From NCBI GenBank assembly GCA_003252375.1, contig QKEJ01000038.1, positions 1 through 64,000 of the forward strand: a stretch of 64,000 bases of DNA, given 5' to 3'. A model generated the notes under the pieces. It ran no database searches, was not told the origin of the DNA, and was given only the letters and a program-made list of their open reading frames with translations. The position numbers and the translations under genes were made by a program. The DNA is from Halodesulfovibrio sp. (GTDB taxonomy: Bacteria; Desulfobacterota; Desulfovibrionia; Desulfovibrionales; Desulfovibrionaceae). Of the stretch, positions 1 to 64,000 are shown one piece after another; within the stretch, counting starts at the first letter, position 1; every line of letters starts with the position of its first letter.

Positions 1-1
1 G

Positions 2-715
2 GTTGTGGCCGGTGTGGCCGAGGGCTGCAAGCAGGCCCGTTCCGCGCTGCTCGGCGGTGAAACTGCCGAGATGCCCACCATGTATCCTGACGGCGAATAC
101 GATCTGGCCGGCTTCTGCGTCGGCATTGCCGACAATGCCCGCATTGTGGACGGTTCCTCCATTCGGGTGCACGACGTGGTGATCGGTCTTGCCTCCACCG
201 GCCCGCACTCCAACGGCTACACCCTTATCCGCAAGATTCTGGACAAGAGCGGCCTGAAGGGAACAGACACCTTCCCCGGCACCACGCGTACCGTTGCCGA
301 GGTGCTCATGGAGCCCACGGCCATTTACGTGGAGACCGTACGCAACCTGCAGCGCGATTTCGATATCAAGGGCATGGTGCATGTGACCGGCGGCGGCTTC
401 TACGACAACCTGCCCCGCGTGCTGCCCGCTTCGGTGCAGACCAACATCCAGTTCGGCAGCTGGGATATCGACCCGGTATTCCAGTGGCTCAAGGAAGAGG
501 GCGAGCTGTCCTGGCCGGAAATGCTGCAGATTTTCAACACGGGTATCGGGTACGTGCTCATCGTCAGCCCGGAATCCAGTGATGATGTCATGGCCCGCCT
601 GGAAGCCCTGCACCAGAAGGCGTGGGTCATCGGAACCGTGGAACGGCGAAGCTCCGATGACGCGGAGCAGGTGCACGTGACCTTTCCTGAAGATGAAGCG
701 TGCGGGTGCAAGTAG
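2..715 (+). CDS. purM: Phosphoribosylformylglycinamidine cyclo-ligase, 3' part
   Basis: The reading frame is open from base 2, so the gene starts before the window; about 237 of the usual ~345 residues are present. The ORF track's start at base 5 is an internal GTG. PurM makes aminoimidazole ribonucleotide from FGAM with ATP in purine synthesis, in the cytoplasm. The sequence shows PurM core motifs such as LLGGETAEMP, the GLASTGPHSNGY segment and VHVTGGGFYDNLPRVLP, and ends in a short Cys-containing tail (EDEACGCK). A strong hairpin terminator lies just downstream, so it is the last gene of its transcript. The family call is secure; the missing N-terminus cannot be judged. Confidence 0.96.
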   Translation, partial: VVAGVAEGCKQARSALLGGETAEMPTMYPDGEYDLAGFCVGIADNARIVDGSSIRVHDVVIGLASTGPHSNGYTLIRKILDKSGLKGTDTFPGTTRTVAEVLMEPTAIYVETVRNLQRDFDIKGMVHVTGGGFYDNLPRVLPASVQTNIQFGSWDIDPVFQWLKEEGELSWPEMLQIFNTGIGYVLIVSPESSDDVMARLEALHQKAWVIGTVERRSSDDAEQVHVTFPEDEACGCK

Positions 716-721
716 ACAATG

Positions 722-747
722 AAAGCCGGGGAAACCCGGCTTTTTTC
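722..747 (+). terminator. Rho-independent terminator of purM
   Basis: A 7-bp stem AGCCGGG/CCCGGCT closed by a GAAA tetraloop is followed by six T residues, seven bases after the purM stop codon. Confidence 0.9.
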
Positions 748-916
748 TTTCCGTCCGGTTTTGCTTGCCTCTTTGTTATGGAGCGCCTAATTTGTTCTCC
801 GTACATGCCGCCCCGTGTCGGCGGTTCCGACTGTTCGTGCGCCTGAGACGGTCTCTTGTGCCCGGAACCGATCCTGTGCCGGGTCTGGTCTCTTCATCAT
901 CGCATCAACCATACCA

Positions 917-1849
917 ATGCTTATGAGATATACATCCATACGAGTTCTTCCCCTGCTGTGTCTGCTGGTTCTTGCCGTCCCTGTTTCCGCCGTGGCCCGT
1001 GTGGCAACGGCATTGTGGTATGACAAGCTCCCAGAGAACGTCACCTTTGAGGTGCAGCCGCCCATGTCCAAGGAAGCCGCCCGGCAGGTGGCCTTTGGCG
1101 AGGCCGTGTATGCCGAGGCGCTGGAGCTCGTCCGCAGCGAAATTCCCGAGGAACGCAAGGTGTACCTGCATGATTTTCTTGCGGCCCGGGCGGCCCATTT
1201 TGTGGTGAGCTATACCGAGCTGGGCGTTACGGACACAAGCTCCGGACGCCAGCTGAGCGCCGATGTGCAGGTGAACCGCGACGCCCTGCATGAGGAACTG
1301 CGCAGGCTCGGCCTTTTCGTTACCCTGCAGGCCCCGCTTGCATACAGCCCCCAGTACGGAACCGTGCAGCCGGAGACGTGGGAACAGCTGGGCAGACTGC
1401 ACGTTCTTTTCGGGCTTACCCCCAATTCCGATGCGCCGCTGGAGTTGCGCATGAATTTTGCCGACAAGGTCTGGACCATTACCATGCATGACCGCACCGG
1501 GGCAGCAGACGCCGCTCCCTATTTCGGAAGCGCGGGGACGCTGGAGGAAGCGTGGTTCAAGGTCTGGGGCAGCTATTTCGGCAAGCAGGCCGGTGGTGTT
1601 GCGCAGACTGCTTCCGGTGTGCTGAGCATAGACGGCTGGTTCACGCCTGATGGTGTGGAGGCCTTTGATGCCATGCTGCAGGAGTGGACGGATGTGCTCG
1701 GTTCGGCCGTGCTTGAAGATGTGAGCATGGAGGCTGCCGGCATCAGCGGACGCTGGGCCGTGGACGTGATCAATGGCGAAACGCTGAAGACGCGTCTGGT
1801 CGAATATACCTCGAAGCGTCGCCTGTCCTTTGCTCTGAAGGAAAAGTAG
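917..1849 (+). CDS. Secreted hypothetical protein (310 aa)
   Basis: I do not recognise this protein with confidence. The ORF track starts at a GTG at 815, but the sequence before residue 35 is not protein-like; ATG at 917 (or 923) opens directly into a signal peptide (MRYTSIRVLPLLCLLVLAV, then SAVA), so I use 917. No strong ribosome-binding site precedes either ATG. The mature part is mixed alpha/beta with no Cys; the segment YTELGVTDTSSGRQL followed by VQVNRDALHEELRRLGLF resembles in pattern the N-terminal module of DUF2066/FlgT-like exported proteins, but this is only an impression. It stands alone between the purM terminator and a strong bidirectional terminator, and is probably periplasmic or envelope-associated. 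Confidence 0.7.
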   Translation: MLMRYTSIRVLPLLCLLVLAVPVSAVARVATALWYDKLPENVTFEVQPPMSKEAARQVAFGEAVYAEALELVRSEIPEERKVYLHDFLAARAAHFVVSYTELGVTDTSSGRQLSADVQVNRDALHEELRRLGLFVTLQAPLAYSPQYGTVQPETWEQLGRLHVLFGLTPNSDAPLELRMNFADKVWTITMHDRTGAADAAPYFGSAGTLEEAWFKVWGSYFGKQAGGVAQTASGVLSIDGWFTPDGVEAFDAMLQEWTDVLGSAVLEDVSMEAAGISGRWAVDVINGETLKTRLVEYTSKRRLSFALKEK

Positions 1850-1913
1850 AGCCTGGGGCCATGACGGCGGATGCGGAACATGGCCGCCTGACGGGCGCCG
1901 GGCGGAGCGAATG

Positions 1914-1957
1914 AAAAAAACGAATCCCGGAGCGCACCTGCTTCGGGATTCGTTTTT
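1914..1957. terminator. Bidirectional terminator between the secreted protein gene and tatA
   Basis: A perfect 9-bp stem CGAATCCCG/CGGGATTCG is flanked by seven A on the left and five T on the right, so it can end both the + strand gene and the - strand tatA. Confidence 0.9.
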
Positions 1958-1984
1958 GAAATCTGGTTAGTGCCCTGACAGGGT

Positions 1985-2173
1985 TTAGGCGTCTTCGTCC
2001 TTCTTCTTGGAAGACGGCGTAACGTCGATCTCTTCGGGCTCAGTGGTCGCCTTCTTGAAGTTCTTGATGGCGCGTCCGAGGCCGCTTCCGATTTCGGGAA
2101 GGTTTTTGGCTCCGAAGACGATCATCACCACAACGAGAATCAACAGAATTTCTTGCATTCCTAATCCGAACAT
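1985..2173 (-). CDS. tatA: Sec-independent protein translocase subunit TatA (62 aa)
   Basis: TatA forms the pore-like component of the twin-arginine translocase that exports folded, cofactor-bearing proteins across the inner membrane. The protein starts [21 protein letters not shown], the short N-terminal membrane helix, followed by the hinge and amphipathic helix ([21 protein letters not shown]) and a charged tail. The track's longer start at 2230 is rejected: ATG at 2173 has a GGAGG box 7 bases upstream and begins exactly where TatA proteins begin. No tatB or tatC is adjacent. A TTGACC/TATAGC promoter lies upstream and the bidirectional terminator downstream, so it is monocistronic. Confidence 0.95.
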
Positions 2174-2201
2174 ACATTGCCTCCGTGGGATAATGAAGCA
2201 G

Positions 2202-2230
2202 GCTATACACAGCCCGTACGGCAAGGTCAA
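2202..2230 (-). promoter_or_regulatory. Predicted sigma-70 promoter of tatA
   Basis: On the minus strand TTGACC and TATAGC are separated by 17 bases; transcription would start about 35 bases before the tatA ATG. Confidence 0.7.
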
Positions 2231-2278
2231 GGGAAAGTCGGGTTGATACCTGTTTCAAGGAATGCTAACTGTCTGTAA

Positions 2279-2307
2279 TTGCAAGGTCTGGTGTCTTGGG
2301 GTAGTAT
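2279..2307 (+). promoter_or_regulatory. Predicted sigma-70 promoter of the oxidoreductase-rhodanese gene
   Basis: TTGCAA and TAGTAT are separated by 17 bases, about 60 bases before the start codon at 2368. It is divergent from the tatA promoter. Confidence 0.7.
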
Positions 2308-2367
2308 GTCGCACCAATAGTCACCAATGGAAAATATCAGGCGAATACAAGCAAGAGGAAGCGCATA

Positions 2368-4023
2368 ATGCAACGTATTGTAGTTGTCAGTTCCGGTCTG
2401 GCCGGTGCCAAGACCGCTGCCCGCATCAAGCGGCTGGCACCGGAAATTGAGGTGAACCTTGTGGTTCCCGGTGAGATGGATACCGCTGCCCCCAAGGGCC
2501 CGTTTTCGCGGATTACCGCCGCACAGCAGATTTCCGAAACCCTGACGGAGGCACGTCAGGTCGGTGTTATCCAGGCCAATGAAGTGCAGTTCGACTTTGA
2601 GCAGCAGCAGGTTGTCGTCCGTTCCAAGCGTGGCGTCATCCAGATTCGCTTCAATCAGGTCGTGCTTGAGGTCGAGGCGACGCCCCGGCTGCCCCGCAGC
2701 CTGCGGGCCGCAGACAACGTCGTGCCGTGGCCGCTGGAGGATGGAGGACTGCTGGACAGCTGGATACAGGAGTCCACCCCAGCCCGGGCCGTGGTCGTGG
2801 GCGGCGGAACCGCGCTGAACCTGCTTTCCCCCATTCTCGAATCCGGCATGTCCGCTACATGGGTCCGCACGGCAGATGCGACCTTTGATCCCGATGTTTG
2901 GGACCAGATGGCCGGAAAGGTGGCGGCAGAGTCCAACGGGCGCATCACTGTCGAGGACTGGTCCGATGTGCGCCTTGAGGGCCTCGTTCCGGTACTTGAC
3001 GAGGACGGGCGCGTCACGGCCCTGCAGAACGGCCGTGATGATGCCGTTTCCGGCGACCTGTTCTTCTGGACCGAGCCCCAGCGTGCGCTGCACCCCATCA
3101 TTGCCCAGCCCGGCGTGGAACTTGATGCCTCGGGACTCATCGTCGTCGATGAACATTTCCGCTCCGGTCCGGAGGGGCTGCACGTCATCGGCTCCGCCGT
3201 ATCGATGGCCCGTCTGCCCAAGGGCGGTGCAAGGGGGGCTGTTCCCAGCGTGGCCATGGGGCAGGGGGCCGTATTGGCCTCTTCCCGCGTACTGGCCAAC
3301 CATCTTGCCGGTTTCGTCAATGATTCCGCCAAGTGGGAAGGTGCTCCCGGCGTATTCCGCTTTGCCGGTCCCGGCGTGCTGGCCTGCAAGGTCGGTCTGA
3401 CCATGCAGGAGGCCGTTGCCGCAGGCTATGAGCCGGAATTCGCTGTGCAGAGCGCCGTGCCCGGTCTCGGCGGGCACGGTGGAGCCCCCGTACTCGTCAA
3501 GCTGGTGTGCGACAGGCATTCCCATGCCGTGCTCGGCGTGCAGGTTGTGGCTTCGGAACAGTGCGGTTGGGCCGATACCGTGGCTGGCAGCGTCGCCATG
3601 GCCATGGCGGCCTCCATGACGGTGGAGCGCATGGCCGTTGTTGATTTTGCCTGTGGCGGCGGAGAGCTGCTGCAGCGCGTTGCCGCCATTCTTGCCAACA
3701 AGCTGCTGTACCGCTTCAACGGCATCAGCGCCGAGGAACTGCTCGCCTCCAAGGCGTCCGGGGCAAACTTCTTCATGCTGGATCTGCGTGACAACGTGGC
3801 CTGGAAGAACGGGCATATCGAGGATGCCTACAACATCCCCTATACCCAGCTCAAGAAGCGCCTGCAGGACGAGGTGCCCCGGTTTACGCCCATCGTGCTC
3901 ATCAGCAGTACCTCCGGCTCCGCCTATTCCGCAGCCTGCCAGCTGTTCGGCCTTGGTGCCACGGAGCTCTACGTGCTGGACGGCGGCATGGACCTGTGGC
4001 CTTTTGGCGTGGCAAAGGGCTAG
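2368..4023 (+). CDS. Pyridine-nucleotide-disulfide oxidoreductase/rhodanese fusion lacking catalytic cysteines
   Basis: The 551-aa protein has the layout of CoA-disulfide reductase isoforms with a C-terminal rhodanese: an FAD Rossmann fold (1-110), an NAD(P) Rossmann fold with AVVVGGGTALN (~145), a dimerisation domain (~330-450) and a rhodanese domain (~455-551). Key positions are altered. The first glycine motif is SSGLAG rather than GGxAGG. The redox Cys expected in a SFANCGLPYY-type segment is Lys (APKGPF). The FAD-binding GD near the end of the FAD fold reads IGSAV. The rhodanese loop reads ISSTSGSAY, with Ser for Cys. The frame is intact and well expressed-looking (AGAGGAAG before ATG, sigma-70 promoter). 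I infer a non-classical role, for example a binding or scaffold protein; thiol or sulfur transfer chemistry is unlikely. It heads a same-strand run of four genes. Confidence 0.82.
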   Translation: MQRIVVVSSGLAGAKTAARIKRLAPEIEVNLVVPGEMDTAAPKGPFSRITAAQQISETLTEARQVGVIQANEVQFDFEQQQVVVRSKRGVIQIRFNQVVLEVEATPRLPRSLRAADNVVPWPLEDGGLLDSWIQESTPARAVVVGGGTALNLLSPILESGMSATWVRTADATFDPDVWDQMAGKVAAESNGRITVEDWSDVRLEGLVPVLDEDGRVTALQNGRDDAVSGDLFFWTEPQRALHPIIAQPGVELDASGLIVVDEHFRSGPEGLHVIGSAVSMARLPKGGARGAVPSVAMGQGAVLASSRVLANHLAGFVNDSAKWEGAPGVFRFAGPGVLACKVGLTMQEAVAAGYEPEFAVQSAVPGLGGHGGAPVLVKLVCDRHSHAVLGVQVVASEQCGWADTVAGSVAMAMAASMTVERMAVVDFACGGGELLQRVAAILANKLLYRFNGISAEELLASKASGANFFMLDLRDNVAWKNGHIEDAYNIPYTQLKKRLQDEVPRFTPIVLISSTSGSAYSAACQLFGLGATELYVLDGGMDLWPFGVAKG

Positions 4024-4025
4024 TC

Positions 4026-4514
4026 ATGTCCGCCAACGGGAAGGGAAAGGGCACCGTGCACCGGATGCCGGGCGTTCGTTGCGCCCTGTATGCGGAAGGC
4101 CACTGCCTTTACGAGGAACGGCTCAACCCCGAATTCGAGGCCGCCTGGCGCTGTACGGAGCTGCTCCGGTACACCGCCATGTATGACCAGTTGCTGGATC
4201 AGGCGGAGCGATTCTCCCTGACCGGCGACGCCATGCAGGGACTGTGGGAGAAGCGTATAGCTTCTGCAGGGCCTCCCGGGTCCGGCTGCGACTGCTACGC
4301 TCCCCGACGGACCGGTTGTCCGGGATGCGGAGGATGCGGAGGCGGAAAGGACGGCAATGCGGACGGAACTGCCTCGCAGGAGGCAGGCTCCGGCAATGTC
4401 GGCATGGAGTTTGTCGCCGCATTGGATTGCCGTTACGCGGAACGTGTTTCCTGCGTGCTGCGCATGCCCGTGTGCGACGGGATGTGTGAACGGTTCGTAC
4501 TGCGGGCTGATTGA
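4026..4514 (+). CDS. Cys-rich hypothetical protein (162 aa)
   Basis: Unrecognised family. The start ATG at 4026 lies two bases after the stop of the oxidoreductase gene, suggesting coupling; the upstream start in the track overlaps that gene and is less likely. The protein has about a dozen Cys: an N-terminal CALYAEGHC motif followed by LYEERLNPEFEAAWRC and a helical stretch, then a Gly/Cys cluster CDCYAPRRTGCPGCGGCGGG, and a C-terminal CVLRMPVCDGMC. This looks like a metal- or iron-sulfur-binding protein, cytoplasmic as no signal peptide is visible. Function unknown; the context is the degenerate oxidoreductase upstream and a helical protein downstream. Confidence 0.7.
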   Translation: MSANGKGKGTVHRMPGVRCALYAEGHCLYEERLNPEFEAAWRCTELLRYTAMYDQLLDQAERFSLTGDAMQGLWEKRIASAGPPGSGCDCYAPRRTGCPGCGGCGGGKDGNADGTASQEAGSGNVGMEFVAALDCRYAERVSCVLRMPVCDGMCERFVLRAD

Positions 4515-4548
4515 CCGCTTTGATTTTCGAGAAAAGGATGACACAGGC

Positions 4549-5403
4549 ATGACCACCAAATCGACCCCCCTGTTGCTGCATGTACCGGGCCTGCAGCCCG
4601 GACTGGCCCCCGAGGGGCTGCCCGGAGGAACCCTCTTTGTCTCACCCGGTCTGCCCGCAACGGACAGCGAGGCGTTCTGGCGCTCGCCCGAACTGCCGTT
4701 TTCCGCCGCCGAAGCACGGGGGTGCCAGAACGAGATGATCGCGTTGGGGGAGCAGTTCCGCAATACCCGGGATCTCGTAACCCTGGCCCTGCAGCCGGAG
4801 GCTGCCTCGGGCCGTCGTGATGCCGATTTCAGGCATGAAATGGCTGCCCTTGACCGCTTTGCCGAATCCGGCGTGGTGGAGCAGGGGAGCGGCGTTTCTG
4901 GCGCGGCTGCGGATGGCCCCCGGGAATCGGCCATGGCGGCGCAGAAGGCCCTTATCCTGGCATGGAATCTGGAAGCACGGGTGCATGAACTGCACGCGCT
5001 GCAGAGCTCCTTTTCCGAGGTGGCCGGCTCGTTCAGGAATGTGCTGGGGGTAGACGAGGAGGACCTTGAAGAGCTCCCGGGCATGCGCAATGTTGTTGCG
5101 GAATTGCCCGAAGGCCCCGACGGGATTGCCCGCCTTGCATGGCGTACCGTGCTGGATGCCGTGCTGCGGTTCGCCCCCGCTGATGCCGTGCTGGTCACGG
5201 CCGACGCCGGGCTTATCGGAGCGCTTGCCGAGCATGCCGAGGTTGTGCCCGTGGATGCGGACTGCCAGCCTGCCGCCGAAGGCGTCAGGGGCATGTGCCG
5301 CATTGCCGCATGGACCCTGCTTGGTCACAGCCGTCCTCCCGTGCAGCGCCCCTGGCTGGACCGGGAGCTGCGCATTCTCCTTGCGGATGCCCCGCAGGAC
5401 TAA
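4549..5403 (+). CDS. Hypothetical helical protein (284 aa)
   Basis: No family recognised. The start at 4549 (MTTKSTPLLLH) has AAAAGGA nine bases upstream; the track's start at 4357 would overlap most of the preceding gene's 3' end. The protein is soluble, rich in Ala, Leu and Glu, with long helices in the middle (AAQKALILAWNLEARVHELHALQ) and no membrane segment. It follows the Cys-rich protein by 34 bases and precedes the HAD phosphatase by 28 bases, so it is probably in the same operon. Confidence 0.72.
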   Translation: MTTKSTPLLLHVPGLQPGLAPEGLPGGTLFVSPGLPATDSEAFWRSPELPFSAAEARGCQNEMIALGEQFRNTRDLVTLALQPEAASGRRDADFRHEMAALDRFAESGVVEQGSGVSGAAADGPRESAMAAQKALILAWNLEARVHELHALQSSFSEVAGSFRNVLGVDEEDLEELPGMRNVVAELPEGPDGIARLAWRTVLDAVLRFAPADAVLVTADAGLIGALAEHAEVVPVDADCQPAAEGVRGMCRIAAWTLLGHSRPPVQRPWLDRELRILLADAPQD

Positions 5404-5431
5404 CCCTTTATCCGGCAAGGAGTCTCGCTGC

Positions 5432-6106
5432 GTGTTTGTGTCTGTTCAGAATCTCAAGGAATCCTTCCCCAACGGGATACAGGGACTCATCTTCGACTGT
5501 GACGGCGTCATGTTCGATACCCGGGACTGCAATGTGCAGTTCTATAACCTGATACTGGAACGTCTCGGGATCGGGCCCATGACCCGGTCTCAGGAGGATT
5601 TCGTCCACGTGGCCACCGTTGCGGAATCGCTCAAGCATATCATACCCGAAGCCCGGTGGGACGAAATCCCCACCGCACGCCAATCCGTGGACTACGTGGC
5701 GGAGATCATGCCGCTCATGCGGGTGGAACCGGGGCTGACGGAACTGCTGGAAACGCTGCACACCATGGGAAAGCGCATGGCCGTGTTCACCAACCGCACC
5801 AACACCATGGAGCTGGTGCTGGAAAAGTGGAACCTTGCCCAGTTCTTCTTTCCTGTCATGACGGCGCAGAAGGTCAAGGGCAAGCCGAACCCCGAAGGGG
5901 CGTTCCGCATTCTGGAAGCCTGGGATGCCAGACCGGAGGAAGTGGTCTTCGTGGGGGATTCCACGGCGGACCAGCAGGCTGCCGCCGCTGCCGGCATACC
6001 GTTCTGGGCCTTCAAGAACAGCGCGCTTGAGGCGCACCGGCATATCCCCGATTTCTGGAGCATGCGGCAGGTGCTCATGGAATGGGACAAGGAGTGCCGC
6101 TCCTGA
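5432..6106 (+). CDS. HAD-family phosphatase (phosphoglycolate phosphatase-like)
   Basis: The 224-aa protein hydrolyses a small phosphomonoester, judging from the four HAD motifs: FDCDGVMFDT (nucleophile Asp and acid Asp), VFTNRT (motif II Thr), KGKPNPE (motif III Lys) and VVFVGDSTADQQAA (motif IV). The alpha-helical cap lies between motifs I and II, as in Gph-type enzymes. The ORF track runs upstream into shadow sequence; GTG at 5432 with AAGGAG nine bases upstream gives a protein starting just before the first beta strand. It is the last gene of the 2.4-6.1 kb run. Substrate is not determinable; phosphoglycolate is only a family guess. Confidence 0.85.
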   Translation: MFVSVQNLKESFPNGIQGLIFDCDGVMFDTRDCNVQFYNLILERLGIGPMTRSQEDFVHVATVAESLKHIIPEARWDEIPTARQSVDYVAEIMPLMRVEPGLTELLETLHTMGKRMAVFTNRTNTMELVLEKWNLAQFFFPVMTAQKVKGKPNPEGAFRILEAWDARPEEVVFVGDSTADQQAAAAAGIPFWAFKNSALEAHRHIPDFWSMRQVLMEWDKECRS

Positions 6107-6113
6107 TAACTGA

Positions 6114-6141
6114 TTGGTATACTGCGGTATCGCGATAAATA
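6114..6141 (+). promoter_or_regulatory. Possible sigma-70 promoter upstream of yggT
   Basis: TTGGTA and TAAATA are separated by 16 bases in an AT-rich gap after the HAD gene. The leader to yggT would be about 110 bases. Moderate match only. Confidence 0.4.
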
Positions 6142-6261
6142 TGTGTCTGAATCATTTTTTTGCTTGATTTCGCCTTGCAGGAAATGGAAAGATGCTCATT
6201 AAGGAGAAACTCCAGAGAGACGTGGTCTTGATGGTGTTTTCCAAGTATATTCGGAGGCTAC

Positions 6262-6564
6262 ATGGATTTACTTGCTGGAAATTTTCTTGGGGCCATCGCC
6301 GGAATCATCAATGCGATCCTCTCTCTCTATTTCTGGATCATCATTGCATCGGCGGTGCTCTCCTGGGTCAATCCTGACCCGTACAATCCCATCGTTCGCA
6401 TCATTCGCAATCTGACGGAACCGGTTTTCTACAAGGTACGAAAACTGCTTCCGTTTACTAATTTGAGCGGACTGGATCTCTCGCCCATCGTGGTGCTGCT
6501 CGCCATCGAGTTCATCAAGGGGTTTGTGGTCCGCTCCCTGTACCAGTTCGCCGGGCACATGTAG
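6262..6564 (+). CDS. yggT: YggT family membrane protein (100 aa)
   Basis: A two-helix inner-membrane protein with the YggT/YlmG signature: a first helix (IINAILSLYFWIIIASAVLSWV) ending in NPDPYNPIVRIIRNLTEP, then FTNLSGLDLSPIVVLLAIEFI. ATG follows CGGAGG. Members are linked to division and membrane organisation and in Gram-positive bacteria neighbour divIVA, as here. It heads a tight run yggT-divIVA-DUF167-DUF465-ilvB. Confidence 0.9.
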   Translation: MDLLAGNFLGAIAGIINAILSLYFWIIIASAVLSWVNPDPYNPIVRIIRNLTEPVFYKVRKLLPFTNLSGLDLSPIVVLLAIEFIKGFVVRSLYQFAGHM

Positions 6565-6573
6565 GAGGTGACC

Positions 6574-7080
6574 ATGTCAGTCAGCCGTATCGACATCCTC
6601 AATCAGAAGTTTTCCAAGTCCCTGCGCGGCTATGACGTGCAGGAGGTGGATCGCTGCATGCAGGACGTGGCGGATACCCTGGGACAGATGGGGGAGGTCC
6701 GCTCCGGACTCGAGGCCCGCGTGGCCGAGCTTGAGGCGCGCCTGCGCGACTACAAGGAGCGGGAAAGCGCCCTGCGCGATACCCTTATCACGGCCCAGAA
6801 GATGACTGACGAGCTCAAGGCAACGGCGCAGCGCGAGGCGCAGCTCATCATTGATGCTGCCTACGCCAAGGCTGAGAACCTGATCAACCAGGGACATCAG
6901 CGCCTTGCCAAGATCCACGAAGAGATCAACGCCTCCAAGAAGATGCGTGCCCAGTTCGAGATGAAGGTGCAGGCGGTCATCGATTCGCACCAGCAGCTGA
7001 TCGAACTCGGAAGGAAAGAGGACGAACAGCTGGAGGCCATGGAGAAGAAGGTGGCCTATCTGAAGGCCAATAACGGGTAG
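6574..7080 (+). CDS. divIVA: DivIVA domain coiled-coil protein (168 aa)
   Basis: The N-terminus (MSVSRIDILNQKFSKSLRGYDVQEVDRCMQDVAD) matches the DivIVA lipid-binding domain motif F-R-GY-x-EVD, followed by an almost continuous coiled coil to the C-terminus. DivIVA proteins sense membrane curvature and recruit polar or septal partners. ATG at 6574 has AGGAGGT four bases upstream; the track's GTG at 6568 is inside that box and is rejected. The gene is nine bases downstream of yggT and one base before the DUF167 gene. Confidence 0.9.
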   Translation: MSVSRIDILNQKFSKSLRGYDVQEVDRCMQDVADTLGQMGEVRSGLEARVAELEARLRDYKERESALRDTLITAQKMTDELKATAQREAQLIIDAAYAKAENLINQGHQRLAKIHEEINASKKMRAQFEMKVQAVIDSHQQLIELGRKEDEQLEAMEKKVAYLKANNG

Positions 7081-7081
7081 C

Positions 7082-7390
7082 ATGACGTTGCCCGAATACA
7101 TCGTGCCGGAGCCGGATGGCGGCCATGCGCTGCTTGTCTGGGTGCAGCCCGGCGCACGGAAGAGTGAGGTGGTAGGCGAGCACGAGGGGCGACTGAAGAT
7201 TCGTCTTAATGCTCCTGCTGTAGACAACAAGGCCAACAAGGCTCTCCTTGCATTCGTAGCGAAACTTCTGGAGGTGCGTTCCAGCCGGCTGGAGCTGGTG
7301 TCGGGACAGATGAGCCGCCAGAAGAGGATCCGCATAGCGTCGGCAGCGGAACCCGTGTGGGATGCTCTGATCACGGGTGGTGCTGAGTAA
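7082..7390 (+). CDS. yggU: DUF167/YggU family protein (102 aa)
   Basis: Small alpha/beta protein with the DUF167 core VQPGARKSEVVGEH, LKIRLNAPAVDNKANKALL and a C-terminal SRQKRIRI strand. Biochemical function of the family is not established. Its ATG is one base after the divIVA stop, so the two are translationally coupled. Confidence 0.9.
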   Translation: MTLPEYIVPEPDGGHALLVWVQPGARKSEVVGEHEGRLKIRLNAPAVDNKANKALLAFVAKLLEVRSSRLELVSGQMSRQKRIRIASAAEPVWDALITGGAE

Positions 7391-7414
7391 CATCCAAAGG
7401 AAGGAGTAAGGCTT

Positions 7415-7645
7415 ATGGAAGCACGTGATCTCGAATTACTTGAAAAGTATCTTCCGCAAGATCTTGAACTGAAGAACCTTTGGGATGACCACATCCTGTA
7501 CAAGAAGCAGATGGAAAAGCTTGAAAGCAAAATTGTCCGCTCGCCTTCCGAGGACATGACTCTGAAGGAAATCAAGAAACAGAAACTGGATGGGAAAACG
7601 CGGCTCCAGATCATACTGGACCGGTATCGCAATTCGGAGGGATAA
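7415..7645 (+). CDS. DUF465/YdcH family protein (76 aa)
   Basis: A short helical protein of the DUF465 type: helix-hinge-helix with LEKYLPQDLELKNLWDDHILYKKQMEKLESK and a Lys-rich second helix. AAGGAAGGAG precedes the ATG. Its TAA stop is immediately adjacent to the ilvB ATG, so ilvB translation is coupled to it. Function unknown. Confidence 0.85.
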   Translation: MEARDLELLEKYLPQDLELKNLWDDHILYKKQMEKLESKIVRSPSEDMTLKEIKKQKLDGKTRLQIILDRYRNSEG

Positions 7646-9337
7646 ATGGAGCTTACAGGGGCCACGATCCTGTTGGAAAGCCTTAAGAAGGAAGGCGTTG
7701 ATGTTGTGTTCGGCTACCCCGGCGGTGCCGTTCTGGACATTTACAACGAGCTTCCCCGGCATGAAGAGATTCGGCACGTGCTGGTGCGCCACGAACAGGG
7801 CGCCGTACATGCCGCGGATGGCTACGCACGGGCTTCCGGAAAGGTGGGAGTGTGTCTGGTGACCTCGGGTCCCGGCGCCACCAACACCGTTACCGGCATT
7901 GCCACCGCGTATTGCGACTCCATTCCGCTCGTCGTGCTAACAGGACAGGTCCCCACTCCCCTGATCGGCAACGATGCGTTCCAGGAGGTTGATATTGTCG
8001 GCATCACCAGACCGTGCACCAAGCACAACTATCTGGTGAAGGACATCACCAAACTGGCTTCCACGATTAAGGAAGCCTTTTATCTGGCGCGCTCCGGCCG
8101 TCCGGGGCCTGTTCTTGTGGATATTCCCAAGGACGTGCAGAACCAGCTGTGCGAATTCGTCTATCCGGACGACATCAAGATGCGCAGCTACAATCCCACA
8201 TACAAGCCCAACCTGAATCAGCTGCGGCGTGCCGTCGATCATATCATGATGGCGAAGCGTCCCCTGATTTTCGCGGGGGGAGGTGTCATCACCTCCAATG
8301 CCAGTGCCGAGCTGGGTGAGCTGGCCCGGTCGCTGCGCATTCCCGTGGTGGGCAGCCTCATGGGGCTTGGCGGATTCCCCGGCGACGACCCCCTGTGGCT
8401 GGGTATGCTGGGAATGCACGGTACCTATGCGGCCAACAAGGCCGTCAGCAACGCCGATGTGATCATTGCGGCAGGCGCACGGTTTGACGACCGCGTGACG
8501 GGCAAGCTTTCTACCTTTGCCCCCGGCGCCAAGATCATCCACATTGACATTGATCCCACATCCATCCGCAAGAACGTGGAAGTGCATGTGCCCGTGGTGG
8601 GCGACTGTCGTCACGCCCTTGCCGGGATTCAGGAGATCGTGAACACCCGTATGGCCGAAAAGGACTGGCAGGGCGTGCATGGCGACTGGATCCGGCAGGT
8701 GGAGGAGTGGCGGGCCGCCCAGCCGGTGACCTATATCGAGAATGGTACGCTCAAACCCCAGAAGGTGGTGGAAACGATTTTCGAGCTTACCAAGGGCGAA
8801 GCGATCATTACCACCGAAGTGGGGCAGAACCAGATGTGGACTGCCCAGTTCTACAAGTTCCGCAAGCCGAGAACCCTGCTCACCTCGGGCGGGCTCGGTA
8901 CCATGGGATACGGCCTGCCTGCCGCCCTGGGCGCGCAGATGGCCTTCCCCGACAGAATGGTCATAGACATTGCGGGTGACGGCTCCATCCAGATGAACAG
9001 TCAGGAGCTGATGACCGCAGTGTGCAACCGTCTGCCGGTGAAGATCGTTATCCTGAACAACGGATTCCTCGGCATGGTCCGGCAGTGGCAGGAGCTGTTC
9101 TACAAGCGCAACTACTGCAACACCTGCATGGACGCCCAGCCCGATTTCGTGAAGCTGGCGGAAGCCTACGGGGCCTCCGGCTACCGGGTGACCGAAGAGT
9201 CGCAGCTGGAATCCGTTCTGAAGGAGGCGTTTGCCAACCCCAACACCTGCATCATCGACGTGCATGTGGAGCGGGAGGAAAACGTATACCCCATGGTGCC
9301 TGCCGGTGCCTCCCTTGAAGAAATGCTGCTGGTGTAG
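7646..9337 (+). CDS. ilvB: Acetolactate synthase large (catalytic) subunit
   Basis: The 563-aa enzyme condenses two pyruvates (or pyruvate and 2-oxobutyrate) with thiamine diphosphate to start valine, leucine and isoleucine synthesis. The N-terminal pyrimidine-binding domain carries the catalytic Glu in [16 protein letters not shown]; the central FAD-binding-like domain and C-terminal ThDP motif [12 protein letters not shown]...NN are present; length is typical. GGAGG precedes the ATG. It is followed nine bases later by ilvH. The short helical DUF465 gene upstream is adjacent, so the operon may be driven from the yggT promoter or from an internal one I could not identify. Confidence 0.97.
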
Positions 9338-9346
9338 GAGGTATCC

Positions 9347-9835
9347 ATGCGTCACTTACTGTCGGTACTTGTCGAGAACGAACCCGGTGTGCTTTCCCGC
9401 GTGGCCGGACTTTTCAGCGGGCGCGGTTTCAACGTGGATTCCCTGAACGTTGCCCCCACGCTGGAAGAGGGCGTTTCCCTCATGACCATAACCACGACCG
9501 GTGATGACCAGATCGTGGAGCAGATCATAAAACAGCTCCGCAAGCTGGTAACCGTGATTAAAGTTGTTGACTTTCAGGACCTCGCTGCCGTAGAGCGAGA
9601 GATGGCGCTTATGAAGGTCTATGCGGAAGATAGCCGCAGGGCAGAGATTTTGCGCATTGCCGATATATTCCGCTGCAAGGTAGTCGATGTGAGCATGAAT
9701 GAATTGACCATAGAAGCCACGGGCGACCACGGCAAGATTGAAGCGATCATCGCGCTACTAACGCGTTTCGGCATTAAGGAAATTGCACGGACCGGCACTG
9801 TTGCTATGCGTCGATCCATGCAACCCGAGAGTTAG
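9347..9835 (+). CDS. ilvH: Acetolactate synthase small (regulatory) subunit
   Basis: The 162-aa protein has an N-terminal ACT domain ([28 protein letters not shown]) that mediates valine feedback, and a C-terminal ALS_ss_C domain. It binds and activates IlvB. GGAGG before the ATG, nine bases after ilvB. A strong hairpin follows it, before ilvC. Confidence 0.96.
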
Positions 9836-9850
9836 ACAAACACGCTAGGC

Positions 9851-9892
9851 AACCCGCCTGAGCGCCGGTCGGCTCTCAGGCGGGTTTTTTTA
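9851..9892 (+). terminator. Terminator or attenuator-like hairpin between ilvH and ilvC
   Basis: A perfect 12-bp stem AACCCGCCTGAG/CTCAGGCGGGTT followed by a T tract. It lies 15 bases after ilvH. Because ilvC follows only 50 bases later without a clear promoter in between, partial read-through is possible. Confidence 0.88.
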
Positions 9893-9906
9893 TACCCCTA
9901 ACCTAA

Positions 9907-10932
<1,026 letters not shown>

Positions 10933-10954
10933 CCGAGCCCAGGTCAGTGAATAC

Positions 10955-10986
10955 AAGAAGGCCGCCCCCAGGGGCGGCCTTTTTTA
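10955..10986 (+). terminator. Terminator of ilvC
   Basis: AAGGCCGCCCC/GGGGCGGCCTT stem with a minimal loop and a T tract (TTTTTAT), about 25 bases after ilvC. Confidence 0.9.
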
Positions 10987-11121
10987 TGGGATACCGGTCT
11001 GCCGGGAGGGGGGGATCGATTGTCATGGTCGCCAAAGTATGATGTGAATGCCGGGGGGGCATATGGTGTTCGCAACCTGCAAAACGGGAGAGGCTGCCCG
11101 TGCATCAGCCTCAGGTGCAGC

Positions 11122-11622
11122 ATGATTATCAGACCCGAAACCGCAGCGGATTACGCCGCCATAACACGAATGACCGCTGCCGCCTTTGCGGACCATCCGT
11201 ACAGCCGGAACACGGAACAGTTCATCATTACCGCCTTGCGCGCGGCAGGGGCGTTGACGCTCTCGCTTGTGGCCGAGGTTGAGGGGCAGGTCGCGGGGCA
11301 CATCGCCTTTTCTCCTGTCCGTATTGCAGGGGCCTCCGACGGCTGGCATGGCGTGGGACCCGTTTCCGTTGAGCCTGCATGCCAACGCGGGGGAATTGGC
11401 AGCGCTCTCGTCAGAGAGGGGCTGCAGCAGCTTCGCGGGCTTGGCTCACAGGGCTGCGTTCTGGCGGGTGATCCGCACTTCTATGGGCGGTTCGGGTTCC
11501 GCAATTACCCGGAGCTGGTGTACGAGGGCATCCCGCAGGAGTTCTTTCTTGCCTTGCCGTTCGGGGATGGCGCACCTGTTGGTGTCGTGCAGTTCCACGA
11601 AGGCTTTGGGGCAACGGAATAG
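11122..11622 (+). CDS. GNAT family N-acetyltransferase (YhbS-like)
   Basis: A 166-aa acetyl-CoA-dependent N-acetyltransferase. The acetyl-CoA pyrophosphate loop appears as QRGGIGSALVREGLQQL, preceded by the beta-4 strand GPVSVEPA, and the C-terminal GDPHFYGRFGFRN segment is typical of YhbS-type members. ATG at 11122 begins the usual MIIRPETAADY; the track's GTG at 11020 extends into non-coding sequence. Monocistronic between the ilvC and lpdA terminators. Substrate unknown. Confidence 0.85.
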   Translation: MIIRPETAADYAAITRMTAAAFADHPYSRNTEQFIITALRAAGALTLSLVAEVEGQVAGHIAFSPVRIAGASDGWHGVGPVSVEPACQRGGIGSALVREGLQQLRGLGSQGCVLAGDPHFYGRFGFRNYPELVYEGIPQEFFLALPFGDGAPVGVVQFHEGFGATE

Positions 11623-11660
11623 ATGGGTATACGCCAGCAGGGCAATTGGCGTGCATCAAT

Positions 11661-11694
11661 CAAAAAGGCCGCCCGTCGTGTGACGGGCGGCCTT
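11661..11694 (-). terminator. Terminator of the gcv-lpdA operon
   Basis: On the minus strand a 13-bp stem AAGGCCGCCCGTC/GACGGGCGGCCTT is followed by a T tract (TTTTTG), 28 bases beyond the lpdA stop. The + strand side has only a weak T run, so it mainly serves lpdA. Confidence 0.9.
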
Positions 11695-11721
11695 GTCATT
11701 TCAAGTAACCAGTAGCGTTTG

Positions 11722-13083
11722 CTACACCGTCGTTCTCGGCGCGGTGGCGGCTGCCTCCAACGCTTCGTCCAGCGTGGGGTGCGCCCAGATGATGGTGTGC
11801 ACATCTTCCACCGTCCACTGCTGTGCCACCATGATGGTGGCGGCAGAGACGAGGTGCGACACGCCGTGACCGACAGCGGCGATACCCGCCATCCTGCCGT
11901 CCACCCACAGCACCTTCACGAATCCGTGCGTGGTGCCGTAGGACTGGGCGATGGGGTTGGCGACCAGCTGCGAAACGGACGCCTCAACGGACGTGCCCGC
12001 GGCCTTCAGTTCCGCCACCGTGGCGCCCACACGCATTACTTCCGTATGGCCGTAGATGCAGGCAGGCATGGGACCGGAGACGTATTCCGCATCGGTCCTG
12101 CCGCACAGATGGCGCACCACGTAGCGGGCCTGATGGTCCGCCGCATGGGCCAGCAGGGTGCGGCCGTTGATGTCGCCGATGGCGTAGACCGTGTCCGATG
12201 CCTTCAGGCAGGCGTCTGTCCTGATCCAACCGGCACCGACCGTTGCGCCCCCGGCAGCGTCGACCGAGAGGCCGTCGCTGGCGGGCTTGCGGCCAGCGGC
12301 CATGAGCGAGGTGTCCGCCGTAAGGGTTGCACCATCCTCGAAGGTCAGCACGGCCTTGCCGTCCACGGTCTTCAGGGAGGCGACCTTGCGGCCGGTATGG
12401 ATGGTCCATCCCTCGCGCTTGAGCTGCTTGCCGAGCACGTCGCCGATATCCGCATCCTCGGTGGGAGCAAGGCGGTCCATGCCCTCCACGATGGTGATCT
12501 TCGTGCCGAGGCGGCTGAAGAAATCGCCCATCTCGAGCCCGATGGCACCGGCGCCCACAATGATTATGGTTGCCGGGGCTTCGGTCAGGGTCAGCACGTG
12601 CGAGGAGTGCAGCACGCAGTCGCCGTCCGGTTCAAGACCGGGAAAGGCGGTGGGCATGGAACCCGTCGCCACGATGCACTTGGCAAAGGTCAGGTCCGTC
12701 GTGCCTTCGGCATTGGTCACCGCAAGACTCGTCGGTCCGGTAAAGGCGGCCGTGCCGTTGAACACGTCCACGCCCAGTGCCTGCAGCTGCTTGCCCACGG
12801 CGGTACGGCTTCCCTTGAGAAAGCGGTCCTTGCGGGTCTGCATGGCGGGCAGGTCGAAGTGCAGCTCGCCGGTGGCGGACTTCAGCTTGGCCTGTCCGTG
12901 CAGCAGGGGGGCGGCAGCCGTGGAGCCGAGGAACAACTTGGTGGGAATGCAGCCCCAGTTGAGGCAGGTGCCACCAAGGTCTTCCTTCTCCACCAGCCCG
13001 GTCTTCAGACCGGCCTGTGCCGCTTCCATGGCGGCGCGCATGCCGCCGGGGCCTGCGCCTATGACAAGACAATCATACGTCAT
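11722..13083 (-). CDS. lpdA: Dihydrolipoyl dehydrogenase (L protein)
   Basis: The 453-aa flavoprotein reoxidises dihydrolipoyl groups with NAD+. It shows the FAD motif LVIGAGPGGMRAA, the redox disulfide GGTCLNWGCIPTK, an NAD-binding GAGAIGLEMGDFFSRLG and a C-terminal HPTLDEA carrying the catalytic His. Its ATG lies 14 bases after the gcvPB stop with an AGGTG box, so it is the fourth gene of gcvH-gcvPA-gcvPB-lpdA and most likely serves the glycine cleavage complex. Confidence 0.95.
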   Translation of the reverse strand: MTYDCLVIGAGPGGMRAAMEAAQAGLKTGLVEKEDLGGTCLNWGCIPTKLFLGSTAAAPLLHGQAKLKSATGELHFDLPAMQTRKDRFLKGSRTAVGKQLQALGVDVFNGTAAFTGPTSLAVTNAEGTTDLTFAKCIVATGSMPTAFPGLEPDGDCVLHSSHVLTLTEAPATIIIVGAGAIGLEMGDFFSRLGTKITIVEGMDRLAPTEDADIGDVLGKQLKREGWTIHTGRKVASLKTVDGKAVLTFEDGATLTADTSLMAAGRKPASDGLSVDAAGGATVGAGWIRTDACLKASDTVYAIGDINGRTLLAHAADHQARYVVRHLCGRTDAEYVSGPMPACIYGHTEVMRVGATVAELKAAGTSVEASVSQLVANPIAQSYGTTHGFVKVLWVDGRMAGIAAVGHGVSHLVSAATIMVAQQWTVEDVHTIIWAHPTLDEALEAAATAPRTTV

Positions 13084-13097
13084 GACAGCACCTGGCC

Positions 13098-14546
13098 CTA
13101 CGCGGGGTCGATGAGGATCATGGACCGGGCAGCCTTGGTTTCATCAAGGCGGCGTACCGGCATGGTGACCGGCGCATCCTGCAGGGCTACGGGGTCCGTC
13201 TTTGCGGATTCCAGAATCTCGATGAGATCCTGCACGAAGGCGTCCATGGTCTCCTTGCTTTCCGTTTCCGTGGGCTCATACATCATGCATTCCTTGACGA
13301 TGAGCGGGAAGTAGATGGTGGGAGCATGGTAGCCCTTGTCCAGCAGGGCCTTGGCGATATCCAGCGCGCGCACGCCGCAGGCCGCCTGCTGGTCGCAGGC
13401 CGAGGCCACGAACTCGTGCATGCAGATGCGGTTGTAGGGAATATGCATGTGCTCTTCCAGCAGCTTGCGCATGTAGTTGGCGTTCAGCACCGCGTATTCG
13501 GACACGCGTTTCAGGCCTTCGCCGCCCAGGCGCAGAATGTAGGCATAGGCCTTCAGGACCACGCCGAAGTTGCCGTAGAAGGGCGCCATGAAGCCGATGG
13601 ACTTGGGGTAGTCGTAGTTCAGGAAGAACCGGCCGTCGCGCAGCTTGTCCACACGGGAGATGGGCAGGTAGGGCTCCAGGCGTTCGGAAACGCCCACGGG
13701 GCCGGAACCGGGGCCGCCGCCGCCGTGCGGGGTGGCAAAGGTCTTGTGCAGGTTCAGGTGCACCACGTCGAAGCCCACGTCGCCCACGCGCATCTTGCCC
13801 ATGATGGCGTTCAGGTTCGCGCCGTCATAGTAGAGCAGGGCGTCCACCTTGCGCAGCTTTTCCACGATCTCGGGCAGGTGCTTTTCGAAAAGCCCGAGGG
13901 TGTTGGGGCAGGTCATCATCAGGGCGGCCACTTCGTCGTCCAGTACGGCGTCCAGCGCCGCAGGATCGATCAGGCCGTCCTTGGATTCAATGTTCACCAC
14001 TTCGAACCCGGCAAGGGCTGCAGAAGCGGGGTTGGTGCCGTGGGCGGAGTCCGGGCAGATGACCTTGGTCTTCTTGTTGCCCTTGTCCTTGTGGTAGGCG
14101 GCAATGAGCATGGCCCCGGTCAGTTCGCCGTGTGCGCCGGCCATGGGATGCAGGGTGAAGGCATGCATGCCCGTCACCTCGCAGAGCAGGCGCTCCGATT
14201 CGTACATGACCTCAAGGGCGCCCTGCGTGTACAGGCCTGCGCTCTTGATCTGCGGCAGAAGGGGATGCAGGTTGGCAAAGCCGGGCAGGGCGGCGACGTT
14301 TTCCGTGAACTTGGGGTTGTACTTCATGGTACAGGAGCCCAGGGGGTAGAAATTGGAATCCACCCCGTAGTTCAGGCGCGAAAGGCGGGAGAAGTGGCGC
14401 ACCACGTCCAGCTCGCTCATTTCCGGCAGTGCGGGACGCTTGCCGCGCAGCAGGTTGGCGGGGATGAAGGCCTCCGCGCGCTCCTCCGGCATGGGAGGCA
14501 GGCAGGCGGTACGTCCGGGAACGGATTGTGCGAATACGGTCTTCAT
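13098..14546 (-). CDS. gcvPB: Glycine dehydrogenase (decarboxylating) subunit 2
   Basis: The 482-aa subunit carries the pyridoxal-phosphate Lys in NLHKTFATPHGGGGPGSGPVGV. With GcvPA it forms the P protein, which decarboxylates glycine and loads the aminomethyl group onto lipoyl-GcvH. The ATG overlaps the gcvPA stop as TAATG. Full length for the two-subunit type. Confidence 0.96.
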   Translation of the reverse strand: MKTVFAQSVPGRTACLPPMPEERAEAFIPANLLRGKRPALPEMSELDVVRHFSRLSRLNYGVDSNFYPLGSCTMKYNPKFTENVAALPGFANLHPLLPQIKSAGLYTQGALEVMYESERLLCEVTGMHAFTLHPMAGAHGELTGAMLIAAYHKDKGNKKTKVICPDSAHGTNPASAALAGFEVVNIESKDGLIDPAALDAVLDDEVAALMMTCPNTLGLFEKHLPEIVEKLRKVDALLYYDGANLNAIMGKMRVGDVGFDVVHLNLHKTFATPHGGGGPGSGPVGVSERLEPYLPISRVDKLRDGRFFLNYDYPKSIGFMAPFYGNFGVVLKAYAYILRLGGEGLKRVSEYAVLNANYMRKLLEEHMHIPYNRICMHEFVASACDQQAACGVRALDIAKALLDKGYHAPTIYFPLIVKECMMYEPTETESKETMDAFVQDLIEILESAKTDPVALQDAPVTMPVRRLDETKAARSMILIDPA

Positions 14547-15877
14547 TACAGTATCCCTCCCAGCATCTCGGCCAGAATGCCGACCTGTTCAAAGGTGTTC
14601 TTTTCCGTGCAGGCCATGAGCAGGACATCGTCCATGTCCTCGTAATAGCGGCCCAGCGGAACGCCGGCCACGTAGCCTCGTTCGACGAGCTTGTCCACGG
14701 CCTCAAAGGCGCTGATGGGCAGGCGCACGGCCACTTCGTTGCCGAAGGGGGCGTCGTTGAGCAGCTCCACGCCGGGGATGGCGGTAAGCCTGTCCGCAAG
14801 GTAGTGAGCGCGCTCCATGGAAAGCTCGGCCGTGCGGATGAGCCCTTCGGGTCCGAGCAGGCACATGTGGATGAGCGCACGCAGCGCACACAGGGCCTGG
14901 TTGGAGCAGATGTTCGAGGTAGCCTTGGCGCGGCGGATGTGCTGCTCGCGGGCCTGCAGGGTCAGCACGTAGCCCTCGCGGCCTTCCAGGTCCTCGGTGC
15001 GGCCCACGATGCGGCCGGGCATCTGACGGATGAGCTTTTCGGTGCAGGCCATCATGCCGAGGTAGGGCCCGCCGAAGGAAAGCGGCTGGCCAAGGCTCTG
15101 ACCTTCGGCCACGGCGATGTCTGCGCCCATTTCGCCGGGGGTCTTCAGCACGGACTGCATGACCGGGTACACGGAGATGATGCCCAGCGCCTTGTGAGCA
15201 TGCGCGTGTTCAAAGAGCTCGGTGAAGTCGCTGACATTGCCGAAGAAATTGGGGTTCTGCACCACCACGGCCGCACAGCGGTCATCAATGGCGGCCTTCA
15301 GCTTCTCGATGTCGGTGGTGCCGTTATCGTGCGGCACGGTGATGAATTCGAGATTCAGGTTGGAGGTGTAGGAAGCCAGCATGGTCCGGTAGATGGGGCT
15401 GACTGCTTCGGAGACCACGATGCGCGAGCGCTTGGTCGCGCGTACGGCCATCATCATGGCTTCGAAGATGGCGGAGCCGCCGTCATACACGGAAGCGTTG
15501 GAGGCATCCATGTCCAGCAGGCGGCAGACGGCCGTCTGAAATTCGAAGATGGCCTGCAGGGTGCCCTGCGAGGATTCGGGCTGGTAGGGCGTGTAGGCCG
15601 TGTAGAACTCGCCGCGCGAGATGAGCCCGTCGATCGCCTTGGGAATATGGTGGTTGTAGAAACCGGCTCCGAGGAAGCTGACCAGATCGGTTCTGCTCTT
15701 GGCAGCCAGCTGTTCAAGGTGGCTGCACACTTCCATTTCGCTCATGCCCTCGGGCAGATCGAAACTCTTGGGGCGCATGGATTCGGGAATGTCCGCGAAC
15801 AGATCTTCAAGGGTGGTGACGCCGATGACGTCGAGCATGGCCTTGAGATCTTCCGGAGTGTGGGGAACGAAAGGCAT
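14546..15877 (-). CDS. gcvPA: Glycine dehydrogenase (decarboxylating) subunit 1
   Basis: The 443-aa subunit begins MPFVPHTPEDLKAML and has the family segments FLGAGFYNHHIP, YTPYQPESSQGTLQAIFEFQ and GGPYLGMMA. AGGAGG stands seven bases before the ATG. It is translationally coupled to gcvPB; a 227-base gap separates it from gcvH upstream. Confidence 0.96.
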   Translation of the reverse strand: MPFVPHTPEDLKAMLDVIGVTTLEDLFADIPESMRPKSFDLPEGMSEMEVCSHLEQLAAKSRTDLVSFLGAGFYNHHIPKAIDGLISRGEFYTAYTPYQPESSQGTLQAIFEFQTAVCRLLDMDASNASVYDGGSAIFEAMMMAVRATKRSRIVVSEAVSPIYRTMLASYTSNLNLEFITVPHDNGTTDIEKLKAAIDDRCAAVVVQNPNFFGNVSDFTELFEHAHAHKALGIISVYPVMQSVLKTPGEMGADIAVAEGQSLGQPLSFGGPYLGMMACTEKLIRQMPGRIVGRTEDLEGREGYVLTLQAREQHIRRAKATSNICSNQALCALRALIHMCLLGPEGLIRTAELSMERAHYLADRLTAIPGVELLNDAPFGNEVAVRLPISAFEAVDKLVERGYVAGVPLGRYYEDMDDVLLMACTEKNTFEQVGILAEMLGGIL

Positions 15878-16104
15878 AGGGCCTCCTGTGGCCTGTACAT
15901 TCTTCAGAAGAACGCGAATACGCTGCCTGATGGCAGATGAAACCCGGATGCGGCCGGGGGCCGTATCCTGCCGGACAACACGATGCGTCGGGGCGCTCCA
16001 GCGGTCTTGTCACCAGCGAACGGACACACGCACAGGAGGCAGGTCATAGCCTGCCGTTGCGGGGTGCCGGTCGGTGCGGAAAGGCGCGGGGACCGCCGCC
16101 GGGG
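15878..16104 (-). other. Gap between gcvH and gcvPA (227 bases)
   Basis: No ORF is convincing. I looked for a glycine riboswitch on the minus strand (CCGAAGG-type core) and did not find it. A short GGCAGG/CCTGCC hairpin occurs near 16037-16054 but lacks a T tract, so gcvH and gcvPA may still share a transcript. Confidence 0.5.
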
Positions 16105-16488
16105 CTAGTGGTCTTCGCTGGCGGCCAGTTCGGCGTATTCAGTGGCGGAGAGCAGGTCCTTGGGTTCGCCGGAGATGCGTACCTTGATGAGCCAGCCGTC
16201 TTCAAATGCAGATTCGTTGACCTTTTCGGGGGCGTCCTCAAGCGCTTCGTTTACGGCAATGACTTCGCCGCTGACGGGAGCGTAGAGTTCGCTGGCAGCC
16301 TTGACGGATTCGATGGAACCCATTTCCGCACCGGCAGCCACGGTGTCACCAACGGCAGGCAGTTCCACGAAGGTGATGTCGCCAAGCAGTTCCTGTGCAA
16401 AGTCGGTGATGCCGATGACGGCGGTGTCACCATCGATGTCTGCCCATTCGTGCGACTTGCTGTAGAGAAGATTTTCAGGGGTTTTCAT
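16105..16488 (-). CDS. gcvH: Glycine cleavage system H protein
   Basis: The 127-aa lipoyl carrier shuttles the aminomethyl group among P, T and L proteins. The lipoylation Lys is in [19 protein letters not shown]-terminal [23 protein letters not shown] and C-terminal DGWLIKVR are typical. The track's start at 16830 is a shadow; ATG at 16488 has GGGAGG ten bases upstream. It is the first gene of the gcv run. No gcvT is present in this window. Confidence 0.96.
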
Positions 16489-16565
16489 GGGGCGGAGCCT
16501 CCCGGGGGTTGATGTTGTTGTGGTTGTGGTATGGCGGTTTAGCGCCCGCCGTGCGATACTGGTTC

Positions 16566-16594
16566 TGCATACCTGCGGACCTGTTGTTGGGCAA
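16566..16594 (-). promoter_or_regulatory. Predicted sigma-70 promoter of gcvH
   Basis: On the minus strand TTGCCC and TATGCA are 17 bases apart, giving a leader of about 70 bases before gcvH. Confidence 0.55.
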
Positions 16595-16659
16595 GTCCTG
16601 AGTGTATGTTTTCGGCAGAAAGTGTGCCTGTTCCTGCACGATGGTGCACTTTGTCTAAA

Positions 16660-16697
16660 AGGAAAGGCCAGCACACACGCTTGGTGGAGCTGGCCGT
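16660..16697 (-). terminator. Terminator of the lone receiver gene
   Basis: On the minus strand GGCCAGC...GCTGGCC followed by TTTCCTTTT, about 20 bases beyond the receiver gene stop. The loop is long (16 bases). Confidence 0.7.
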
Positions 16698-16717
16698 TGT
16701 TCTCATTGAGGACTCGT

Positions 16718-17131
16718 TTAGGCGGACGTCTTTTCCAGAGTGACACCCAGAGACTGGATCTCATCGAGAATCGTCTGCTTGCGAATGGGTTTGACGATGT
16801 AGCTGATGGCGTCGCCAAGGAAGAATGCATCGTGGACTTCCTTGTTGTCGTCCAGGCCGGAAATCATGATGACCTTGGCCGCCTTGTCGGTGCCAACGCC
16901 CATTTCCTTCTCGACCTCACGGATTTCGCGGAGCGCCTCCTGCCCGTCCATGTTGGGCATCATGATGTCCAGAGTGATGACATCATAGGGCTCGCCGTCC
17001 TTGAGGGCGGCGCGGAAGGCTTCCACACCTTCCTCTCCGTCGGCAGCCACCTCGACGTATCCGTAGGGATGCAGGATCTTCTGCACCAGCCGACGGCTGT
17101 CGAAGTCGTCGTCTATGACAAGAAACTTCAT
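16718..17131 (-). CDS. Single-domain response regulator (CheY-like)
   Basis: A 137-aa stand-alone receiver: acidic triad VIDDDFD, phospho-acceptor Asp in [14 protein letters not shown], the Ser/Thr switch in MISG and Lys in VKPI. No output domain. ATG at 17131 has GGAGGAG upstream; the longer track start is not supported. It has its own promoter and terminator and sits between pgm and the gcv operon. Its kinase partner is not identifiable; the hybrid kinase at 19-22.6 kb on the same strand has an HPt and is a possible but unproven source of phosphate. Confidence 0.92.
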
Positions 17132-17171
17132 GCAACTCCTCCAAAGTGTTCCGGAGATGTACTGGGCGTCA

Positions 17172-17200
17172 ACAGTACATTTCCTAATGCTGTGCGTCAA
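17172..17200 (-). promoter_or_regulatory. Predicted sigma-70 promoter of the receiver gene
   Basis: TTGACG and TACTGT on the minus strand with a 17-base spacer; leader about 35-40 bases. Confidence 0.65.
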
Positions 17201-17237
17201 TAAACTTGCAGGATGCCGGATACCTGGCAGGCCTGCA

Positions 17238-18884
17238 TCAGGCGCCCGCGGCCCTGAAGGCCTCGGCCACGATCAGTTTTGCCTCTTCCTGAAGCTGCCT
17301 GAGGTGCGCCTCGCCGGAGAAGCTTTCGGTGTAAATCTTGTATACGTCCTCCGTGCCGGAGGGGCGTGCCGCAAACCATCCCGCCTCGGTAACGACCTTC
17401 AGTCCGCCGATGGGGGCCCCGTTGCCGGGGGCGTGGGTGAGCTTGGCGGTAATGGGGTTGCCTGCCAGCGTGGCTGCCTGAACGGCTTCCGGGGCAAGGC
17501 TCTTGAGTACCTTTTTCTGCCCGGCGTCGGCCGGGGCTTCCAGCCGTTCGTATATGGGGGTGCCGTGGCGTTCCGTCAGGGCCTTATAGCACTGTTGCGG
17601 GTCCTTCCCGGTTGCGGCGAGGATTTCGCAGGCCAGCAGGTTCATGATGATGCCGTCCTTGTCCGTGGACCACACCCTGCCGTCCTTTTTCAGGAAGCTG
17701 GCTCCGGCGCTTTCCTCGCCGCCGAACCCGTACGAACCGTCAAGCAGGCCGGGAACGAACCACTTGAATCCTACCGGGACCTCGCTGACGGTGCGTCCCA
17801 GATCGGCGGCAACCCGGTCGATCATGGAGCTGGAGACCAATGTCTTGCCTATGGCAGCGGTGTTGTTCCAGCCGGTGCGGTGCGTGAAGAGGTACTGGAT
17901 GGCGGCGGAAAGATAATGGTTGGGATTCATTAACCCCGAGCGGGTGACAATGCCGTGTCGGTCGGTATCCGGGTCATTGCCGAAGGCGATGTCGTAGTCG
18001 CTGCTCAGGCGGATCATGTCGCTCATGGCCCAGGGCGAGGAGCAGTCCATGCGGATGCGGCCGTCCTTGTCCAGGGGCATGAACCGGAAGGTGGGGTCCA
18101 CCGCACGGTTGACCACCGTGATGTCCAGTCCGTATTTCGCCGCGATGGGCTCCCAGTAGGCCAGACCGGCTCCGCCAAGAGGGTCCACGCCAATCTTGAG
18201 GCCGGTGTTGCGAATGGCATCCATGTCCAGAATGGAGGACAGGTCGGCAACGTAGGGCGTGATGTAGTCGTGGGTGAGAGTGGTGCTGGCCTTGAGTGCC
18301 CGTTCCAGAGGCATGCGCAGTATACCGGCGGACGTGTCTGCCAGCAGGCTGTTCGCCCGTTGTTCGATCCACGATGTGACATCAGTATCGGCCGGGCCTC
18401 CGTGGGGCGGGTTATACTTGAACCCCCCGTCCTCCGGCGGATTGTGGGACGGAGTGATGACGATGCCGTCAGCCAGCGCGGTTCCGGTGGCGTTGTAGGA
18501 GAGTATGGCGTGGGAGATGACCGGAGTGGGGACGTAGCCATCCCGCTCGTCTATGCAGACCGTCACGCCGTTGGCTGCCAGAACCTCAAGGGCGGTGCCG
18601 TGCGCCGGTTCGGACAGGGCATGGGTATCCTTGCCGAGAAAGAGGGGGCCGGTGATGCCCTGCTTGGTGCGGTAGTCGCAGACAGCCTGCGTGATGGCCG
18701 CGATATGGGCCTCATTGAAGCTCGATTTCAGGGAGCTGCCCCGATGACCAGAGGTGCCGAAGGAAACACGCTGGGATGGAATGCCGGTGTCAGGCGTTCC
18801 GGTATAGTATGCGGCGACAAGCCGGGGAATGTTGACGATCTGGTCGGCAGGAATCTTTGTTCCGGCCAGCGGGTGGATTGCCAT
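17238..18884 (-). CDS. pgm: Phosphoglucomutase (alpha-D-glucose phosphate-specific)
   Basis: The 548-aa enzyme interconverts glucose 1- and 6-phosphate, feeding glycogen and surface polysaccharide synthesis. The active-site Ser is in [11 protein letters not shown]; the magnesium loop is DPDTDRHG; substrate segments [20 protein letters not shown] and [10 protein letters not shown] are present. Length fits the TIGR01132 type. GGAAG precedes the ATG and a good promoter stands upstream. Confidence 0.96.
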
Positions 18885-18931
18885 GCAGCTTCCTGTGCAA
18901 ATAAGCGGTTAACACCATTGAGTTGTTTCGA

Positions 18932-18960
18932 TCTATACGCGGATGAACCGGGAATCTCAA
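18932..18960 (-). promoter_or_regulatory. Predicted sigma-70 promoter of pgm
   Basis: TTGAGA and TATAGA on the minus strand, 17 bases apart; leader about 40 bases. Confidence 0.7.
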
Positions 18961-18974
18961 GGGATAAGGCGAAG

Positions 18975-19008
18975 TTATAAAAGCAGGTTCCCTATAGGGG
19001 AAAACTGC
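18975..19008 (-). terminator. Probable terminator of the hybrid kinase gene
   Basis: On the minus strand GCAG-TT-TTCCC-CTATA-GGGAA-C-CTGC followed by TTTTAT. The stem has a small internal loop and contains the perfect palindrome CCCTATAGGG. Confidence 0.5.
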
Positions 19009-19040
19009 AGGGGGGAGCATGGTGTATATGGGAGAAGGGA

Positions 19041-22000
19041 TCAGGAGGAGAGGCCATCGCCCATGGCAGGGGGGAGCAGGGTATCAATGTCCGCCAGATA
19101 GTGCTCCACCTCGGAGATGGAAATGGTCAGCTGTTCACGCAGGCGGGGCATGATCTCGGCGCATCTGTCGGCATTGCCGAAGGATGCGCAATGTTCCAGC
19201 TCCTCCGCAAGGGTCGCCAGAGGCTCTGCCCCGATGTTGCGGACCGAGGATTTGAGCGAGTGGGCCATTCTGCGCAGGTCGCCGAAACTGCCGGCGGCAA
19301 GGTGTTCCTCAAGGGTGCGCATGGTGCCGGGCATGGTCTGCGAATAGACGCTGAGCAGGGTGATGATGACTCCCTTCTTGAAAGCCAGAAGCTGGCATAT
19401 GCGCGGAAAGCTGCTGATGGTCTGCGGGCTTTCCGTCTCTTCGCAGGAGGAAGGAGACGGCTCGGCAAGATAGGTGACGCGTGCGGGAAAGAGGTCCGCC
19501 AGCAGGCTGCGCAACTCGGCAAGGAGCAGGGGTTTGGGCAGGGCGCTGTAGATTTCGAGACTGTCCAGCTGCTCCAGCTCCCTGGGACGGATGTGGGCGC
19601 TGATGGGAATGATGGCGATGTCCGTGGGAATCTTCGGACGTGTGCCGGAACGGATGATGCGCGTGGCCTCCAGCCCGTCCATGACCGGCATCTGGATATC
19701 CATGAGCACGGCGTCAAAGGTCTGCGTTTCCAGCAGGGACAGGGCGTGTTCACCGTTTTCGGCAACGGTTGCGTGGTGGCCGTCGATTTCGAGCATCTGG
19801 CAGATGACAAGCTGATTGAAGCGGTTGTCCTCGGCAAGAAGCAGGTTCAGTCCGCGCACCACGGGCAGCAGTGCTTCCCCGGCTCCGGGCTGCGCCGTCG
19901 AGGTTGCTGCCACAGGCGGGGCCGGGGCCTTGCGAAGCGGCAGCACCACCGTGAAGGTTGAGCCAGCTCCTACTTCGCTTTCCACATGGATGGAGCCTTC
20001 CATGATTTCCGCAAGCCGTTTGGAGATGGCCAGCCCGAGACCGACCCCGCCATACCGGCGGGACGAGGAGCCGTCGGCCTGCGCAAAACTCTGGAAAATA
20101 TGGGTGCGCATATCCTCGGCAATGCCGATGCCGGTGTCCGAAACCCGGAATTCCACCCATTCCCGTTCGGCAGGTTCGTCAGCGTCCGGTTCGTGTTCCC
20201 CCAGCTTCGGGAAGTCCCTGAACGGGAGTGATAGATGCGGTGCCGGAGGCTGTGAACCGTGATGATGGGACACGGAGAGCACCACGGAACCCTGCTCCGT
20301 GAATTTGAGGGCGTTGCCCACAAGGTTGATGAGGATCTGGCGGATTCTGTCCGCATCACCGGAAACATACTCGGGGAGCGAGGGAGCGATGTGGGTTACC
20401 AGCTCCAACCCCTTGGTCTGCGCATGCATGTCCATGAGGGACCGTGTGCCTTCAATCAGCGAGGCGAGGTGGAAGGAGCAGGTGTCCAGCGCCATGGTGT
20501 CCGCCTCAATGCGGGCAAAATCGAGCAGATCGTTCAGCAGCTTGAGCAGCGCGTTGGCGGCGTCGCGCAAGATCGTCGTGTTTTTGATCTTCTGCCGGTC
20601 CTGCTCCGTGCGGAGGTTCAGGTCCGCCATGCCCACAATGGCCGTCATGGGGGTTCGCAGCTCATGGGTAATGTTGGCGAGGAATTCGCTTTTGGACTTG
20701 TTGGCGGCTTCGGCTGCCTCCTTTGCTTCCACAAGCATGAGCTCAGCCTGTTTCTGAGCCGTGATGTCGAGAACGAAGCCTTCGAAGAAGCGCGCCCCGT
20801 CGGGGCGGACAATGACCCGCGCGTTTTCCACAATCCAGATGCGACGTCCCATACCGGTTATGGCCTGCGTGGTTAGGTTCTGCACGACGCCGGTCTTAGC
20901 GAGTTCGCGCAGGAAGCTCTTGCGTGTTGTCGGGTCCGCGTAGAGACATTGCATCCGGTTGTTCAGGGCGTTGGACATTTCCTCGGCCGAAACATAGTCG
21001 AACATCTCTATCATGGCCGGGTTGAGGCTGGTGAATTCCCCGGCCTCCGTGCTCTGGTATATGCCGTACGGGGCATGCTGGATGAGGTTGCGGTGGTCTT
21101 CCTCGGCCCGTGCGAGAGCAAGGACGGCATTGAGGTGCTCCGTGATGTCCTCGAAGCTTTCCACCGTACCGATGAAGGCGCCGGCCGGGTCCGTGAGCGG
21201 CTCCTTGTTCAGGATGATGGTGCGCGTCTCCCCGGTGCGGGTGAGGATGATAAACTGCTGGCCACGGTCGGGATTCTTCGGGTTACCGAACAGGGGGGTC
21301 TGCAGTTCCTGCCCCTGAATGAAGAAGGATCTGCTCTTCCCCAGGGCATATTCAAGGGGAAACCCGGTGATTTCTTCCGCCCGGTTGTTCCAGGAGATGA
21401 TGTCCCCCTGCTGGTTGGTCGAATAGACGCCGCTGGGAATAACCTTGTTTACCTGTTCCGCGTGTGTTTTTAGACCCACAGCCTTGGTCTCGGCTGCCTT
21501 TCTGCTCTGGATTTCCAGCTGGAGCGTGCTGTTCTGGATGGACATTTTCTCCCTGTTTCGGCGGTAGGCCTCAATCCGCGAGGCCAGCGATGCGTTGCGC
21601 ATGGCCATGCGTGCGGCAGTAATCGCCGTCAGCAGGGTGATGATGACGATGCCGTACAGAATGGCGAAGCTGAGGGAGGAGACGGGGCCACGGGCGCTGG
21701 TGTCCTTTGCAAAGCAGCAATACAGGTCAAAGACCGTGCCCGGGACATCACAGCGGATGGCGAAGGCGGCTTCATGGTCCGCCGTGCCGCCTATACGCCG
21801 GATCGCTTCATAGGGCATTTGCCGCGCGTGGAGCAGGTCGTCTGCGGGCAGCTGCGGGCCACCCACGGAGAGGCTGTCCGTGGTTCGCTTGTGCATCAGG
21901 TAGGTTTGGTGCGGTATGTCGGTAACAATGAAGGAAAGATAGGCCTTGAGAGCTTCCACCGGGATGGTTGCAAACACGTATCCCACGATGGTCTGCTCGT

Positions 22001-22562
22001 GAACGTAGGGCACACTGAGCAATACGTGGCGTTCGTCCCCCGCAAGGATGTCCAGCAGGGTGCCGGAGTCGGCCTTGGCAATCCGGGCTGTCAGCTCCTC
22101 CTCCGTATAGGGGGCGGAGAGAGCCGTGTGGTGGTGCTTGAGAATGAACAGGTTGCTGGAGGTATCCCAGAATCCGACGTTGTCGAAGATGGATATGCCG
22201 TTGAGGGTTCTGGAGTTGAGAAAGAACTCCATCCTCGCATCCATCAACTGGATTGTGGAGGCCAGCCCGTACTTCATGGACATGCCCAAGGCCTTGCTGT
22301 GGTAATAGTTGGCAAAGCTGGATGACTGCGTCATGTCGCTCAGGTCATGCTGTGATTCCTGCAGGAAGTGGGACAGGGAACGGGCTTCTCTGTCCACCGT
22401 GGAGGCAATGCGCGTCAGCATGACCGCACGGAGGTCTTCCTCTCTGTTGTGCAGCATGGCGATGAGCGTGCAGAGAAAAATTCCCAGCGCAACGACGGCA
22501 CCATAGAGGGTTAACCGGCTCCAGCGCGCCCGTTGTTTCGGAATTTCACTGGGCCGGAGCAT
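19041..22562 (-). CDS. Membrane hybrid sensor histidine kinase with PAS, REC and HPt domains
   Basis: The 1173-aa protein has a TM helix at ~17-37, a ~250-residue periplasmic sensor region, a second TM at ~297-320, a short coiled coil, two PAS domains (~370-475 and ~490-600), a dimerisation domain with FLANITHELRTPMTAI (phospho-acceptor His ~633), an ATPase domain (RQILINLVGNALKFTEQG; DTGIGI), a receiver (AEDNRFNQLV; VLMDIQMPVMDG) and a C-terminal HPt with MAHSLKSSVRNIG. This is a complete internal phosphorelay with no DNA-binding output. The start overlaps the stop of the solute-binding protein gene by 17 bases and lacks a good ribosome-binding site, so translation is probably coupled. The binding protein may present a ligand to the periplasmic domain. 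Terminal regulator unknown. Confidence 0.93.
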   Translation of the reverse strand: MLRPSEIPKQRARWSRLTLYGAVVALGIFLCTLIAMLHNREEDLRAVMLTRIASTVDREARSLSHFLQESQHDLSDMTQSSSFANYYHSKALGMSMKYGLASTIQLMDARMEFFLNSRTLNGISIFDNVGFWDTSSNLFILKHHHTALSAPYTEEELTARIAKADSGTLLDILAGDERHVLLSVPYVHEQTIVGYVFATIPVEALKAYLSFIVTDIPHQTYLMHKRTTDSLSVGGPQLPADDLLHARQMPYEAIRRIGGTADHEAAFAIRCDVPGTVFDLYCCFAKDTSARGPVSSLSFAILYGIVIITLLTAITAARMAMRNASLASRIEAYRRNREKMSIQNSTLQLEIQSRKAAETKAVGLKTHAEQVNKVIPSGVYSTNQQGDIISWNNRAEEITGFPLEYALGKSRSFFIQGQELQTPLFGNPKNPDRGQQFIILTRTGETRTIILNKEPLTDPAGAFIGTVESFEDITEHLNAVLALARAEEDHRNLIQHAPYGIYQSTEAGEFTSLNPAMIEMFDYVSAEEMSNALNNRMQCLYADPTTRKSFLRELAKTGVVQNLTTQAITGMGRRIWIVENARVIVRPDGARFFEGFVLDITAQKQAELMLVEAKEAAEAANKSKSEFLANITHELRTPMTAIVGMADLNLRTEQDRQKIKNTTILRDAANALLKLLNDLLDFARIEADTMALDTCSFHLASLIEGTRSLMDMHAQTKGLELVTHIAPSLPEYVSGDADRIRQILINLVGNALKFTEQGSVVLSVSHHHGSQPPAPHLSLPFRDFPKLGEHEPDADEPAEREWVEFRVSDTGIGIAEDMRTHIFQSFAQADGSSSRRYGGVGLGLAISKRLAEIMEGSIHVESEVGAGSTFTVVLPLRKAPAPPVAATSTAQPGAGEALLPVVRGLNLLLAEDNRFNQLVICQMLEIDGHHATVAENGEHALSLLETQTFDAVLMDIQMPVMDGLEATRIIRSGTRPKIPTDIAIIPISAHIRPRELEQLDSLEIYSALPKPLLLAELRSLLADLFPARVTYLAEPSPSSCEETESPQTISSFPRICQLLAFKKGVIITLLSVYSQTMPGTMRTLEEHLAAGSFGDLRRMAHSLKSSVRNIGAEPLATLAEELEHCASFGNADRCAEIMPRLREQLTISISEVEHYLADIDTLLPPAMGDGLSS

Positions 22563-23439
22563 GGGATGGATTACGGAAGTAGTGTTTGAAGCAGACCATG
22601 GCGTTGGCGTAGTACTTTTTCACCAGAACCATATAGGTGCCGTCTTCCTGGCATTGCCGCAGAAACGCGTTGAATGCCTCCCGGAGGGATGCGGATTCGG
22701 GGGCAAAGCCCACCCCCATACGCTGTTCCTCGGAAACGGGGCCAATCACCTTCAGGTTGCCCGGCCACTTGTTCAGGGCCAGCAGGGCATCCGGGACATC
22801 CAGCAATATGGCGTCTGCCTCATGGCGCAGCAGGGAGGGGGCGAGCATGTTCAGGTTCTTGTTCTTGTAGCGTATGGTGGCGCCTGCTGCGGGCAGGTTG
22901 AACCGGCCGGGGTCGGTGCAGGTCTGCCGCATGCCCATGACGCTGACTCCCTTGAGCTGGCTGCGGACATTCCGGATATCCTCCTCGGCGGAATTGCTCG
23001 GCGTAATGGGGGCCAGAGGCGAGTCCGCCCTGGTGATGAGCCATACCTGTGTGGGGAATGTCGGTGCGGAGAAGAGCATCAGCTCCGTGCGTGGCGGCAT
23101 CATGGTGATGCCCGAGGCCAAAAGGTCTCCACGTGGGGGACGGTTGCCGCCTGCTGCGGCCGTCCCCGTTAGGTCGCGTATCATGGTTGTCCAGTCTGTC
23201 TGGACAAACTCATACTCCACCCCGAGGTATTGGGCAAAGAGCCTGATCAGGTCGACGTCAAAGCCGGTATTTCTGCTGGTGACGAAGTTTGCATATGGAA
23301 TGCCCAGATGGCGCAGGACACCCCGTTCCCGTACTTCCTGTACGGTGGTTGCCATGGCGTGCCGGGGCAGAAGAAATGCAAAAACACCGAGGAACAGCAG
23401 ACAGAGCAGTGTTCTTCGGTGTTCTGGTATCCTGTGCAT
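22546..23439 (-). CDS. Periplasmic solute-binding protein, family 3
   Basis: The 297-aa protein has a signal peptide (LLCLLFLGVFAFLLP, cleavage after AMA) and a bacterial extracellular solute-binding family 3 fold: VRERGVLRHLGIPYANFVT, GFDVDLIRLFAQYLGVEYEFV, DLLASGITMMPPRTELMLFS and a late lobe with ADAILLDVPDALL. No ABC transporter genes are nearby; instead its 3' end overlaps the hybrid kinase gene. I infer a ligand sensor accessory, not a transport component. GGAGGG precedes the ATG. The gene is 61 bases after ychF on the same strand. Confidence 0.88.
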   Translation of the reverse strand: MHRIPEHRRTLLCLLFLGVFAFLLPRHAMATTVQEVRERGVLRHLGIPYANFVTSRNTGFDVDLIRLFAQYLGVEYEFVQTDWTTMIRDLTGTAAAGGNRPPRGDLLASGITMMPPRTELMLFSAPTFPTQVWLITRADSPLAPITPSNSAEEDIRNVRSQLKGVSVMGMRQTCTDPGRFNLPAAGATIRYKNKNLNMLAPSLLRHEADAILLDVPDALLALNKWPGNLKVIGPVSEEQRMGVGFAPESASLREAFNAFLRQCQEDGTYMVLVKKYYANAMVCFKHYFRNPSHAPAQ

Positions 23440-23500
23440 GCATTCCCTCCTGTGATGGAGCGGCAGTCCCAGGGGGCGCTGCCGTCAGGGGGCAAGCCTA

Positions 23501-24601
23501 CTAGACATTGAAAAGGAAGTGAACCACATCACCATCCTTTACCACATATTCCTTTCCCTCTGAACGCATGGCGCCTGCAGCACGGCAGGCTGCCTCGGTC
23601 CTGTGCTTGACGAAATCGTCGTAGCCTATGACCTCGGCACGGATGAAGCCGCGTTCGAAATCGGAATGGATAACGCCGGCTGCCTGGGGGGCGGTCCAGC
23701 CGTTACGGATGGTCCAGGCGCGGACTTCCTTAACCCCTACGGTGAAGTAGCTGATAAGGCCCAGCGTATGGTAGCCGGTGCGGATGACCTGAACGAGGCC
23801 GCTTTCGGAAATGCCGTATGATTCCAGCATTTCCTGAGCTTCGGCATCTTCCAGTCCCTGCAGCTCCTCTTCCACCTTGGCGCAGATCTTGACGAGATCG
23901 CAGTTCCGTTCGGCGGCAAATGCGGCCAGACGTTGCACATGGGCGTTGTCTTCCATGAGGCCGTCTTCGTCCACGTTGGCGCAGTAGATGATCTTCTTGT
24001 CGGTCAGCAGAGCGAGTTCCTTGAACTGGGCGGCAAGAGCGTCCGCCTTGCGATCAGGGAAGGTGGCAACGGGATTGCCTTCGTTCAGGTGGGCCAGCAG
24101 GCGTTCCATGCCTTCAACGGTGGGGCGCATGGTCTTGTCGCCCTTGGAGGCGCGCTGGAGCCTGTCCAGACGCTTTTCCACGGCCTGCATGTCTGCAAGC
24201 AGGAGTTCCGTCTCAATGGTTTCAATATCGCGGAGCGGGTCAACAGATCCTTCCACGTGGGTGATATTCTCGTCGTCGAAGCAGCGTACCACTTCGAGTA
24301 TGGCTGCGGCTTCACGAATGTTGCCAAGGAACTGGTTGCCGAGTCCTTCGCCCTTGCTGGCACCGCGAACCAGCCCGGCGATGTCGATGAAATCTATGGT
24401 GGCGGACAGCGTCTTCTGGGGCTTGGCGATTTCGGTCAGCACATCCACGCGGGGATCGGGCACGGGCACGGTGGCCTTGTTGGGTTCGATCGTGCAGAAG
24501 GGATAGTTGGCGGATTCCGCGTTCTGTGCCTTGGTCAGTGCATTGAAAAGGGTGGACTTGCCCACGTTGGGCAGACCGACGATGCCTATGCTGAGTGCCA
24601 T
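23501..24601 (-). CDS. ychF: Redox-regulated ATPase YchF (Obg family)
   Basis: The 366-aa P-loop protein binds ribosomes and prefers ATP to GTP. G1 is GIVGLPNVGKSTLF, followed by the switch segment NYPFCTIEPN and DIAGLVRGASKGEGLGN (G3), with a YchF-typical coiled-coil insertion, and a C-terminal TGS domain ending EGKEYVVKDGDVVHFLFNV. Full length. GGAG before the ATG and a good promoter upstream. Confidence 0.97.
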   Translation of the reverse strand: MALSIGIVGLPNVGKSTLFNALTKAQNAESANYPFCTIEPNKATVPVPDPRVDVLTEIAKPQKTLSATIDFIDIAGLVRGASKGEGLGNQFLGNIREAAAILEVVRCFDDENITHVEGSVDPLRDIETIETELLLADMQAVEKRLDRLQRASKGDKTMRPTVEGMERLLAHLNEGNPVATFPDRKADALAAQFKELALLTDKKIIYCANVDEDGLMEDNAHVQRLAAFAAERNCDLVKICAKVEEELQGLEDAEAQEMLESYGISESGLVQVIRTGYHTLGLISYFTVGVKEVRAWTIRNGWTAPQAAGVIHSDFERGFIRAEVIGYDDFVKHRTEAACRAAGAMRSEGKEYVVKDGDVVHFLFNV

Positions 24602-24646
24602 GTTGATTCTCCGGAAAAAAGATGGGAGCGCAATGCGTCCGCGCGG

Positions 24647-24675
24647 CTAATACGTTTTTTTGGGACGAAACACAA
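24647..24675 (-). promoter_or_regulatory. Predicted sigma-70 promoter of ychF
   Basis: TTGTGT and TATTAG on the minus strand, 17-base spacer, about 45 bases before the start codon. Confidence 0.65.
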
Positions 24676-24714
24676 AGGAAATCTGCTGCTGCGGCCTGTG
24701 GCGGTCCGCCGGAT

Positions 24715-24746
24715 AAGGAAAGGGCCCCGGCACATGCCGGGGCCCT
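24715..24746 (-). terminator. Terminator of the M16 protease gene
   Basis: A perfect 12-bp stem AGGGCCCCGGCA/TGCCGGGGCCCT; on the minus strand TTTCCTT follows. Confidence 0.75.
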
Positions 24747-24778
24747 GGAAGCTCACGAAGGTCGTGAAGGACGTCCGG

Positions 24779-27487
24779 TTAGGGGACGACACGCATGATG
24801 TATGCGGATTCCGGAGTGAGGTACTTGCGGGCCACGGCCCGCAGGTCTTCAGGGGTGAGCTTTTCTGCCTGCTCAATGACCTGACGGTTCAGATCGAGCG
24901 GAAGCCCCGATGCCGCAAGCGAGGCCGCTTCACCGCTGCGACTGCCCAGACTCTGGTGATCCCTGTAGTAGTCGCCGCGCAGCAGGTTCTTGCCGCGGCG
25001 CAGCTGTTCCTCGGGCAGGAGCGTCGTGTGCAGATTGGTGACAACCCGCCGGAAGCCGTCCATGGCCTGTGCTTCCTTCTCCGGCTCTGTGCCGATGTAG
25101 AAGGCCAGCAGGCCGGCGCGGTCGGACTGCCACGGGAAGGCCGTGACCGTGTAGCCGAGACCGTGCTTGTCGCGCAGATCATTGAAGAGCAGGCCGCTCT
25201 GGCCGGCAAGGATGGTTTGCAGCAGGTCAAGGGCCGGTCCGTCCTCGGAACCGAGAGGGGCCGTCTTGAAGATCATCAGCAGATGTGCCTGGTTGCGGTC
25301 CTTGAGCGTGAGGGTCTTGGACAGTTCCTCACCCCATTGCGGCTGTGATTCCGCGACCGGAGCTCCCGCAGGCATAGGCAGGGTTGCCGCCAGATGCAGG
25401 ATGGCTTCACGGTCAAACCTGCCGCAGACCGCAAGGGTCCATGGCTGGGTGACCTGGTGTTTCCAGTATTCCCGAACCGATTCCGGGGTAAAGGAGCCCA
25501 GCGTGGCTTCATCGCCCAGATGGTAGTACCCGTAGGCGTGGTTGCGGAACAGGAAGGGGAACATGTGGCGGAAGGCAAGTCCCAGAGGCTGGTCTTCACG
25601 CGACTTGATGGCTGCCTTCAGGTTGTTGATCTCGCGGGAAACCTCCTCGGACGCAAAGGCGGGGGCATCCAGTACGGATCGGAACAGGCCGAGCATGTCC
25701 GTGCTGAATCGCTCGGGGAACTTGGCCCGCAGGGTGAATGTCTGCCGTCCTGCGCTGGCACCGATGTCCGACGCCCTGTCGGACTGGAAGAGTTCCATGC
25801 CCGTGGCGTCCAGTTCGGATGTGCCCTTGGTCAGGGTACGCGCCGTCAATTCGGCAAGACCCTGATGGGACGCGTCAATAAGACTGTCGCCGCCCTTGAA
25901 GACCAAATCCATGGACAGGTAGGGCAGGGTGTCGTCGGGAATGAGGATGACCGTGCGCCCGTTGCCAAGGTCGACGGTTTCGGTCTGCTGCTTTGCATGG
26001 TCTACATCTGCCTGCTTCACGGCTACGGCATTGACCGGCCATGCCTGCCTGGTGGCCTTTTCAAGGGCAGTGGCATTGGCCTGCGCCCCTTCGGGCAGGA
26101 GAAGGACCGAGTGGAGACGCTCCGGGCGCAGGAAGGCCGAAATCACGTCCTGTATCTGGTCCGGTCCGGTCTGGCGCAGGGTCTGGATATAGTTCGCTTC
26201 GCCCTGTTCACCGCCGTTGAAGAACTGGAACATGCCGATCTTGGAGGTCAGTCCCGGAATGGTTTCCTTGGTCCGGAACATGGAATCCTCAAGGTTGAGC
26301 CGGGCACGCGCAAATTCGTCGTCAGAGAAGCTCTTTGCAGAGAGCGTCGCAAACGTGGCCATGAGTTCCTTCCAGAAGGTGTCCACCTTGTCGGCATCAA
26401 GGGTAGCCGAAAGGTAGAGGAAGCCGACCCGTTCGAAGGCATAGGCGCCGATGGAGATGTCATCCACCAGCTGCTTGTCATACTTGAAGGTGCGGTACAG
26501 TGTGGAGGTCCGGTCGCCGGCGAGCATCTGGGCCAGCACTTCAAGCGCGGTGGCGCGGGCGTCATTGAACCCGGGAATGGGCAGGGCTATGCTCATGTAG
26601 GCCTTGTTCCACTTGCCGTGCTCCACGGTTACGGTGGGCCCGTCCGTGAATGGGGCAAGATCAATACCTGCCGGAGGCAGACTTTCATGGGTGTTCGTGA
26701 GGTCGCCAAACTGTCTGCGGGCCTCGGAGAGCACGTCCTTGGCGCTGACGTCGCCGCTGACAACCAGCAGCATGGACTGCGGCTGGTAGTAGGTGGCGAT
26801 GTAGTCCTTGATATCCTGTCGGGAGAATCCGCTCACGGTATCCCGGTAGCCGATGATGGGCCGGGCATAGGGGGTGTTGGGCAATGTCTTGGCGGCAATG
26901 CGCTTGAAGAGCAGCTGGCCGGGATTGTCCTCGCCCCGTTCCAGTTCGGAAAGCACAACCTTCTTTTCGGATTCGAGTTCCTGCGGGTCGATGCTGGCGT
27001 TGAAGGCCATGTCCTTGAGCACGTCTATGCCGGTCTTCCAATGTTTGGAGGGGACATCGGCAAGGTAGACAGTGTAGTCGAAGCTGGTGGCGGCGTTGAT
27101 GTAGCCGCCAATGGCTTCAATATCCCCGGCGGCCCCGCCCTTGGGGCGCTTGTCCGTTCCCTTGAACACCATATGCTCGAGCAGATGGCTTATGCCGGCC
27201 TGCTTGGGCGTTTCATAGGCGGAACCGGCGTGCACGTAGAGGCGCACGGAGGCGAGAGGAAAACGCTTGTCCTCGAGCACGAGCACGGTCAGTCCGTTGG
27301 GGAGGCGGGTGACATGGGCCCCCCATGCAGGGAGTTCGGATGGCTTTTCTGTGACGGGGCGGGAGGTGGTAACTGGCAACATCTTCTCGCTTGGTTTGTC
27401 TGAAGGGTGATCTATGAACATGTAAATCGAGATCATCGCCAGCATGATGATGATCCCGAACAGGAAGCCTGAAAAGCGTTGAAACAT
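24779..27487 (-). CDS. M16 family zinc metallopeptidase, membrane-anchored
   Basis: The 902-aa protein has one N-terminal membrane anchor (SGFLFGIIIMLAMISIYMFI), then two M16 units. The first holds the inverted zinc motif HLLEH (101-105) with the distal Glu around SELERGEDNPG; the second half lacks the motif, as is usual for the inactive C-terminal pair of pitrilysin-type proteases. It probably cleaves peptides or small proteins in the periplasm. The track's start is 17 codons upstream; ATG at 27487 has AGGAG nine bases before and begins at the anchor. Monocistronic. Confidence 0.92.
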   Translation of the reverse strand: MFQRFSGFLFGIIIMLAMISIYMFIDHPSDKPSEKMLPVTTSRPVTEKPSELPAWGAHVTRLPNGLTVLVLEDKRFPLASVRLYVHAGSAYETPKQAGISHLLEHMVFKGTDKRPKGGAAGDIEAIGGYINAATSFDYTVYLADVPSKHWKTGIDVLKDMAFNASIDPQELESEKKVVLSELERGEDNPGQLLFKRIAAKTLPNTPYARPIIGYRDTVSGFSRQDIKDYIATYYQPQSMLLVVSGDVSAKDVLSEARRQFGDLTNTHESLPPAGIDLAPFTDGPTVTVEHGKWNKAYMSIALPIPGFNDARATALEVLAQMLAGDRTSTLYRTFKYDKQLVDDISIGAYAFERVGFLYLSATLDADKVDTFWKELMATFATLSAKSFSDDEFARARLNLEDSMFRTKETIPGLTSKIGMFQFFNGGEQGEANYIQTLRQTGPDQIQDVISAFLRPERLHSVLLLPEGAQANATALEKATRQAWPVNAVAVKQADVDHAKQQTETVDLGNGRTVILIPDDTLPYLSMDLVFKGGDSLIDASHQGLAELTARTLTKGTSELDATGMELFQSDRASDIGASAGRQTFTLRAKFPERFSTDMLGLFRSVLDAPAFASEEVSREINNLKAAIKSREDQPLGLAFRHMFPFLFRNHAYGYYHLGDEATLGSFTPESVREYWKHQVTQPWTLAVCGRFDREAILHLAATLPMPAGAPVAESQPQWGEELSKTLTLKDRNQAHLLMIFKTAPLGSEDGPALDLLQTILAGQSGLLFNDLRDKHGLGYTVTAFPWQSDRAGLLAFYIGTEPEKEAQAMDGFRRVVTNLHTTLLPEEQLRRGKNLLRGDYYRDHQSLGSRSGEAASLAASGLPLDLNRQVIEQAEKLTPEDLRAVARKYLTPESAYIMRVVP

Positions 27488-27536
27488 GAGTCTAGCTCCT
27501 GTGCGTATATGCGTTTGCGTTGGCAACCCGGACGGC

Positions 27537-27565
27537 ACGATACGTCATTGTCCAAGGGTACGCAA
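27537..27565 (-). promoter_or_regulatory. Predicted sigma-70 promoter of the M16 protease gene
   Basis: TTGCGT and TATCGT on the minus strand, 17 bases apart, about 50 bases before the ATG. Confidence 0.5.
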
Positions 27566-27659
27566 AGCGTTCGTGCGGCATTGGATACAGGTAATGGCGA
27601 AACACCTCAAGGCAAGTCTTCCCGTAAATAATGTCACACGATTGCCGATAACGTTAGTG

Positions 27660-27688
27660 TTGTCTTAGCGATTGCAACACGATAGAAT
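27660..27688 (+). promoter_or_regulatory. Predicted sigma-70 promoter of the HPt-STAS gene
   Basis: TTGTCT and TAGAAT, 17-base spacer, about 60 bases before ATG 27750. Confidence 0.65.
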
Positions 27689-27749
27689 ACAATACCCGTC
27701 ATGGTGCGTGACCATGCGTTTGTCGCCGGTAACAGACAAGAGGAGTGGT

Positions 27750-29645
27750 ATGCCAGAGCCATTGCAGGCACAATTTTTTCGACAGACCTCGGCGCTGCTG
27801 AGTGAGCTGGAACCCCATCTTCTCGAACTCGAGGTTGCGGGAGAAGAGGCGGAATCCGAACTGGTCGGGCGCATCTTCAGGATAGTGCACGCCATTCGGG
27901 GGAGCGCAAGCCTGTTGGGACTGGAGAATCTGGAAGATCTGGCACGCCTGATCGAATGCGTGCTCGATTTGCTTCGGAGCGGAACCCTGCCGCTGACTCA
28001 GGGAGTCATTCGGGATGTCCTTCGCAGTTGCAGTGTGGTGCAAACCATGGTGGAAGGCGAGGCTGACGAACACTATGACGCCTGCATGGCAACCCTCAAG
28101 GAACATGCTGCAGGCGTCATGGAAGATGCGGCCATGCTCAATGTCCGCTATCCCATTTCCCTGCCGGACGGCAGACCCATCATGCAGATGACCGGGCATG
28201 AGCTTGAAGCCTGCATGATGAATGACGCATTTCTCTACGTGCTTGAATTCGACATGAAACGGGATGTGACCGACAAGGACATCACCCCGTTGAGCCTCCT
28301 TGAATATCTGCAGAAGAGCGGGCATGTGCTGGGGACCCATTGTTCGGGATCCCTTGATGACGCGGCCTGCGGATGTGCGGAGGGTCACACCACGCTCTTC
28401 GTCCTTTTTTCCTCCATTCTGGAACCGGATCTGGTGGATGCCGTCTTCATGCTCGACAGGCAGCAGATTCATCAGCTTGATCTTACGGATATCGTCAACG
28501 GCGGCGGCTCGTGGGATGATCTGACCGAGGAGTATCCGGCAGGTGAAACCAGTCCGCAGGTGAGTGATACTCCTCTTGAGGGTATCGACGAGTTGATGGA
28601 GGAGTTTGATCTGGCCATGCGGAAGCTGCAGGAGGATTCTCACGTTCCCTTTGAGCCGTGGGATGAGTATGTGCAGGAGCATCCTGCTCCGGTGGCTGCC
28701 CGTCAGGAAGGTGATGTCTTTGACGACCTCGCTCCTGTTGATGAAATTCTGGAGGGCTTTGACCCGGAAGAGGCCATGCCGGAAGGAGCCTTGCTGGTTG
28801 GCGAGGATTCTGCCACGGAAGAGGCAGGTGAAGCCCCTGATGCATCCATGCGTGATGCATTGCCGGAGGTTCTGGAGGAGACCGTAACGGTCCCTGAGGA
28901 GGTTGTCATGCCTGATGGTCCTGACGAGCAAACCTTGGCGTCAATTGCTGACGGTGCTCCGGATGCGGTCCCTGCGTCATCTGATGCTGTCGCGGACCCT
29001 GATGCACTTTTCGAGGACGGAGATGCCGTGGCGGAAGAAGATGACGAGCTTGCCGCCCTTGAGCGTGAATTCGAGCGGGCGCTTGTGGCTGAAGCACGCG
29101 CCTCGGGCATGATCGTGCCTGGCGAGGAAGACGGGCCGGAGGTTGCGGACAGTGCGCCGGACGCGTTCCAGGGAACGGGCGCAGACGATGATCCGGACGC
29201 GGACCTGTTTGTGGATTCCGGACGGGAAGCGGATATGTCCTATCTGGACGCTCCCCGGAAGGATGCGCCCGAAGAGAGCGGCGTTTTGCTGAACCTGGAA
29301 GGAGAGGTGGGAACCGTGCACGGATTTTCTGTTGTGACGCAAGAGACCGACGTGGTCGTGACACTGGATGGTGACATGACCATAGCCAACGCTGCACGGG
29401 CCCGGGAGGCGCTTCTTGAATTGATGCAGGAGCACTCCAGGGTGGATATCGACTTGCAGCAGGTGGAATCGGCAGATGTAACCTTTGTACAGGTTTTGCT
29501 TGCCGCCCGCAAAAGTGCCGACGAGCGCGGGGTGGTGCTGCAAGTGCGGCAGCCCGTGGCAGATGCCGTGGGACGGGTATTCAGGCTCTGCGGGCTGGAC
29601 CTGGAGGCCCGCAAGCGGCTTGGGCTTGGGGCGCTTTTTGCGTAG
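27750..29645 (+). CDS. HPt-acidic linker-STAS signalling protein
   Basis: The 631-aa protein starts with a CheA-type HPt domain: FRIVHAIRGSASLLG matches the phospho-accepting His segment (His ~47). Next comes a globular region (~140-260) whose FLYVLEFDMKRDVTDKDITPLSLLEYLQKSGHVL pattern resembles a domain found after HPt in CheA-like proteins. A ~260-residue linker very rich in Asp, Glu, Pro and Ala follows, and the last ~100 residues form a STAS domain (VVTLDGDMTIANAARAREALLELM; LQQVESADVTFVQVLLAA). No kinase, receiver or membrane segment is present. ATG at 27750 with AGGAG is preferred to the track start. It may be a phosphotransfer-linked partner-switch protein. Monocistronic with strong promoter and terminator. 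Confidence 0.82.
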   Translation: MPEPLQAQFFRQTSALLSELEPHLLELEVAGEEAESELVGRIFRIVHAIRGSASLLGLENLEDLARLIECVLDLLRSGTLPLTQGVIRDVLRSCSVVQTMVEGEADEHYDACMATLKEHAAGVMEDAAMLNVRYPISLPDGRPIMQMTGHELEACMMNDAFLYVLEFDMKRDVTDKDITPLSLLEYLQKSGHVLGTHCSGSLDDAACGCAEGHTTLFVLFSSILEPDLVDAVFMLDRQQIHQLDLTDIVNGGGSWDDLTEEYPAGETSPQVSDTPLEGIDELMEEFDLAMRKLQEDSHVPFEPWDEYVQEHPAPVAARQEGDVFDDLAPVDEILEGFDPEEAMPEGALLVGEDSATEEAGEAPDASMRDALPEVLEETVTVPEEVVMPDGPDEQTLASIADGAPDAVPASSDAVADPDALFEDGDAVAEEDDELAALEREFERALVAEARASGMIVPGEEDGPEVADSAPDAFQGTGADDDPDADLFVDSGREADMSYLDAPRKDAPEESGVLLNLEGEVGTVHGFSVVTQETDVVVTLDGDMTIANAARAREALLELMQEHSRVDIDLQQVESADVTFVQVLLAARKSADERGVVLQVRQPVADAVGRVFRLCGLDLEARKRLGLGALFA

Positions 29646-29662
29646 GTTGTTCCGATGATGTC

Positions 29663-29691
29663 AAAAAGGGAGGCGAAAGCCTCCCTTTTTT
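29663..29691. terminator. Bidirectional terminator
   Basis: AAAAAGGGAGGC-GAAA-GCCTCCCTTTTTT, an uninterrupted stem with T tracts on both strands, between the convergent HPt-STAS and radical SAM genes. Confidence 0.93.
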
Positions 29692-29706
29692 GTGCCGGGG
29701 AAGGGA

Positions 29707-32289
29707 TCAGTCCATGTGCTGGGCCGTCTTGGTCAGGGCAATGTCCAGAAGTCCAAAGGCCGGAGTCACGGCAAGGATGAGCTTGAGGGGGGATACGTAC
29801 AGATCGGACCAGTCGAAGGTCAGGTCGTAGCCTGCATCCGTAGGCTTGATTGAGTGGAAGAGGGGGCGAATGTCCACCAGCCGCGTGCCCTTTTTGGTCT
29901 CACGGGTCCATTCGAATGCCGTACACGCCGAAAAGTCGGCAAAGGCGGCATCAAATTCGGCTCTGCGTTCCGCAGGGCCGGCATAGTGAAGGGAAAACTC
30001 CTCTGCAATGGCCTGTGGTTGCTTGCGGGAATGGTCCAGCTGCTGCACGCGGGTGGGGTGCATGCCGCGGGGGAAGCCCGTGGCGATGGCGGTAAAGACC
30101 GACTGTGCAGGCATGGGCTCCCGCAGGTAGATATTTACCCATTCAGCAGTGCTGGCAACGCCGACAGGCAGGGCCTTTCCGAAGGAGATGAGCGGCAGGG
30201 GGTGGAAGCCCTGCGAAAAGGTCATGGGGAGCCCGGCCCGTCTGAAGACACGCTCGAAGACGGATTGCAATTCCAGCTGCGACAGGTACACGGAAGGACC
30301 TTCCTTGGTGTACCAGATACGGTAATGCACGGCCTTGTGTCCGAGGTCGCCGGCAAGTTGCGGCGGACCGCTGGTTTCCTGTTCCTTCTGAACGACATTG
30401 CCGCGTTCGTCGGTTTCAGCCTCGTGTGTCATCTGGTCCCGTTCGGGGCGGTTCAGGATGTTGCGATACGCTGCTTCGGGAACGGGACGGTCCAGCAGCG
30501 AGGGCTGTTTGCCCACGTCGCAGGTGCCGCACAGATGGCAGGCTCCGTACCGACAGTCGTCGGTGATGGCCATTTCATGGGCGCGCTGCCGCTCCTTGAG
30601 CAGGAACGTATCGGAGACGCCGCTCCGGATGTGGGCCCACGGCAGCGGCAGGGCGGTGTCACGCTCCGCGATATATTCCTCGTAGGTCAGCCCGTGCTCG
30701 GCAAGGGATTCCATATAGGGTTCCAGCTTGAAGTGTTCCATCCAGCTGCTGAAGACGGCTCCCTTGCGGTAGGCGGTTTCCACCACATCGGCGAGACGTC
30801 GGTCGCCGCGCGAGAAGATGCCTTCAAGTGCGCTGGAGGTGGGCTCGTGCCAGCGCATGCGCATGCTCTTTTCCTTGTTGAAGGCGTCACGCAGGTAGAA
30901 GATGCGGTTGCGGATTTCCTCCAGCGGAATCTGTGCCTCCCACTGGAAGGGGGTGTGCGCCTTGGGCACGAAGGGAGAGATGGATGCCGTGACGTTGAGG
31001 CGCCGGACGTGTCCGGCTGCTCCACGTACCTTGCGGCACAGCTCCACGATGGCGTCGAGATCCTCGTAGGTTTCCGTGGGCAGGCCGATCATGAAATAGA
31101 GTTTCACCTGCTGCCAGCCGTGCTGGAAGAGCTTGCGAATGTGCAGAAGGAGCTGTTCCTCGGTGATGCCCTTGTTGATCACGTCGCGCAGTCGCTGGCT
31201 GCCGGCCTCCGGTGCAAGAGTGGCCCCTGTACGGCGAATCCCGGCCATGCGGGCCATGATGTCGTCATCAATGGAGCCGACCCGCAGGGACGGCAGGGAG
31301 ACGGAAATCTGTTCATCGGCGCAGCGGTCCACGGTACGGGTGAACAGGGTTTTCAGAGCCGAAAAATCCCCGCTGGAGAGCGAGAGGAAGGACAGCTCGT
31401 CGTATCCCGTGGTGGTGAGGGTCTCCTGCAGGATCTGTTCTATCTGTTCGACGGAACGCTCCCGGGCAGGGCGGTAGATGATGCCCGCCTGGCAGAAGCG
31501 GCAGCCGCGGGTGCAGCCACGTCCGATTTCCAGTGCGAGTCTGCTGTGCACCGCGCCGAAGGGAATGGGCTGGGAAACGGGAAATTCGGCATCGTCCATG
31601 TCCGTGACCACGCGACGGGCCGGGGAGACATGGTCGTCGTACAAGGGCACAAGGGCTTCGTCCTTTCCGGTGAAGCGGAAGAATGAAGGGACGTATACGC
31701 CGGATATGCGGCAGGCCCGGCGCAGAAATTCATGTCGTGTGGTCTTCTCGGCCTTGCAGGCTTCCAGCAGGTCGAGCAGCTCGACCATCATGGTTTCCCC
31801 TTCGCCCAGCACCATCAGGTCCATGAACGGGGCAATGGGTTCGGCTGCAAGGGTACAGCCTCCGCCTGCCATGACAATGGGAATGTCCAGCGTGTCGCCC
31901 CGCTGTTCCGTACGCAGGGGGATGCCGCCGAGATCAAGCATGTACAGGATGTTGGTGAAGCACAGCTCGTGCGTCACGTGAAACCCGACCAAATCAAGCC
32001 TGGAAAGCGGCGTGTCCGATTCCAGGGTTGACAGTTCCGTCTTGTGCTCGCGCAGAATGGCAGCCGTATCGGTACAAGGGGTGAAGACGCGTTCTGCCCA
32101 CCATGCATCCCGTTTGTTGATGATGCCGTAAAGGATCTTCTGTCCGAGGTAGGACATGCCTACCTCATACATGTCGGGAAAGGCCAGTGCCAGATGGAGG
32201 GATACGGAATCCCGGTTCTTGTGGATGGCCCCTTCTTCTATGCCCAGATAACGGGTGGGTTTGGGGATAAGGGGGAGCAGTTCACGCAT
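29707..32289 (-). CDS. TIGR03960-type radical SAM protein with C-terminal DUF2344 domain
   Basis: The 860-aa protein has an N-terminal B12-binding-like region (ALAFPDMYEVGMSYLGQKILY), a radical SAM core with CTRGCRFCQAGIIYRPARERS supplying the CxxxCxxC iron-sulfur ligands, a Cys-rich CRYGACHLCGTCD segment, and a C-terminal TIGR03936/DUF2344 domain (VYLSQLELQSVFERVFRRAGLPMTFSQGFHP). In many bacteria the two halves are separate genes; here they are fused in one chain. The substrate is not established; links to RNA or ribosomal modification have been proposed from neighbourhoods. ATG at 32289 with AAAGGA starts the conserved MRELLPLIPKPTRYLG; the track's upstream extension runs through the neighbouring terminator and is wrong. 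Confidence 0.93.
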   Translation of the reverse strand: MRELLPLIPKPTRYLGIEEGAIHKNRDSVSLHLALAFPDMYEVGMSYLGQKILYGIINKRDAWWAERVFTPCTDTAAILREHKTELSTLESDTPLSRLDLVGFHVTHELCFTNILYMLDLGGIPLRTEQRGDTLDIPIVMAGGGCTLAAEPIAPFMDLMVLGEGETMMVELLDLLEACKAEKTTRHEFLRRACRISGVYVPSFFRFTGKDEALVPLYDDHVSPARRVVTDMDDAEFPVSQPIPFGAVHSRLALEIGRGCTRGCRFCQAGIIYRPARERSVEQIEQILQETLTTTGYDELSFLSLSSGDFSALKTLFTRTVDRCADEQISVSLPSLRVGSIDDDIMARMAGIRRTGATLAPEAGSQRLRDVINKGITEEQLLLHIRKLFQHGWQQVKLYFMIGLPTETYEDLDAIVELCRKVRGAAGHVRRLNVTASISPFVPKAHTPFQWEAQIPLEEIRNRIFYLRDAFNKEKSMRMRWHEPTSSALEGIFSRGDRRLADVVETAYRKGAVFSSWMEHFKLEPYMESLAEHGLTYEEYIAERDTALPLPWAHIRSGVSDTFLLKERQRAHEMAITDDCRYGACHLCGTCDVGKQPSLLDRPVPEAAYRNILNRPERDQMTHEAETDERGNVVQKEQETSGPPQLAGDLGHKAVHYRIWYTKEGPSVYLSQLELQSVFERVFRRAGLPMTFSQGFHPLPLISFGKALPVGVASTAEWVNIYLREPMPAQSVFTAIATGFPRGMHPTRVQQLDHSRKQPQAIAEEFSLHYAGPAERRAEFDAAFADFSACTAFEWTRETKKGTRLVDIRPLFHSIKPTDAGYDLTFDWSDLYVSPLKLILAVTPAFGLLDIALTKTAQHMD

Positions 32290-32340
32290 GGCAGGATTCC
32301 TTTGAGCCGGGAGGGCCGGGTATGGCGGGCAGGATAGCAA

Positions 32341-32366
32341 AGGGGGGTGGTTTGCACCACCCCCCT
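32341..32366 (-). terminator. Terminator of the 116-aa protein gene
   Basis: GGGGGGTGG/CCACCCCCC stem with a 6-base loop; on the minus strand a short CTTTGCT follows. T tract is weak. Confidence 0.6.
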
Positions 32367-32389
32367 GGTATACGCAGGACGGGCTGCAG

Positions 32390-32740
32390 CTACTTGAGCA
32401 GCTTGGAGATGTCGGAAACGTTACCGCCACCGGGATTCTGCAGGTTCATGCCGCCGAGGCCACCGGTGCTGAGCGTCAGGTTGGAGATGGACTCCATGTA
32501 CTTGGTCTTCAGTTCCTCGGGGCAGGACTTGTATTCGTAAAGCACGTGCGCAAGGCTGATGGTGCTGTCGAAATCCTGTTCAAAGGGATAGCCGAAGGGC
32601 AGCATCATCATCTGAACCCCCTGCTGGGTGGGGACGGTCTGCAGCGCTGCGACTTCCGTCAGTTTTCCTTCTTCCACGCCGGACTTACCGATGACCATGT
32701 CACCGCTGACAAGCTTAACCAGCTTAACTTCATATGCCAT
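32390..32740 (-). CDS. Conserved small protein, possibly Sm-like (116 aa)
   Basis: No family can be named with certainty. The first ~50 residues (VKLVKLVSGDMVIGKSGVEEGKLTEVAALQTVP) form short strands with a GD-V-IG turn, a pattern seen in LSm/Hfq-like five-strand barrels of phage and bacteria; the middle MLPFGYPFEQDFDSTISLAHVLYEYKSCPEELK and a low-complexity Gly/Asn tail follow. Cytoplasmic. ATG with AAGGAG; a near-consensus promoter indicates an abundant product. The Sm-like assignment is an impression only. Confidence 0.7.
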   Translation of the reverse strand: MAYEVKLVKLVSGDMVIGKSGVEEGKLTEVAALQTVPTQQGVQMMMLPFGYPFEQDFDSTISLAHVLYEYKSCPEELKTKYMESISNLTLSTGGLGGMNLQNPGGGNVSDISKLLK

Positions 32741-32774
32741 GTTGCTTTCTCCTTAGGGGGTTTCTACCGCGCAA

Positions 32775-32803
32775 TAGGTAGGGCCTAGGCTCTTAACTGT
32801 CAA
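32775..32803 (-). promoter_or_regulatory. Predicted strong sigma-70 promoter of the 116-aa protein gene
   Basis: TTGACA and TACCTA on the minus strand with a 17-base spacer; the -35 box overlaps the 3' end of the MFS gene. Confidence 0.65.
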
Positions 32804-33992
32804 GCCGCGAGGTGTGTCTGCAGAACCGCAGAATGACAGGAATGCAGGCAATTCCCATAACGGCGAGAGCCTTGAACCCGGTTCCGAAACTTCCGAGATC
32901 ACCACACAGACCGATCATGGCCGGGATGGCGCCCGCTCCGAGCATGATAACCGGGGGCATGGTCAGGGAGAGGACCAGCGAACGTTCCTGCGGGACGAAC
33001 GCATGGGCGAAAATCTTGAAAATGGCGGGGAACATGAGGGGAGGCAGCATGGGCTGTGCAAAGAGAAACACCGTCAGCAGTGGACCCTCTGCGATTCCCA
33101 GCGCGGCAATGCAGACCACGCTGCCCACGAATGTCCAGAGAATGATGGGCTCCTCCTGCATTCTGTCCGTGAGCCAGCCCCCGACAAGAACGAGAAGGGG
33201 GGTGGTCATGCGCGACAGCCCGATGAGAGTATTGGCTTCCGCACGGGGCATGTGATGCTCGGTGACCAGATACAGGCTCATGATGCTGTAGGGAGCCCAT
33301 TCTATGGCCACCGCCACGATCATCAGCAGCAGGAACATCCACGTGTCGGATCGCCTCAGCAGAGGGGAGATGGTATGCCTGCCGGGAGGCTCGCCGCAGA
33401 AGCTGCCGCCGCGCCCAGCCACAAGGAAAAGTGCGGCGCAGCAAAGGGCTGAGCCACCCATGTATTGCAGGGCGTGCCGCCAGTCTGTGTACTGCAGTGC
33501 CACCTCGGCAAGGAGAGGGGCGAGGATGAATGCGAGGTTGGGCCCGAGTTCATGGACGGCGATGGTTTTTCCCCAGTGCCTGCGGTGCACAATGGAGCCG
33601 ATGGCGGCCATGCCCGAGGGGAAGTAGAGCCCGCCGGAAAGGCCGCAGAGGGCAAAGCCTATGCGCAGATCCGTCAGGGTGGCGGCATGGGAGAGTGTGA
33701 TCAGCGATAGACCGTAACACCCGACGGAAAGCGGAATGATGCGCCGGTGCTGCAGTCTTCCGGAGAGGAAGCCGCTGAGCAGCAGGCTGGTGGCGTTGCC
33801 CGTTGAAGTGAGCAGCAGCAGGCTGCCTGCCGTGGCATGGGAAAAGGCGAAATCGTGCTCCAGGGGAACAAGCATGGGGGACAGGATCATCCGAGATACC
33901 TGATTGCTGAGGAACATCAGGGTGATGAAGAGAATCCAGGGCAGTGCCTTGCCAAAGGCTTCATGGGGAGGAGGGGAGGATGCCGGGGTCAT
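32793..33992 (-). CDS. MFS transporter (399 aa)
   Basis: A 12-helix major facilitator. The loop 2-3 motif reads SGFLSGRLQHRRIIPLSVG, a relaxed form of the MFS A motif, and helices follow regularly to the Cys/Arg-rich C-terminus. Inner-membrane secondary transporter; substrate cannot be inferred. ATG follows CAGGT. It is convergent to nothing nearby; the 116-aa gene lies downstream on the same strand with its own promoter. Confidence 0.88.
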   Translation of the reverse strand: MTPASSPPPHEAFGKALPWILFITLMFLSNQVSRMILSPMLVPLEHDFAFSHATAGSLLLLTSTGNATSLLLSGFLSGRLQHRRIIPLSVGCYGLSLITLSHAATLTDLRIGFALCGLSGGLYFPSGMAAIGSIVHRRHWGKTIAVHELGPNLAFILAPLLAEVALQYTDWRHALQYMGGSALCCAALFLVAGRGGSFCGEPPGRHTISPLLRRSDTWMFLLLMIVAVAIEWAPYSIMSLYLVTEHHMPRAEANTLIGLSRMTTPLLVLVGGWLTDRMQEEPIILWTFVGSVVCIAALGIAEGPLLTVFLFAQPMLPPLMFPAIFKIFAHAFVPQERSLVLSLTMPPVIMLGAGAIPAMIGLCGDLGSFGTGFKALAVMGIACIPVILRFCRHTSRLDS

Positions 33993-34154
33993 TCGTACCT
34001 GTCTGCAAGGGGTGGGGTGTGCATGATTATTGCTGCTATCCGGTCAAAGCCATCTTCCGGAAAAAAATGCCTGTTGCCGCACCTGGTTTCCGGATGCGGG
34101 GATAGTGCAACGGATACATGTTTTCCGGGTGATTGCAAGAGAGAAGGAGAGCAC

Positions 34155-34349
34155 ATGCAAAAGGCTGTACTGACGTTGGGCAAGGCATTGCTTGCCTTTG
34201 GCGTGGCAGCCGCCTGCATTAGTGCAGGTGGCACCTATTCCACCCGGGTGGTGGAGGTTGCCAGAGGGCATGGACAGTTTTCCATGCGCCGAGCGGTTAT
34301 TCCCATGCCGGTACCATCTTCGGGGGCGCAGGTGGTGCGGAAGGAGTAA
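34155..34349 (+). CDS. Small secreted peptide (64 aa)
   Basis: The start ATG at 34155 has AGAAGGAGA upstream and opens into a signal peptide (AVLTLGKALLAFGVAAACISAGG); the upstream extension in the track is antisense to the MFS gene. The Cys at position 21 (VAAAC) could be a weak lipobox. The short basic mature part (YSTRVVEVARGHGQFSMRRAV) matches nothing I know. Divergent from the MFS gene and followed by a hairpin. Small size leaves some doubt, but the ribosome-binding site and signal peptide argue for a real gene. Confidence 0.55.
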   Translation: MQKAVLTLGKALLAFGVAAACISAGGTYSTRVVEVARGHGQFSMRRAVIPMPVPSSGAQVVRKE

Positions 34350-34428
34350 CGGGCCCCGTGCCGTGTTTCCGGCAGGGGGTGTATGCGCCGGTTTGCTGAA
34401 GGAACGCGGCATGCCATGGAGTCTCATT

Positions 34429-34475
34429 GAGAACGGGGAGATTTCCGTAGTGGAAATCCCCCCGTTCTGGGTTTT
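34429..34475 (+). terminator. Hairpin, probable terminator of the small peptide gene
   Basis: A long stem AGAACGGGG-A-GATTTCC / GGAAATCCCCCCGTTCT with a GTAG-T loop, followed by GGGTTTT. The minus strand has no T tract, so it serves the + strand. Confidence 0.6.
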
Positions 34476-34494
34476 GCATGTGAAGAGAAACGGA

Positions 34495-36924
34495 TTATTC
34501 GTCGTTGCTGGCGAGGTTCGCCACCAGCTCCTTGAGCTGCTGGGCGAGCGTTGCCAGTTCATGAACGGCGTCCGAGGACTGTTCCATGGATTGAGCGGTC
34601 TCCCGGCTCAGGTTGTTGATCTCGTCCGTTGCCCGGGTGATCTCTTCCGACGTGGCGGACTGCTGTTCGGCCGCGGTGGCAATGGAGCGGACCCTGTCGG
34701 ATGTGCTGAGTACCGTCTCAACGATGCTGGAAAGCGAGTCCCCGGCCTTGTGGGTCTGTTCCGCATTGTCGGCTACCAGCTTGGCCACGTCCTGCATATG
34801 ATGCAGAGTCTCCGACGTGCTGCCCTGAATGGCCCTGACAACGTTCTCCACTTCCTTGGTGGCCGTCATGGTCTTTTCAGCAAGTTTGCGCACTTCGTCG
34901 GCAACGACGGCGAAGCCGCGTCCTGCTTCGCCTGCGCGGGCAGCCTCGATGGCGGCGTTAAGGGCCAGCAGGTTTGTCTGATCAGCGATATCGTTGATGA
35001 CGCCTATGATCTGACCAATGCCTTCTGCCTGTTTGCCCAGCTGGGTAAGCGTCTTTTCCATCTCCTGCGTGTGAGTATGGACCTTGTCCGTGGAGAGGAT
35101 GACCCCCTGCACAACCGTGGCGCCATCACGGGCGATGATCTGTGCCTCTTCCGCCTTTTCTGCGGCCTCTCCGGCATTCTGCGCCACTTCCAGCGTGGTG
35201 GCGTTCATTTCCTCGATGGCAGTGGCTGATTCGTTTATACGGTCACTCTGCATGGCCGAGGTCTGGCTGGCGTCTGAAACCCTGTCCGCAAGCTGGGCGG
35301 CTGCGCTGGAAACCTGATTGGCGATTTCCGTGGCGGCAATAGCCGTTTCCGCGATACGTTCGTTCTGTGCCTTGACCTGCTGTTCGCTGTCCCGCACGTT
35401 GGTCAGGTCATACCAGAAGGTGATGGACCCGAGCATGACACCGTCGGAATCATAGAACGGCGTGCTGGTGACATCTATGTTGTATTCCTTGCCCGAGGGA
35501 GCCGTCAGCTTGATTTCCCTGTTCTGGCGCTGCTTATCCCTTATGGCCTTGTCAGAAAGAGTATCTCTTGCTGCGTCGCCCCAGAAGAATTCGCCGGAGC
35601 GGATTCCGATGTATTCCTCCGGCTTTTTGGTCTTTTCCAGTATGGTACAGATCTGTTCGTTGGCCCAGAGAATGGTGAATTCCGGGCTGACAATGACGCT
35701 GGGAGTGGTGATGCCGTTCAGCACGCCTTGCGCAAAGCCGAGCTTGTGCTTCAATTCGCCTACCATGGCGTTGACCGACTTGACGGTATCACCAATGGCA
35801 TCGGCGGAATCATACTGGAAGGTTGCGTTCAGGTCTCCGTCTGCAATGCGCCGCGTTACGGCGGAAAGGCCGGTAAGGGGACGCAGCATCATGCGGATGA
35901 GGAAGGAGAAGAGGATAATGGCAATGACGGCGCCACCGATGCTCATACCCACCATGGCCAGCATGATCTTCTTGTCCGCACCGAGATAGATGTCCTTGGC
36001 AGGCAGCCAGAACGTGATGTGCCAGTCCCAGGGCTTGTAATACCGTTTGTAGGCAATGAACTTGGTTCCCTCGTGCGTGAAGTCGAGGAAGCCTTCGGCT
36101 GCGCCGATGAGCGTCTTGCCGTGGGGGATATCTGCGAACGAGGCGCCCTTTTGGGTTTCATCCGCAGTGTAGGCATACTCTCCGTTGGAGAGAGCGATGT
36201 TCGTCTCGCCGAACCCGTTATAGGAGACCTTGGCGATGACCTTGCGCAGGCCGGGGGTAAGCATTTCGCGTCCTACGTAGATGACAGCGATAATCTTCCC
36301 CGTGGCATCCTTGATGGGCTTGTACGCGGTAACGTACCAGTTGTTCACCACGAATGCCTTGCCCCGGAAGGTCTCTCCGTTCATGACGGTCTTGTAGACC
36401 GGGCTTGATGAGGGGATGTATGTGCCCACGGCACGGTTGCCGTCAAGCTTGAGGACATTGGTTGAGACGCGGAGGAGCTTGTCCGGCAACACCTGGAATA
36501 TGGTGGCCGTACCGCCCACGGTTTTCTGGATGTCATCGACGAGGGTGAAGGTGTTATTGAGCGTGCTGCCCGTGAATCCATCCCCGATTTTCAGCAGAGG
36601 TATGGTAACCTTTTCCTTATCCTTGGTAACCTGATTGACGATGGTTGCTTGTACGGTTTCCATGGTGTCGAGGAACAGGGAACCGGTCTGGGCGATTTCC
36701 TTGTCCATGACGGCAAGGTCGGCGTCCAGTTTTTCCTGTGTAATCTGGTTCTGCAGTTCGATGGCGTCTTCCAGCTCCACAAGCAGGGAGGAAATGTAGT
36801 GTTCTCCTAGAATTTCCAGCGTGTGTTTGGATGTTGAATAGAAGTAGAGTCCGGAAACAAGCAGCATAGCTACAACGGTGCTGACAATGCTTAGCTGGAG
36901 TTTTCTGTTGAAGTTCAATTGCAT
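34495..36924 (-). CDS. Methyl-accepting chemotaxis protein with Cache, HAMP and PAS domains
   Basis: An 809-aa chemoreceptor: TM1 ([19 protein letters not shown]), a ~290-residue periplasmic Cache-type region (VYIGREM... pattern [29 protein letters not shown]), TM2 ([17 protein letters not shown]), HAMP, a PAS domain ([23 protein letters not shown]) and the cytoplasmic signalling domain with the conserved hairpin tip [18 protein letters not shown]. No CheR-binding pentapeptide at the C-terminus. ATG at 36924 has GGAGGGG; the track's longer start is unsupported. A sigma-28 promoter upstream ties it to the motility regulon. Ligand unknown. Confidence 0.95.
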
Positions 36925-37077
36925 TGTGTCCCCTCCGGGTAGATGAATCTGAAGTCGGTGGGCTGCGGCTCCCTGTGCCGTATCCCGATCCCTTGTTCCT
37001 TGAAAACTTCTGAGCCGTACTGGCCATGAAGCCCGGAACAATCATGCCTCATGCTGAACCGAGAACGCATATGTTTT

Positions 37078-37104
37078 CTATCGGCTGGTATGCCGGAAAA
37101 GTTA
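37078..37104 (-). promoter_or_regulatory. Predicted sigma-28 (FliA) promoter of the chemoreceptor gene
   Basis: On the minus strand TAAC, exactly 15 bases, then GCCGATAG; the sigma-28 consensus is TAAA-N15-GCCGATAA. Position fits the MCP gene, with a leader of about 145 bases. Confidence 0.75.
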
Positions 37105-37446
37105 TGGTGAAATTGCAGGAAGATGCGATGTGCGCTCTTTGTCCGCTGCTGTATACCCGCAGAGGAGCGGCAGGCGGAAGATGGAACGCCGGAAGGAGTG
37201 GGGGCGAAAGGATGCCATGATGGCTCCCAGCCTCCGGAATCCGGTACCGGGGGGATACATGTCCCGCAACGGCAAGGCCGGATGGAGCGTATGCACGTGT
37301 TGAGGGCCATGCCCTCAGGCCACAGCGCAGGAAGGAAATTCATATGCTTCCCGAACGGCACGGGGGATCGGACAGGGTTTGCCCCGAGGTACCCGTGATA
37401 AGGATGCGGGCCCGGCCATGCGCCTGAGAGCGCGACGGGCCGTTAC

Positions 37447-37472
37447 TTGAAACTTTGTGACAACGCTTTCAA
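37447..37472. promoter_or_regulatory. Nested palindrome, possible operator
   Basis: TTGAAA and TTTCAA half-sites 14 bases apart enclose an almost co-centred TTGTGACAA (TTGT-G-ACAA). This is the look of a CRP/FNR-class or other dimeric regulator site, but no gene starts close by. Confidence 0.35.
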
Positions 37473-37598
37473 ATCAATGAAAAATCCACACGATATGGAC
37501 GTTAGATGAATATAGGCAATACTGTCAAGCTCCTCTGGCTGAAGATGGGCTTTCTCAATAAGGAATGCTATTTGCAAAGAAATGTGTCAGAATGGCAG

Positions 37599-37632
37599 AA
37601 AAATGGCGCCCGCACGAGTCGTGCAGGCGCCC
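37599..37632 (-). terminator. Terminator of the MoaE-like gene
   Basis: 13-bp stem with one mismatch (GGCGCCCGCACGA / TCGTGCAGGCGCC) followed on the minus strand by ATTTTT. Confidence 0.85.
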
Positions 37633-37658
37633 TTGGCAAGACGGAATGGTATGTGACG

Positions 37659-38021
37659 TTAGCCGAAGACTTCTTCCTTGCTGACGGCTTCGGCCTTCAC
37701 TCGATCGAGCAACTCGGCAAAAACGGCTTTGACGTTTTCCCGGATGTCGCCTGCCACAACAAGAAAGAGCAGGTCGTCACCGGGGTGCAGTTCGCCCTCG
37801 TTCGCCTGCGCCAGAATGCGGAATATGCCGTCCCGCTGCTCCATTTCCTTGCAGATGGCTTCAATTCGGGCATGGTCGGGCGTGACGCGCACTGCGACGA
37901 CGTTGTTCTTGTCCTTGCGTGACCAGGCGCGTACGACACCGTTATGAATGAGCATCATGCCCACGTTGTCGGAAAAGCCGGGTTGGCGTTTCAGGTCGGC
38001 AAGGGCTGCATTGAGATCCAT
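37659..38021 (-). CDS. MoaE-like protein (molybdopterin synthase large subunit family)
   Basis: The 120-aa protein matches MoaE in its later part: NVGMMLIHNGVVRAWSR, a central VTPDHARIEAICKEMEQ helix, DGIFRILAQANEGELHPGDDLLFLVVAGDIRENVKAVFAELLDRVKAEAVSKEEVF, which parallels MoaE's GxLxxGE..V.V...HR..AF....IDxxK...P.WKKE. It is shorter than classical MoaE (~150) and no moaD or other molybdenum cofactor gene is adjacent. ATG at 38021 has GAGGT upstream. Whether it is a working MPT synthase subunit is uncertain. Divergent from the TPR gene with only 34 bases between. Confidence 0.7.
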   Translation of the reverse strand: MDLNAALADLKRQPGFSDNVGMMLIHNGVVRAWSRKDKNNVVAVRVTPDHARIEAICKEMEQRDGIFRILAQANEGELHPGDDLLFLVVAGDIRENVKAVFAELLDRVKAEAVSKEEVFG

Positions 38022-38055
38022 GGATACCTCCGCGTTCAAAGAATAGGAATACAGA

Positions 38056-40668
38056 ATGGCCAGACTTTCGACATTGCTTAGCAAACTCCCCCAGTTCAAG
38101 GAAGCCCGAATGGTAGCCTCCGGCTACGGGCTGTGGACGAACTGGGATGGTGACCTGAATGTCTCCATTACGCAAACGCTTCAGGATTACGGGGGATTGC
38201 AGATAGCCATTGACCGGGATCAGGCCGTCTGGTTTTTCTTTTCCACGGATATCTACCTTGCGCTGGCCCGACTGGAGGTTTGGGGAAAGTTCAATAAACT
38301 CCCTGTTTTTGCGCAGGTTTTTCCTGCCAAGCTGCTGTTCAGCAGCAAACGTGAGATTAATATTTCCGTTGATACGACTCTGGCAGCACAGACGGCCATC
38401 GTGCCGGAGGATCTGGAGATATGGATTCACTCCAGAGCCCGCGAAGACGGCAAGTCCATTCCCGGCCTTACCTTTGAGGACCGTAAGCCCTACACGGGGC
38501 TGGCCTCTGCCGAGTGGTCTGTGCTGCATGCCGATTCCCGTCTGCCGTTTCAGTCGGCCATGGGCTGGTACGGCGTGCTCAAGCCCTTGGGGAACCCCCT
38601 GGAAAAGGGGTTTCAGGCCGGGTGGCGTGAATTTTTCAAGGAAATTGAGGCCTTGTTTCAGCGCTTGAAGATCAAGTTCATGATCTTTGAGACATATGTC
38701 TTTTTCCAGATGGACAACCTGAGGGTGTTGCGGCTCTGGTGCCGGGAATACCTCTCTCTTATCGCCACGCTCAAGGAAGAGGCGCCGGAACGGTACTGGC
38801 CGTGTGTACAGGCCATCGTGGACCGCAAGGGCCTCAACTTCAACAATGAGCTGCACAAGAAGGTACGGCTTGATTGGGATCAGCTGGTTCCCGACTTTCC
38901 GCACATGAGTTACCGCAATGCGTATCTCATGGGGGAAGGGTTCGAGGTGCACGATACCCGGTTCAATGTCGAATCGAGCAGCGTGGATGACTGGTGCAAC
39001 ATCAACCTGGCCATGCAGGGAGAGGAAAGTCTCGGCATGCTGCCGGTGGTCATTTCCAACAGACTGGTGGCAGGGGCCAACAACCACTGCTTCTATTGCG
39101 GATTGAGGACGCATGAGCCTTCCGCCTGTCCCACACGCCGTTTCGAGGAGCTTGATTCCGGCATCTGGCGCAAGATTGCCTCCATGGAATTCGAGACCAT
39201 CAACCAGGGATTCAAGAGCATAGAGGATGCCTTGCAGGGCGATGTGCAGGAAGGCATAGCAGAAATTCTTGGCCGTGACGGGCTGGATAATGTGCTGCTG
39301 CGGGCCGTCTTCTCGGTGACCGATACCTTCCAGTTCCGCATGATGCGGCGCATGTGGATATCACGCGGCAAGGATTATCCCAAGGGGTTGGAGGAAATCG
39401 CTCCCAAGGATGAAAATCCGGTCTGGAACCTGCTCAACACCGTCATTGACGGTGACATCATCCATGCGGACAAGGAGCTGCAGCAGGTTGTCATCCGCTA
39501 TCCGCGGGATTTTCGTTCCCGGACCATCAACGGCTTCATCGCCATGGAGCGCGGCGATCTGGTGCGTGCCCAGCAACTCTGGAAAGAGGCGGAATCCTTC
39601 TGCACGTCTCCGCTGTTGCAGGCGTACCACGTCTTTCTGCAGGCCCGTAACCTCGAGATTCAGGGGCGGTATCAGCAGGCCAGCAATCTGTACAAGCAGG
39701 TTCTGCGTCTTTGTCCCATGTGGCTGGAAGCCATCTACCGTCAGGCCGTGTGTCAGGTGAAGATGGGCTTTGCCGATCAGGCCATGGGCTTTCTGGTCAA
39801 CCTGATCGAAAAGGACCCCAACATGTTCAACCGGGTGCTGCTTGATCCGGAAATGGAACGTGGTCATATCCAGATTCTTTCGGCCCTGCACGCGCCGTGG
39901 ACAGATGCGGAAACCAAGGCCGGCCAGATGCGCGAAGGGCTGGAGAAGCTCCGTATGGACATCGCCACCTGGTTCCCCGAGGAACACCCCTTTGCCGAAC
40001 AGGCGGCTGCGCGCATTTCCCGTTTGATGCAGCTGAGCGAAGTGAAGAACTTCGTTTCCTTCATGGGGTTGCTGCAGGGGCGGGAAAAGCTGGACAGGGA
40101 TCTGCAGATACGGGTGAACCAGGAAGCACGCGACCTGAAACAGAAGTTCAAGCACTATCTGGACAGGCTGACCTACATTCGCGACGAGGCGGCGTGGTTC
40201 CCCTTCCCGAGCATTCTCATCGAGTTCAACAAGCAGTACAACCTGTGTGCTGCAAACCTGAACTGGGCGCTGAAGACCCATTTTCAGGTGGCGGATACCT
40301 TCAAGCGGGCTCAGAAGATGGCGGAGGTGGAGGAAGAACGGCTGCTGCTGCTTGAAGGGCGGCTGCGCTTTCTCAGGGTGGTGCGTGACGCCACGCTGTT
40401 CATGCTGATTCTGGGCAAGACCTTCTTCTGGTTGGAACTGGCCTTTCTGCTGCTGACCCTCATCGGGCTGCCGCTGACCATATACTACGGGCAGACCATC
40501 GACGCCACATGGGCTACCGGACTGCTTGTGAAGCAGAAGTGGCAGATACAGAAGGGGCTCATCATCATTCTGTCGGTCCTTGCGCTGGGGCTTGCCTCGC
40601 TGCGGACCGCCGTGGTGTTCGACAAGACGAAGGACAGGCTGTTCCGCAAGGCCCGTGGCGAACTCTAG
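38056..40668 (+). CDS. TPR-containing membrane protein with a CCHC zinc knuckle (870 aa)
   Basis: Function unknown. The first ~330 residues are a mixed alpha/beta region with WF and aromatic clusters. Residues 345-358 read CFYCGLRTHEPSAC, an exact CX2CX4HX4C zinc knuckle. Residues ~465-600 form TPR-like helical repeats (AMERGDLVRAQQLWKEA; GRYQQASNLYKQVLRLCP). A long helical region follows, then two C-terminal membrane helices (FWLELAFLLLTLIGLPLTIYY and GLIIILSVLALGLASLRTAVVF) and a short basic tail. No signal peptide is visible, so the bulk is probably cytoplasmic with a C-terminal anchor. AGGAA before ATG. The zinc knuckle suggests nucleic-acid or protein binding. Confidence 0.8.
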   Translation: MARLSTLLSKLPQFKEARMVASGYGLWTNWDGDLNVSITQTLQDYGGLQIAIDRDQAVWFFFSTDIYLALARLEVWGKFNKLPVFAQVFPAKLLFSSKREINISVDTTLAAQTAIVPEDLEIWIHSRAREDGKSIPGLTFEDRKPYTGLASAEWSVLHADSRLPFQSAMGWYGVLKPLGNPLEKGFQAGWREFFKEIEALFQRLKIKFMIFETYVFFQMDNLRVLRLWCREYLSLIATLKEEAPERYWPCVQAIVDRKGLNFNNELHKKVRLDWDQLVPDFPHMSYRNAYLMGEGFEVHDTRFNVESSSVDDWCNINLAMQGEESLGMLPVVISNRLVAGANNHCFYCGLRTHEPSACPTRRFEELDSGIWRKIASMEFETINQGFKSIEDALQGDVQEGIAEILGRDGLDNVLLRAVFSVTDTFQFRMMRRMWISRGKDYPKGLEEIAPKDENPVWNLLNTVIDGDIIHADKELQQVVIRYPRDFRSRTINGFIAMERGDLVRAQQLWKEAESFCTSPLLQAYHVFLQARNLEIQGRYQQASNLYKQVLRLCPMWLEAIYRQAVCQVKMGFADQAMGFLVNLIEKDPNMFNRVLLDPEMERGHIQILSALHAPWTDAETKAGQMREGLEKLRMDIATWFPEEHPFAEQAAARISRLMQLSEVKNFVSFMGLLQGREKLDRDLQIRVNQEARDLKQKFKHYLDRLTYIRDEAAWFPFPSILIEFNKQYNLCAANLNWALKTHFQVADTFKRAQKMAEVEEERLLLLEGRLRFLRVVRDATLFMLILGKTFFWLELAFLLLTLIGLPLTIYYGQTIDATWATGLLVKQKWQIQKGLIIILSVLALGLASLRTAVVFDKTKDRLFRKARGEL

Positions 40669-40682
40669 CCCCTGCCTGGAGG

Positions 40683-41579
40683 TTACGCGCTTGCGCTTCC
40701 GTGCCAGATGGTGCGTGTCTCCCGGATGAAGGATTCCAGAAGGGGGTCGTCCATCCGTCTTTCAAGGCAGGCCAGACTGAGGGGGACGCTCATGGGTTCC
40801 TCCCATATGGCCACAACGCCCTCCGCTTCCAGCGATTCCGCAATATCCCTCCGCATGGTGGTTACCCCTTTGCCGTTGGCCACCATTTCCCGGACAATGG
40901 CTTCATCCAGCGCGTCCGCCACGGGGCGCGGCTGAACACCGAATTCCGCCATGCGCTCGGCAACAAGCCTGTGGAAGGGGCATTCGCACGTTGACCATAA
41001 CCAGGGCAGCTCTGCCAGCGTGCGCCAAGTGAAGTCCGAAACCCTCCGGACTGTCTTCAGGAAACGGATGGGAATGACGACCGCCGTCGGGACGTCGGTC
41101 AGCCATGTTTCGACGATGCCTTCATCTCCGCTCATGCCGAACCGGAATCCGACGTCCAGCACTCCCTCCCGCAGCAGACTCGTGGTTGCCAGGGTTTGCG
41201 AGGTGATGAATTCGAGCCGAATATCCGGGTAAAGGCGTTCCATGCGGGCATCAAGGGCACGCATCCGCAGGAAAAGCGGATCGGTGTTCAGACCCACCGT
41301 CAATGTCCCGCTGAGCGAATTGGTCAGCTTGGTGGCTGTCAGGCGCATGGTATCTGCCGCTTCGAGAATTACCCCGGCCTGCTGAAGCAGAATCTTGCCA
41401 TTGGGGGTGAGCACCATGCCCCGCGCCTTGCGTTCGAAGAGGATGACATTGAGTGAATCCTCCAGTCCCCGTATCTGCGTACTGAGGGCGGATTGGCTGA
41501 TGTGCAGCATGCGGGCGGCGCGGGTGAGGTTCTGTTCGCGCGCCACGCAGAGAAAGGATCTGAGCTGGTTGAGTTCCAT
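40683..41579 (-). CDS. LysR-family transcriptional regulator
   Basis: A 298-aa regulator: N-terminal winged helix (LRSFLCVAREQNLTRAARMLHISQSALSTQIRGLEDSLN) and a C-terminal effector-binding fold (LTVGLNTDPLFLRMR onward). ATG at 41579 has GGAGG; the track's extra residue is a TTG. Divergent from the APC permease gene 144 bases away, which is its likely target by the usual LysR arrangement. The ligand is probably the permease substrate. Confidence 0.92.
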   Translation of the reverse strand: MELNQLRSFLCVAREQNLTRAARMLHISQSALSTQIRGLEDSLNVILFERKARGMVLTPNGKILLQQAGVILEAADTMRLTATKLTNSLSGTLTVGLNTDPLFLRMRALDARMERLYPDIRLEFITSQTLATTSLLREGVLDVGFRFGMSGDEGIVETWLTDVPTAVVIPIRFLKTVRRVSDFTWRTLAELPWLWSTCECPFHRLVAERMAEFGVQPRPVADALDEAIVREMVANGKGVTTMRRDIAESLEAEGVVAIWEEPMSVPLSLACLERRMDDPLLESFIRETRTIWHGSASA

Positions 41580-41723
41580 CAATGCCTCCGGGGACAGTTG
41601 GGCAGCCGGATCGTTCGATGAATGAGAATGCTGCCTTCATGAAATTCTGTTGGATGGAATGATCTGAATACGTCATTACAGATCCGTCAGCAAGACGACA
41701 CCCTGTACAAAGGAGATTCGGAC

Positions 41724-42965
41724 ATGAGCAAAGGCAGACTCGGCCCATTTTTATTGAGCGGACTGATGGTGGGACCGGTACTGGGGTCGGGTATCTTCAT
41801 TCTGCCCCCGCTGGTGCATGCCGCCGCAGGAACATGGGCTTTGCCTGCATGGGGCGTTACCGTACTGTTGAACGCTGTCTTCGCCTTCGTGTTCGCCTTT
41901 CTTTCGGTTCAGTTTCCCGGGGACGGTGGGGCGGCAGACGCCATTGCAGCCGTGCTGGGACAACGGGCCCGCCGTCTGGCCTCCTATTACCTGATTTCGG
42001 CCGTCATTTTCGGTCCGGCTGCGGTGCTTCTGACCATTGCACGGTATATTCCCATGCCGTTGCTGGATGCGCTGCCCGGCGGCCGAATGGCCGTGGCCCT
42101 TGCGCTTGTTCCCATCGGGTACCTGCTGCTCCTGCAGCACATCAGGGCCGTGGGCACTGTTGCTCTGGTGCTTTCCTCCGTATCCACGGTTCTGCTCCTG
42201 ACAGGCGGTGTGCTGGTGCTTGGCTGGCACAGTAACGGGGTCTCGCTGGCTCCCGCTGCGGCGGAGTTTGACACCGGCGTATTCGGCCATGTCCTGCTCA
42301 TGCTGTTCTGGATCATTGTGGGCTGGGAAGTGGTGGGCAACTACAGCGGCGAAGTGGACGATCCGCGCAGAACCATTCCGCGTGCCGTCATGGGCAGCGT
42401 TGCCGCAGTGACCCTTGTGGAGCTGTGCGTGGCGGCTGCCATGAGCAGGGCGGCGGTTCCCGCTGAGGCTGGGTATGGCATGGCGCAGCTCTTTTATCCG
42501 CTTTTCGGCACGGCCGGGGCAACGGTCTGCGCGTTGCTGGTGGCGGCGCTGTGCACGACAACCTATCTCATGTTCGTCGGTGGTGTGGCCCGCCTCATGG
42601 CTTCTCTTGCAGAGGATGGCGCATTGCCTGCCGTGCTCGGCCGGCGCAATGGCAACGGGGTGCCGGTTGCGGGACTTACCGTGCTCTGCGTCATGCAGGC
42701 GGCATCACTGGTGGCATGTCTTGCCGGAATAGCGCGGCTGGAATCGCTGGTTGCCATTGCCAGTGGTTTCTTTCTTGCCAACGCGCTGGTGGGAATTCTG
42801 GCTGCGGTGCGCATTCTGCCTGCACGGTGGCACAAGGGATGTGCTCTGGTGCTTGCGGTTGTTCTGTGCATGGTTCTGGCCCAGGCAGCATGGTTTGTCC
42901 TGCTGGCCATTGTGGTGCTGGCCTGTGTGTGTTTGGCCCGGCCTGGGCGGGTGCTGTCGGCGTGA
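41724..42965 (+). CDS. APC-superfamily amino acid permease (413 aa)
   Basis: About twelve membrane helices with the APC signature at the first helix (LMVGPVLGSGIFILPPLV), a GG-GAADAIAAVLG segment and a FWIIVGWEVVGNYSGEVDDPRRTIPRAV helix 6-loop typical of YjeH/amino-acid exporters and permeases. AAAGGAG before the ATG. The divergent LysR gene probably controls it. Direction and substrate not determinable. Confidence 0.9.
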   Translation: MSKGRLGPFLLSGLMVGPVLGSGIFILPPLVHAAAGTWALPAWGVTVLLNAVFAFVFAFLSVQFPGDGGAADAIAAVLGQRARRLASYYLISAVIFGPAAVLLTIARYIPMPLLDALPGGRMAVALALVPIGYLLLLQHIRAVGTVALVLSSVSTVLLLTGGVLVLGWHSNGVSLAPAAAEFDTGVFGHVLLMLFWIIVGWEVVGNYSGEVDDPRRTIPRAVMGSVAAVTLVELCVAAAMSRAAVPAEAGYGMAQLFYPLFGTAGATVCALLVAALCTTTYLMFVGGVARLMASLAEDGALPAVLGRRNGNGVPVAGLTVLCVMQAASLVACLAGIARLESLVAIASGFFLANALVGILAAVRILPARWHKGCALVLAVVLCMVLAQAAWFVLLAIVVLACVCLARPGRVLSA

Positions 42966-43014
42966 TGAGCGATGTGGAAATTCCTGCAAGGATATGAATT
43001 TGATGGGTTCCGTG

Positions 43015-43043
43015 TTTACACAATCGTCAATTTATCATATCTG
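43015..43043 (+). promoter_or_regulatory. Predicted sigma-70 promoter of the rubrerythrin gene
   Basis: TTTACA and TATCTG, 17-base spacer, about 115 bases before the start codon. Confidence 0.6.
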
Positions 43044-43052
43044 AGTGCTCAG
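43041..43052. promoter_or_regulatory. Palindrome overlapping the rubrerythrin promoter
   Basis: CTGAGTGCTCAG, a perfect 5-bp inverted repeat with a two-base centre, overlaps the -10 box and expected start point. It may be an operator for repression. It does not resemble a PerR or Fur box. Confidence 0.45.
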
Positions 43053-43157
43053 TGAATTTTGTGCAACCGCTTACTTGCCGTTGCTCCGCCTTTTCCTGTG
43101 TCGTGCGCAGGAGGAAACTGGCAGGGCGACGGACTACCACGACAGGAGAAACACGTA

Positions 43158-43736
43158 ATGGCTAAATCCATCAAGGGCTCCCGCACCGAACGGAATCTGC
43201 TCACTTCCTTTGCCGGGGAATCCCAGGCCCGCAACCGTTACACCTACTTTGCAGCCATTGCCCGCAAGGAAGGGTTTGTTCAGATATCCCATATTTTTGA
43301 AGAGACGGCCAACCACGAAAAGGAACACGCCAAGCGCATGTTCAAATTCCTTGAAGGGGGCGAGGTGGAGATCACCGCTTCCTACCCCGCTGGCAAGCTC
43401 GGCTCCACGCTGGAGTGTCTGAAGGCGGCTGCTGACGGTGAGCATGAGGAGTTCGTTGAACTCTATCCCGAGTTTGCGCGTGTCGCCGACGAGGAAGGGT
43501 ATCCCGAGGTGGCCGAGATGTACCGCCGCATCTGTGTGGCCGAGGAGTATCACGAGGAGCGTTACCGTGCGCTCATCAAGAACATCGAAACCGACCGCGT
43601 GTTCCGCAAGGACGGCGAGATCGTATGGCGTTGCCGCAACTGCGGATACAACCACAAGGGCGCCGAAGCTCCGGAAACCTGTCCCGCGTGCGTGCATCCC
43701 CAGGCGCATTTCGAGATGAAGGCCACCAACTGGTAG
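43158..43736 (+). CDS. rbr: Rubrerythrin
   Basis: A 192-aa non-haem iron peroxidase that reduces hydrogen peroxide in anaerobes. The N-terminal ferritin-like four-helix domain holds diiron ligands in FAGESQARNRY, FEETANHEKEH, EEFVELYPEF and EEYHEERY; the C-terminal rubredoxin domain has CRNCGY and CPACVHP. ATG at 43158 with CAGGAG. The preceding promoter carries a palindrome. Confidence 0.97.
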   Translation: MAKSIKGSRTERNLLTSFAGESQARNRYTYFAAIARKEGFVQISHIFEETANHEKEHAKRMFKFLEGGEVEITASYPAGKLGSTLECLKAAADGEHEEFVELYPEFARVADEEGYPEVAEMYRRICVAEEYHEERYRALIKNIETDRVFRKDGEIVWRCRNCGYNHKGAEAPETCPACVHPQAHFEMKATNW

Positions 43737-43765
43737 CCGCTGCGGCAACATGGTTTGTCTGATAG

Positions 43766-43800
43766 AAAAAGGGGCACCGGATTTTTTCCGGTGCCCCTTT
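43766..43800. terminator. Bidirectional terminator between rbr and the YcaO gene
   Basis: A perfect 14-bp stem AAAGGGGCACCGGA/TCCGGTGCCCCTTT; five T on the minus strand, three on the plus. Confidence 0.88.
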
Positions 43801-43820
43801 CTGTTGTCAGGAGGTGGTTC

Positions 43821-45551
43821 CTAGCAGGCGCGCAGTTCGTCCAGATGTGTCCTGGCGAACTCGATGCCGGGATCGATTTCCAGCGCTGCGGAGAGATACT
43901 CTTCTGCCTCCTCGCGTTGTCCAAGGAACTTGCAGCACAGGCCGAGGTTGGCAAGATCTATGGCGGAGCCCTTGTCCAGATCCCTGATGAGGGTCCGGAA
44001 GTCGTCTGCCGCTTCCGCGTACATGCCCAGCTTGAAGTGGGTGACTCCACGGAAGTTGAAGTACTCCTTCATCTCCGGACAGAGGCGAACGGCCCTGTTC
44101 AATCCGGGAAGGGCATCCTGCCAGGCTTCCCGCAGGGTATGGCAGTAGCCGCTGTAGAAGGCCGCAAGCCCCTTGGCGTCATCCTCTGGCTGAAGCGGTT
44201 CAGCTTCCTCGAAAAGGCCGGCGGCCACATCGTATGCCTCGGCCCGCAGGGCCAGCATGCCCTTGAAGAAGGGCAGAAAGTGCGCATCGGGATACACGCG
44301 TTCCAGTACGTCCAGCCCTTCGGCAGCCTGTTTGGCGTCGTATTCCTCACTGAGGATGCGGCCGATGAACAGGCCAAGGGAGGCGTTCTTGTCCCGTTCC
44401 CGGAACCGGAATCCGGGAACAAAGCTGTAGTGCGCCGGCACCTCCACTTCGGGGTGCGTGGTCCGGATGGAGTAGAGACGGAACTGCTGCGCGTCCAGCC
44501 CGCGGGCCAGCGCCATGAGTTCTTCGTAGATATCGCCGTGTGCGACGGAGGGCAGCGCCTCCAGGGTGGTCTCGGAGCCGTCGAGCAGCCAGCCGAGGTC
44601 TTCGGGCCGCGCGTACTTGGGAAGTCCGGAAGCCTCGTAGCAGGCACCGGTTTCGAAATCGCCCGCCAGCTGCGCCACCTCGGTCAGGGCACGGACGGCG
44701 GCCTTGACCGGTGAGGAGGCCGTTCCGGCCGTGTAGACGATTTCCGATGTTTCGGGGAAGGTTGCCGGGTCCCAGGCAATGGCGGCCACCGTGGGGACGG
44801 GCATGCCTTCTGAAAAGTCCTTGAGGATGACGACGATGCCGTTGTCCCGGAACTTGCGGAGCAGGTCCGCCAGCACGGGATCTTCCGCACCGTCCGTCAC
44901 GATGGTGGGCACCGGAGTGCCGGCCCGGTCGATGAGGCAGCAGACATGGCGCTCCACCAGTTCGCAGGCTCCCTGAAAGATGGATTCCTCATCCGTGTTG
45001 CCTGCGGAGGAGCCGTTGAATTCACCCAGCTTGCGGAACCAGTCGAGCGGCACGATGCGCTCTTCGCCGGAGAGAATGTCCGTAGCCGGGCAGAACCACC
45101 ACTCCACCAGATCCAGGACCTGAACAGCCTGTTCATGTGGCAGCGTTTCGGAAACGGACTGGAGAATGACATCCAGGCCGATGAGCCGGTTTCCGAAGCG
45201 TTGTGCGGCCTCGGACCATGTGCAGCGCACCATCTCGGGTTTGCGGTCCCAGAAGGTCCAGTAGCTGTAGCGTTCCATCAGCTCCATGAGTGCCGAGGCT
45301 TCAGCCTGGTCAATGGAAGCGCCTTTGCCCATCTGCTTGCGGGTGGGCATGAAGCGGCGTGCATCGGCTCCGCACACGGACAGGAAAACCGGAATGCCCA
45401 GCCGCCCCGTGTCGATGCGCCGGGTCTCCGAAAGAATGCTCGTGTCGAGCCCGGCAAGCCGTTCCTTGACCCGGCGTACCGTTTCCGCAGGAGACATGAC
45501 CTTGTCCTGGTCCGTGGTATAGTGCTTCACGCAGCTTGAGAGTCTGATCAT
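43821..45551 (-). CDS. YcaO-domain protein with C-terminal TPR repeats
   Basis: The 576-aa protein has an N-terminal YcaO ATP-binding domain: SALMELMER (86-94) is the Sx3ExxER motif, SSAGNTDEESIFQGACELVER (~181-201) is the second conserved block, and KAAVRALTEVAQ (~290) is the third, where the usual Arg after Gln is replaced (QLAGD). YcaO enzymes activate a peptide backbone amide with ATP to make azoline or thioamide. Residues ~385-576 are TPR-like helices (SALEIDPGIEF at the end), no PxPxP tail. The ATG is two bases after the methyltransferase stop with no ribosome-binding site of its own, so it is coupled. No TOMM precursor, TfuA or dehydrogenase gene is nearby. The target is unknown; E. 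coli YcaO aids RimO-dependent S12 methylthiolation, one possible analogy. Confidence 0.87.
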   Translation of the reverse strand: MIRLSSCVKHYTTDQDKVMSPAETVRRVKERLAGLDTSILSETRRIDTGRLGIPVFLSVCGADARRFMPTRKQMGKGASIDQAEASALMELMERYSYWTFWDRKPEMVRCTWSEAAQRFGNRLIGLDVILQSVSETLPHEQAVQVLDLVEWWFCPATDILSGEERIVPLDWFRKLGEFNGSSAGNTDEESIFQGACELVERHVCCLIDRAGTPVPTIVTDGAEDPVLADLLRKFRDNGIVVILKDFSEGMPVPTVAAIAWDPATFPETSEIVYTAGTASSPVKAAVRALTEVAQLAGDFETGACYEASGLPKYARPEDLGWLLDGSETTLEALPSVAHGDIYEELMALARGLDAQQFRLYSIRTTHPEVEVPAHYSFVPGFRFRERDKNASLGLFIGRILSEEYDAKQAAEGLDVLERVYPDAHFLPFFKGMLALRAEAYDVAAGLFEEAEPLQPEDDAKGLAAFYSGYCHTLREAWQDALPGLNRAVRLCPEMKEYFNFRGVTHFKLGMYAEAADDFRTLIRDLDKGSAIDLANLGLCCKFLGQREEAEEYLSAALEIDPGIEFARTHLDELRAC

Positions 45552-45552
45552 G

Positions 45553-46287
45553 CTATTTGGCCCGTAATCTGTGAATGGTGAAGAGGGCGCGTCCGGCGTT
45601 GTCCGCTGCGGCGTCAGCAGCCGGGGCGGTCGATGCCTTGGTGCCGACGGTCTGTTCCTGCATGCGGAAGTCGCGTTCTGCAAGCTTGAAGAACTTCTTG
45701 GCCTTGCGCATGTAATCCTTGGCCAGCACGGCTTCGGCATCGGCCCGGCTGGAGAGGTGATGGCCGATGAACTTGACCAGCGCGCGGTGCAGGGATTCAA
45801 GATAGAGCACTTCGGCTCCGACAATGTAGTCGAAGGTCCGGTCGAGCCGGGTCGTCTGTATGTCCACCCGGCGCACCTGCACACGGTCGTCAAAACCGTT
45901 CTGCAGGACATTGATGCGGGCAAAGAGCAGGGCGTCGTCATTGATGTCGGAGATGACGATTTCCGAGAAGCCCTGCGTGGCGGCTATGAGGCCGGTCACG
46001 CCGCATCCAGCGCCGATTTCCAGCAGGGAGCGTCCCTCGGAGGGGACATGACGCAGGAAATGGCCGAGCATGAAGGAGGCGGGCCATATCTTTGCCCAGA
46101 GCGGCAGAGCCTTGAGGGCGTCTTCCTTGATGGTCGGGACAAGGTTGTCCAGGTAGGCGCGCATGTTCTGAACCTGCAGCACCTCAAGGGTAGTATCCCC
46201 CACGGTGAGCGGCTCGAAGCCCACTTCGAAGCGTTGCCGCGCCATATCGAGCAGTTCGTCCAGTGGAGCATCCAGACGGTATTGCAT
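45553..46287 (-). CDS. SAM-dependent methyltransferase (METTL21/protein methyltransferase-like)
   Basis: A 244-aa class I methyltransferase. LPLWAKIWPASFMLGHFL is the helix typical of METTL21/NNT1-type protein methyltransferases; motif I is LLEIGAGCGVTGL, motif II VISDINDDAL, and YIVGAEVLYLESLH stands where the catalytic D/E-xx-Y segment lies. The C-terminus is Ala-rich and basic. ATG at 46287 with AAGGA; the track's longer ORF runs into tRNA genes. It is translationally coupled to the YcaO gene, so the pair likely modifies the same target. Confidence 0.85.
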   Translation of the reverse strand: MQYRLDAPLDELLDMARQRFEVGFEPLTVGDTTLEVLQVQNMRAYLDNLVPTIKEDALKALPLWAKIWPASFMLGHFLRHVPSEGRSLLEIGAGCGVTGLIAATQGFSEIVISDINDDALLFARINVLQNGFDDRVQVRRVDIQTTRLDRTFDYIVGAEVLYLESLHRALVKFIGHHLSSRADAEAVLAKDYMRKAKKFFKLAERDFRMQEQTVGTKASTAPAADAAADNAGRALFTIHRLRAK

Positions 46288-46497
46288 AGGTAGTCCTTGG
46301 CTGTAAGAACGAGGCCGGTCCGGTAACCCCACGTCACCGGAGACAGGCACACAGGGTTCATGCACTATGCGGCGCGATTGTGCAAGACAGCGGCCGGGCG
46401 CAGGCGCGGTGCAAAGGCTTCCGGGGCTGACCTTCGCACGCTTTTCTGGTACAGATCGGTCCAACAATACATCAGTGCGCACTGCGCAGGAGAGAGC

Positions 46498-47004
46498 ATG
46501 GATAATCCATATGTACTGCTGGAAACGACCCTGGGGGACATCCTCATAGAACTGCTGCCGGAAAAGGCGCCCAAGAGCGTGGCCAACTTTCTGCGCTATG
46601 TGGACGACAAGAGCTACGACTATACCATTTTTCACCGCGTAATCCGCGGCTTCATGATTCAGGGCGGCGGGTATGACAACAGGCTGCAGCCCCGTGCGAC
46701 CTACGAACCCGTGGAGAATGAGGCCAAGAACGGCCTTTCCAACGTCAAGGGCAGCGTTGCCCTTGCCCGTGCCGCGGAAAAGGATTCCGCCTGCCGCGAG
46801 TTCTATATCAATGCCGAGGACAATCTGGACCTCGATCATCAGGATGAGACCGATGAGAACTATGGCTACGCCGTGTTCGGTCAGGTGGTCGAAGGGATGG
46901 ACGTGGTCAAGAAGCTGAACTGGAAGGTCACCAAGGCCCGTGACGGCTTTGACGACCTGCCTGTTGATGATCTGGAAATCATTTCCGCCCGTCGTTTCGA
47001 GTAA
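46498..47004 (+). CDS. Peptidyl-prolyl cis-trans isomerase, cyclophilin type
   Basis: A 168-aa cytoplasmic cyclophilin (no signal peptide). The catalytic segment is YTIFHRVIRGFMIQGGGYDN, with the later NVKGSVALARAAEKDSACREFYIN and YAVFGQVVEGMDVVKKL. It speeds proline isomerisation in folding. ATG at 46498 has CAGGAG; the track's longer frame is not supported. Divergent from the methyltransferase gene. Confidence 0.95.
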   Translation: MDNPYVLLETTLGDILIELLPEKAPKSVANFLRYVDDKSYDYTIFHRVIRGFMIQGGGYDNRLQPRATYEPVENEAKNGLSNVKGSVALARAAEKDSACREFYINAEDNLDLDHQDETDENYGYAVFGQVVEGMDVVKKLNWKVTKARDGFDDLPVDDLEIISARRFE

Positions 47005-47067
47005 TCGTGAGAACGGCGCGCACCGTGGGGCGGTCTCGGCCGCCCGCATGCCGAAAAAGGCAAAAGC

Positions 47068-47094
47068 AAAGGGCCGGTCAATGACCGGCCCTTT
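47068..47094. terminator. Terminator between the cyclophilin gene and the tRNA cluster
   Basis: AAAGGGCCGGTCA/TGACCGGCCCTTT stem; on the minus strand GCTTTTGCC follows, ending the tRNA transcript. Confidence 0.7.
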
Positions 47095-47100
47095 AAACTT

Positions 47101-47175
<75 letters not shown>

Positions 47176-47211
47176 TAAGGAATATATGATGCCTTGCGGC
47201 GTACCGACGAG

Positions 47212-47286
<75 letters not shown>

Positions 47287-47321
47287 GCTCAAAAAAGGTG
47301 CTCCAACCCTATTCGGGTAAA

Positions 47322-47343
47322 ACTGGCGGCCTGAGCCGCCAGT
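47322..47343 (-). terminator. Hairpin between two tRNA-Gly genes
   Basis: ACTGGCGGC-TCAG-GCCGCCAGT on the minus strand followed by TTTTAC. It may terminate part of the transcription or act as a processing signal between tRNA-Gly(GCC) and tRNA-Gly(CCC). Confidence 0.45.
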
Positions 47344-47352
47344 CCGGATTAC

Positions 47353-47427
<75 letters not shown>

Positions 47428-47431
47428 AGGA

Positions 47432-47506
<75 letters not shown>

Positions 47507-47897
47507 TCATTGTTGGCTACGCGTTCCACTCCTGTGTATCCGTTCGGAATCAGAAGTGTTTTCCGCTGTTGCCGGAGTGCTTTTGCCTCAACCCGATGGG
47601 GATTGCAAGCACTTTTTTCAACTTTTTCCCGAAGTCGTTTTTCATCGTTTTCGCGGCGAAACCCGTCATTGGGGAAGCAGGTAATTGCCATACGCCGGGT
47701 ATCTTGTCAATTCCAAAGGCGTAATCCATGAAATTGGTTCGCTTTCAGCAGTGCAGAGGGGGGCGGATTTCGTTGGCGCTCATGGGATCTGCAGGAAAGG
47801 TTGTGGCGGTGCCGGGTTTTACTTGCGCTATTCTCTGTAGTATGGGGAAGTCCGCAACGGAAAACCCTGCATGAACAAGGTGGAGTGATTCAGCCGA
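47507..47897. other. 391-base gap upstream of the tRNA cluster and the two-component operon
   Basis: No gene. It should hold divergent promoters. On the minus strand TTGACA at 47710-47705 with CAATTA 17 bases on is a weak candidate for the tRNA cluster; on the plus strand TAGTAT at 47838-47843 is a possible -10 for the response regulator gene, with a poor -35. Confidence 0.4.
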
Positions 47898-48587
47898 ATG
47901 CAAACCGATATACTGCTTTTTGATGATGACGTGAAACTTCAGGCCCTGCTGGTCGAGTATCTGCAAGGGGCTGGATTTTCGGTGCATTGCCGTCAGAGCG
48001 GATTGAATGCCGTTGCTGACGTGCTGGCGGTGCAGCCTGTGCTTGTCATCCTTGATATCATGATGCCCGACATGGACGGACTGACGGTCCTCAGGACCCT
48101 GCGTGAGCAATCGTCTGTGCCCGTAGTCATGCTGACGGCTCGCGGGGATGACTCCGACCGCATTGTCGGACTTGAGCTGGGAGCGGACGACTACCTTGCA
48201 AAGCCGTTCAACCCGCGCGAACTGCTGGCGCGCATTCGTGCCGTACTCCGCCGTGCCGAGGTTGGTCAGCAGGGAACACCGCTGCAGCTTATAGAATGTG
48301 CCGGGCTGACCCTTAACACGGGGAAACAGGAACTCATTGTCGGCAACACCGTTACCCAGCTTTCTCCCACGGAAACCAAGCTCATGGCGGAGCTGATGCG
48401 TCAGCCCAACGTGGAGCACTCTCGTGAAGACCTCATGGTGCGCGTCTGGGAACGGGAATTTACCGCCTATGACCGGTGTATTGACGTGCACATTTCCAAG
48501 TTGCGCAGTGTTCTCAAGCCGTTTGCCGCCCATGCGGATCGCATCAGGACGGTCTGGGGGAAGGGGTACATGTTTCTGGGGGGCTGA
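47898..48587 (+). CDS. OmpR-family response regulator (CpxR-like)
   Basis: A 229-aa regulator: receiver with LLFDDDVKL, phospho-acceptor Asp in VLVILDIMMPDMDG, Thr in MLTARG and Lys in LAKPF, then a winged-helix DNA-binding domain (SPTETKLMAELMRQPN... DRCIDVHISKLRSVL). The stop overlaps the kinase ATG (TGATG), so the pair is coupled. Resembles the CpxR/CpxA envelope-stress type by architecture; no CpxP-like gene is seen. Ribosome-binding site is weak. Confidence 0.94.
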   Translation: MQTDILLFDDDVKLQALLVEYLQGAGFSVHCRQSGLNAVADVLAVQPVLVILDIMMPDMDGLTVLRTLREQSSVPVVMLTARGDDSDRIVGLELGADDYLAKPFNPRELLARIRAVLRRAEVGQQGTPLQLIECAGLTLNTGKQELIVGNTVTQLSPTETKLMAELMRQPNVEHSREDLMVRVWEREFTAYDRCIDVHISKLRSVLKPFAAHADRIRTVWGKGYMFLGG

Positions 48588-49984
48588 TGCGTATTAACTG
48601 CCTGTATACCAAGTTGCTGCTTGGTTTCTTTGCAACGCTGGGCATGGTGGCGCTGTGCCTTGCCCTGTTGTTCTCCTATTTCGTCGGCGCCCGCCTGCAG
48701 GAGGATGGGGACAATGAACTGCAGGCGGCGTTCCGTCTTTCCTCCACCGGTCTTTCCCTGCTTGCTCCGCCCGACAGGCGCGCGAGTGATGCTGCCCGCC
48801 GGGAGCTGCAGGTCTTTGTGGATGATCTTGAAGTGGTCTACGAGGGGCCGGTCTGGCTGCGGCATGCCAACGGAACCGTCTTCATGGCGTCCAACGGGCA
48901 GCCGGTTCCCGCCTTTACGGAGTCAGACAGGTATACACGTGATCAGCTTGTATACGGCACTGTCCATCAGGCGCCGTATACGTACCATCTTTCCTATCCG
49001 GTCTCATTCTTCGGGTATGACGGCACGCTGGAAGTGCTCGGCTGTGAGGATATCCACAACAGACACGTGGTGATGACCCTTCTGTGGGTCATGGTCGTGG
49101 TTGTGGGAGGCATTTCATTGCTCGCCTTTCCGTTCGTCCGGAGAATTACCGGTCCCCTGCGAAGGCTGGAGGAGGGAGCATTGCAATGTGCAGCCGGAAA
49201 CCTGGATTTTCGGGTGGAAATTCCGCAACGCGATGAATTGGGCCGTGTGGCCAAGGCCTTCAATGCCATGGCGGACAGCGTGCAGGATATGCTGCGCCTG
49301 AAACAGGAGCTCATGGCCAACGTCTCCCATGAGATGCGCAGTCCGCTGGCCCGGATGCGGGTTGCCCTGGAGTTGGCCCAGCAGGATACGGCAGGGCATC
49401 AGTGCACCAATGCCGCACGCCACCTGGCGATTGTCGAGGAAGAGGTGGAGGCCATGGATGCCGTGATAGGCGAGGTGCTGGCCATAAGCCGGTACGGCAT
49501 AGAGGAGCGGGTGCGTCGTCGCGGGGCGTGCGACATGGCGGAAATGGTGCGTGCCGTGCTCGACAAGTATGCCCTGCTCATGTCGAGTCGCCGGATTCGC
49601 CTGGAGGCCATGCTTCCGGCGTCATTAACCGTGCATTGTCAGTACGAGGCACTGCCCACCGCCATCCGCAACATGGTGGAGAATGCCGTCAAGTTTACTC
49701 CGGAAGGGGGCATGATCAGGGTGGAGCTTGATCAGCTTCCGGGAGCTACGCGCCTGCGCATGACCAATAGTTATGCCCCTCTTTCGGAATGCCAGCTGAA
49801 GGGAATCTTTCAGCCCTTTGCCAGAATTGAGGGCGAGAGCGTTCCCGGCACCGGGCTGGGGCTTGCATTGACCGACCGGATCATTGTGGGACACGGCGGC
49901 ACCATCGTGGCGGAGAATGTTCCCGACGGCATCATGTTTACGGTGCTGTTGCCGGTGCAGGAGCCGATGGAAGAGATGCCATAG
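48587..49984 (+). CDS. Sensor histidine kinase (CpxA-like)
   Basis: A 465-aa inner-membrane kinase: TM1 (LLLGFFATLGMVALCLALLFSYFV), ~130-residue periplasmic sensor, TM2 (MTLLWVMVVVVGGISLLAF), HAMP, H-box LMANVSHEMRSPLARMRVAL, N-box RNMVENAVKF and the G-box GTGLGLAL. It phosphorylates the regulator encoded upstream. Stimulus unknown. Confidence 0.94.
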   Translation: MRINCLYTKLLLGFFATLGMVALCLALLFSYFVGARLQEDGDNELQAAFRLSSTGLSLLAPPDRRASDAARRELQVFVDDLEVVYEGPVWLRHANGTVFMASNGQPVPAFTESDRYTRDQLVYGTVHQAPYTYHLSYPVSFFGYDGTLEVLGCEDIHNRHVVMTLLWVMVVVVGGISLLAFPFVRRITGPLRRLEEGALQCAAGNLDFRVEIPQRDELGRVAKAFNAMADSVQDMLRLKQELMANVSHEMRSPLARMRVALELAQQDTAGHQCTNAARHLAIVEEEVEAMDAVIGEVLAISRYGIEERVRRRGACDMAEMVRAVLDKYALLMSSRRIRLEAMLPASLTVHCQYEALPTAIRNMVENAVKFTPEGGMIRVELDQLPGATRLRMTNSYAPLSECQLKGIFQPFARIEGESVPGTGLGLALTDRIIVGHGGTIVAENVPDGIMFTVLLPVQEPMEEMP

Positions 49985-50026
49985 ACAAAGAAGAGCCCCC
50001 GGCTGATGCCGGGGGCTCTTCTTTGT
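49985..50026. terminator. Strong hairpin after the two-component operon
   Basis: A 19-bp perfect stem ACAAAGAAGAGCCCCCGGC with its complement and a 4-base loop. Its T-rich ends serve the + strand operon; it also lies downstream of the minus-strand tRNA-Gly. Confidence 0.85.
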
Positions 50027-50076
50027 ATGTGTGCCACACACAGAGTCGTAAGGCCATGTATGGCTTTTTCGCGAAC

Positions 50077-50151
<75 letters not shown>

Positions 50152-50609
50152 TCGTTGTTGTGCCGGGCGTTGCCGTCCGACGAGGAGGGTTTATACGCAA
50201 AGCCCGTGGGGTGGTCAAGAAAAAGTCCCGATTTTTTGTACTTAAATATTTGCTGCGGAATTCCATTGTGTTATGCTCATTGAGGCGATTCATTTTACTG
50301 CGTTGCGAGACGTTTGGGCAGAATCGCCATGTCCCGCGTTTTAGGGGTGCCTGACGCAGCGAGGTTGTCTGTACTTTTGGGCGTGTGTGCTTATCTGTCT
50401 GTGAAAGGGGAGCCTATATCGACGGATGACCTGCCTCGACAATGTATCGTGGCGTAATTCCGGTTCTTTTTACCCCATTTCAAGTAGTGCTTTACTTTTA
50501 GGCGCGCCTTGGTATATCCCTCTGTGCTTAGTTAACTGGCTGCCGACGTGGTTCCACCTAATTCTATTTTGTTGTTCACTGCCCTGTGAACCATGCCGAG
50601 GAGGACATT
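50152..50609. other. 458-base AT-richer gap upstream of dksA
   Basis: No gene supported on either strand; the short plus-strand ORF at 50426 lacks a ribosome-binding site. Besides the tRNA promoter it has two weak plus-strand promoter candidates for dksA: TTGTCT (50365) with TGCTTA, 17-base spacer, and TTTACT (50491) with TATATC, 16-base spacer. The long leader could be regulatory. Confidence 0.45.
50190..50218 (-). promoter_or_regulatory. Predicted sigma-70 promoter of the single tRNA-Gly(GCC)
   Basis: TTGACC and TATAAA on the minus strand, 17-base spacer, about 40 bases before the mature 5' end. Confidence 0.8.
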
Positions 50610-50972
50610 ATGGATCAGAAGGACCTGGATTATTTCCGAGATCTCCTGCACACCATGCTGGAAGAAGCCCAGCAGAACGGTGATGCCACCCTCGATGAAT
50701 TGACAGACAGCAATGAAATGTTTGCTGATCCTGCGGATAGAGCTACCGCCGAATCGGACCGTGCCTTCACGCTTCGTATCCGTGATCGCGAACGCAAGCT
50801 GATCAAGAAGATACGTTCCGCCATTAACCGCATGGAGGATGGCACCTTTGGCGTATGTGACGAGTGCGGCGATGAGATTGGTGTTCCCCGTCTCAAGGCG
50901 CGTCCCGTGACAAAGCTGTGCATTAACTGCAAGAGCAAGCAGGAAGAGGATGAGCGCGAAAGGGCAGATTAA
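50610..50972 (+). CDS. dksA: DksA/TraR family zinc-finger transcription factor
   Basis: A 120-aa RNA polymerase secondary-channel factor. The coiled-coil tip carries the DPADRA acidic motif, and the C-terminal zinc finger is CDECGDEI...LCINCK (CxxC-x17-CxxC). ATG at 50610 has GAGGAGG; the track's GTG at 50586 is inside the leader. It tunes stable RNA and amino acid promoters with ppGpp; its place beside tRNA-Gly is suggestive but may be chance. NFACT gene follows 30 bases on. Confidence 0.94.
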   Translation: MDQKDLDYFRDLLHTMLEEAQQNGDATLDELTDSNEMFADPADRATAESDRAFTLRIRDRERKLIKKIRSAINRMEDGTFGVCDECGDEIGVPRLKARPVTKLCINCKSKQEEDERERAD

Positions 50973-51002
50973 CGTCTGTCGTGGAAGGTAGGGCATTCCG
51001 GC

Positions 51003-52580
51003 ATGGATGCTCATTTCTTCAGACGTCTGGCCTTTGAGTTGAGCAGCTCTCTTCAGGGAGCGCGAATAGAGCGGTTTTACGCTCCCGCTCCGGATATCAC
51101 GACCATAGTATTACATACGACCGGCCCGAAGCAGCATGTGTTGCTTCGGGCCGGTCGTCGTTTTCCCTTTCTGTTGCTGTCGCCGGAGCGTCCCCCAAAC
51201 CCGGAGACCCCCTCTGCCCATGCCATGTGGTTGCGCAAGCACGCTGGGGGGCGTCGTCTTGGACCAGCGGTCATCGATTGGTGTACGCGGCGCATGGCAT
51301 TTCCTCTTTCCGGGGCGACATCACAGTGGCTGATGCTTGATCTGCGAGACGGTGTCGGTGTGCTGGACGTCCTGCCCGAAGGGTTCGGACGTGAACCGGT
51401 CTGGCCTGAACCTGCTGAACTGCTGGCTATTTCCGAACATGCCGATGCATGGCAGACCCACCCTCAGCTTACTCCCTTGTTGCGAGAGACTCTTGCCCTG
51501 TTGCGTCAGGACGATCCGCTGGATGCCTGCGCTCTCTTGTCGGACCTGGAATACGGTCCACAGGAAGGCGGAGGAGAGGTGCATGTCTACGCCATGGGGA
51601 GCGAGGAGGTGCTGTGCAGTGCCTGGCCGCTGCCGGATGCCCAACGGCGAGGTCGGGACGAGGCGGTTTGGGATACTGCGCTGGAAGCTGCATTGGCTGC
51701 GGGCAGGCCCCTGGTGTTTGGCGGATTTGCCCAGCGGGCAGAGCAGCTGGAACGGGCTCCCATTGCAGCTGCCCTCAAACGGACCAGAAAGACGCTTGCC
51801 AAGCTCGATGCCGAGGAGGAACGGCTGCTGCGCATGATCGCCCAGCAGGATGACGGCATGGCTCTGCAGGGAGCGCTGTGGCGCATTGGGGCAGATACGA
51901 AGCTGGACGCCGTTGACCTTCCCGACAAGGAAGGCGTGGTGAAAACCCTGCATCTGGACCCGCTTTGTACCGTACGCGAAAACATGGAGCGCTTTTTCAA
52001 GCAGGCCGCTCGTGGCAAGCGCGGTATCGGCATGCTGCAGGAGCGACGGGAGCAGGTGCGGGATCAGGTGCGGCGGCTGGAACAGGGGGATACGGATGCT
52101 GTTCCCGTGCGCCAGAAGCGCATGGAGCCGGCACAAGGCTCCCGGAATGGCAGGAGCGGAAAGGGGGCGGCGGACACCGATGCCCGGCTCTTCCACCGGT
52201 TCCGCAGTTCGGATGGTTTCATGATGCTCAGGGGGCGTAATGCCAAGGGGAATCACACCATTCTCGACAAGGCCATGCCGCACGACCTGTGGTTTCATGC
52301 CGAGGACGGCCCGAGCGCCCATCTGGTTCTTCGCAGGCAATTTCCCGAACAGGATGTGCCTCAGTCCTCGTTGCTGGAGGCGGCGGAACTTGTTGGGTTG
52401 CGCAGCTGGCAGAAGGAGGGGCGGCAGGCGCGGGTGATGTACGCGCTGGTGCGCAATGTGCGCAAGGTCAAGGGAGCGGCCGTTGGCGCCGTTCACGTGG
52501 GACGCATGGAAGGCTCGTTGCTGGTGGCGCTTGATGCGGGCACCGAAGAGCGCCTGGCTGTTTCGCTCATGGAGGAGTAG
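51003..52580 (+). CDS. RqcH/NFACT family protein (Rqc2 homologue)
   Basis: The 525-aa protein has the NFACT-N domain (MDAHFFRRLAFELSSSLQGARIERFY), a helical middle and coiled coil (~255-390, RKTLAKLDAEEERLL) and an NFACT-R domain (FHRFRSSDGFMMLRGRNAKGN; DLWFHAEDGPSAHLVLRR). RqcH binds split 50S subunits with peptidyl-tRNA and adds alanine tails. The Asp-Arg pair that follows the LRKH segment in Bacillus RqcH is here TRR (95-97), so Asp is absent; activity may differ. Downstream of dksA, same operon. Confidence 0.9.
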   Translation: MDAHFFRRLAFELSSSLQGARIERFYAPAPDITTIVLHTTGPKQHVLLRAGRRFPFLLLSPERPPNPETPSAHAMWLRKHAGGRRLGPAVIDWCTRRMAFPLSGATSQWLMLDLRDGVGVLDVLPEGFGREPVWPEPAELLAISEHADAWQTHPQLTPLLRETLALLRQDDPLDACALLSDLEYGPQEGGGEVHVYAMGSEEVLCSAWPLPDAQRRGRDEAVWDTALEAALAAGRPLVFGGFAQRAEQLERAPIAAALKRTRKTLAKLDAEEERLLRMIAQQDDGMALQGALWRIGADTKLDAVDLPDKEGVVKTLHLDPLCTVRENMERFFKQAARGKRGIGMLQERREQVRDQVRRLEQGDTDAVPVRQKRMEPAQGSRNGRSGKGAADTDARLFHRFRSSDGFMMLRGRNAKGNHTILDKAMPHDLWFHAEDGPSAHLVLRRQFPEQDVPQSSLLEAAELVGLRSWQKEGRQARVMYALVRNVRKVKGAAVGAVHVGRMEGSLLVALDAGTEERLAVSLMEE

Positions 52581-52616
52581 GGACGTTGCAGACCGTAGTG
52601 GTGCACAAAAATATGT

Positions 52617-52644
52617 TTGACGGACTGCTGTCTGCGTGTATTTT
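52617..52644 (+). promoter_or_regulatory. Predicted sigma-70 promoter of the EAL-HDOD gene
   Basis: TTGACG and TATTTT with a 16-base spacer, about 70 bases before the start codon. Confidence 0.5.
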
Positions 52645-52713
52645 GTACTCTAGGGGGTACAGGTACGAATAGGCTGAACGTTGGGGGCGATGTGATGCTG
52701 CAAGGGGTTCCTG

Positions 52714-54042
52714 ATGCTGAAGAGGATAAAGAGCCTTTTTGAAGGCCCGCAACGTGATGTGCGTGCTGCCGTACATGATTCTGACGGGATTTCGGTTGCT
52801 CCGGTCTCGGAGAACCATGGGGTCACCTGCGCAACGCTGGTGGCCCGGCAACCCATTTTCGACCGCAAATCCTCCATCTGGGGCTATGAGCTTCTGTTCA
52901 GGCGTCCGCCTGATACATCCAAATTTCCCGGCGAAATGGACTCTGACATCGCCACCTCCACAGTCATTTCCGATGGGTTCTCCATTGTGCAGCCGGTACT
53001 GCAGCCGGACCAGAAGGTACTGATCAATTTTTCCGCAGACCTGCTGAAGCAGCAGATTCCCAAGGTGCTGCCCGCAGCCCAGTGCGGTGTGGAGATTCTC
53101 GAAACCGTGCAGCCGAGCAGGGAGCTGGTCAAATCTCTCTTGCAGCTTAAGCAGGATGGCTATCTGCTGGCCGTTGACGATTATACGGGCCAGAAGGAGC
53201 TTGAGGTCTTTCTGAAGGTGGCCGACATCGTGAAGGTGGAGATTCTCGGCCGGTCCATGAAGGACGTGTATGCCAACGTGAAGGACCTGAAGACCTTGCC
53301 CTGTCTGCTGCTGGCGGAAAAGGTGGAGGACCAGAAGACCTTCGAACTGTGCCACAAGATGGGCTTTGACCTGTTTCAGGGATTCTTCTTTTCCCGTCCC
53401 GAGCTCATGAAGGGAAAGAAGCTTTCGGCCTCGCAGGCGGTGAAGATGCGTCTGCTGTCACAGATTTCCGATGACGAGTTTTCCGTGAATGAAGTGGGGG
53501 GCATTCTGCGTGCGGACGTTTCCCTTGTCTATAAGCTCATGCGCTACCTCAATTCCGTCCACTTTGCTCTGCCCATGAAGGTGAAGAGCGTGGAGCACGG
53601 CATAGCGCTTTTGGGAAGCCAGAAGCTCAGGCAGTGGCTGTGCGTGACCGTGCTTTCGGAGCTGGAGGCCACGCCCATGTCGCGGCATGTGGTTTCGCAG
53701 TCCGCCCAGCGCGGAAAGTTTCTCGAGATTTTAGGTGAAAATGCCCGCAACGGCGTCAGGCCGGACAGTCTCTTTCTGCTGGGACTGTTCTCGCTGCTGG
53801 AAACCCTGCTTTCCGTTTCTCTTGATGATATGCTCAAGGACATGCCGCTTGATGAGGGGATCGTGGCGGCGCTGCAAGGGGAGGAGAGCCCCTATTCCCC
53901 ATGGCTGCGCCTGCTTTCGCACTATGAGCGCGCAGAGTGGGACGAGGCCGAGCAGGACATGCGGGAGGCGGGGATTACCGAGATGGCCGTGGTCAAGGCG
54001 TACGAGCAATCCCTGCAGTGGGCCATGGCCTTTTTCGACTGA
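52714..54042 (+). CDS. EAL-HDOD domain signalling protein (YuxH type)
   Basis: The 442-aa protein has an EAL-like domain (~40-235) in which several ligands remain: Glu in IWGYELLFR, Asn in LINFSAD, Glu in VEILE, Asp-Asp in AVDDYTG, Lys in VKVEI and Glu in LLAEKVE, but spacing and the EVL core differ from active phosphodiesterases. The HDOD domain follows (~235-440, SQISDDEFSVNEVGGILRADVSLVYKLMRYLNSV). Such proteins usually bind or signal rather than hydrolyse cyclic di-GMP. AGGGG before ATG. Monocistronic. Confidence 0.9.
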   Translation: MLKRIKSLFEGPQRDVRAAVHDSDGISVAPVSENHGVTCATLVARQPIFDRKSSIWGYELLFRRPPDTSKFPGEMDSDIATSTVISDGFSIVQPVLQPDQKVLINFSADLLKQQIPKVLPAAQCGVEILETVQPSRELVKSLLQLKQDGYLLAVDDYTGQKELEVFLKVADIVKVEILGRSMKDVYANVKDLKTLPCLLLAEKVEDQKTFELCHKMGFDLFQGFFFSRPELMKGKKLSASQAVKMRLLSQISDDEFSVNEVGGILRADVSLVYKLMRYLNSVHFALPMKVKSVEHGIALLGSQKLRQWLCVTVLSELEATPMSRHVVSQSAQRGKFLEILGENARNGVRPDSLFLLGLFSLLETLLSVSLDDMLKDMPLDEGIVAALQGEESPYSPWLRLLSHYERAEWDEAEQDMREAGITEMAVVKAYEQSLQWAMAFFD

Positions 54043-54078
54043 CCGGACGGCGGATGGCTCCGCCCTGACGTTTTTCCA

Positions 54079-54113
54079 TGAAAAAAGGCCCTGCCGGAGC
54101 AGGGCCTTTTGGT
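54079..54113. terminator. Bidirectional terminator between the EAL-HDOD gene and gap
   Basis: AAAAGGCCCTGC/GCAGGGCCTTTT, six T on the minus strand and four on the plus. Confidence 0.9.
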
Positions 54114-54123
54114 GTGCGCAAAT

Positions 54124-55125
54124 CTACAGCGATGCGCCGACCATCTTGAGCAGACGGACCAGCTGGTTGGTGAAGCCGGCCTCGTTGTCATACCAGATGA
54201 TCAGCTTGACGAGGGTGCCGTCAATGACGCTGGTGCACAGGGCGTCCACAACGCCGCCGTGCGTGTCACCGATGTAGTCCACGGAGACAAGCGGGAGTTC
54301 CGAGTAGCCCATGTTGCCCTTCATGGGGCCTTCGGCGGCGGCCTTCAGCGCGGCATTCACCTCTTCGACGGTGGTCGACTTCTTGAGGCGGCAGGTAAGG
54401 TCCACGATGGAGCCGTCGGGGGTGGGAACACGGACGGACATGCCGTCGAGCTTGCCCTTGAGTTCGGGAATCACCAGACCCACGGCCTTGGCGGCACCGG
54501 TGGTGGTGGGAATCATGGACATGCATGCGGCGCGGGCACGGCGCAGGTCCTTCTGGGAGCCGTCAAGAATGCGCTGGCTCATGGTGTAGCTGTGGATGGT
54601 GGTCATCAGGCCGTGTTCCACGCCGAAGGTATCGTTCAGCACCTTGGCCGCGGGGGCCAGACAGTTTGTGGTGCAGGAGGCGTTGGAGATCACGTCGTGC
54701 TTGGCGGCATCGTAGATGTCGTCGTTTACGCCCATGACAATGGTGGCGTCCACGTCCTTGCCGGGAGCGGAGATGATCGCCTTTTTCGCACCGCAGGCAA
54801 GGTGGCCTGCCAGACCGTTACGGTCCTTGATGGTGCCGGTGGTTTCCACGGCGATATCCACGCCGTACTTGGCCCATTCCCACTCATTCTGCTTGCAGCG
54901 GGTTACGATCACCTGCGTGCCGTTGATCAGGAAACCCTGTTCGTTGGCAACGACGTCACCCGAAAAGGTGCCGTGCACGGAGTCGTACTTGAAGAGGTGG
55001 GCAAGGGATTCGTTGTCCGCACGGGCGTTGATAACGGCAATCTGCAGATCGGCGTCATCCGCCAGCAGTCTGAGCAAGTAGCGGCCGATGCGGCCGAATC
55101 CGTTAATACCAAGTTTTACAGCCAT
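54124..55125 (-). CDS. gap: Glyceraldehyde-3-phosphate dehydrogenase
   Basis: The 333-aa NAD-dependent enzyme makes 1,3-bisphosphoglycerate. NAD fold KLGINGFGRIGR with Asp-free KYDSVHGTF, catalytic Cys in SNASCTTNCLAP, phosphate-binding RRARAACMSMIPTTTGAA and C-terminal WYDNEAGF. AGGAG before ATG. It lies 18 bases after fba, so they form an operon. Confidence 0.97.
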   Translation of the reverse strand: MAVKLGINGFGRIGRYLLRLLADDADLQIAVINARADNESLAHLFKYDSVHGTFSGDVVANEQGFLINGTQVIVTRCKQNEWEWAKYGVDIAVETTGTIKDRNGLAGHLACGAKKAIISAPGKDVDATIVMGVNDDIYDAAKHDVISNASCTTNCLAPAAKVLNDTFGVEHGLMTTIHSYTMSQRILDGSQKDLRRARAACMSMIPTTTGAAKAVGLVIPELKGKLDGMSVRVPTPDGSIVDLTCRLKKSTTVEEVNAALKAAAEGPMKGNMGYSELPLVSVDYIGDTHGGVVDALCTSVIDGTLVKLIIWYDNEAGFTNQLVRLLKMVGASL

Positions 55126-55143
55126 CGTTCGTCTCCTGACCGA

Positions 55144-56067
55144 CTATATCTTGTTGGAACAACCCAGCACGTTCTTGATCTTGTGCTGGACCATAAGTTT
55201 CACAGCCTCGCGTGCGGGCTTGAGGTACTGGCGCGGGTCGAAGTGGGAAGGGTTTTCTGCAAGATACTTGCGGATAACGGCCGTCATGGCGAGACGGATG
55301 TCCGTATCAATGTTGATCTTGCATACGCCGAAGGTGGCTGCCTTGCGGAGCAGTTCTTCCGGCACGCCGGTGGCGGAACCGATGTCGCCGCCGTACTGAT
55401 TGGCCATCTTCACGAACTCCTGCGGTACGGAAGAGGAACCATGCAGCACGATGGGGAAATCGGGCAGCATGTTGGTGATCTTTTCCAGGCGATCGAAGTC
55501 GAGCTTGGCTTCGCCGGTGAACTTGTAGGCCCCGTGGCTGGTGCCGATGGCGATGGCGAGCGAGTCGCAGCCGGTGCGCTCAACGAATTCCACGGCCTGG
55601 TCGGGGTCGGTGTAGATGGAGTGCTCGGAGGAGACCTCGTCTTCCACACCCGCCAGACGGCCCAGTTCCGCTTCGACAACCACGCCCTTGTCATGGGCGT
55701 AGGCCACCACGCGCTTGGTCATTTCAATGTTTTCTTCGAAGCTCAGGTGCGAACCGTCAATCATGATCGAGGAGAATCCGCCGTCTATGCACGACTTGCA
55801 GATGTCGAAATCCTGCCCATGGTCCAGATGCAGGGCAATGGGAAGGTCGCTCTCAATAAGGGCGGCCTCGATCAGCTTGCGGATGTAAGCCTGACCGGCA
55901 TACTTGCGGGCGCCGGCGGAAACCTGAAGGATCAGGGGGGACTGCTCTTCAGTGGCGGCCTCCATGATACCCTGAATGATTTCCATATTGTTCACGTTGA
56001 AAGCGCCGACGGCGTAGCCTTCCTTGTAGGCTCGCGCAAACATTTCCCTAGTGCCGGTAAGGGGCAT
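55144..56067 (-). CDS. fba: Fructose-bisphosphate aldolase, class II
   Basis: The 307-aa zinc aldolase cleaves or forms fructose 1,6-bisphosphate. Zinc ligands: His pair in LHLDHGQDF, Glu in VVEAELGRLAG, His in GTSHGAYK and in VLHGSSS. ATG at 56067 with GGAGG is the start; the track's longer version is in the leader. First gene of fba-gap. Confidence 0.97.
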   Translation of the reverse strand: MPLTGTREMFARAYKEGYAVGAFNVNNMEIIQGIMEAATEEQSPLILQVSAGARKYAGQAYIRKLIEAALIESDLPIALHLDHGQDFDICKSCIDGGFSSIMIDGSHLSFEENIEMTKRVVAYAHDKGVVVEAELGRLAGVEDEVSSEHSIYTDPDQAVEFVERTGCDSLAIAIGTSHGAYKFTGEAKLDFDRLEKITNMLPDFPIVLHGSSSVPQEFVKMANQYGGDIGSATGVPEELLRKAATFGVCKINIDTDIRLAMTAVIRKYLAENPSHFDPRQYLKPAREAVKLMVQHKIKNVLGCSNKI

Positions 56068-56301
56068 ACATACCTCCAGAATTTGCGGACGTTGCGGTGC
56101 AATGGTGCCGAAATGTATCACTAAATGGCGTGCGCTGGCTGACACGCCTCTTGGCTTCACGATATGGGGTGGACGCAGCCTGACACAGGCATACTACCAC
56201 ACCCCGCCAACGAAGGCAGGAAGAGTTTACACATGTGTGTGCAGAAAATCAAAGGGGTTCATGCCTCTGGGAGGGCATGGGGGCATATTTCCCGGCCGTG
56301 C

Positions 56302-57069
56302 CTACTCCGGTGCGTTATCCATGTTGAGAACGGACAGCGCCTGCAGGGTGGCGTCGTCCGTGAACTCGAAACGCAGGGGCGTAAGGGTGATGTATCCCTC
56401 GGTCAGGAGGGCGCGGTCCGTACCCATGGCGACGGTTTCGGGCGGTATGACGCCGTTGAGCCACCAGTAGTCGGAACCACGGGGGTCCTTGCGGTGATCG
56501 TACCAGTCCTTCCACACGGCACTGGTCTGCGGGCAGACACGAAGTCCCTTGGCGTCCTTCATGGAGCAGGCCGGAAAGTTCAGATTGATCACGCATCGGG
56601 GCGGCAGGTTCGTCCACGGCATGTTGCCGATGAGGTCGGCGGCAAAGGCGGCCTGTGCGGTCAGGTCTTCCGGCCGGAAGTTGTCGTAGGAAACGGCAAT
56701 GGCGGGGTAGCCCATGTGCGCGCCTTCCGTGGCGGCGGAAACCGTGCCGGAGTAGAGAATGTCCGGGCCCACGTTGGCGCCGGCGTTGATGCCGGAAACC
56801 ACAATGTCGGGCTTATCGTCCACCAGGCATGTGAGTCCGAGTTTCATGCAGTCCACGGGGGTGCCGTAAACTCCCTTGCCCCGGAAACCGTTTTCGGAGA
56901 ATTCCTTGACGCGCAGCGGCATGGAAAGGGTCACGGCGTGCCCCACGGCGGATTGTTCGGTTACGGGCGCTATGCAGTGCACGGTGTGACCAGCGGCCAC
57001 GAGTGCCGCGTACAGGGCGCGCAGCCCCGGAGCCTGGATGCCGTCGTCGTTGGTAAGGGCGATGATCAT
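56302..57069 (-). CDS. surE: 5'/3'-nucleotidase SurE
   Basis: The 255-aa phosphatase begins MIIALTNDDGIQAPGLRAL, whose Asp-Asp pair binds the metal; the Ser/Asn ligands appear in APVTEQSAVGHAVT and VVSGINAGANVG; DILYSGTVSAATEG follows. It dephosphorylates nucleoside monophosphates. ATG at 57069, weak GGAAG box. Divergent from the YhaM-like gene. Confidence 0.95.
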   Translation of the reverse strand: MIIALTNDDGIQAPGLRALYAALVAAGHTVHCIAPVTEQSAVGHAVTLSMPLRVKEFSENGFRGKGVYGTPVDCMKLGLTCLVDDKPDIVVSGINAGANVGPDILYSGTVSAATEGAHMGYPAIAVSYDNFRPEDLTAQAAFAADLIGNMPWTNLPPRCVINLNFPACSMKDAKGLRVCPQTSAVWKDWYDHRKDPRGSDYWWLNGVIPPETVAMGTDRALLTEGYITLTPLRFEFTDDATLQALSVLNMDNAPE

Positions 57070-57249
57070 TATTCTTCCAGCATGGTTGCGGTATGTGGTG
57101 GCGCAGTGCATTCTCCATGTAAATCATGGATTGAAATTGACATCTGCGCAGAAAACAGGGAACGGTAACGTGAAACTTCACAATCCCGATGTCATCCGGC
57201 TCTCTGCGGAATGCGTTCCGCATTGCAGCCCCGTAGACCACCCTTTGAT

Positions 57250-58299
57250 ATGATGAACATGCAAAAAACTCAATTCATTCGCGACATCTCCGCCAACGAT
57301 GAGGTGCATTCCGTCTTTGCCCTGAGTCAGGCGACCCAGGGGCAGGCCAGAAACGGCCTTTTCTGGCGTCTGGTGTTGGCCGACGCCTCCGGGACCGTGG
57401 GGGCCAAGGTTTGGAGCCCACTCAGTCAGCAGTTTGCAGCGCTTGCGCCGGGCATGATGGTTGCCGTACGCGGCCGAGCTGCCACGTTCCGGGACCAGCT
57501 GGACGTGAACGTGGATGCCCTGCACATCCTTGGCGAAGAGGAACTGGCGGGCCTTGATATGGCCGACTTCATGCCTGCTTCCGAACGCCATCCCGACGAC
57601 ATGATGGAAGACCTGCTGCAACTGTGCCGCACCACCTTTACCCACAAGCCGTGGATGCGTTTCATCAAGGCCGTCTTCCGCGATGAGGAGATCGGGCTGC
57701 GCTTCAAGACCGCCGTGGGGGCCAAGCATCTGCACCACGCCTTTGCCGGCGGACTGCTTGAGCACACCCTGTCCGTGAGTCAGCTCTGCATGCGCCTGTG
57801 CGACCATTACCCGGAACTGGACCGGCAGGTGCTGCTTGCCGGGGCCATCTTCCATGACATGGGCAAGGCGTGGGAACTTTCCGGCGGTATCGCCAACGAC
57901 TACACGGACGAGGGACGTCTTATCGGGCATATCAGCATCGGTCTTGAAAAGGCCGAGCCCTATCTGGTCAAGTCCGGTCTGGACCCCGCCCTGGTCATGC
58001 ATTTCAAGCACCTCGTGCTGGGCCATCATGGCACCAAGGAATGGGGATCACCCGTTCTGCCCGCCACGCCCGAAGCCATGGTGCTGCACTACGCGGACAA
58101 CATCGACGCCAAGCTCGCCCAGACCCGCAGCCTGTTTGCCGATCTGGGAGAGGTGGATACAGGCTGGACGCCGTTCCAGCCCACGTTGGGACGCCAGATG
58201 TACAAGCCCGCCCGGACTCCGGAACCGGAAGCATCCGAAAACGCCAAACGCGAGACCGTTCGCGATACGCACAAGGACGATCAATGTTCATTACTCTAG
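57250..58299 (+). CDS. YhaM-like 3'-5' exoribonuclease (OB-HD domains)
   Basis: A 349-aa protein with an N-terminal OB fold ([23 protein letters not shown]) and an HD domain: [41 protein letters not shown] and [10 protein letters not shown]. This order matches YhaM/CBF1 exonucleases. Three ATGs stand close together (57250, 57253, 57259) and no clear ribosome-binding site exists; I use the first. Its 3' end overlaps tmk by 16 bases. Confidence 0.87.
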
Positions 58300-58925
58300 A
58301 AGGCACGGAAGGGTCGGGCAAGAGCACCGTCCTGGAACGGCTGAAGAACTGGCTCATGGAAGAGGGACACGGCGTGGTCCTTACGCGTGAGCCCGGAGGC
58401 AGCCGTCTGGGAAGAACCCTGCGTTCCATCCTGCTGGACATTGCCAGCAAGGACCTGACCGGCGAGGCCGAACTCTTCCTCTATCTTGCGGACAGGGCCC
58501 AGCACGTGCAGCAGGTCATCCGCCCGGCGCTGGACGAAGGCATGCTGGTGCTCTGCGACCGGTATGCCGACTCCACCGTCGTCTATCAGGGCTACGGGCG
58601 GGGGCTGGACCCCAAGCTGCTGCATCAGTTCAACGAGGTTGCCGTTCGTGGCCTGTGGCCGGACCTGACGCTGCTTCTGGACATTGACCCGGAAATCGGC
58701 CTCAAGCGCGCCATGTCCCGCAATCTGGCCGAAGGAATATGCAACACGGAAGGACGGTTCGAGGCCGAAGCCATGCCGTTCCACCACAGGATTCGCGACG
58801 GATACCTTGCCTGGGCCGCCGTGAACCGATCCCGGTTTGCCATTATTGATGCCTCCAAGTCCCCGGATGAGGTTTTTGAGCAGGTTACGGCTGCGGTACA
58901 GGCGAAGCTGACGCAGGCTTCCTAG
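58284..58925 (+). CDS. tmk: Thymidylate kinase
   Basis: The 213-aa kinase makes dTDP from dTMP. P-loop [17 protein letters not shown] motif [20 protein letters not shown] and TREPGG are present; the LID region reads [21 protein letters not shown] at 58284 with AAGGA. Overlaps the YhaM-like gene, so coupled. The ORF track start is earlier and wrong. Confidence 0.96.
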
Positions 58926-58979
58926 GCACGGCGTGTTACCACGGGCTTCCCTGCAGGATGCCCGAAGCGGAGTGACGGT

Positions 58980-60299
58980 ATGTTGCAGGCAGACAAGTCG
59001 CTAGGTGTCATCTTCTTTCCCGCGTTCGACTGGGCCATCAGCCCCACGCACCCCGAGCGCGAGGAGCGTCTGCTGTACACGCAGGACCAGCTGCGCGAGG
59101 AGGGCCTCTTCGACATAGAGGGCATCACGGAACACAAGCCTCTCATCGCCACCCGCGAGGATGTGGAGCGCGTGCATTTCTGCATTCCCGATGTCTCGAC
59201 GGTCTGCACCAAATCCCATCTGATTTCGGCGGGCGGGGCCATTCGGGCTGCACAGCTGGTCATGGAAAAGGAGGCCGACAAGGCCTTTGCGCTGGTGCGT
59301 CCTCCCGGGCATCACGCCATGCGGGTGGTGCACGGCAACCGCGGCTTCTGCAACGTGAACATTGAAGCCGTCATGATCGAACACATCCGGGAAAAGTACG
59401 GCCCCCTGCGCGTGGCCATCGTGGATACGGACTGTCATCACGGCGATGGCACTCAGGATATCTACTGGCATGATTGGAACACCCTGTTCATCTCCATCCA
59501 TCAGGACGGGCGTACCCTGTACCCGGGAACGGGATTTCCCATCGAGATGGGCGGTCCCAACGCTCTTGGCAGGACCCTGAACATTCCGCTGCCGCCCAAT
59601 ACCTCCGACAGGGGATTCCTGCATGTGATCGACAATCTGGTGCTGCCCGTGCTGGAGGACTTCAAGCCAGACCTGATCATCAATTCCGCCGGGCAGGACA
59701 ACCACTATTCCGACCCCATCACCAACATGAACCTCTCGGCGCGCGGGTATGCCCAGCTCAACCAGAAGCTCAACCCGGACATTGCCGTGCTTGAAGGCGG
59801 CTATGCCATACAGGGAGCCTTGCCCTACGTGAATCTCGGCATCTGCCTTGCCATGGCCGGACTGGACTATTCGCATGTGGCGGAGCCGGACTACGATCCC
59901 GCAGCCATCGAACAGAGCCCGCAGGTTACGGCCTACATCGAGAAGCTGTGCGAGGAGATGCTTCATCTCTACCGCAATCCGCCCGCGCTTCCCAAGCAGG
60001 GCGAAGTGAGCGGGGAGTTCTTCGTCCGCACCAAGGATGTCTATTACGACACGGACAACATCAGCGAGAGCCAGGTGGAGTCCGTGGTCATGTGTCCGGA
60101 CTGTTCCGGCACCCTCAAAGTGGAAACATGGTCCACCGTGAATCCCCTGAGCGTGGGCATCCAGATTCCCATCGACGCCTGCGACCGGTGCGTCGGGCTG
60201 GGCCATCGCCTGCTTGAGGAGGCGCACGTGAAGGGGAATTATCGCTACATCCAATGCATCAACCGCAAGGAAAAGCAGTACACTCATTATGGATTCTAG
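58980..60299 (+). CDS. Histone deacetylase superfamily protein with C-terminal Cys pairs
   Basis: The 439-aa protein has the HDAC catalytic set: VRPPGHHAM (tandem His), DTDCHHGDGTQ (zinc Asp and His), SAGQDNHYSD (second zinc Asp) and LEGGYA. The last ~80 residues are outside the usual fold and carry CPDCSG and CDRCVG pairs plus a further Cys, like a zinc ribbon. Such enzymes remove acyl groups from lysines or polyamines. Its stop overlaps the next gene. Target unknown. Confidence 0.88.
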   Translation: MLQADKSLGVIFFPAFDWAISPTHPEREERLLYTQDQLREEGLFDIEGITEHKPLIATREDVERVHFCIPDVSTVCTKSHLISAGGAIRAAQLVMEKEADKAFALVRPPGHHAMRVVHGNRGFCNVNIEAVMIEHIREKYGPLRVAIVDTDCHHGDGTQDIYWHDWNTLFISIHQDGRTLYPGTGFPIEMGGPNALGRTLNIPLPPNTSDRGFLHVIDNLVLPVLEDFKPDLIINSAGQDNHYSDPITNMNLSARGYAQLNQKLNPDIAVLEGGYAIQGALPYVNLGICLAMAGLDYSHVAEPDYDPAAIEQSPQVTAYIEKLCEEMLHLYRNPPALPKQGEVSGEFFVRTKDVYYDTDNISESQVESVVMCPDCSGTLKVETWSTVNPLSVGIQIPIDACDRCVGLGHRLLEEAHVKGNYRYIQCINRKEKQYTHYGF

Positions 60300-61527
60300 A
60301 TACGTCCGTCCGTTCGTCCGTTGTCTTGTCGCTTGCGCTCTGTGCTCTGCCATGCTCCTGTCTGCCGTCGCCGGGGCAATGGCGGTAAAACGTCCCGATG
60401 TGGGGGCACTGCAGGGCGTTGCCGAAGCGGCGCAGTGGGAGTCCCTCAAGGAGCAGGCCACAGCGGACTCGCAATCCGACATGCTCACCGACAAGGAATT
60501 GGCGCAGGCATTTACCTATCTCGCCCTTGCCGAACTGAATCTCGACAGCCCCGGCCCGGCACTGGATGCTGCCGACCGGAGCGTTTCCCTTGATGATACG
60601 AACGCCCGTGGGTGGCTCATGCGCGGTTCCGCCTACATGATGCTGCGTCAGCTTGCGCCGGCCGAGGAAGATTTCAACAAGGCCCTGCATCTGGAACCCG
60701 GCATGTGGGAAGCGGCCCGAAACCTCGCCGAGGTGCAGCTGGCGCGGGGCGACCTGCCTGCCGCACTGGACTGGTTCGCCAAGGCCGTGGGACTTGCCCC
60801 GCAGAATGCGGACCTTGGCATGGAGTACGGGTTGCTCCTGCATACCTACGGGTTGCACGCCAAGGCCGAGCAGGTACTCACCGATACCATCGTGGTGGCA
60901 CAGGATTCCCCGGCGCTCTTCAACAACCGGGGCATGGTGCGCCTTGCCCTTGACCACTACGACGACGCCCTGTCCGATTTTTCCCGGGCCATTGTGCTTG
61001 ATCCCGGCAATGCCGAAGCGCTGGTGAACCGGGGGAATGTGCTGCGTGCCTTCAAGCGATACGATGATTCTCTAGCCGATTTTACGGCCGGCATCTCTGC
61101 CCATCCCGATTCGATCAAGCTGCTGATTGGCCGGGCCTATACCTTGGTCGCCATGGGCCGGTACACGGATGCCGCCACGGATATGAATTCGGCCTACACC
61201 CTCGGCAATGTGGATCCCTATGTGCTTAACGAAGTGGCCTGGTTCCTTGCCACCTGCCCGCAGGATGATATCCGGGACGGCAACAGGGCCGTGCGGCTGT
61301 CCAGGGAGGCCATCGGGCTGGTGCCGAATCCGGTGCCCGGATACTACGATACCCTGGCCGCCGCCTATGCTGCGGACGGGATGTTCGCCGATGCCATTGA
61401 AGTCCAGACGCAGGCCTTGTCGCTCGGCAGGAGAGCCGGCCTGACGGAACCGCAGCTCAAGGAATGGCAGGAGCGTCTTGAAGGGTACGAGCAGAAGATT
61501 CCCTATCATATCCCCCCGCAGCAATAG
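60289..61527 (+). CDS. Secreted TPR-repeat protein (412 aa)
   Basis: A signal peptide (CLVACALCSAMLLSAVAGAMA) is followed by about eight TPR units (WLMRGSAYMMLRQLAPAEEDFNKALHLEPG and similar). Periplasmic scaffold, no catalytic domain. The ATG lies inside the 3' end of the deacetylase gene (11-base overlap), so both are in one operon. Partner unknown. Confidence 0.85.
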   Translation: MDSRYVRPFVRCLVACALCSAMLLSAVAGAMAVKRPDVGALQGVAEAAQWESLKEQATADSQSDMLTDKELAQAFTYLALAELNLDSPGPALDAADRSVSLDDTNARGWLMRGSAYMMLRQLAPAEEDFNKALHLEPGMWEAARNLAEVQLARGDLPAALDWFAKAVGLAPQNADLGMEYGLLLHTYGLHAKAEQVLTDTIVVAQDSPALFNNRGMVRLALDHYDDALSDFSRAIVLDPGNAEALVNRGNVLRAFKRYDDSLADFTAGISAHPDSIKLLIGRAYTLVAMGRYTDAATDMNSAYTLGNVDPYVLNEVAWFLATCPQDDIRDGNRAVRLSREAIGLVPNPVPGYYDTLAAAYAADGMFADAIEVQTQALSLGRRAGLTEPQLKEWQERLEGYEQKIPYHIPPQQ

Positions 61528-61546
61528 CCAATATTCAGGAGAAAAT

Positions 61547-62263
61547 ATGTCCCGCAAGAATGATCCGAAGAAGGTTGTCATAGATACCCGTGTGGTCACC
61601 GCAAAGACGGACGGCCCGGTCGATACGTACTGGGCGTTGCGCCTTGCCGACGTGAAGCAGGCGTTGGAGGCAAATAATTTCGAGGTGTATGTGGCCGATT
61701 CGGCCAAGGCCGCCGGGGAACTGTTTCTCGGGACCATCCTGCCGACGCTGAAGGATGCCAAGACGGTTTCCTTTGGCGGTTCCAGAACGCTTGTGGATAC
61801 GGGCATCGTGGAGGCCGTGCGGGAGAATGCGGCCCTGGAGGTCATCGACACCTTCGATTCCTCGCTGTCACGCGAGGAGGTGCTGGCCCGTCGCAGGCTT
61901 TCCCTGCTGGCAGACGTGTTCCTGACCGGCACCAATGCCGTCACGGAGTGCGGCAAGCTGGTCAATCTGGACATGATCGGCAACCGCGTGGGCGGCATCA
62001 ACTACGGGCCGAACCACGTGGTGCTCTTCATCGGGCGGAACAAGATCGTGGACACGGTGCAGGACGCCATGGCCCGCATCAAGGAATACGTGGCTCCGGT
62101 CAACGCCATGCGCCTGAACAAGAATACTCCGTGCAGGCAGACCTCGCGCTGCATGGACTGTTCTAGCCCGGACCGGATCTGCAATGTCTGGACGATTACG
62201 GAGAAATCCTTCCCCAAGGGACGGATACGCATAGTGCTGATAAATGAGGAGGCCGGATACTAG
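61547..62263 (+). CDS. LUD-domain protein (lactate-utilisation/DUF162 family)
   Basis: A 238-aa protein: N-terminal WALRLADVKQALEANNFEVYVAD, central VSFGGSRTLVDTGIVEAV and FLTGTNAVTECGKLVNLDMIGNRVGG, typical of LUD. The C-terminus has CRQTSRCMDCSSPDRIC, a four-Cys cluster that may hold iron-sulfur. Family members work in L-lactate oxidation (LutBC) or unknown processes; no lutA/lutB are adjacent. CAGGAG before ATG; 19 bases after the TPR gene. Confidence 0.87.
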   Translation: MSRKNDPKKVVIDTRVVTAKTDGPVDTYWALRLADVKQALEANNFEVYVADSAKAAGELFLGTILPTLKDAKTVSFGGSRTLVDTGIVEAVRENAALEVIDTFDSSLSREEVLARRRLSLLADVFLTGTNAVTECGKLVNLDMIGNRVGGINYGPNHVVLFIGRNKIVDTVQDAMARIKEYVAPVNAMRLNKNTPCRQTSRCMDCSSPDRICNVWTITEKSFPKGRIRIVLINEEAGY

Positions 62264-62386
62264 CCGGGTACTGACCGGACACCAGCGCCTGTGGCACCCG
62301 ATGCCATGTTCGCTCCGCGGGAGAACGATTCGGTCCAGACGGCCCATGCCGTGATGCAGTAACCATTCACCACCGGACGGAGAACC

Positions 62387-64000
62387 ATGTTCCTGAACGA
62401 GCATCTGAGCAAGCAGCTGTTTGAGGAGGCCGGAATTCATGTTCCCCAGGGTGTCCTGCTGACGCCCGACACCATCGCGGTACCTGCCGCCATACGTCCC
62501 CCCTGGTACCTCAAGGCGCAGGTGCTTGCCGGGGGACGCGGCAAGGCGGGCGGCATCCGGCGGGCCGAAACGCCCGACGCATTCAGGGAATGCGCCTCGG
62601 CCATCTTCGGCATGACCATCAAGGGGCATGCCGTCCCCTTCATCCGTGTGGAAGCGGCAACGGATATCCGCAAGGAATGCTACCTCTCCTTCATGCTCTC
62701 GCGGGAGCGCAAGGACCTGCTGCTCACCACCAGCCGCGCAGGCGGCATGGAGGTGGAAAACGCTTCGGAGCAGGCCCGCCCCCTTGTGCAGCGCGTTCCC
62801 ATTGACGCCGGACTGCATGAGCACCACCTGCGCGCCGCCTTTTTTGAACTGGGCGTGGACAAGGCCCACTGGGCCGGATTCCGCGATCTTGCCACAAGGC
62901 TCTACGCGTCCGTGCGCGACAACGGCCTGCTTCTGGCCGAGATCAATCCGCTTGTGCTCACCGGCGATGGCCAGTGGCTGGCGCTGGACGGAAAGGTCGA
63001 GCTGGATGACAACGTGGTGGACATGCGTCCCGACACGCTGGAGCGCTTCTATACCCCGGAACACCATTCCCCCGAGGAAACCCTGGCACGCGAGGCCGGG
63101 CTCAGCTACGTGGAGCTCAAGGGCTGGGTGGGCATTCTGGTCAACGGTGCCGGGCTTGCCATGGCCACCATGGATCTGCTCAATTTCAACGGTCTGAGCG
63201 CTGCCAATTTCATGGACCTTGGCGGTGCGGCCAACCGGGAACGCATGCAGCGGGCGCTGGATCTGCTGTTCCGCAATGCCGGAGTCCGGGCCGTGTTCAT
63301 CAATCTTTTCGGCGGCATTGTCTCGTGCGCCGAGGTGGCCCGTGCGCTGCTTGCGGTGCTTGACGGCAAGCGGTCCGCCAAGCCGCTGGTGGTGCGCATG
63401 GCCGGGTTCGAATCGGAAGAGGGCAGGGAGCTGCTCCGGACGTCGGCGCATCCGGATATCTTCATCGCTTCTGAGATGCACGAGGCGCTGGACCACCTTA
63501 GGCGCATCAAGCCCGCGGACGTACCGGTCATCGAGTTTCCCTTTACGGAAGAGGCGCAGCCCACGGCCGCTGTCCCCTTCATTCGTTCCGGGCGCAGCGA
63601 CGGGTTGGGGCTGGGCGCCGGTTCCAACGTGCTGGTGCAGGGCATAACCGGCAAGGTGGCCCAGCGTCACGTGCAGCTGATGCAGTCCTTTGGCACCCGC
63701 ATCGTGGCCGGGGTCACGCCCTTCAAGGGGGGCGGTGACGTGCTGGGGGTGCCCGTGTACGACTCCGTGCACGAGGCCTGCAGGCAGCACCGTATCGATG
63801 CCTCCATCGTGTTCGTGCCCGCCCCGTTTGCTCCGGATGCCGTTTCCGAAGCTGCGTCAGAGGAAATTCCGTGGGTGGTCTGCATAACCGAGGGGATTGC
63901 CCAGGCGGCCATGCTTTCGGCTCTGAAGAATATTCCCCCGTCGCCCACCCGTGTGGTGGGGCCCAACACGCCCGGAATCATCGTGCCCCGTCAGACCAAG
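62387..64000 (+). CDS. Fused SucC-SucD-type acyl-CoA synthetase (ADP-forming), 5' part
   Basis: The frame is open to the window end (538 codons) and is missing from the ORF track because no stop is seen. N-terminal half is a succinyl-CoA synthetase beta-like ATP-grasp domain: NEHLSKQLFEEAGIHVP, WYLKAQVLAGGRGKAGGI, AEINPLVLT, then the ligase region ANFMDLGGAANRE and FINLFGGIVSCAEVA. From ~405 it continues as the alpha subunit CoA-binding domain: VLVQGITGKVAQRH, GVTPFKGGGDVLGVPVYDSV, FVPAPFAPDA, CITEGIAQ and VGPNTPGIIVP. The phospho-His lies beyond the window. Order beta-alpha in one chain differs from the separate SucC/SucD pair and from alpha-beta acetyl-CoA synthetases. Substrate may be succinate or another acid. 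Confidence 0.9.
   Translation, partial: MFLNEHLSKQLFEEAGIHVPQGVLLTPDTIAVPAAIRPPWYLKAQVLAGGRGKAGGIRRAETPDAFRECASAIFGMTIKGHAVPFIRVEAATDIRKECYLSFMLSRERKDLLLTTSRAGGMEVENASEQARPLVQRVPIDAGLHEHHLRAAFFELGVDKAHWAGFRDLATRLYASVRDNGLLLAEINPLVLTGDGQWLALDGKVELDDNVVDMRPDTLERFYTPEHHSPEETLAREAGLSYVELKGWVGILVNGAGLAMATMDLLNFNGLSAANFMDLGGAANRERMQRALDLLFRNAGVRAVFINLFGGIVSCAEVARALLAVLDGKRSAKPLVVRMAGFESEEGRELLRTSAHPDIFIASEMHEALDHLRRIKPADVPVIEFPFTEEAQPTAAVPFIRSGRSDGLGLGAGSNVLVQGITGKVAQRHVQLMQSFGTRIVAGVTPFKGGGDVLGVPVYDSVHEACRQHRIDASIVFVPAPFAPDAVSEAASEEIPWVVCITEGIAQAAMLSALKNIPPSPTRVVGPNTPGIIVPRQTK

Follow-up and report, generated by a model that had tools for sequence, protein, structure and literature searches.

Domain architecture of the HPt-STAS protein

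The analysed window is a stretch of 64,000 nucleotides from a Halodesulfovibrio sp. contig (QKEJ01000038.1). An open reading frame of 631 codons, with its ATG at position 27,750 and its stop codon ending at 29,645, lies in the window between genes encoding an M16 peptidase and a radical-SAM/DUF2344 protein (Table 1). An ORF check confirmed these limits, as an earlier note on this DNA had given them, and showed a GAGGAG at 27,740-27,745. The Pfam search of the protein likewise bore out the absence of kinase and receiver domains, and the P3 dimerisation, P4 ATPase and P5 CheW-like domains of CheA gave no match. No RNA family was found within the gene, and the upstream region contained a single promoter-like match, not above chance. 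The AlphaFold2 model, built on 20 family members, showed HPt helices (residues 3-123), an alpha/beta domain (127-250), a disordered stretch with two helices, and a STAS domain (519-625).

Table 1. Features of the HPt-STAS gene and of its slot (window coordinates)
Feature	Residues	Position	Strand	Basis
M16 peptidase, conserved on the left side of the slot		24779..27487	-	synteny
Shine-Dalgarno-like GAGGAG, 4 nt 5' of the ATG		27740..27745	+	sequence
CDS, 631 aa: HPt, ferredoxin-like (P2-position) domain, acidic linker, STAS		27750..29645	+	ORF, Pfam, N-terminus aligned with orthologues
HPt domain, CheA P1 type	3-123	27756..28118	+	Pfam PF01627, AF2 model, CheA P1 1i5n
Predicted phospho-accepting histidine	His47	27888..27890	+	orthologue alignment
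Ferredoxin-like alpha/beta domain, CheA P2 position in relatives; no Pfam entry	127-250	28128..28499	+	AF2, domain order of relatives
Acidic, mostly disordered linker, net charge -70	251-517	28500..29300	+	AF2, composition
Predicted helix within linker	279-296	28584..28637	+	AF2
Predicted helix within linker (LAALEREFERALVAEARASGM...), counterparts in short orphans	428-451	29031..29102	+	AF2, alignment
Conserved linker motif PDADLFVDSGREADMSYL	482-499	29193..29246	+	alignment
STAS domain, RsbV-like fold	518-625	29301..29624	+	Pfam, 6m36 RsbV
Radical-SAM/DUF2344 protein, conserved on the right side of the slot		29707..32289	-	synteny

Both terminal domains proved to be those previously proposed. 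The N-terminal domain matched the Pfam Hpt profile (PF01627) over residues 13-96 (E 5.4e-9, 36.6 bits against a cut-off of 24.6), and a Foldseek comparison of the AlphaFold2 model with the CheA P1 structure 1i5n gave a TM-score of 0.85 on the target, confirming an HPt of the CheA type. The anticipated phospho-accepting histidine was found as His47 within VHAIRGSA, together with Gly51 and Glu69; the usual lysine at +3 is replaced by Arg50 and the usual second histidine by Arg66. The C-terminal domain matched STAS_2 (PF13466, residues 537-617, E 3.8e-16, 59.5 bits, likewise above the curated cut-off) and the fold of RsbV (6m36, TM-score up to 0.80 on the target, Foldseek). Its TIGR00377 score of 36.5 bits was below the 53.45 cut-off. 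The position of the canonical phosphorylated serine, following the conserved aspartate, is occupied by Val577 and is other than serine in 37 of 38 family members.

The HPt and STAS domains are not joined directly by a linker of about 260 residues, as the earlier note had it; the folded domain at residues 127-250, which is conserved in every homologue, had been overlooked. The possibility that residues 110-517 are entirely linker was ruled out, as residues 127-250 fold confidently, with a pLDDT of about 90 in the full AlphaFold2 model and 86 when modelled alone. A Foldseek search of this middle domain against the PDB returned only unrelated ferredoxin-like folds (best E 0.036) and did not match the CheA P2 structures, and its sequence profile did not match any solved structure. 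Comparison with the domain at the P2 position of the neighbouring CheA proteins was weak (hhalign probability 4.8%). We place the middle domain at the P2 position because the same HPt and middle domains form the N-terminus of CheA hybrids (see below); the assignment goes by position only and does not extend to P2 identity in sequence or fold. The remaining linker has 267 residues (30% Asp/Glu, 9% Pro) and is acidic and Asp/Glu/Pro-rich, as had been described, but it is not featureless, as it contains the two predicted helices and the conserved motif listed in Table 1.

Distribution of the family and erosion of the phospho-site

Profile searches found an intact orthologue in 10/10 sampled genomes of Halodesulfovibrio, the genus of the window, so the fusion is not a chance event. 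Orthologues were also found in many genera of Desulfovibrionaceae and of the order, and a closer-alignment profile scan of genome contigs gave five Nitratidesulfovibrio/Desulfovibrio loci. The window genome (G000) is a draft, 86.5% complete; the argument from absence rests on congeners that are 97-99% complete. Family members encoded in operons have about 370-460 residues. Orphan members are either long (578-779 residues; the window, G021, G096, G132 and Nitratidesulfovibrio) or short (490-548 residues; six congeners).

The phospho-site differs between these forms, and conservation of the histidine is therefore mixed. In window numbering, H47/K50/H66/E69 were present in all 21 aligned operonic proteins. 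The long orphans carried R50, R66 and E69 in 11/11 cases and H47 in nine of the 11, with threonine at position 47 in G096 and G132. All six short orphans showed P47/S50/D66/Q69, i.e. H47 in 0/6. The phospho-accepting histidine is consequently absent from eight of the ten sampled congeners, in six of which the whole site is gone, and the family tree requires at least two separate losses. Successive stages stand side by side in the genus: the histidine is kept in G000 and G021, lost in the presence of CheA in G096 and G132, and lost along with the rest of the site and CheA in six genomes. The HPt of the species lacking the histidine is under purifying selection, without decay. It shows 75-88% identity between species, with a dN/dS of about 0.10-0.23; the corresponding values for the middle domain were 0.06-0.12. 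Each of the three folded domains had a dN/dS well below 1, as estimated by simple pairwise counting with partial saturation.

The linker is variable. The motif PDADLFxDSGxxxDxSYL within it is near-invariant in 11/11 long orphans and absent from the short orphans and operonic forms, a pattern that fits a docking motif. In the STAS domain, residue 578 is threonine in the window protein, threonine or serine in 11/11 long orphans and in 7/21 operonic members, and glutamate in the short orphans.

The operon of relatives and the proposed CheA origin of the N-terminal domains

In other Desulfovibrionaceae and in a sister family, the orthologue is encoded in an operon of the order REC-PP2C, RsbW-like ATPase, STAS, HPt-STAS orthologue, CheA. 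The order recurs in G031 and G069 and, with the ATPase and STAS fused, in G037, G058 and G080, as well as in G166, outside the family. Several genomes place the operon in or next to the slot that the gene occupies in the window. In G010 (L041), REC-PP2C, an ATPase-STAS protein and then the orthologue lie in the M16/radical-SAM slot, which in the window holds only this gene. A partial set occupies the slot in G051, the five-gene run of G014 adjoins an M16 gene, and REC-PP2C, ATPase-STAS, orthologue and CheA adjoin a radical-SAM gene in G055. The operon-type REC-PP2C was found in 34 of 149 family genomes, 31 of which also carry the HPt-STAS orthologue, and no orthologue of it was detected in any sampled genome of Halodesulfovibrio or Nitratidesulfovibrio. 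Because the slot is shared and the operon-type REC-PP2C is absent from both genera, the HPt-STAS gene in the window is what is left of a chemosensory/partner-switch operon.

Two other families of the order (L136 and L138) have the HPt and middle domains at the N-terminus of CheA-REC hybrids of about 1030-1120 residues, where they precede H-kinase_dim, HATPase_c, two CheW domains and REC. These N-termini (L136_7 and L138_4) are 46-53% identical to the operonic members, and a STAS gene lies upstream of the hybrid in both families. At L136:5932-13287, outside the family, one run comprises STAS, the CheA-REC hybrid and, downstream of the hybrid, a dCache MCP, CheW, REC-PP2C and an RsbW-like ATPase; it is apparently a chemosensory module wired to partner switching. 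Owing to the operon context, and to the HPt and middle domains being the P1-P2 end of whole CheA-REC kinases, the protein is a fusion of a CheA P1-P2 fragment with STAS, derived from a chemosensory/partner-switch module. The STAS form may have arisen from a CheA hybrid, or the hybrid from the STAS form.

Candidate partners and alternative explanations

What was observed is the architecture of the protein, the synteny and operon of its gene, the pattern of losses, the changed residues and the purifying selection; all phosphotransfer and binding steps of the proposed mechanism are those we infer. In the ancestral system, trans-phosphorylation of the P1 histidine by the neighbouring CheA would be followed by transfer of the phosphate to the receiver domain of the REC-PP2C phosphatase, which would reset the STAS/RsbW pair; the fused STAS would tether the P1 unit to that pair. 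As the canonical serine position of the fused STAS is not phosphorylatable, this domain would serve as a binding arm that is not switched. In Halodesulfovibrio and Nitratidesulfovibrio, only this gene is left in the slot: the operon partners were lost, and the gene kept its STAS domain and acquired the long acidic linker. Today the protein most likely serves as a partner-binding adaptor acting through the STAS domain, the P2-like domain and the linker motif, and phosphorylation of His47, perhaps by the remaining flagellar-type CheA, would be an optional input already lost in sister species. We consider it fairly probable that the protein is an orphaned CheA P1-P2-STAS adaptor, kept mainly for its STAS, middle-domain and motif contacts, in which phosphorylation is optional or lost. 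Phosphorelay is probably its origin and not its conserved present function, since the site is altered or lost in the orphans though the HPt is under purifying selection.

The window copy itself provides the counterpoint, as it retains His47 and a flagellar-type CheA of 706 residues (C123) is still encoded in its genome, in addition to a multi-HPt CheA (C154). Phosphorelay may thus still be its main job: a CheA or hybrid kinase would phosphorylate His47, and the state of the HPt would control STAS binding through the flexible linker. Such a working relay is in keeping with the retained His47, Gly51 and Glu69, with the CheA P1 fold, with the full site of all operonic homologues and with the C123 CheA being about 48% identical to the operonic partner. 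C123 was rejected as the operon's own CheA, as operonic genomes carry both kinds (58-62% and 48-50% identity). The CheA of about 706 residues is absent from the six short-orphan genomes and kept in G096 and G132, so loss of the histidine is not simply a result of the loss of this CheA. This loss despite an intact CheA, the histidine missing from most congeners, the replacement of the Lys50 and His66 equivalents in all orphans and the absence of a dedicated receiver partner nearby make a working relay unlikely in the window lineage. The earlier proposal that phosphorelay and partner switching meet in one protein is accordingly well supported for the ancestral form, with its operon of CheA, REC-PP2C, RsbW-like ATPase and STAS, and weaker for the window lineage, where these partners are gone, Arg50 and Arg66 have appeared and the histidine is lost in most congeners. 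At the opposite extreme, the lost partners, eroding active site and variable linker could mark a decaying remnant without function, which is highly improbable given intact genes throughout the sampled genus and Nitratidesulfovibrio and the low dN/dS of the three folded domains.

The protein could also serve a second partner-switch trio instead of the lost partners, docking through the linker motif; this would be compatible with either the adaptor or the phosphorelay reading. The trio (REC-PP2C, RsbW-like ATPase and STAS; G000:C59:31100-32934) lies beside FapA. In L101:3959-6934 (G000:C59), where the trio is next to a FapA-type gene, its STAS has a canonical DSSGIG site. The trio's REC-PP2C was present in every sampled long-form genome of both genera and missing from all five genomes with the short form that were searched, the linker motif is likewise limited to long forms, and, in related genomes with both on one contig, about 20-24 kb separate the trio from the orphan gene. 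A single loss in one clade would yield the same pattern, however, so that shared ancestry suffices; the distance reflects only shared synteny, and the two are on different contigs in the window genome. We therefore regard this partnership as distinctly doubtful. The FapA-linked REC-PP2C was also ruled out as a relocated operon partner, as it forms a separate orthologue group and coexists with the operon type (e.g. in G010, G005 and G014).

Two further proteins of the window genome are encoded at L107:3-937 (G000:C16:3-937). The first ends in a receiver, is truncated by the start of the contig and is CheV-like by eye; directly after it comes a single-domain HPt of 128 residues. The best match of this HPt among the compared proteins was an operonic-family HPt (42% identity), and HPt matches of similar size were found in G021, G096 and G132.

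Returning to the orphaned adaptor, a protein kept after its partners were lost, with its phospho-site under erasure, suggests a signalling part with a new job. More specifically, we propose tentatively, and at somewhat less than even confidence, that the HPt derived from CheA has turned into a pseudo-HPt, a protein-binding domain that is fused to STAS and works independently of phosphate, kept by selection while the kinase, the receiver partner and the site were lost stepwise. Arabidopsis AHP6 is a pseudo-HPt protein in which the HPt fold was kept after loss of the histidine. The HPt without histidine in most congeners is kept in the same manner; the family described here differs from AHP6 in being bacterial, CheA-derived and STAS-fused, and the window copy retains its histidine.

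Relation to known signalling systems

The STAS fold is shared with RsbV/SpoIIAA (PDB 6m36, 1th8). In contrast to these proteins, the family has Val/Leu/Ile and others at the phosphorylated serine, is fused to CheA domains and, in this lineage, has no adjoining RsbW gene. The operon of the relatives has the same parts as the Pseudomonas aeruginosa HptB-HsbR-HsbA system, in which an HPt protein feeds a receiver-phosphatase that resets a STAS anti-anti-sigma factor (PMC5085249, PMC8256260). There, HPt and STAS are separate proteins, whereas P1, the P2-like domain and STAS form one chain in the window; HptB is moreover served by hybrid kinases instead of CheA, and HsbR has a kinase activity of its own (PMC5085249, PMC8256260). 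Like the split CheA of Rhodobacter sphaeroides (CheA3/CheA4), in which P1 without P3/P4 is trans-phosphorylated by another CheA, the window protein has P1 without P3/P4, but CheA3 keeps P5 and its array attachment (PMC3591291), while the C-terminus of the window protein is STAS, without P5. By analogy, the operonic form would work like HptB-HsbR-HsbA combined with a split CheA. The window lineage lacks the defining features of both systems; HPt, receiver-PP2C and STAS genes lie together in the operonic relatives and not in the window's genus.

Literature searches, including one for HPt with STAS in Desulfovibrio, returned no paper describing HPt and STAS in one protein. Within the literature searched, the arrangement is hence not a described system, as the earlier note had suspected, though its logic is close to HptB-HsbR-HsbA plus split CheA. 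The chemosensory/partner-switch operon, which extends across Desulfovibrionaceae and sister families, was also without a description in that literature. CheA phosphotransfer and STAS partner switching are two kinds of signalling logic, here united in a single chain. Members of the family also form a natural series of a phosphotransfer domain that is retained although its chemistry is lost, which makes the survival of signalling parts after loss of their circuit testable.

Other features of the window

A Cache/PAS methyl-accepting chemotaxis protein is encoded near the orphan gene (34,495-36,867, minus strand), and its full-length counterpart is absent from the syntenic loci compared. A YcaO-domain protein with C-terminal TPR repeats is encoded at 43,824-45,941 (minus strand). 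Five tRNA genes lie at 47,104-50,151, also on the minus strand; four of them fall within about 400 bases, and three have identical scores.
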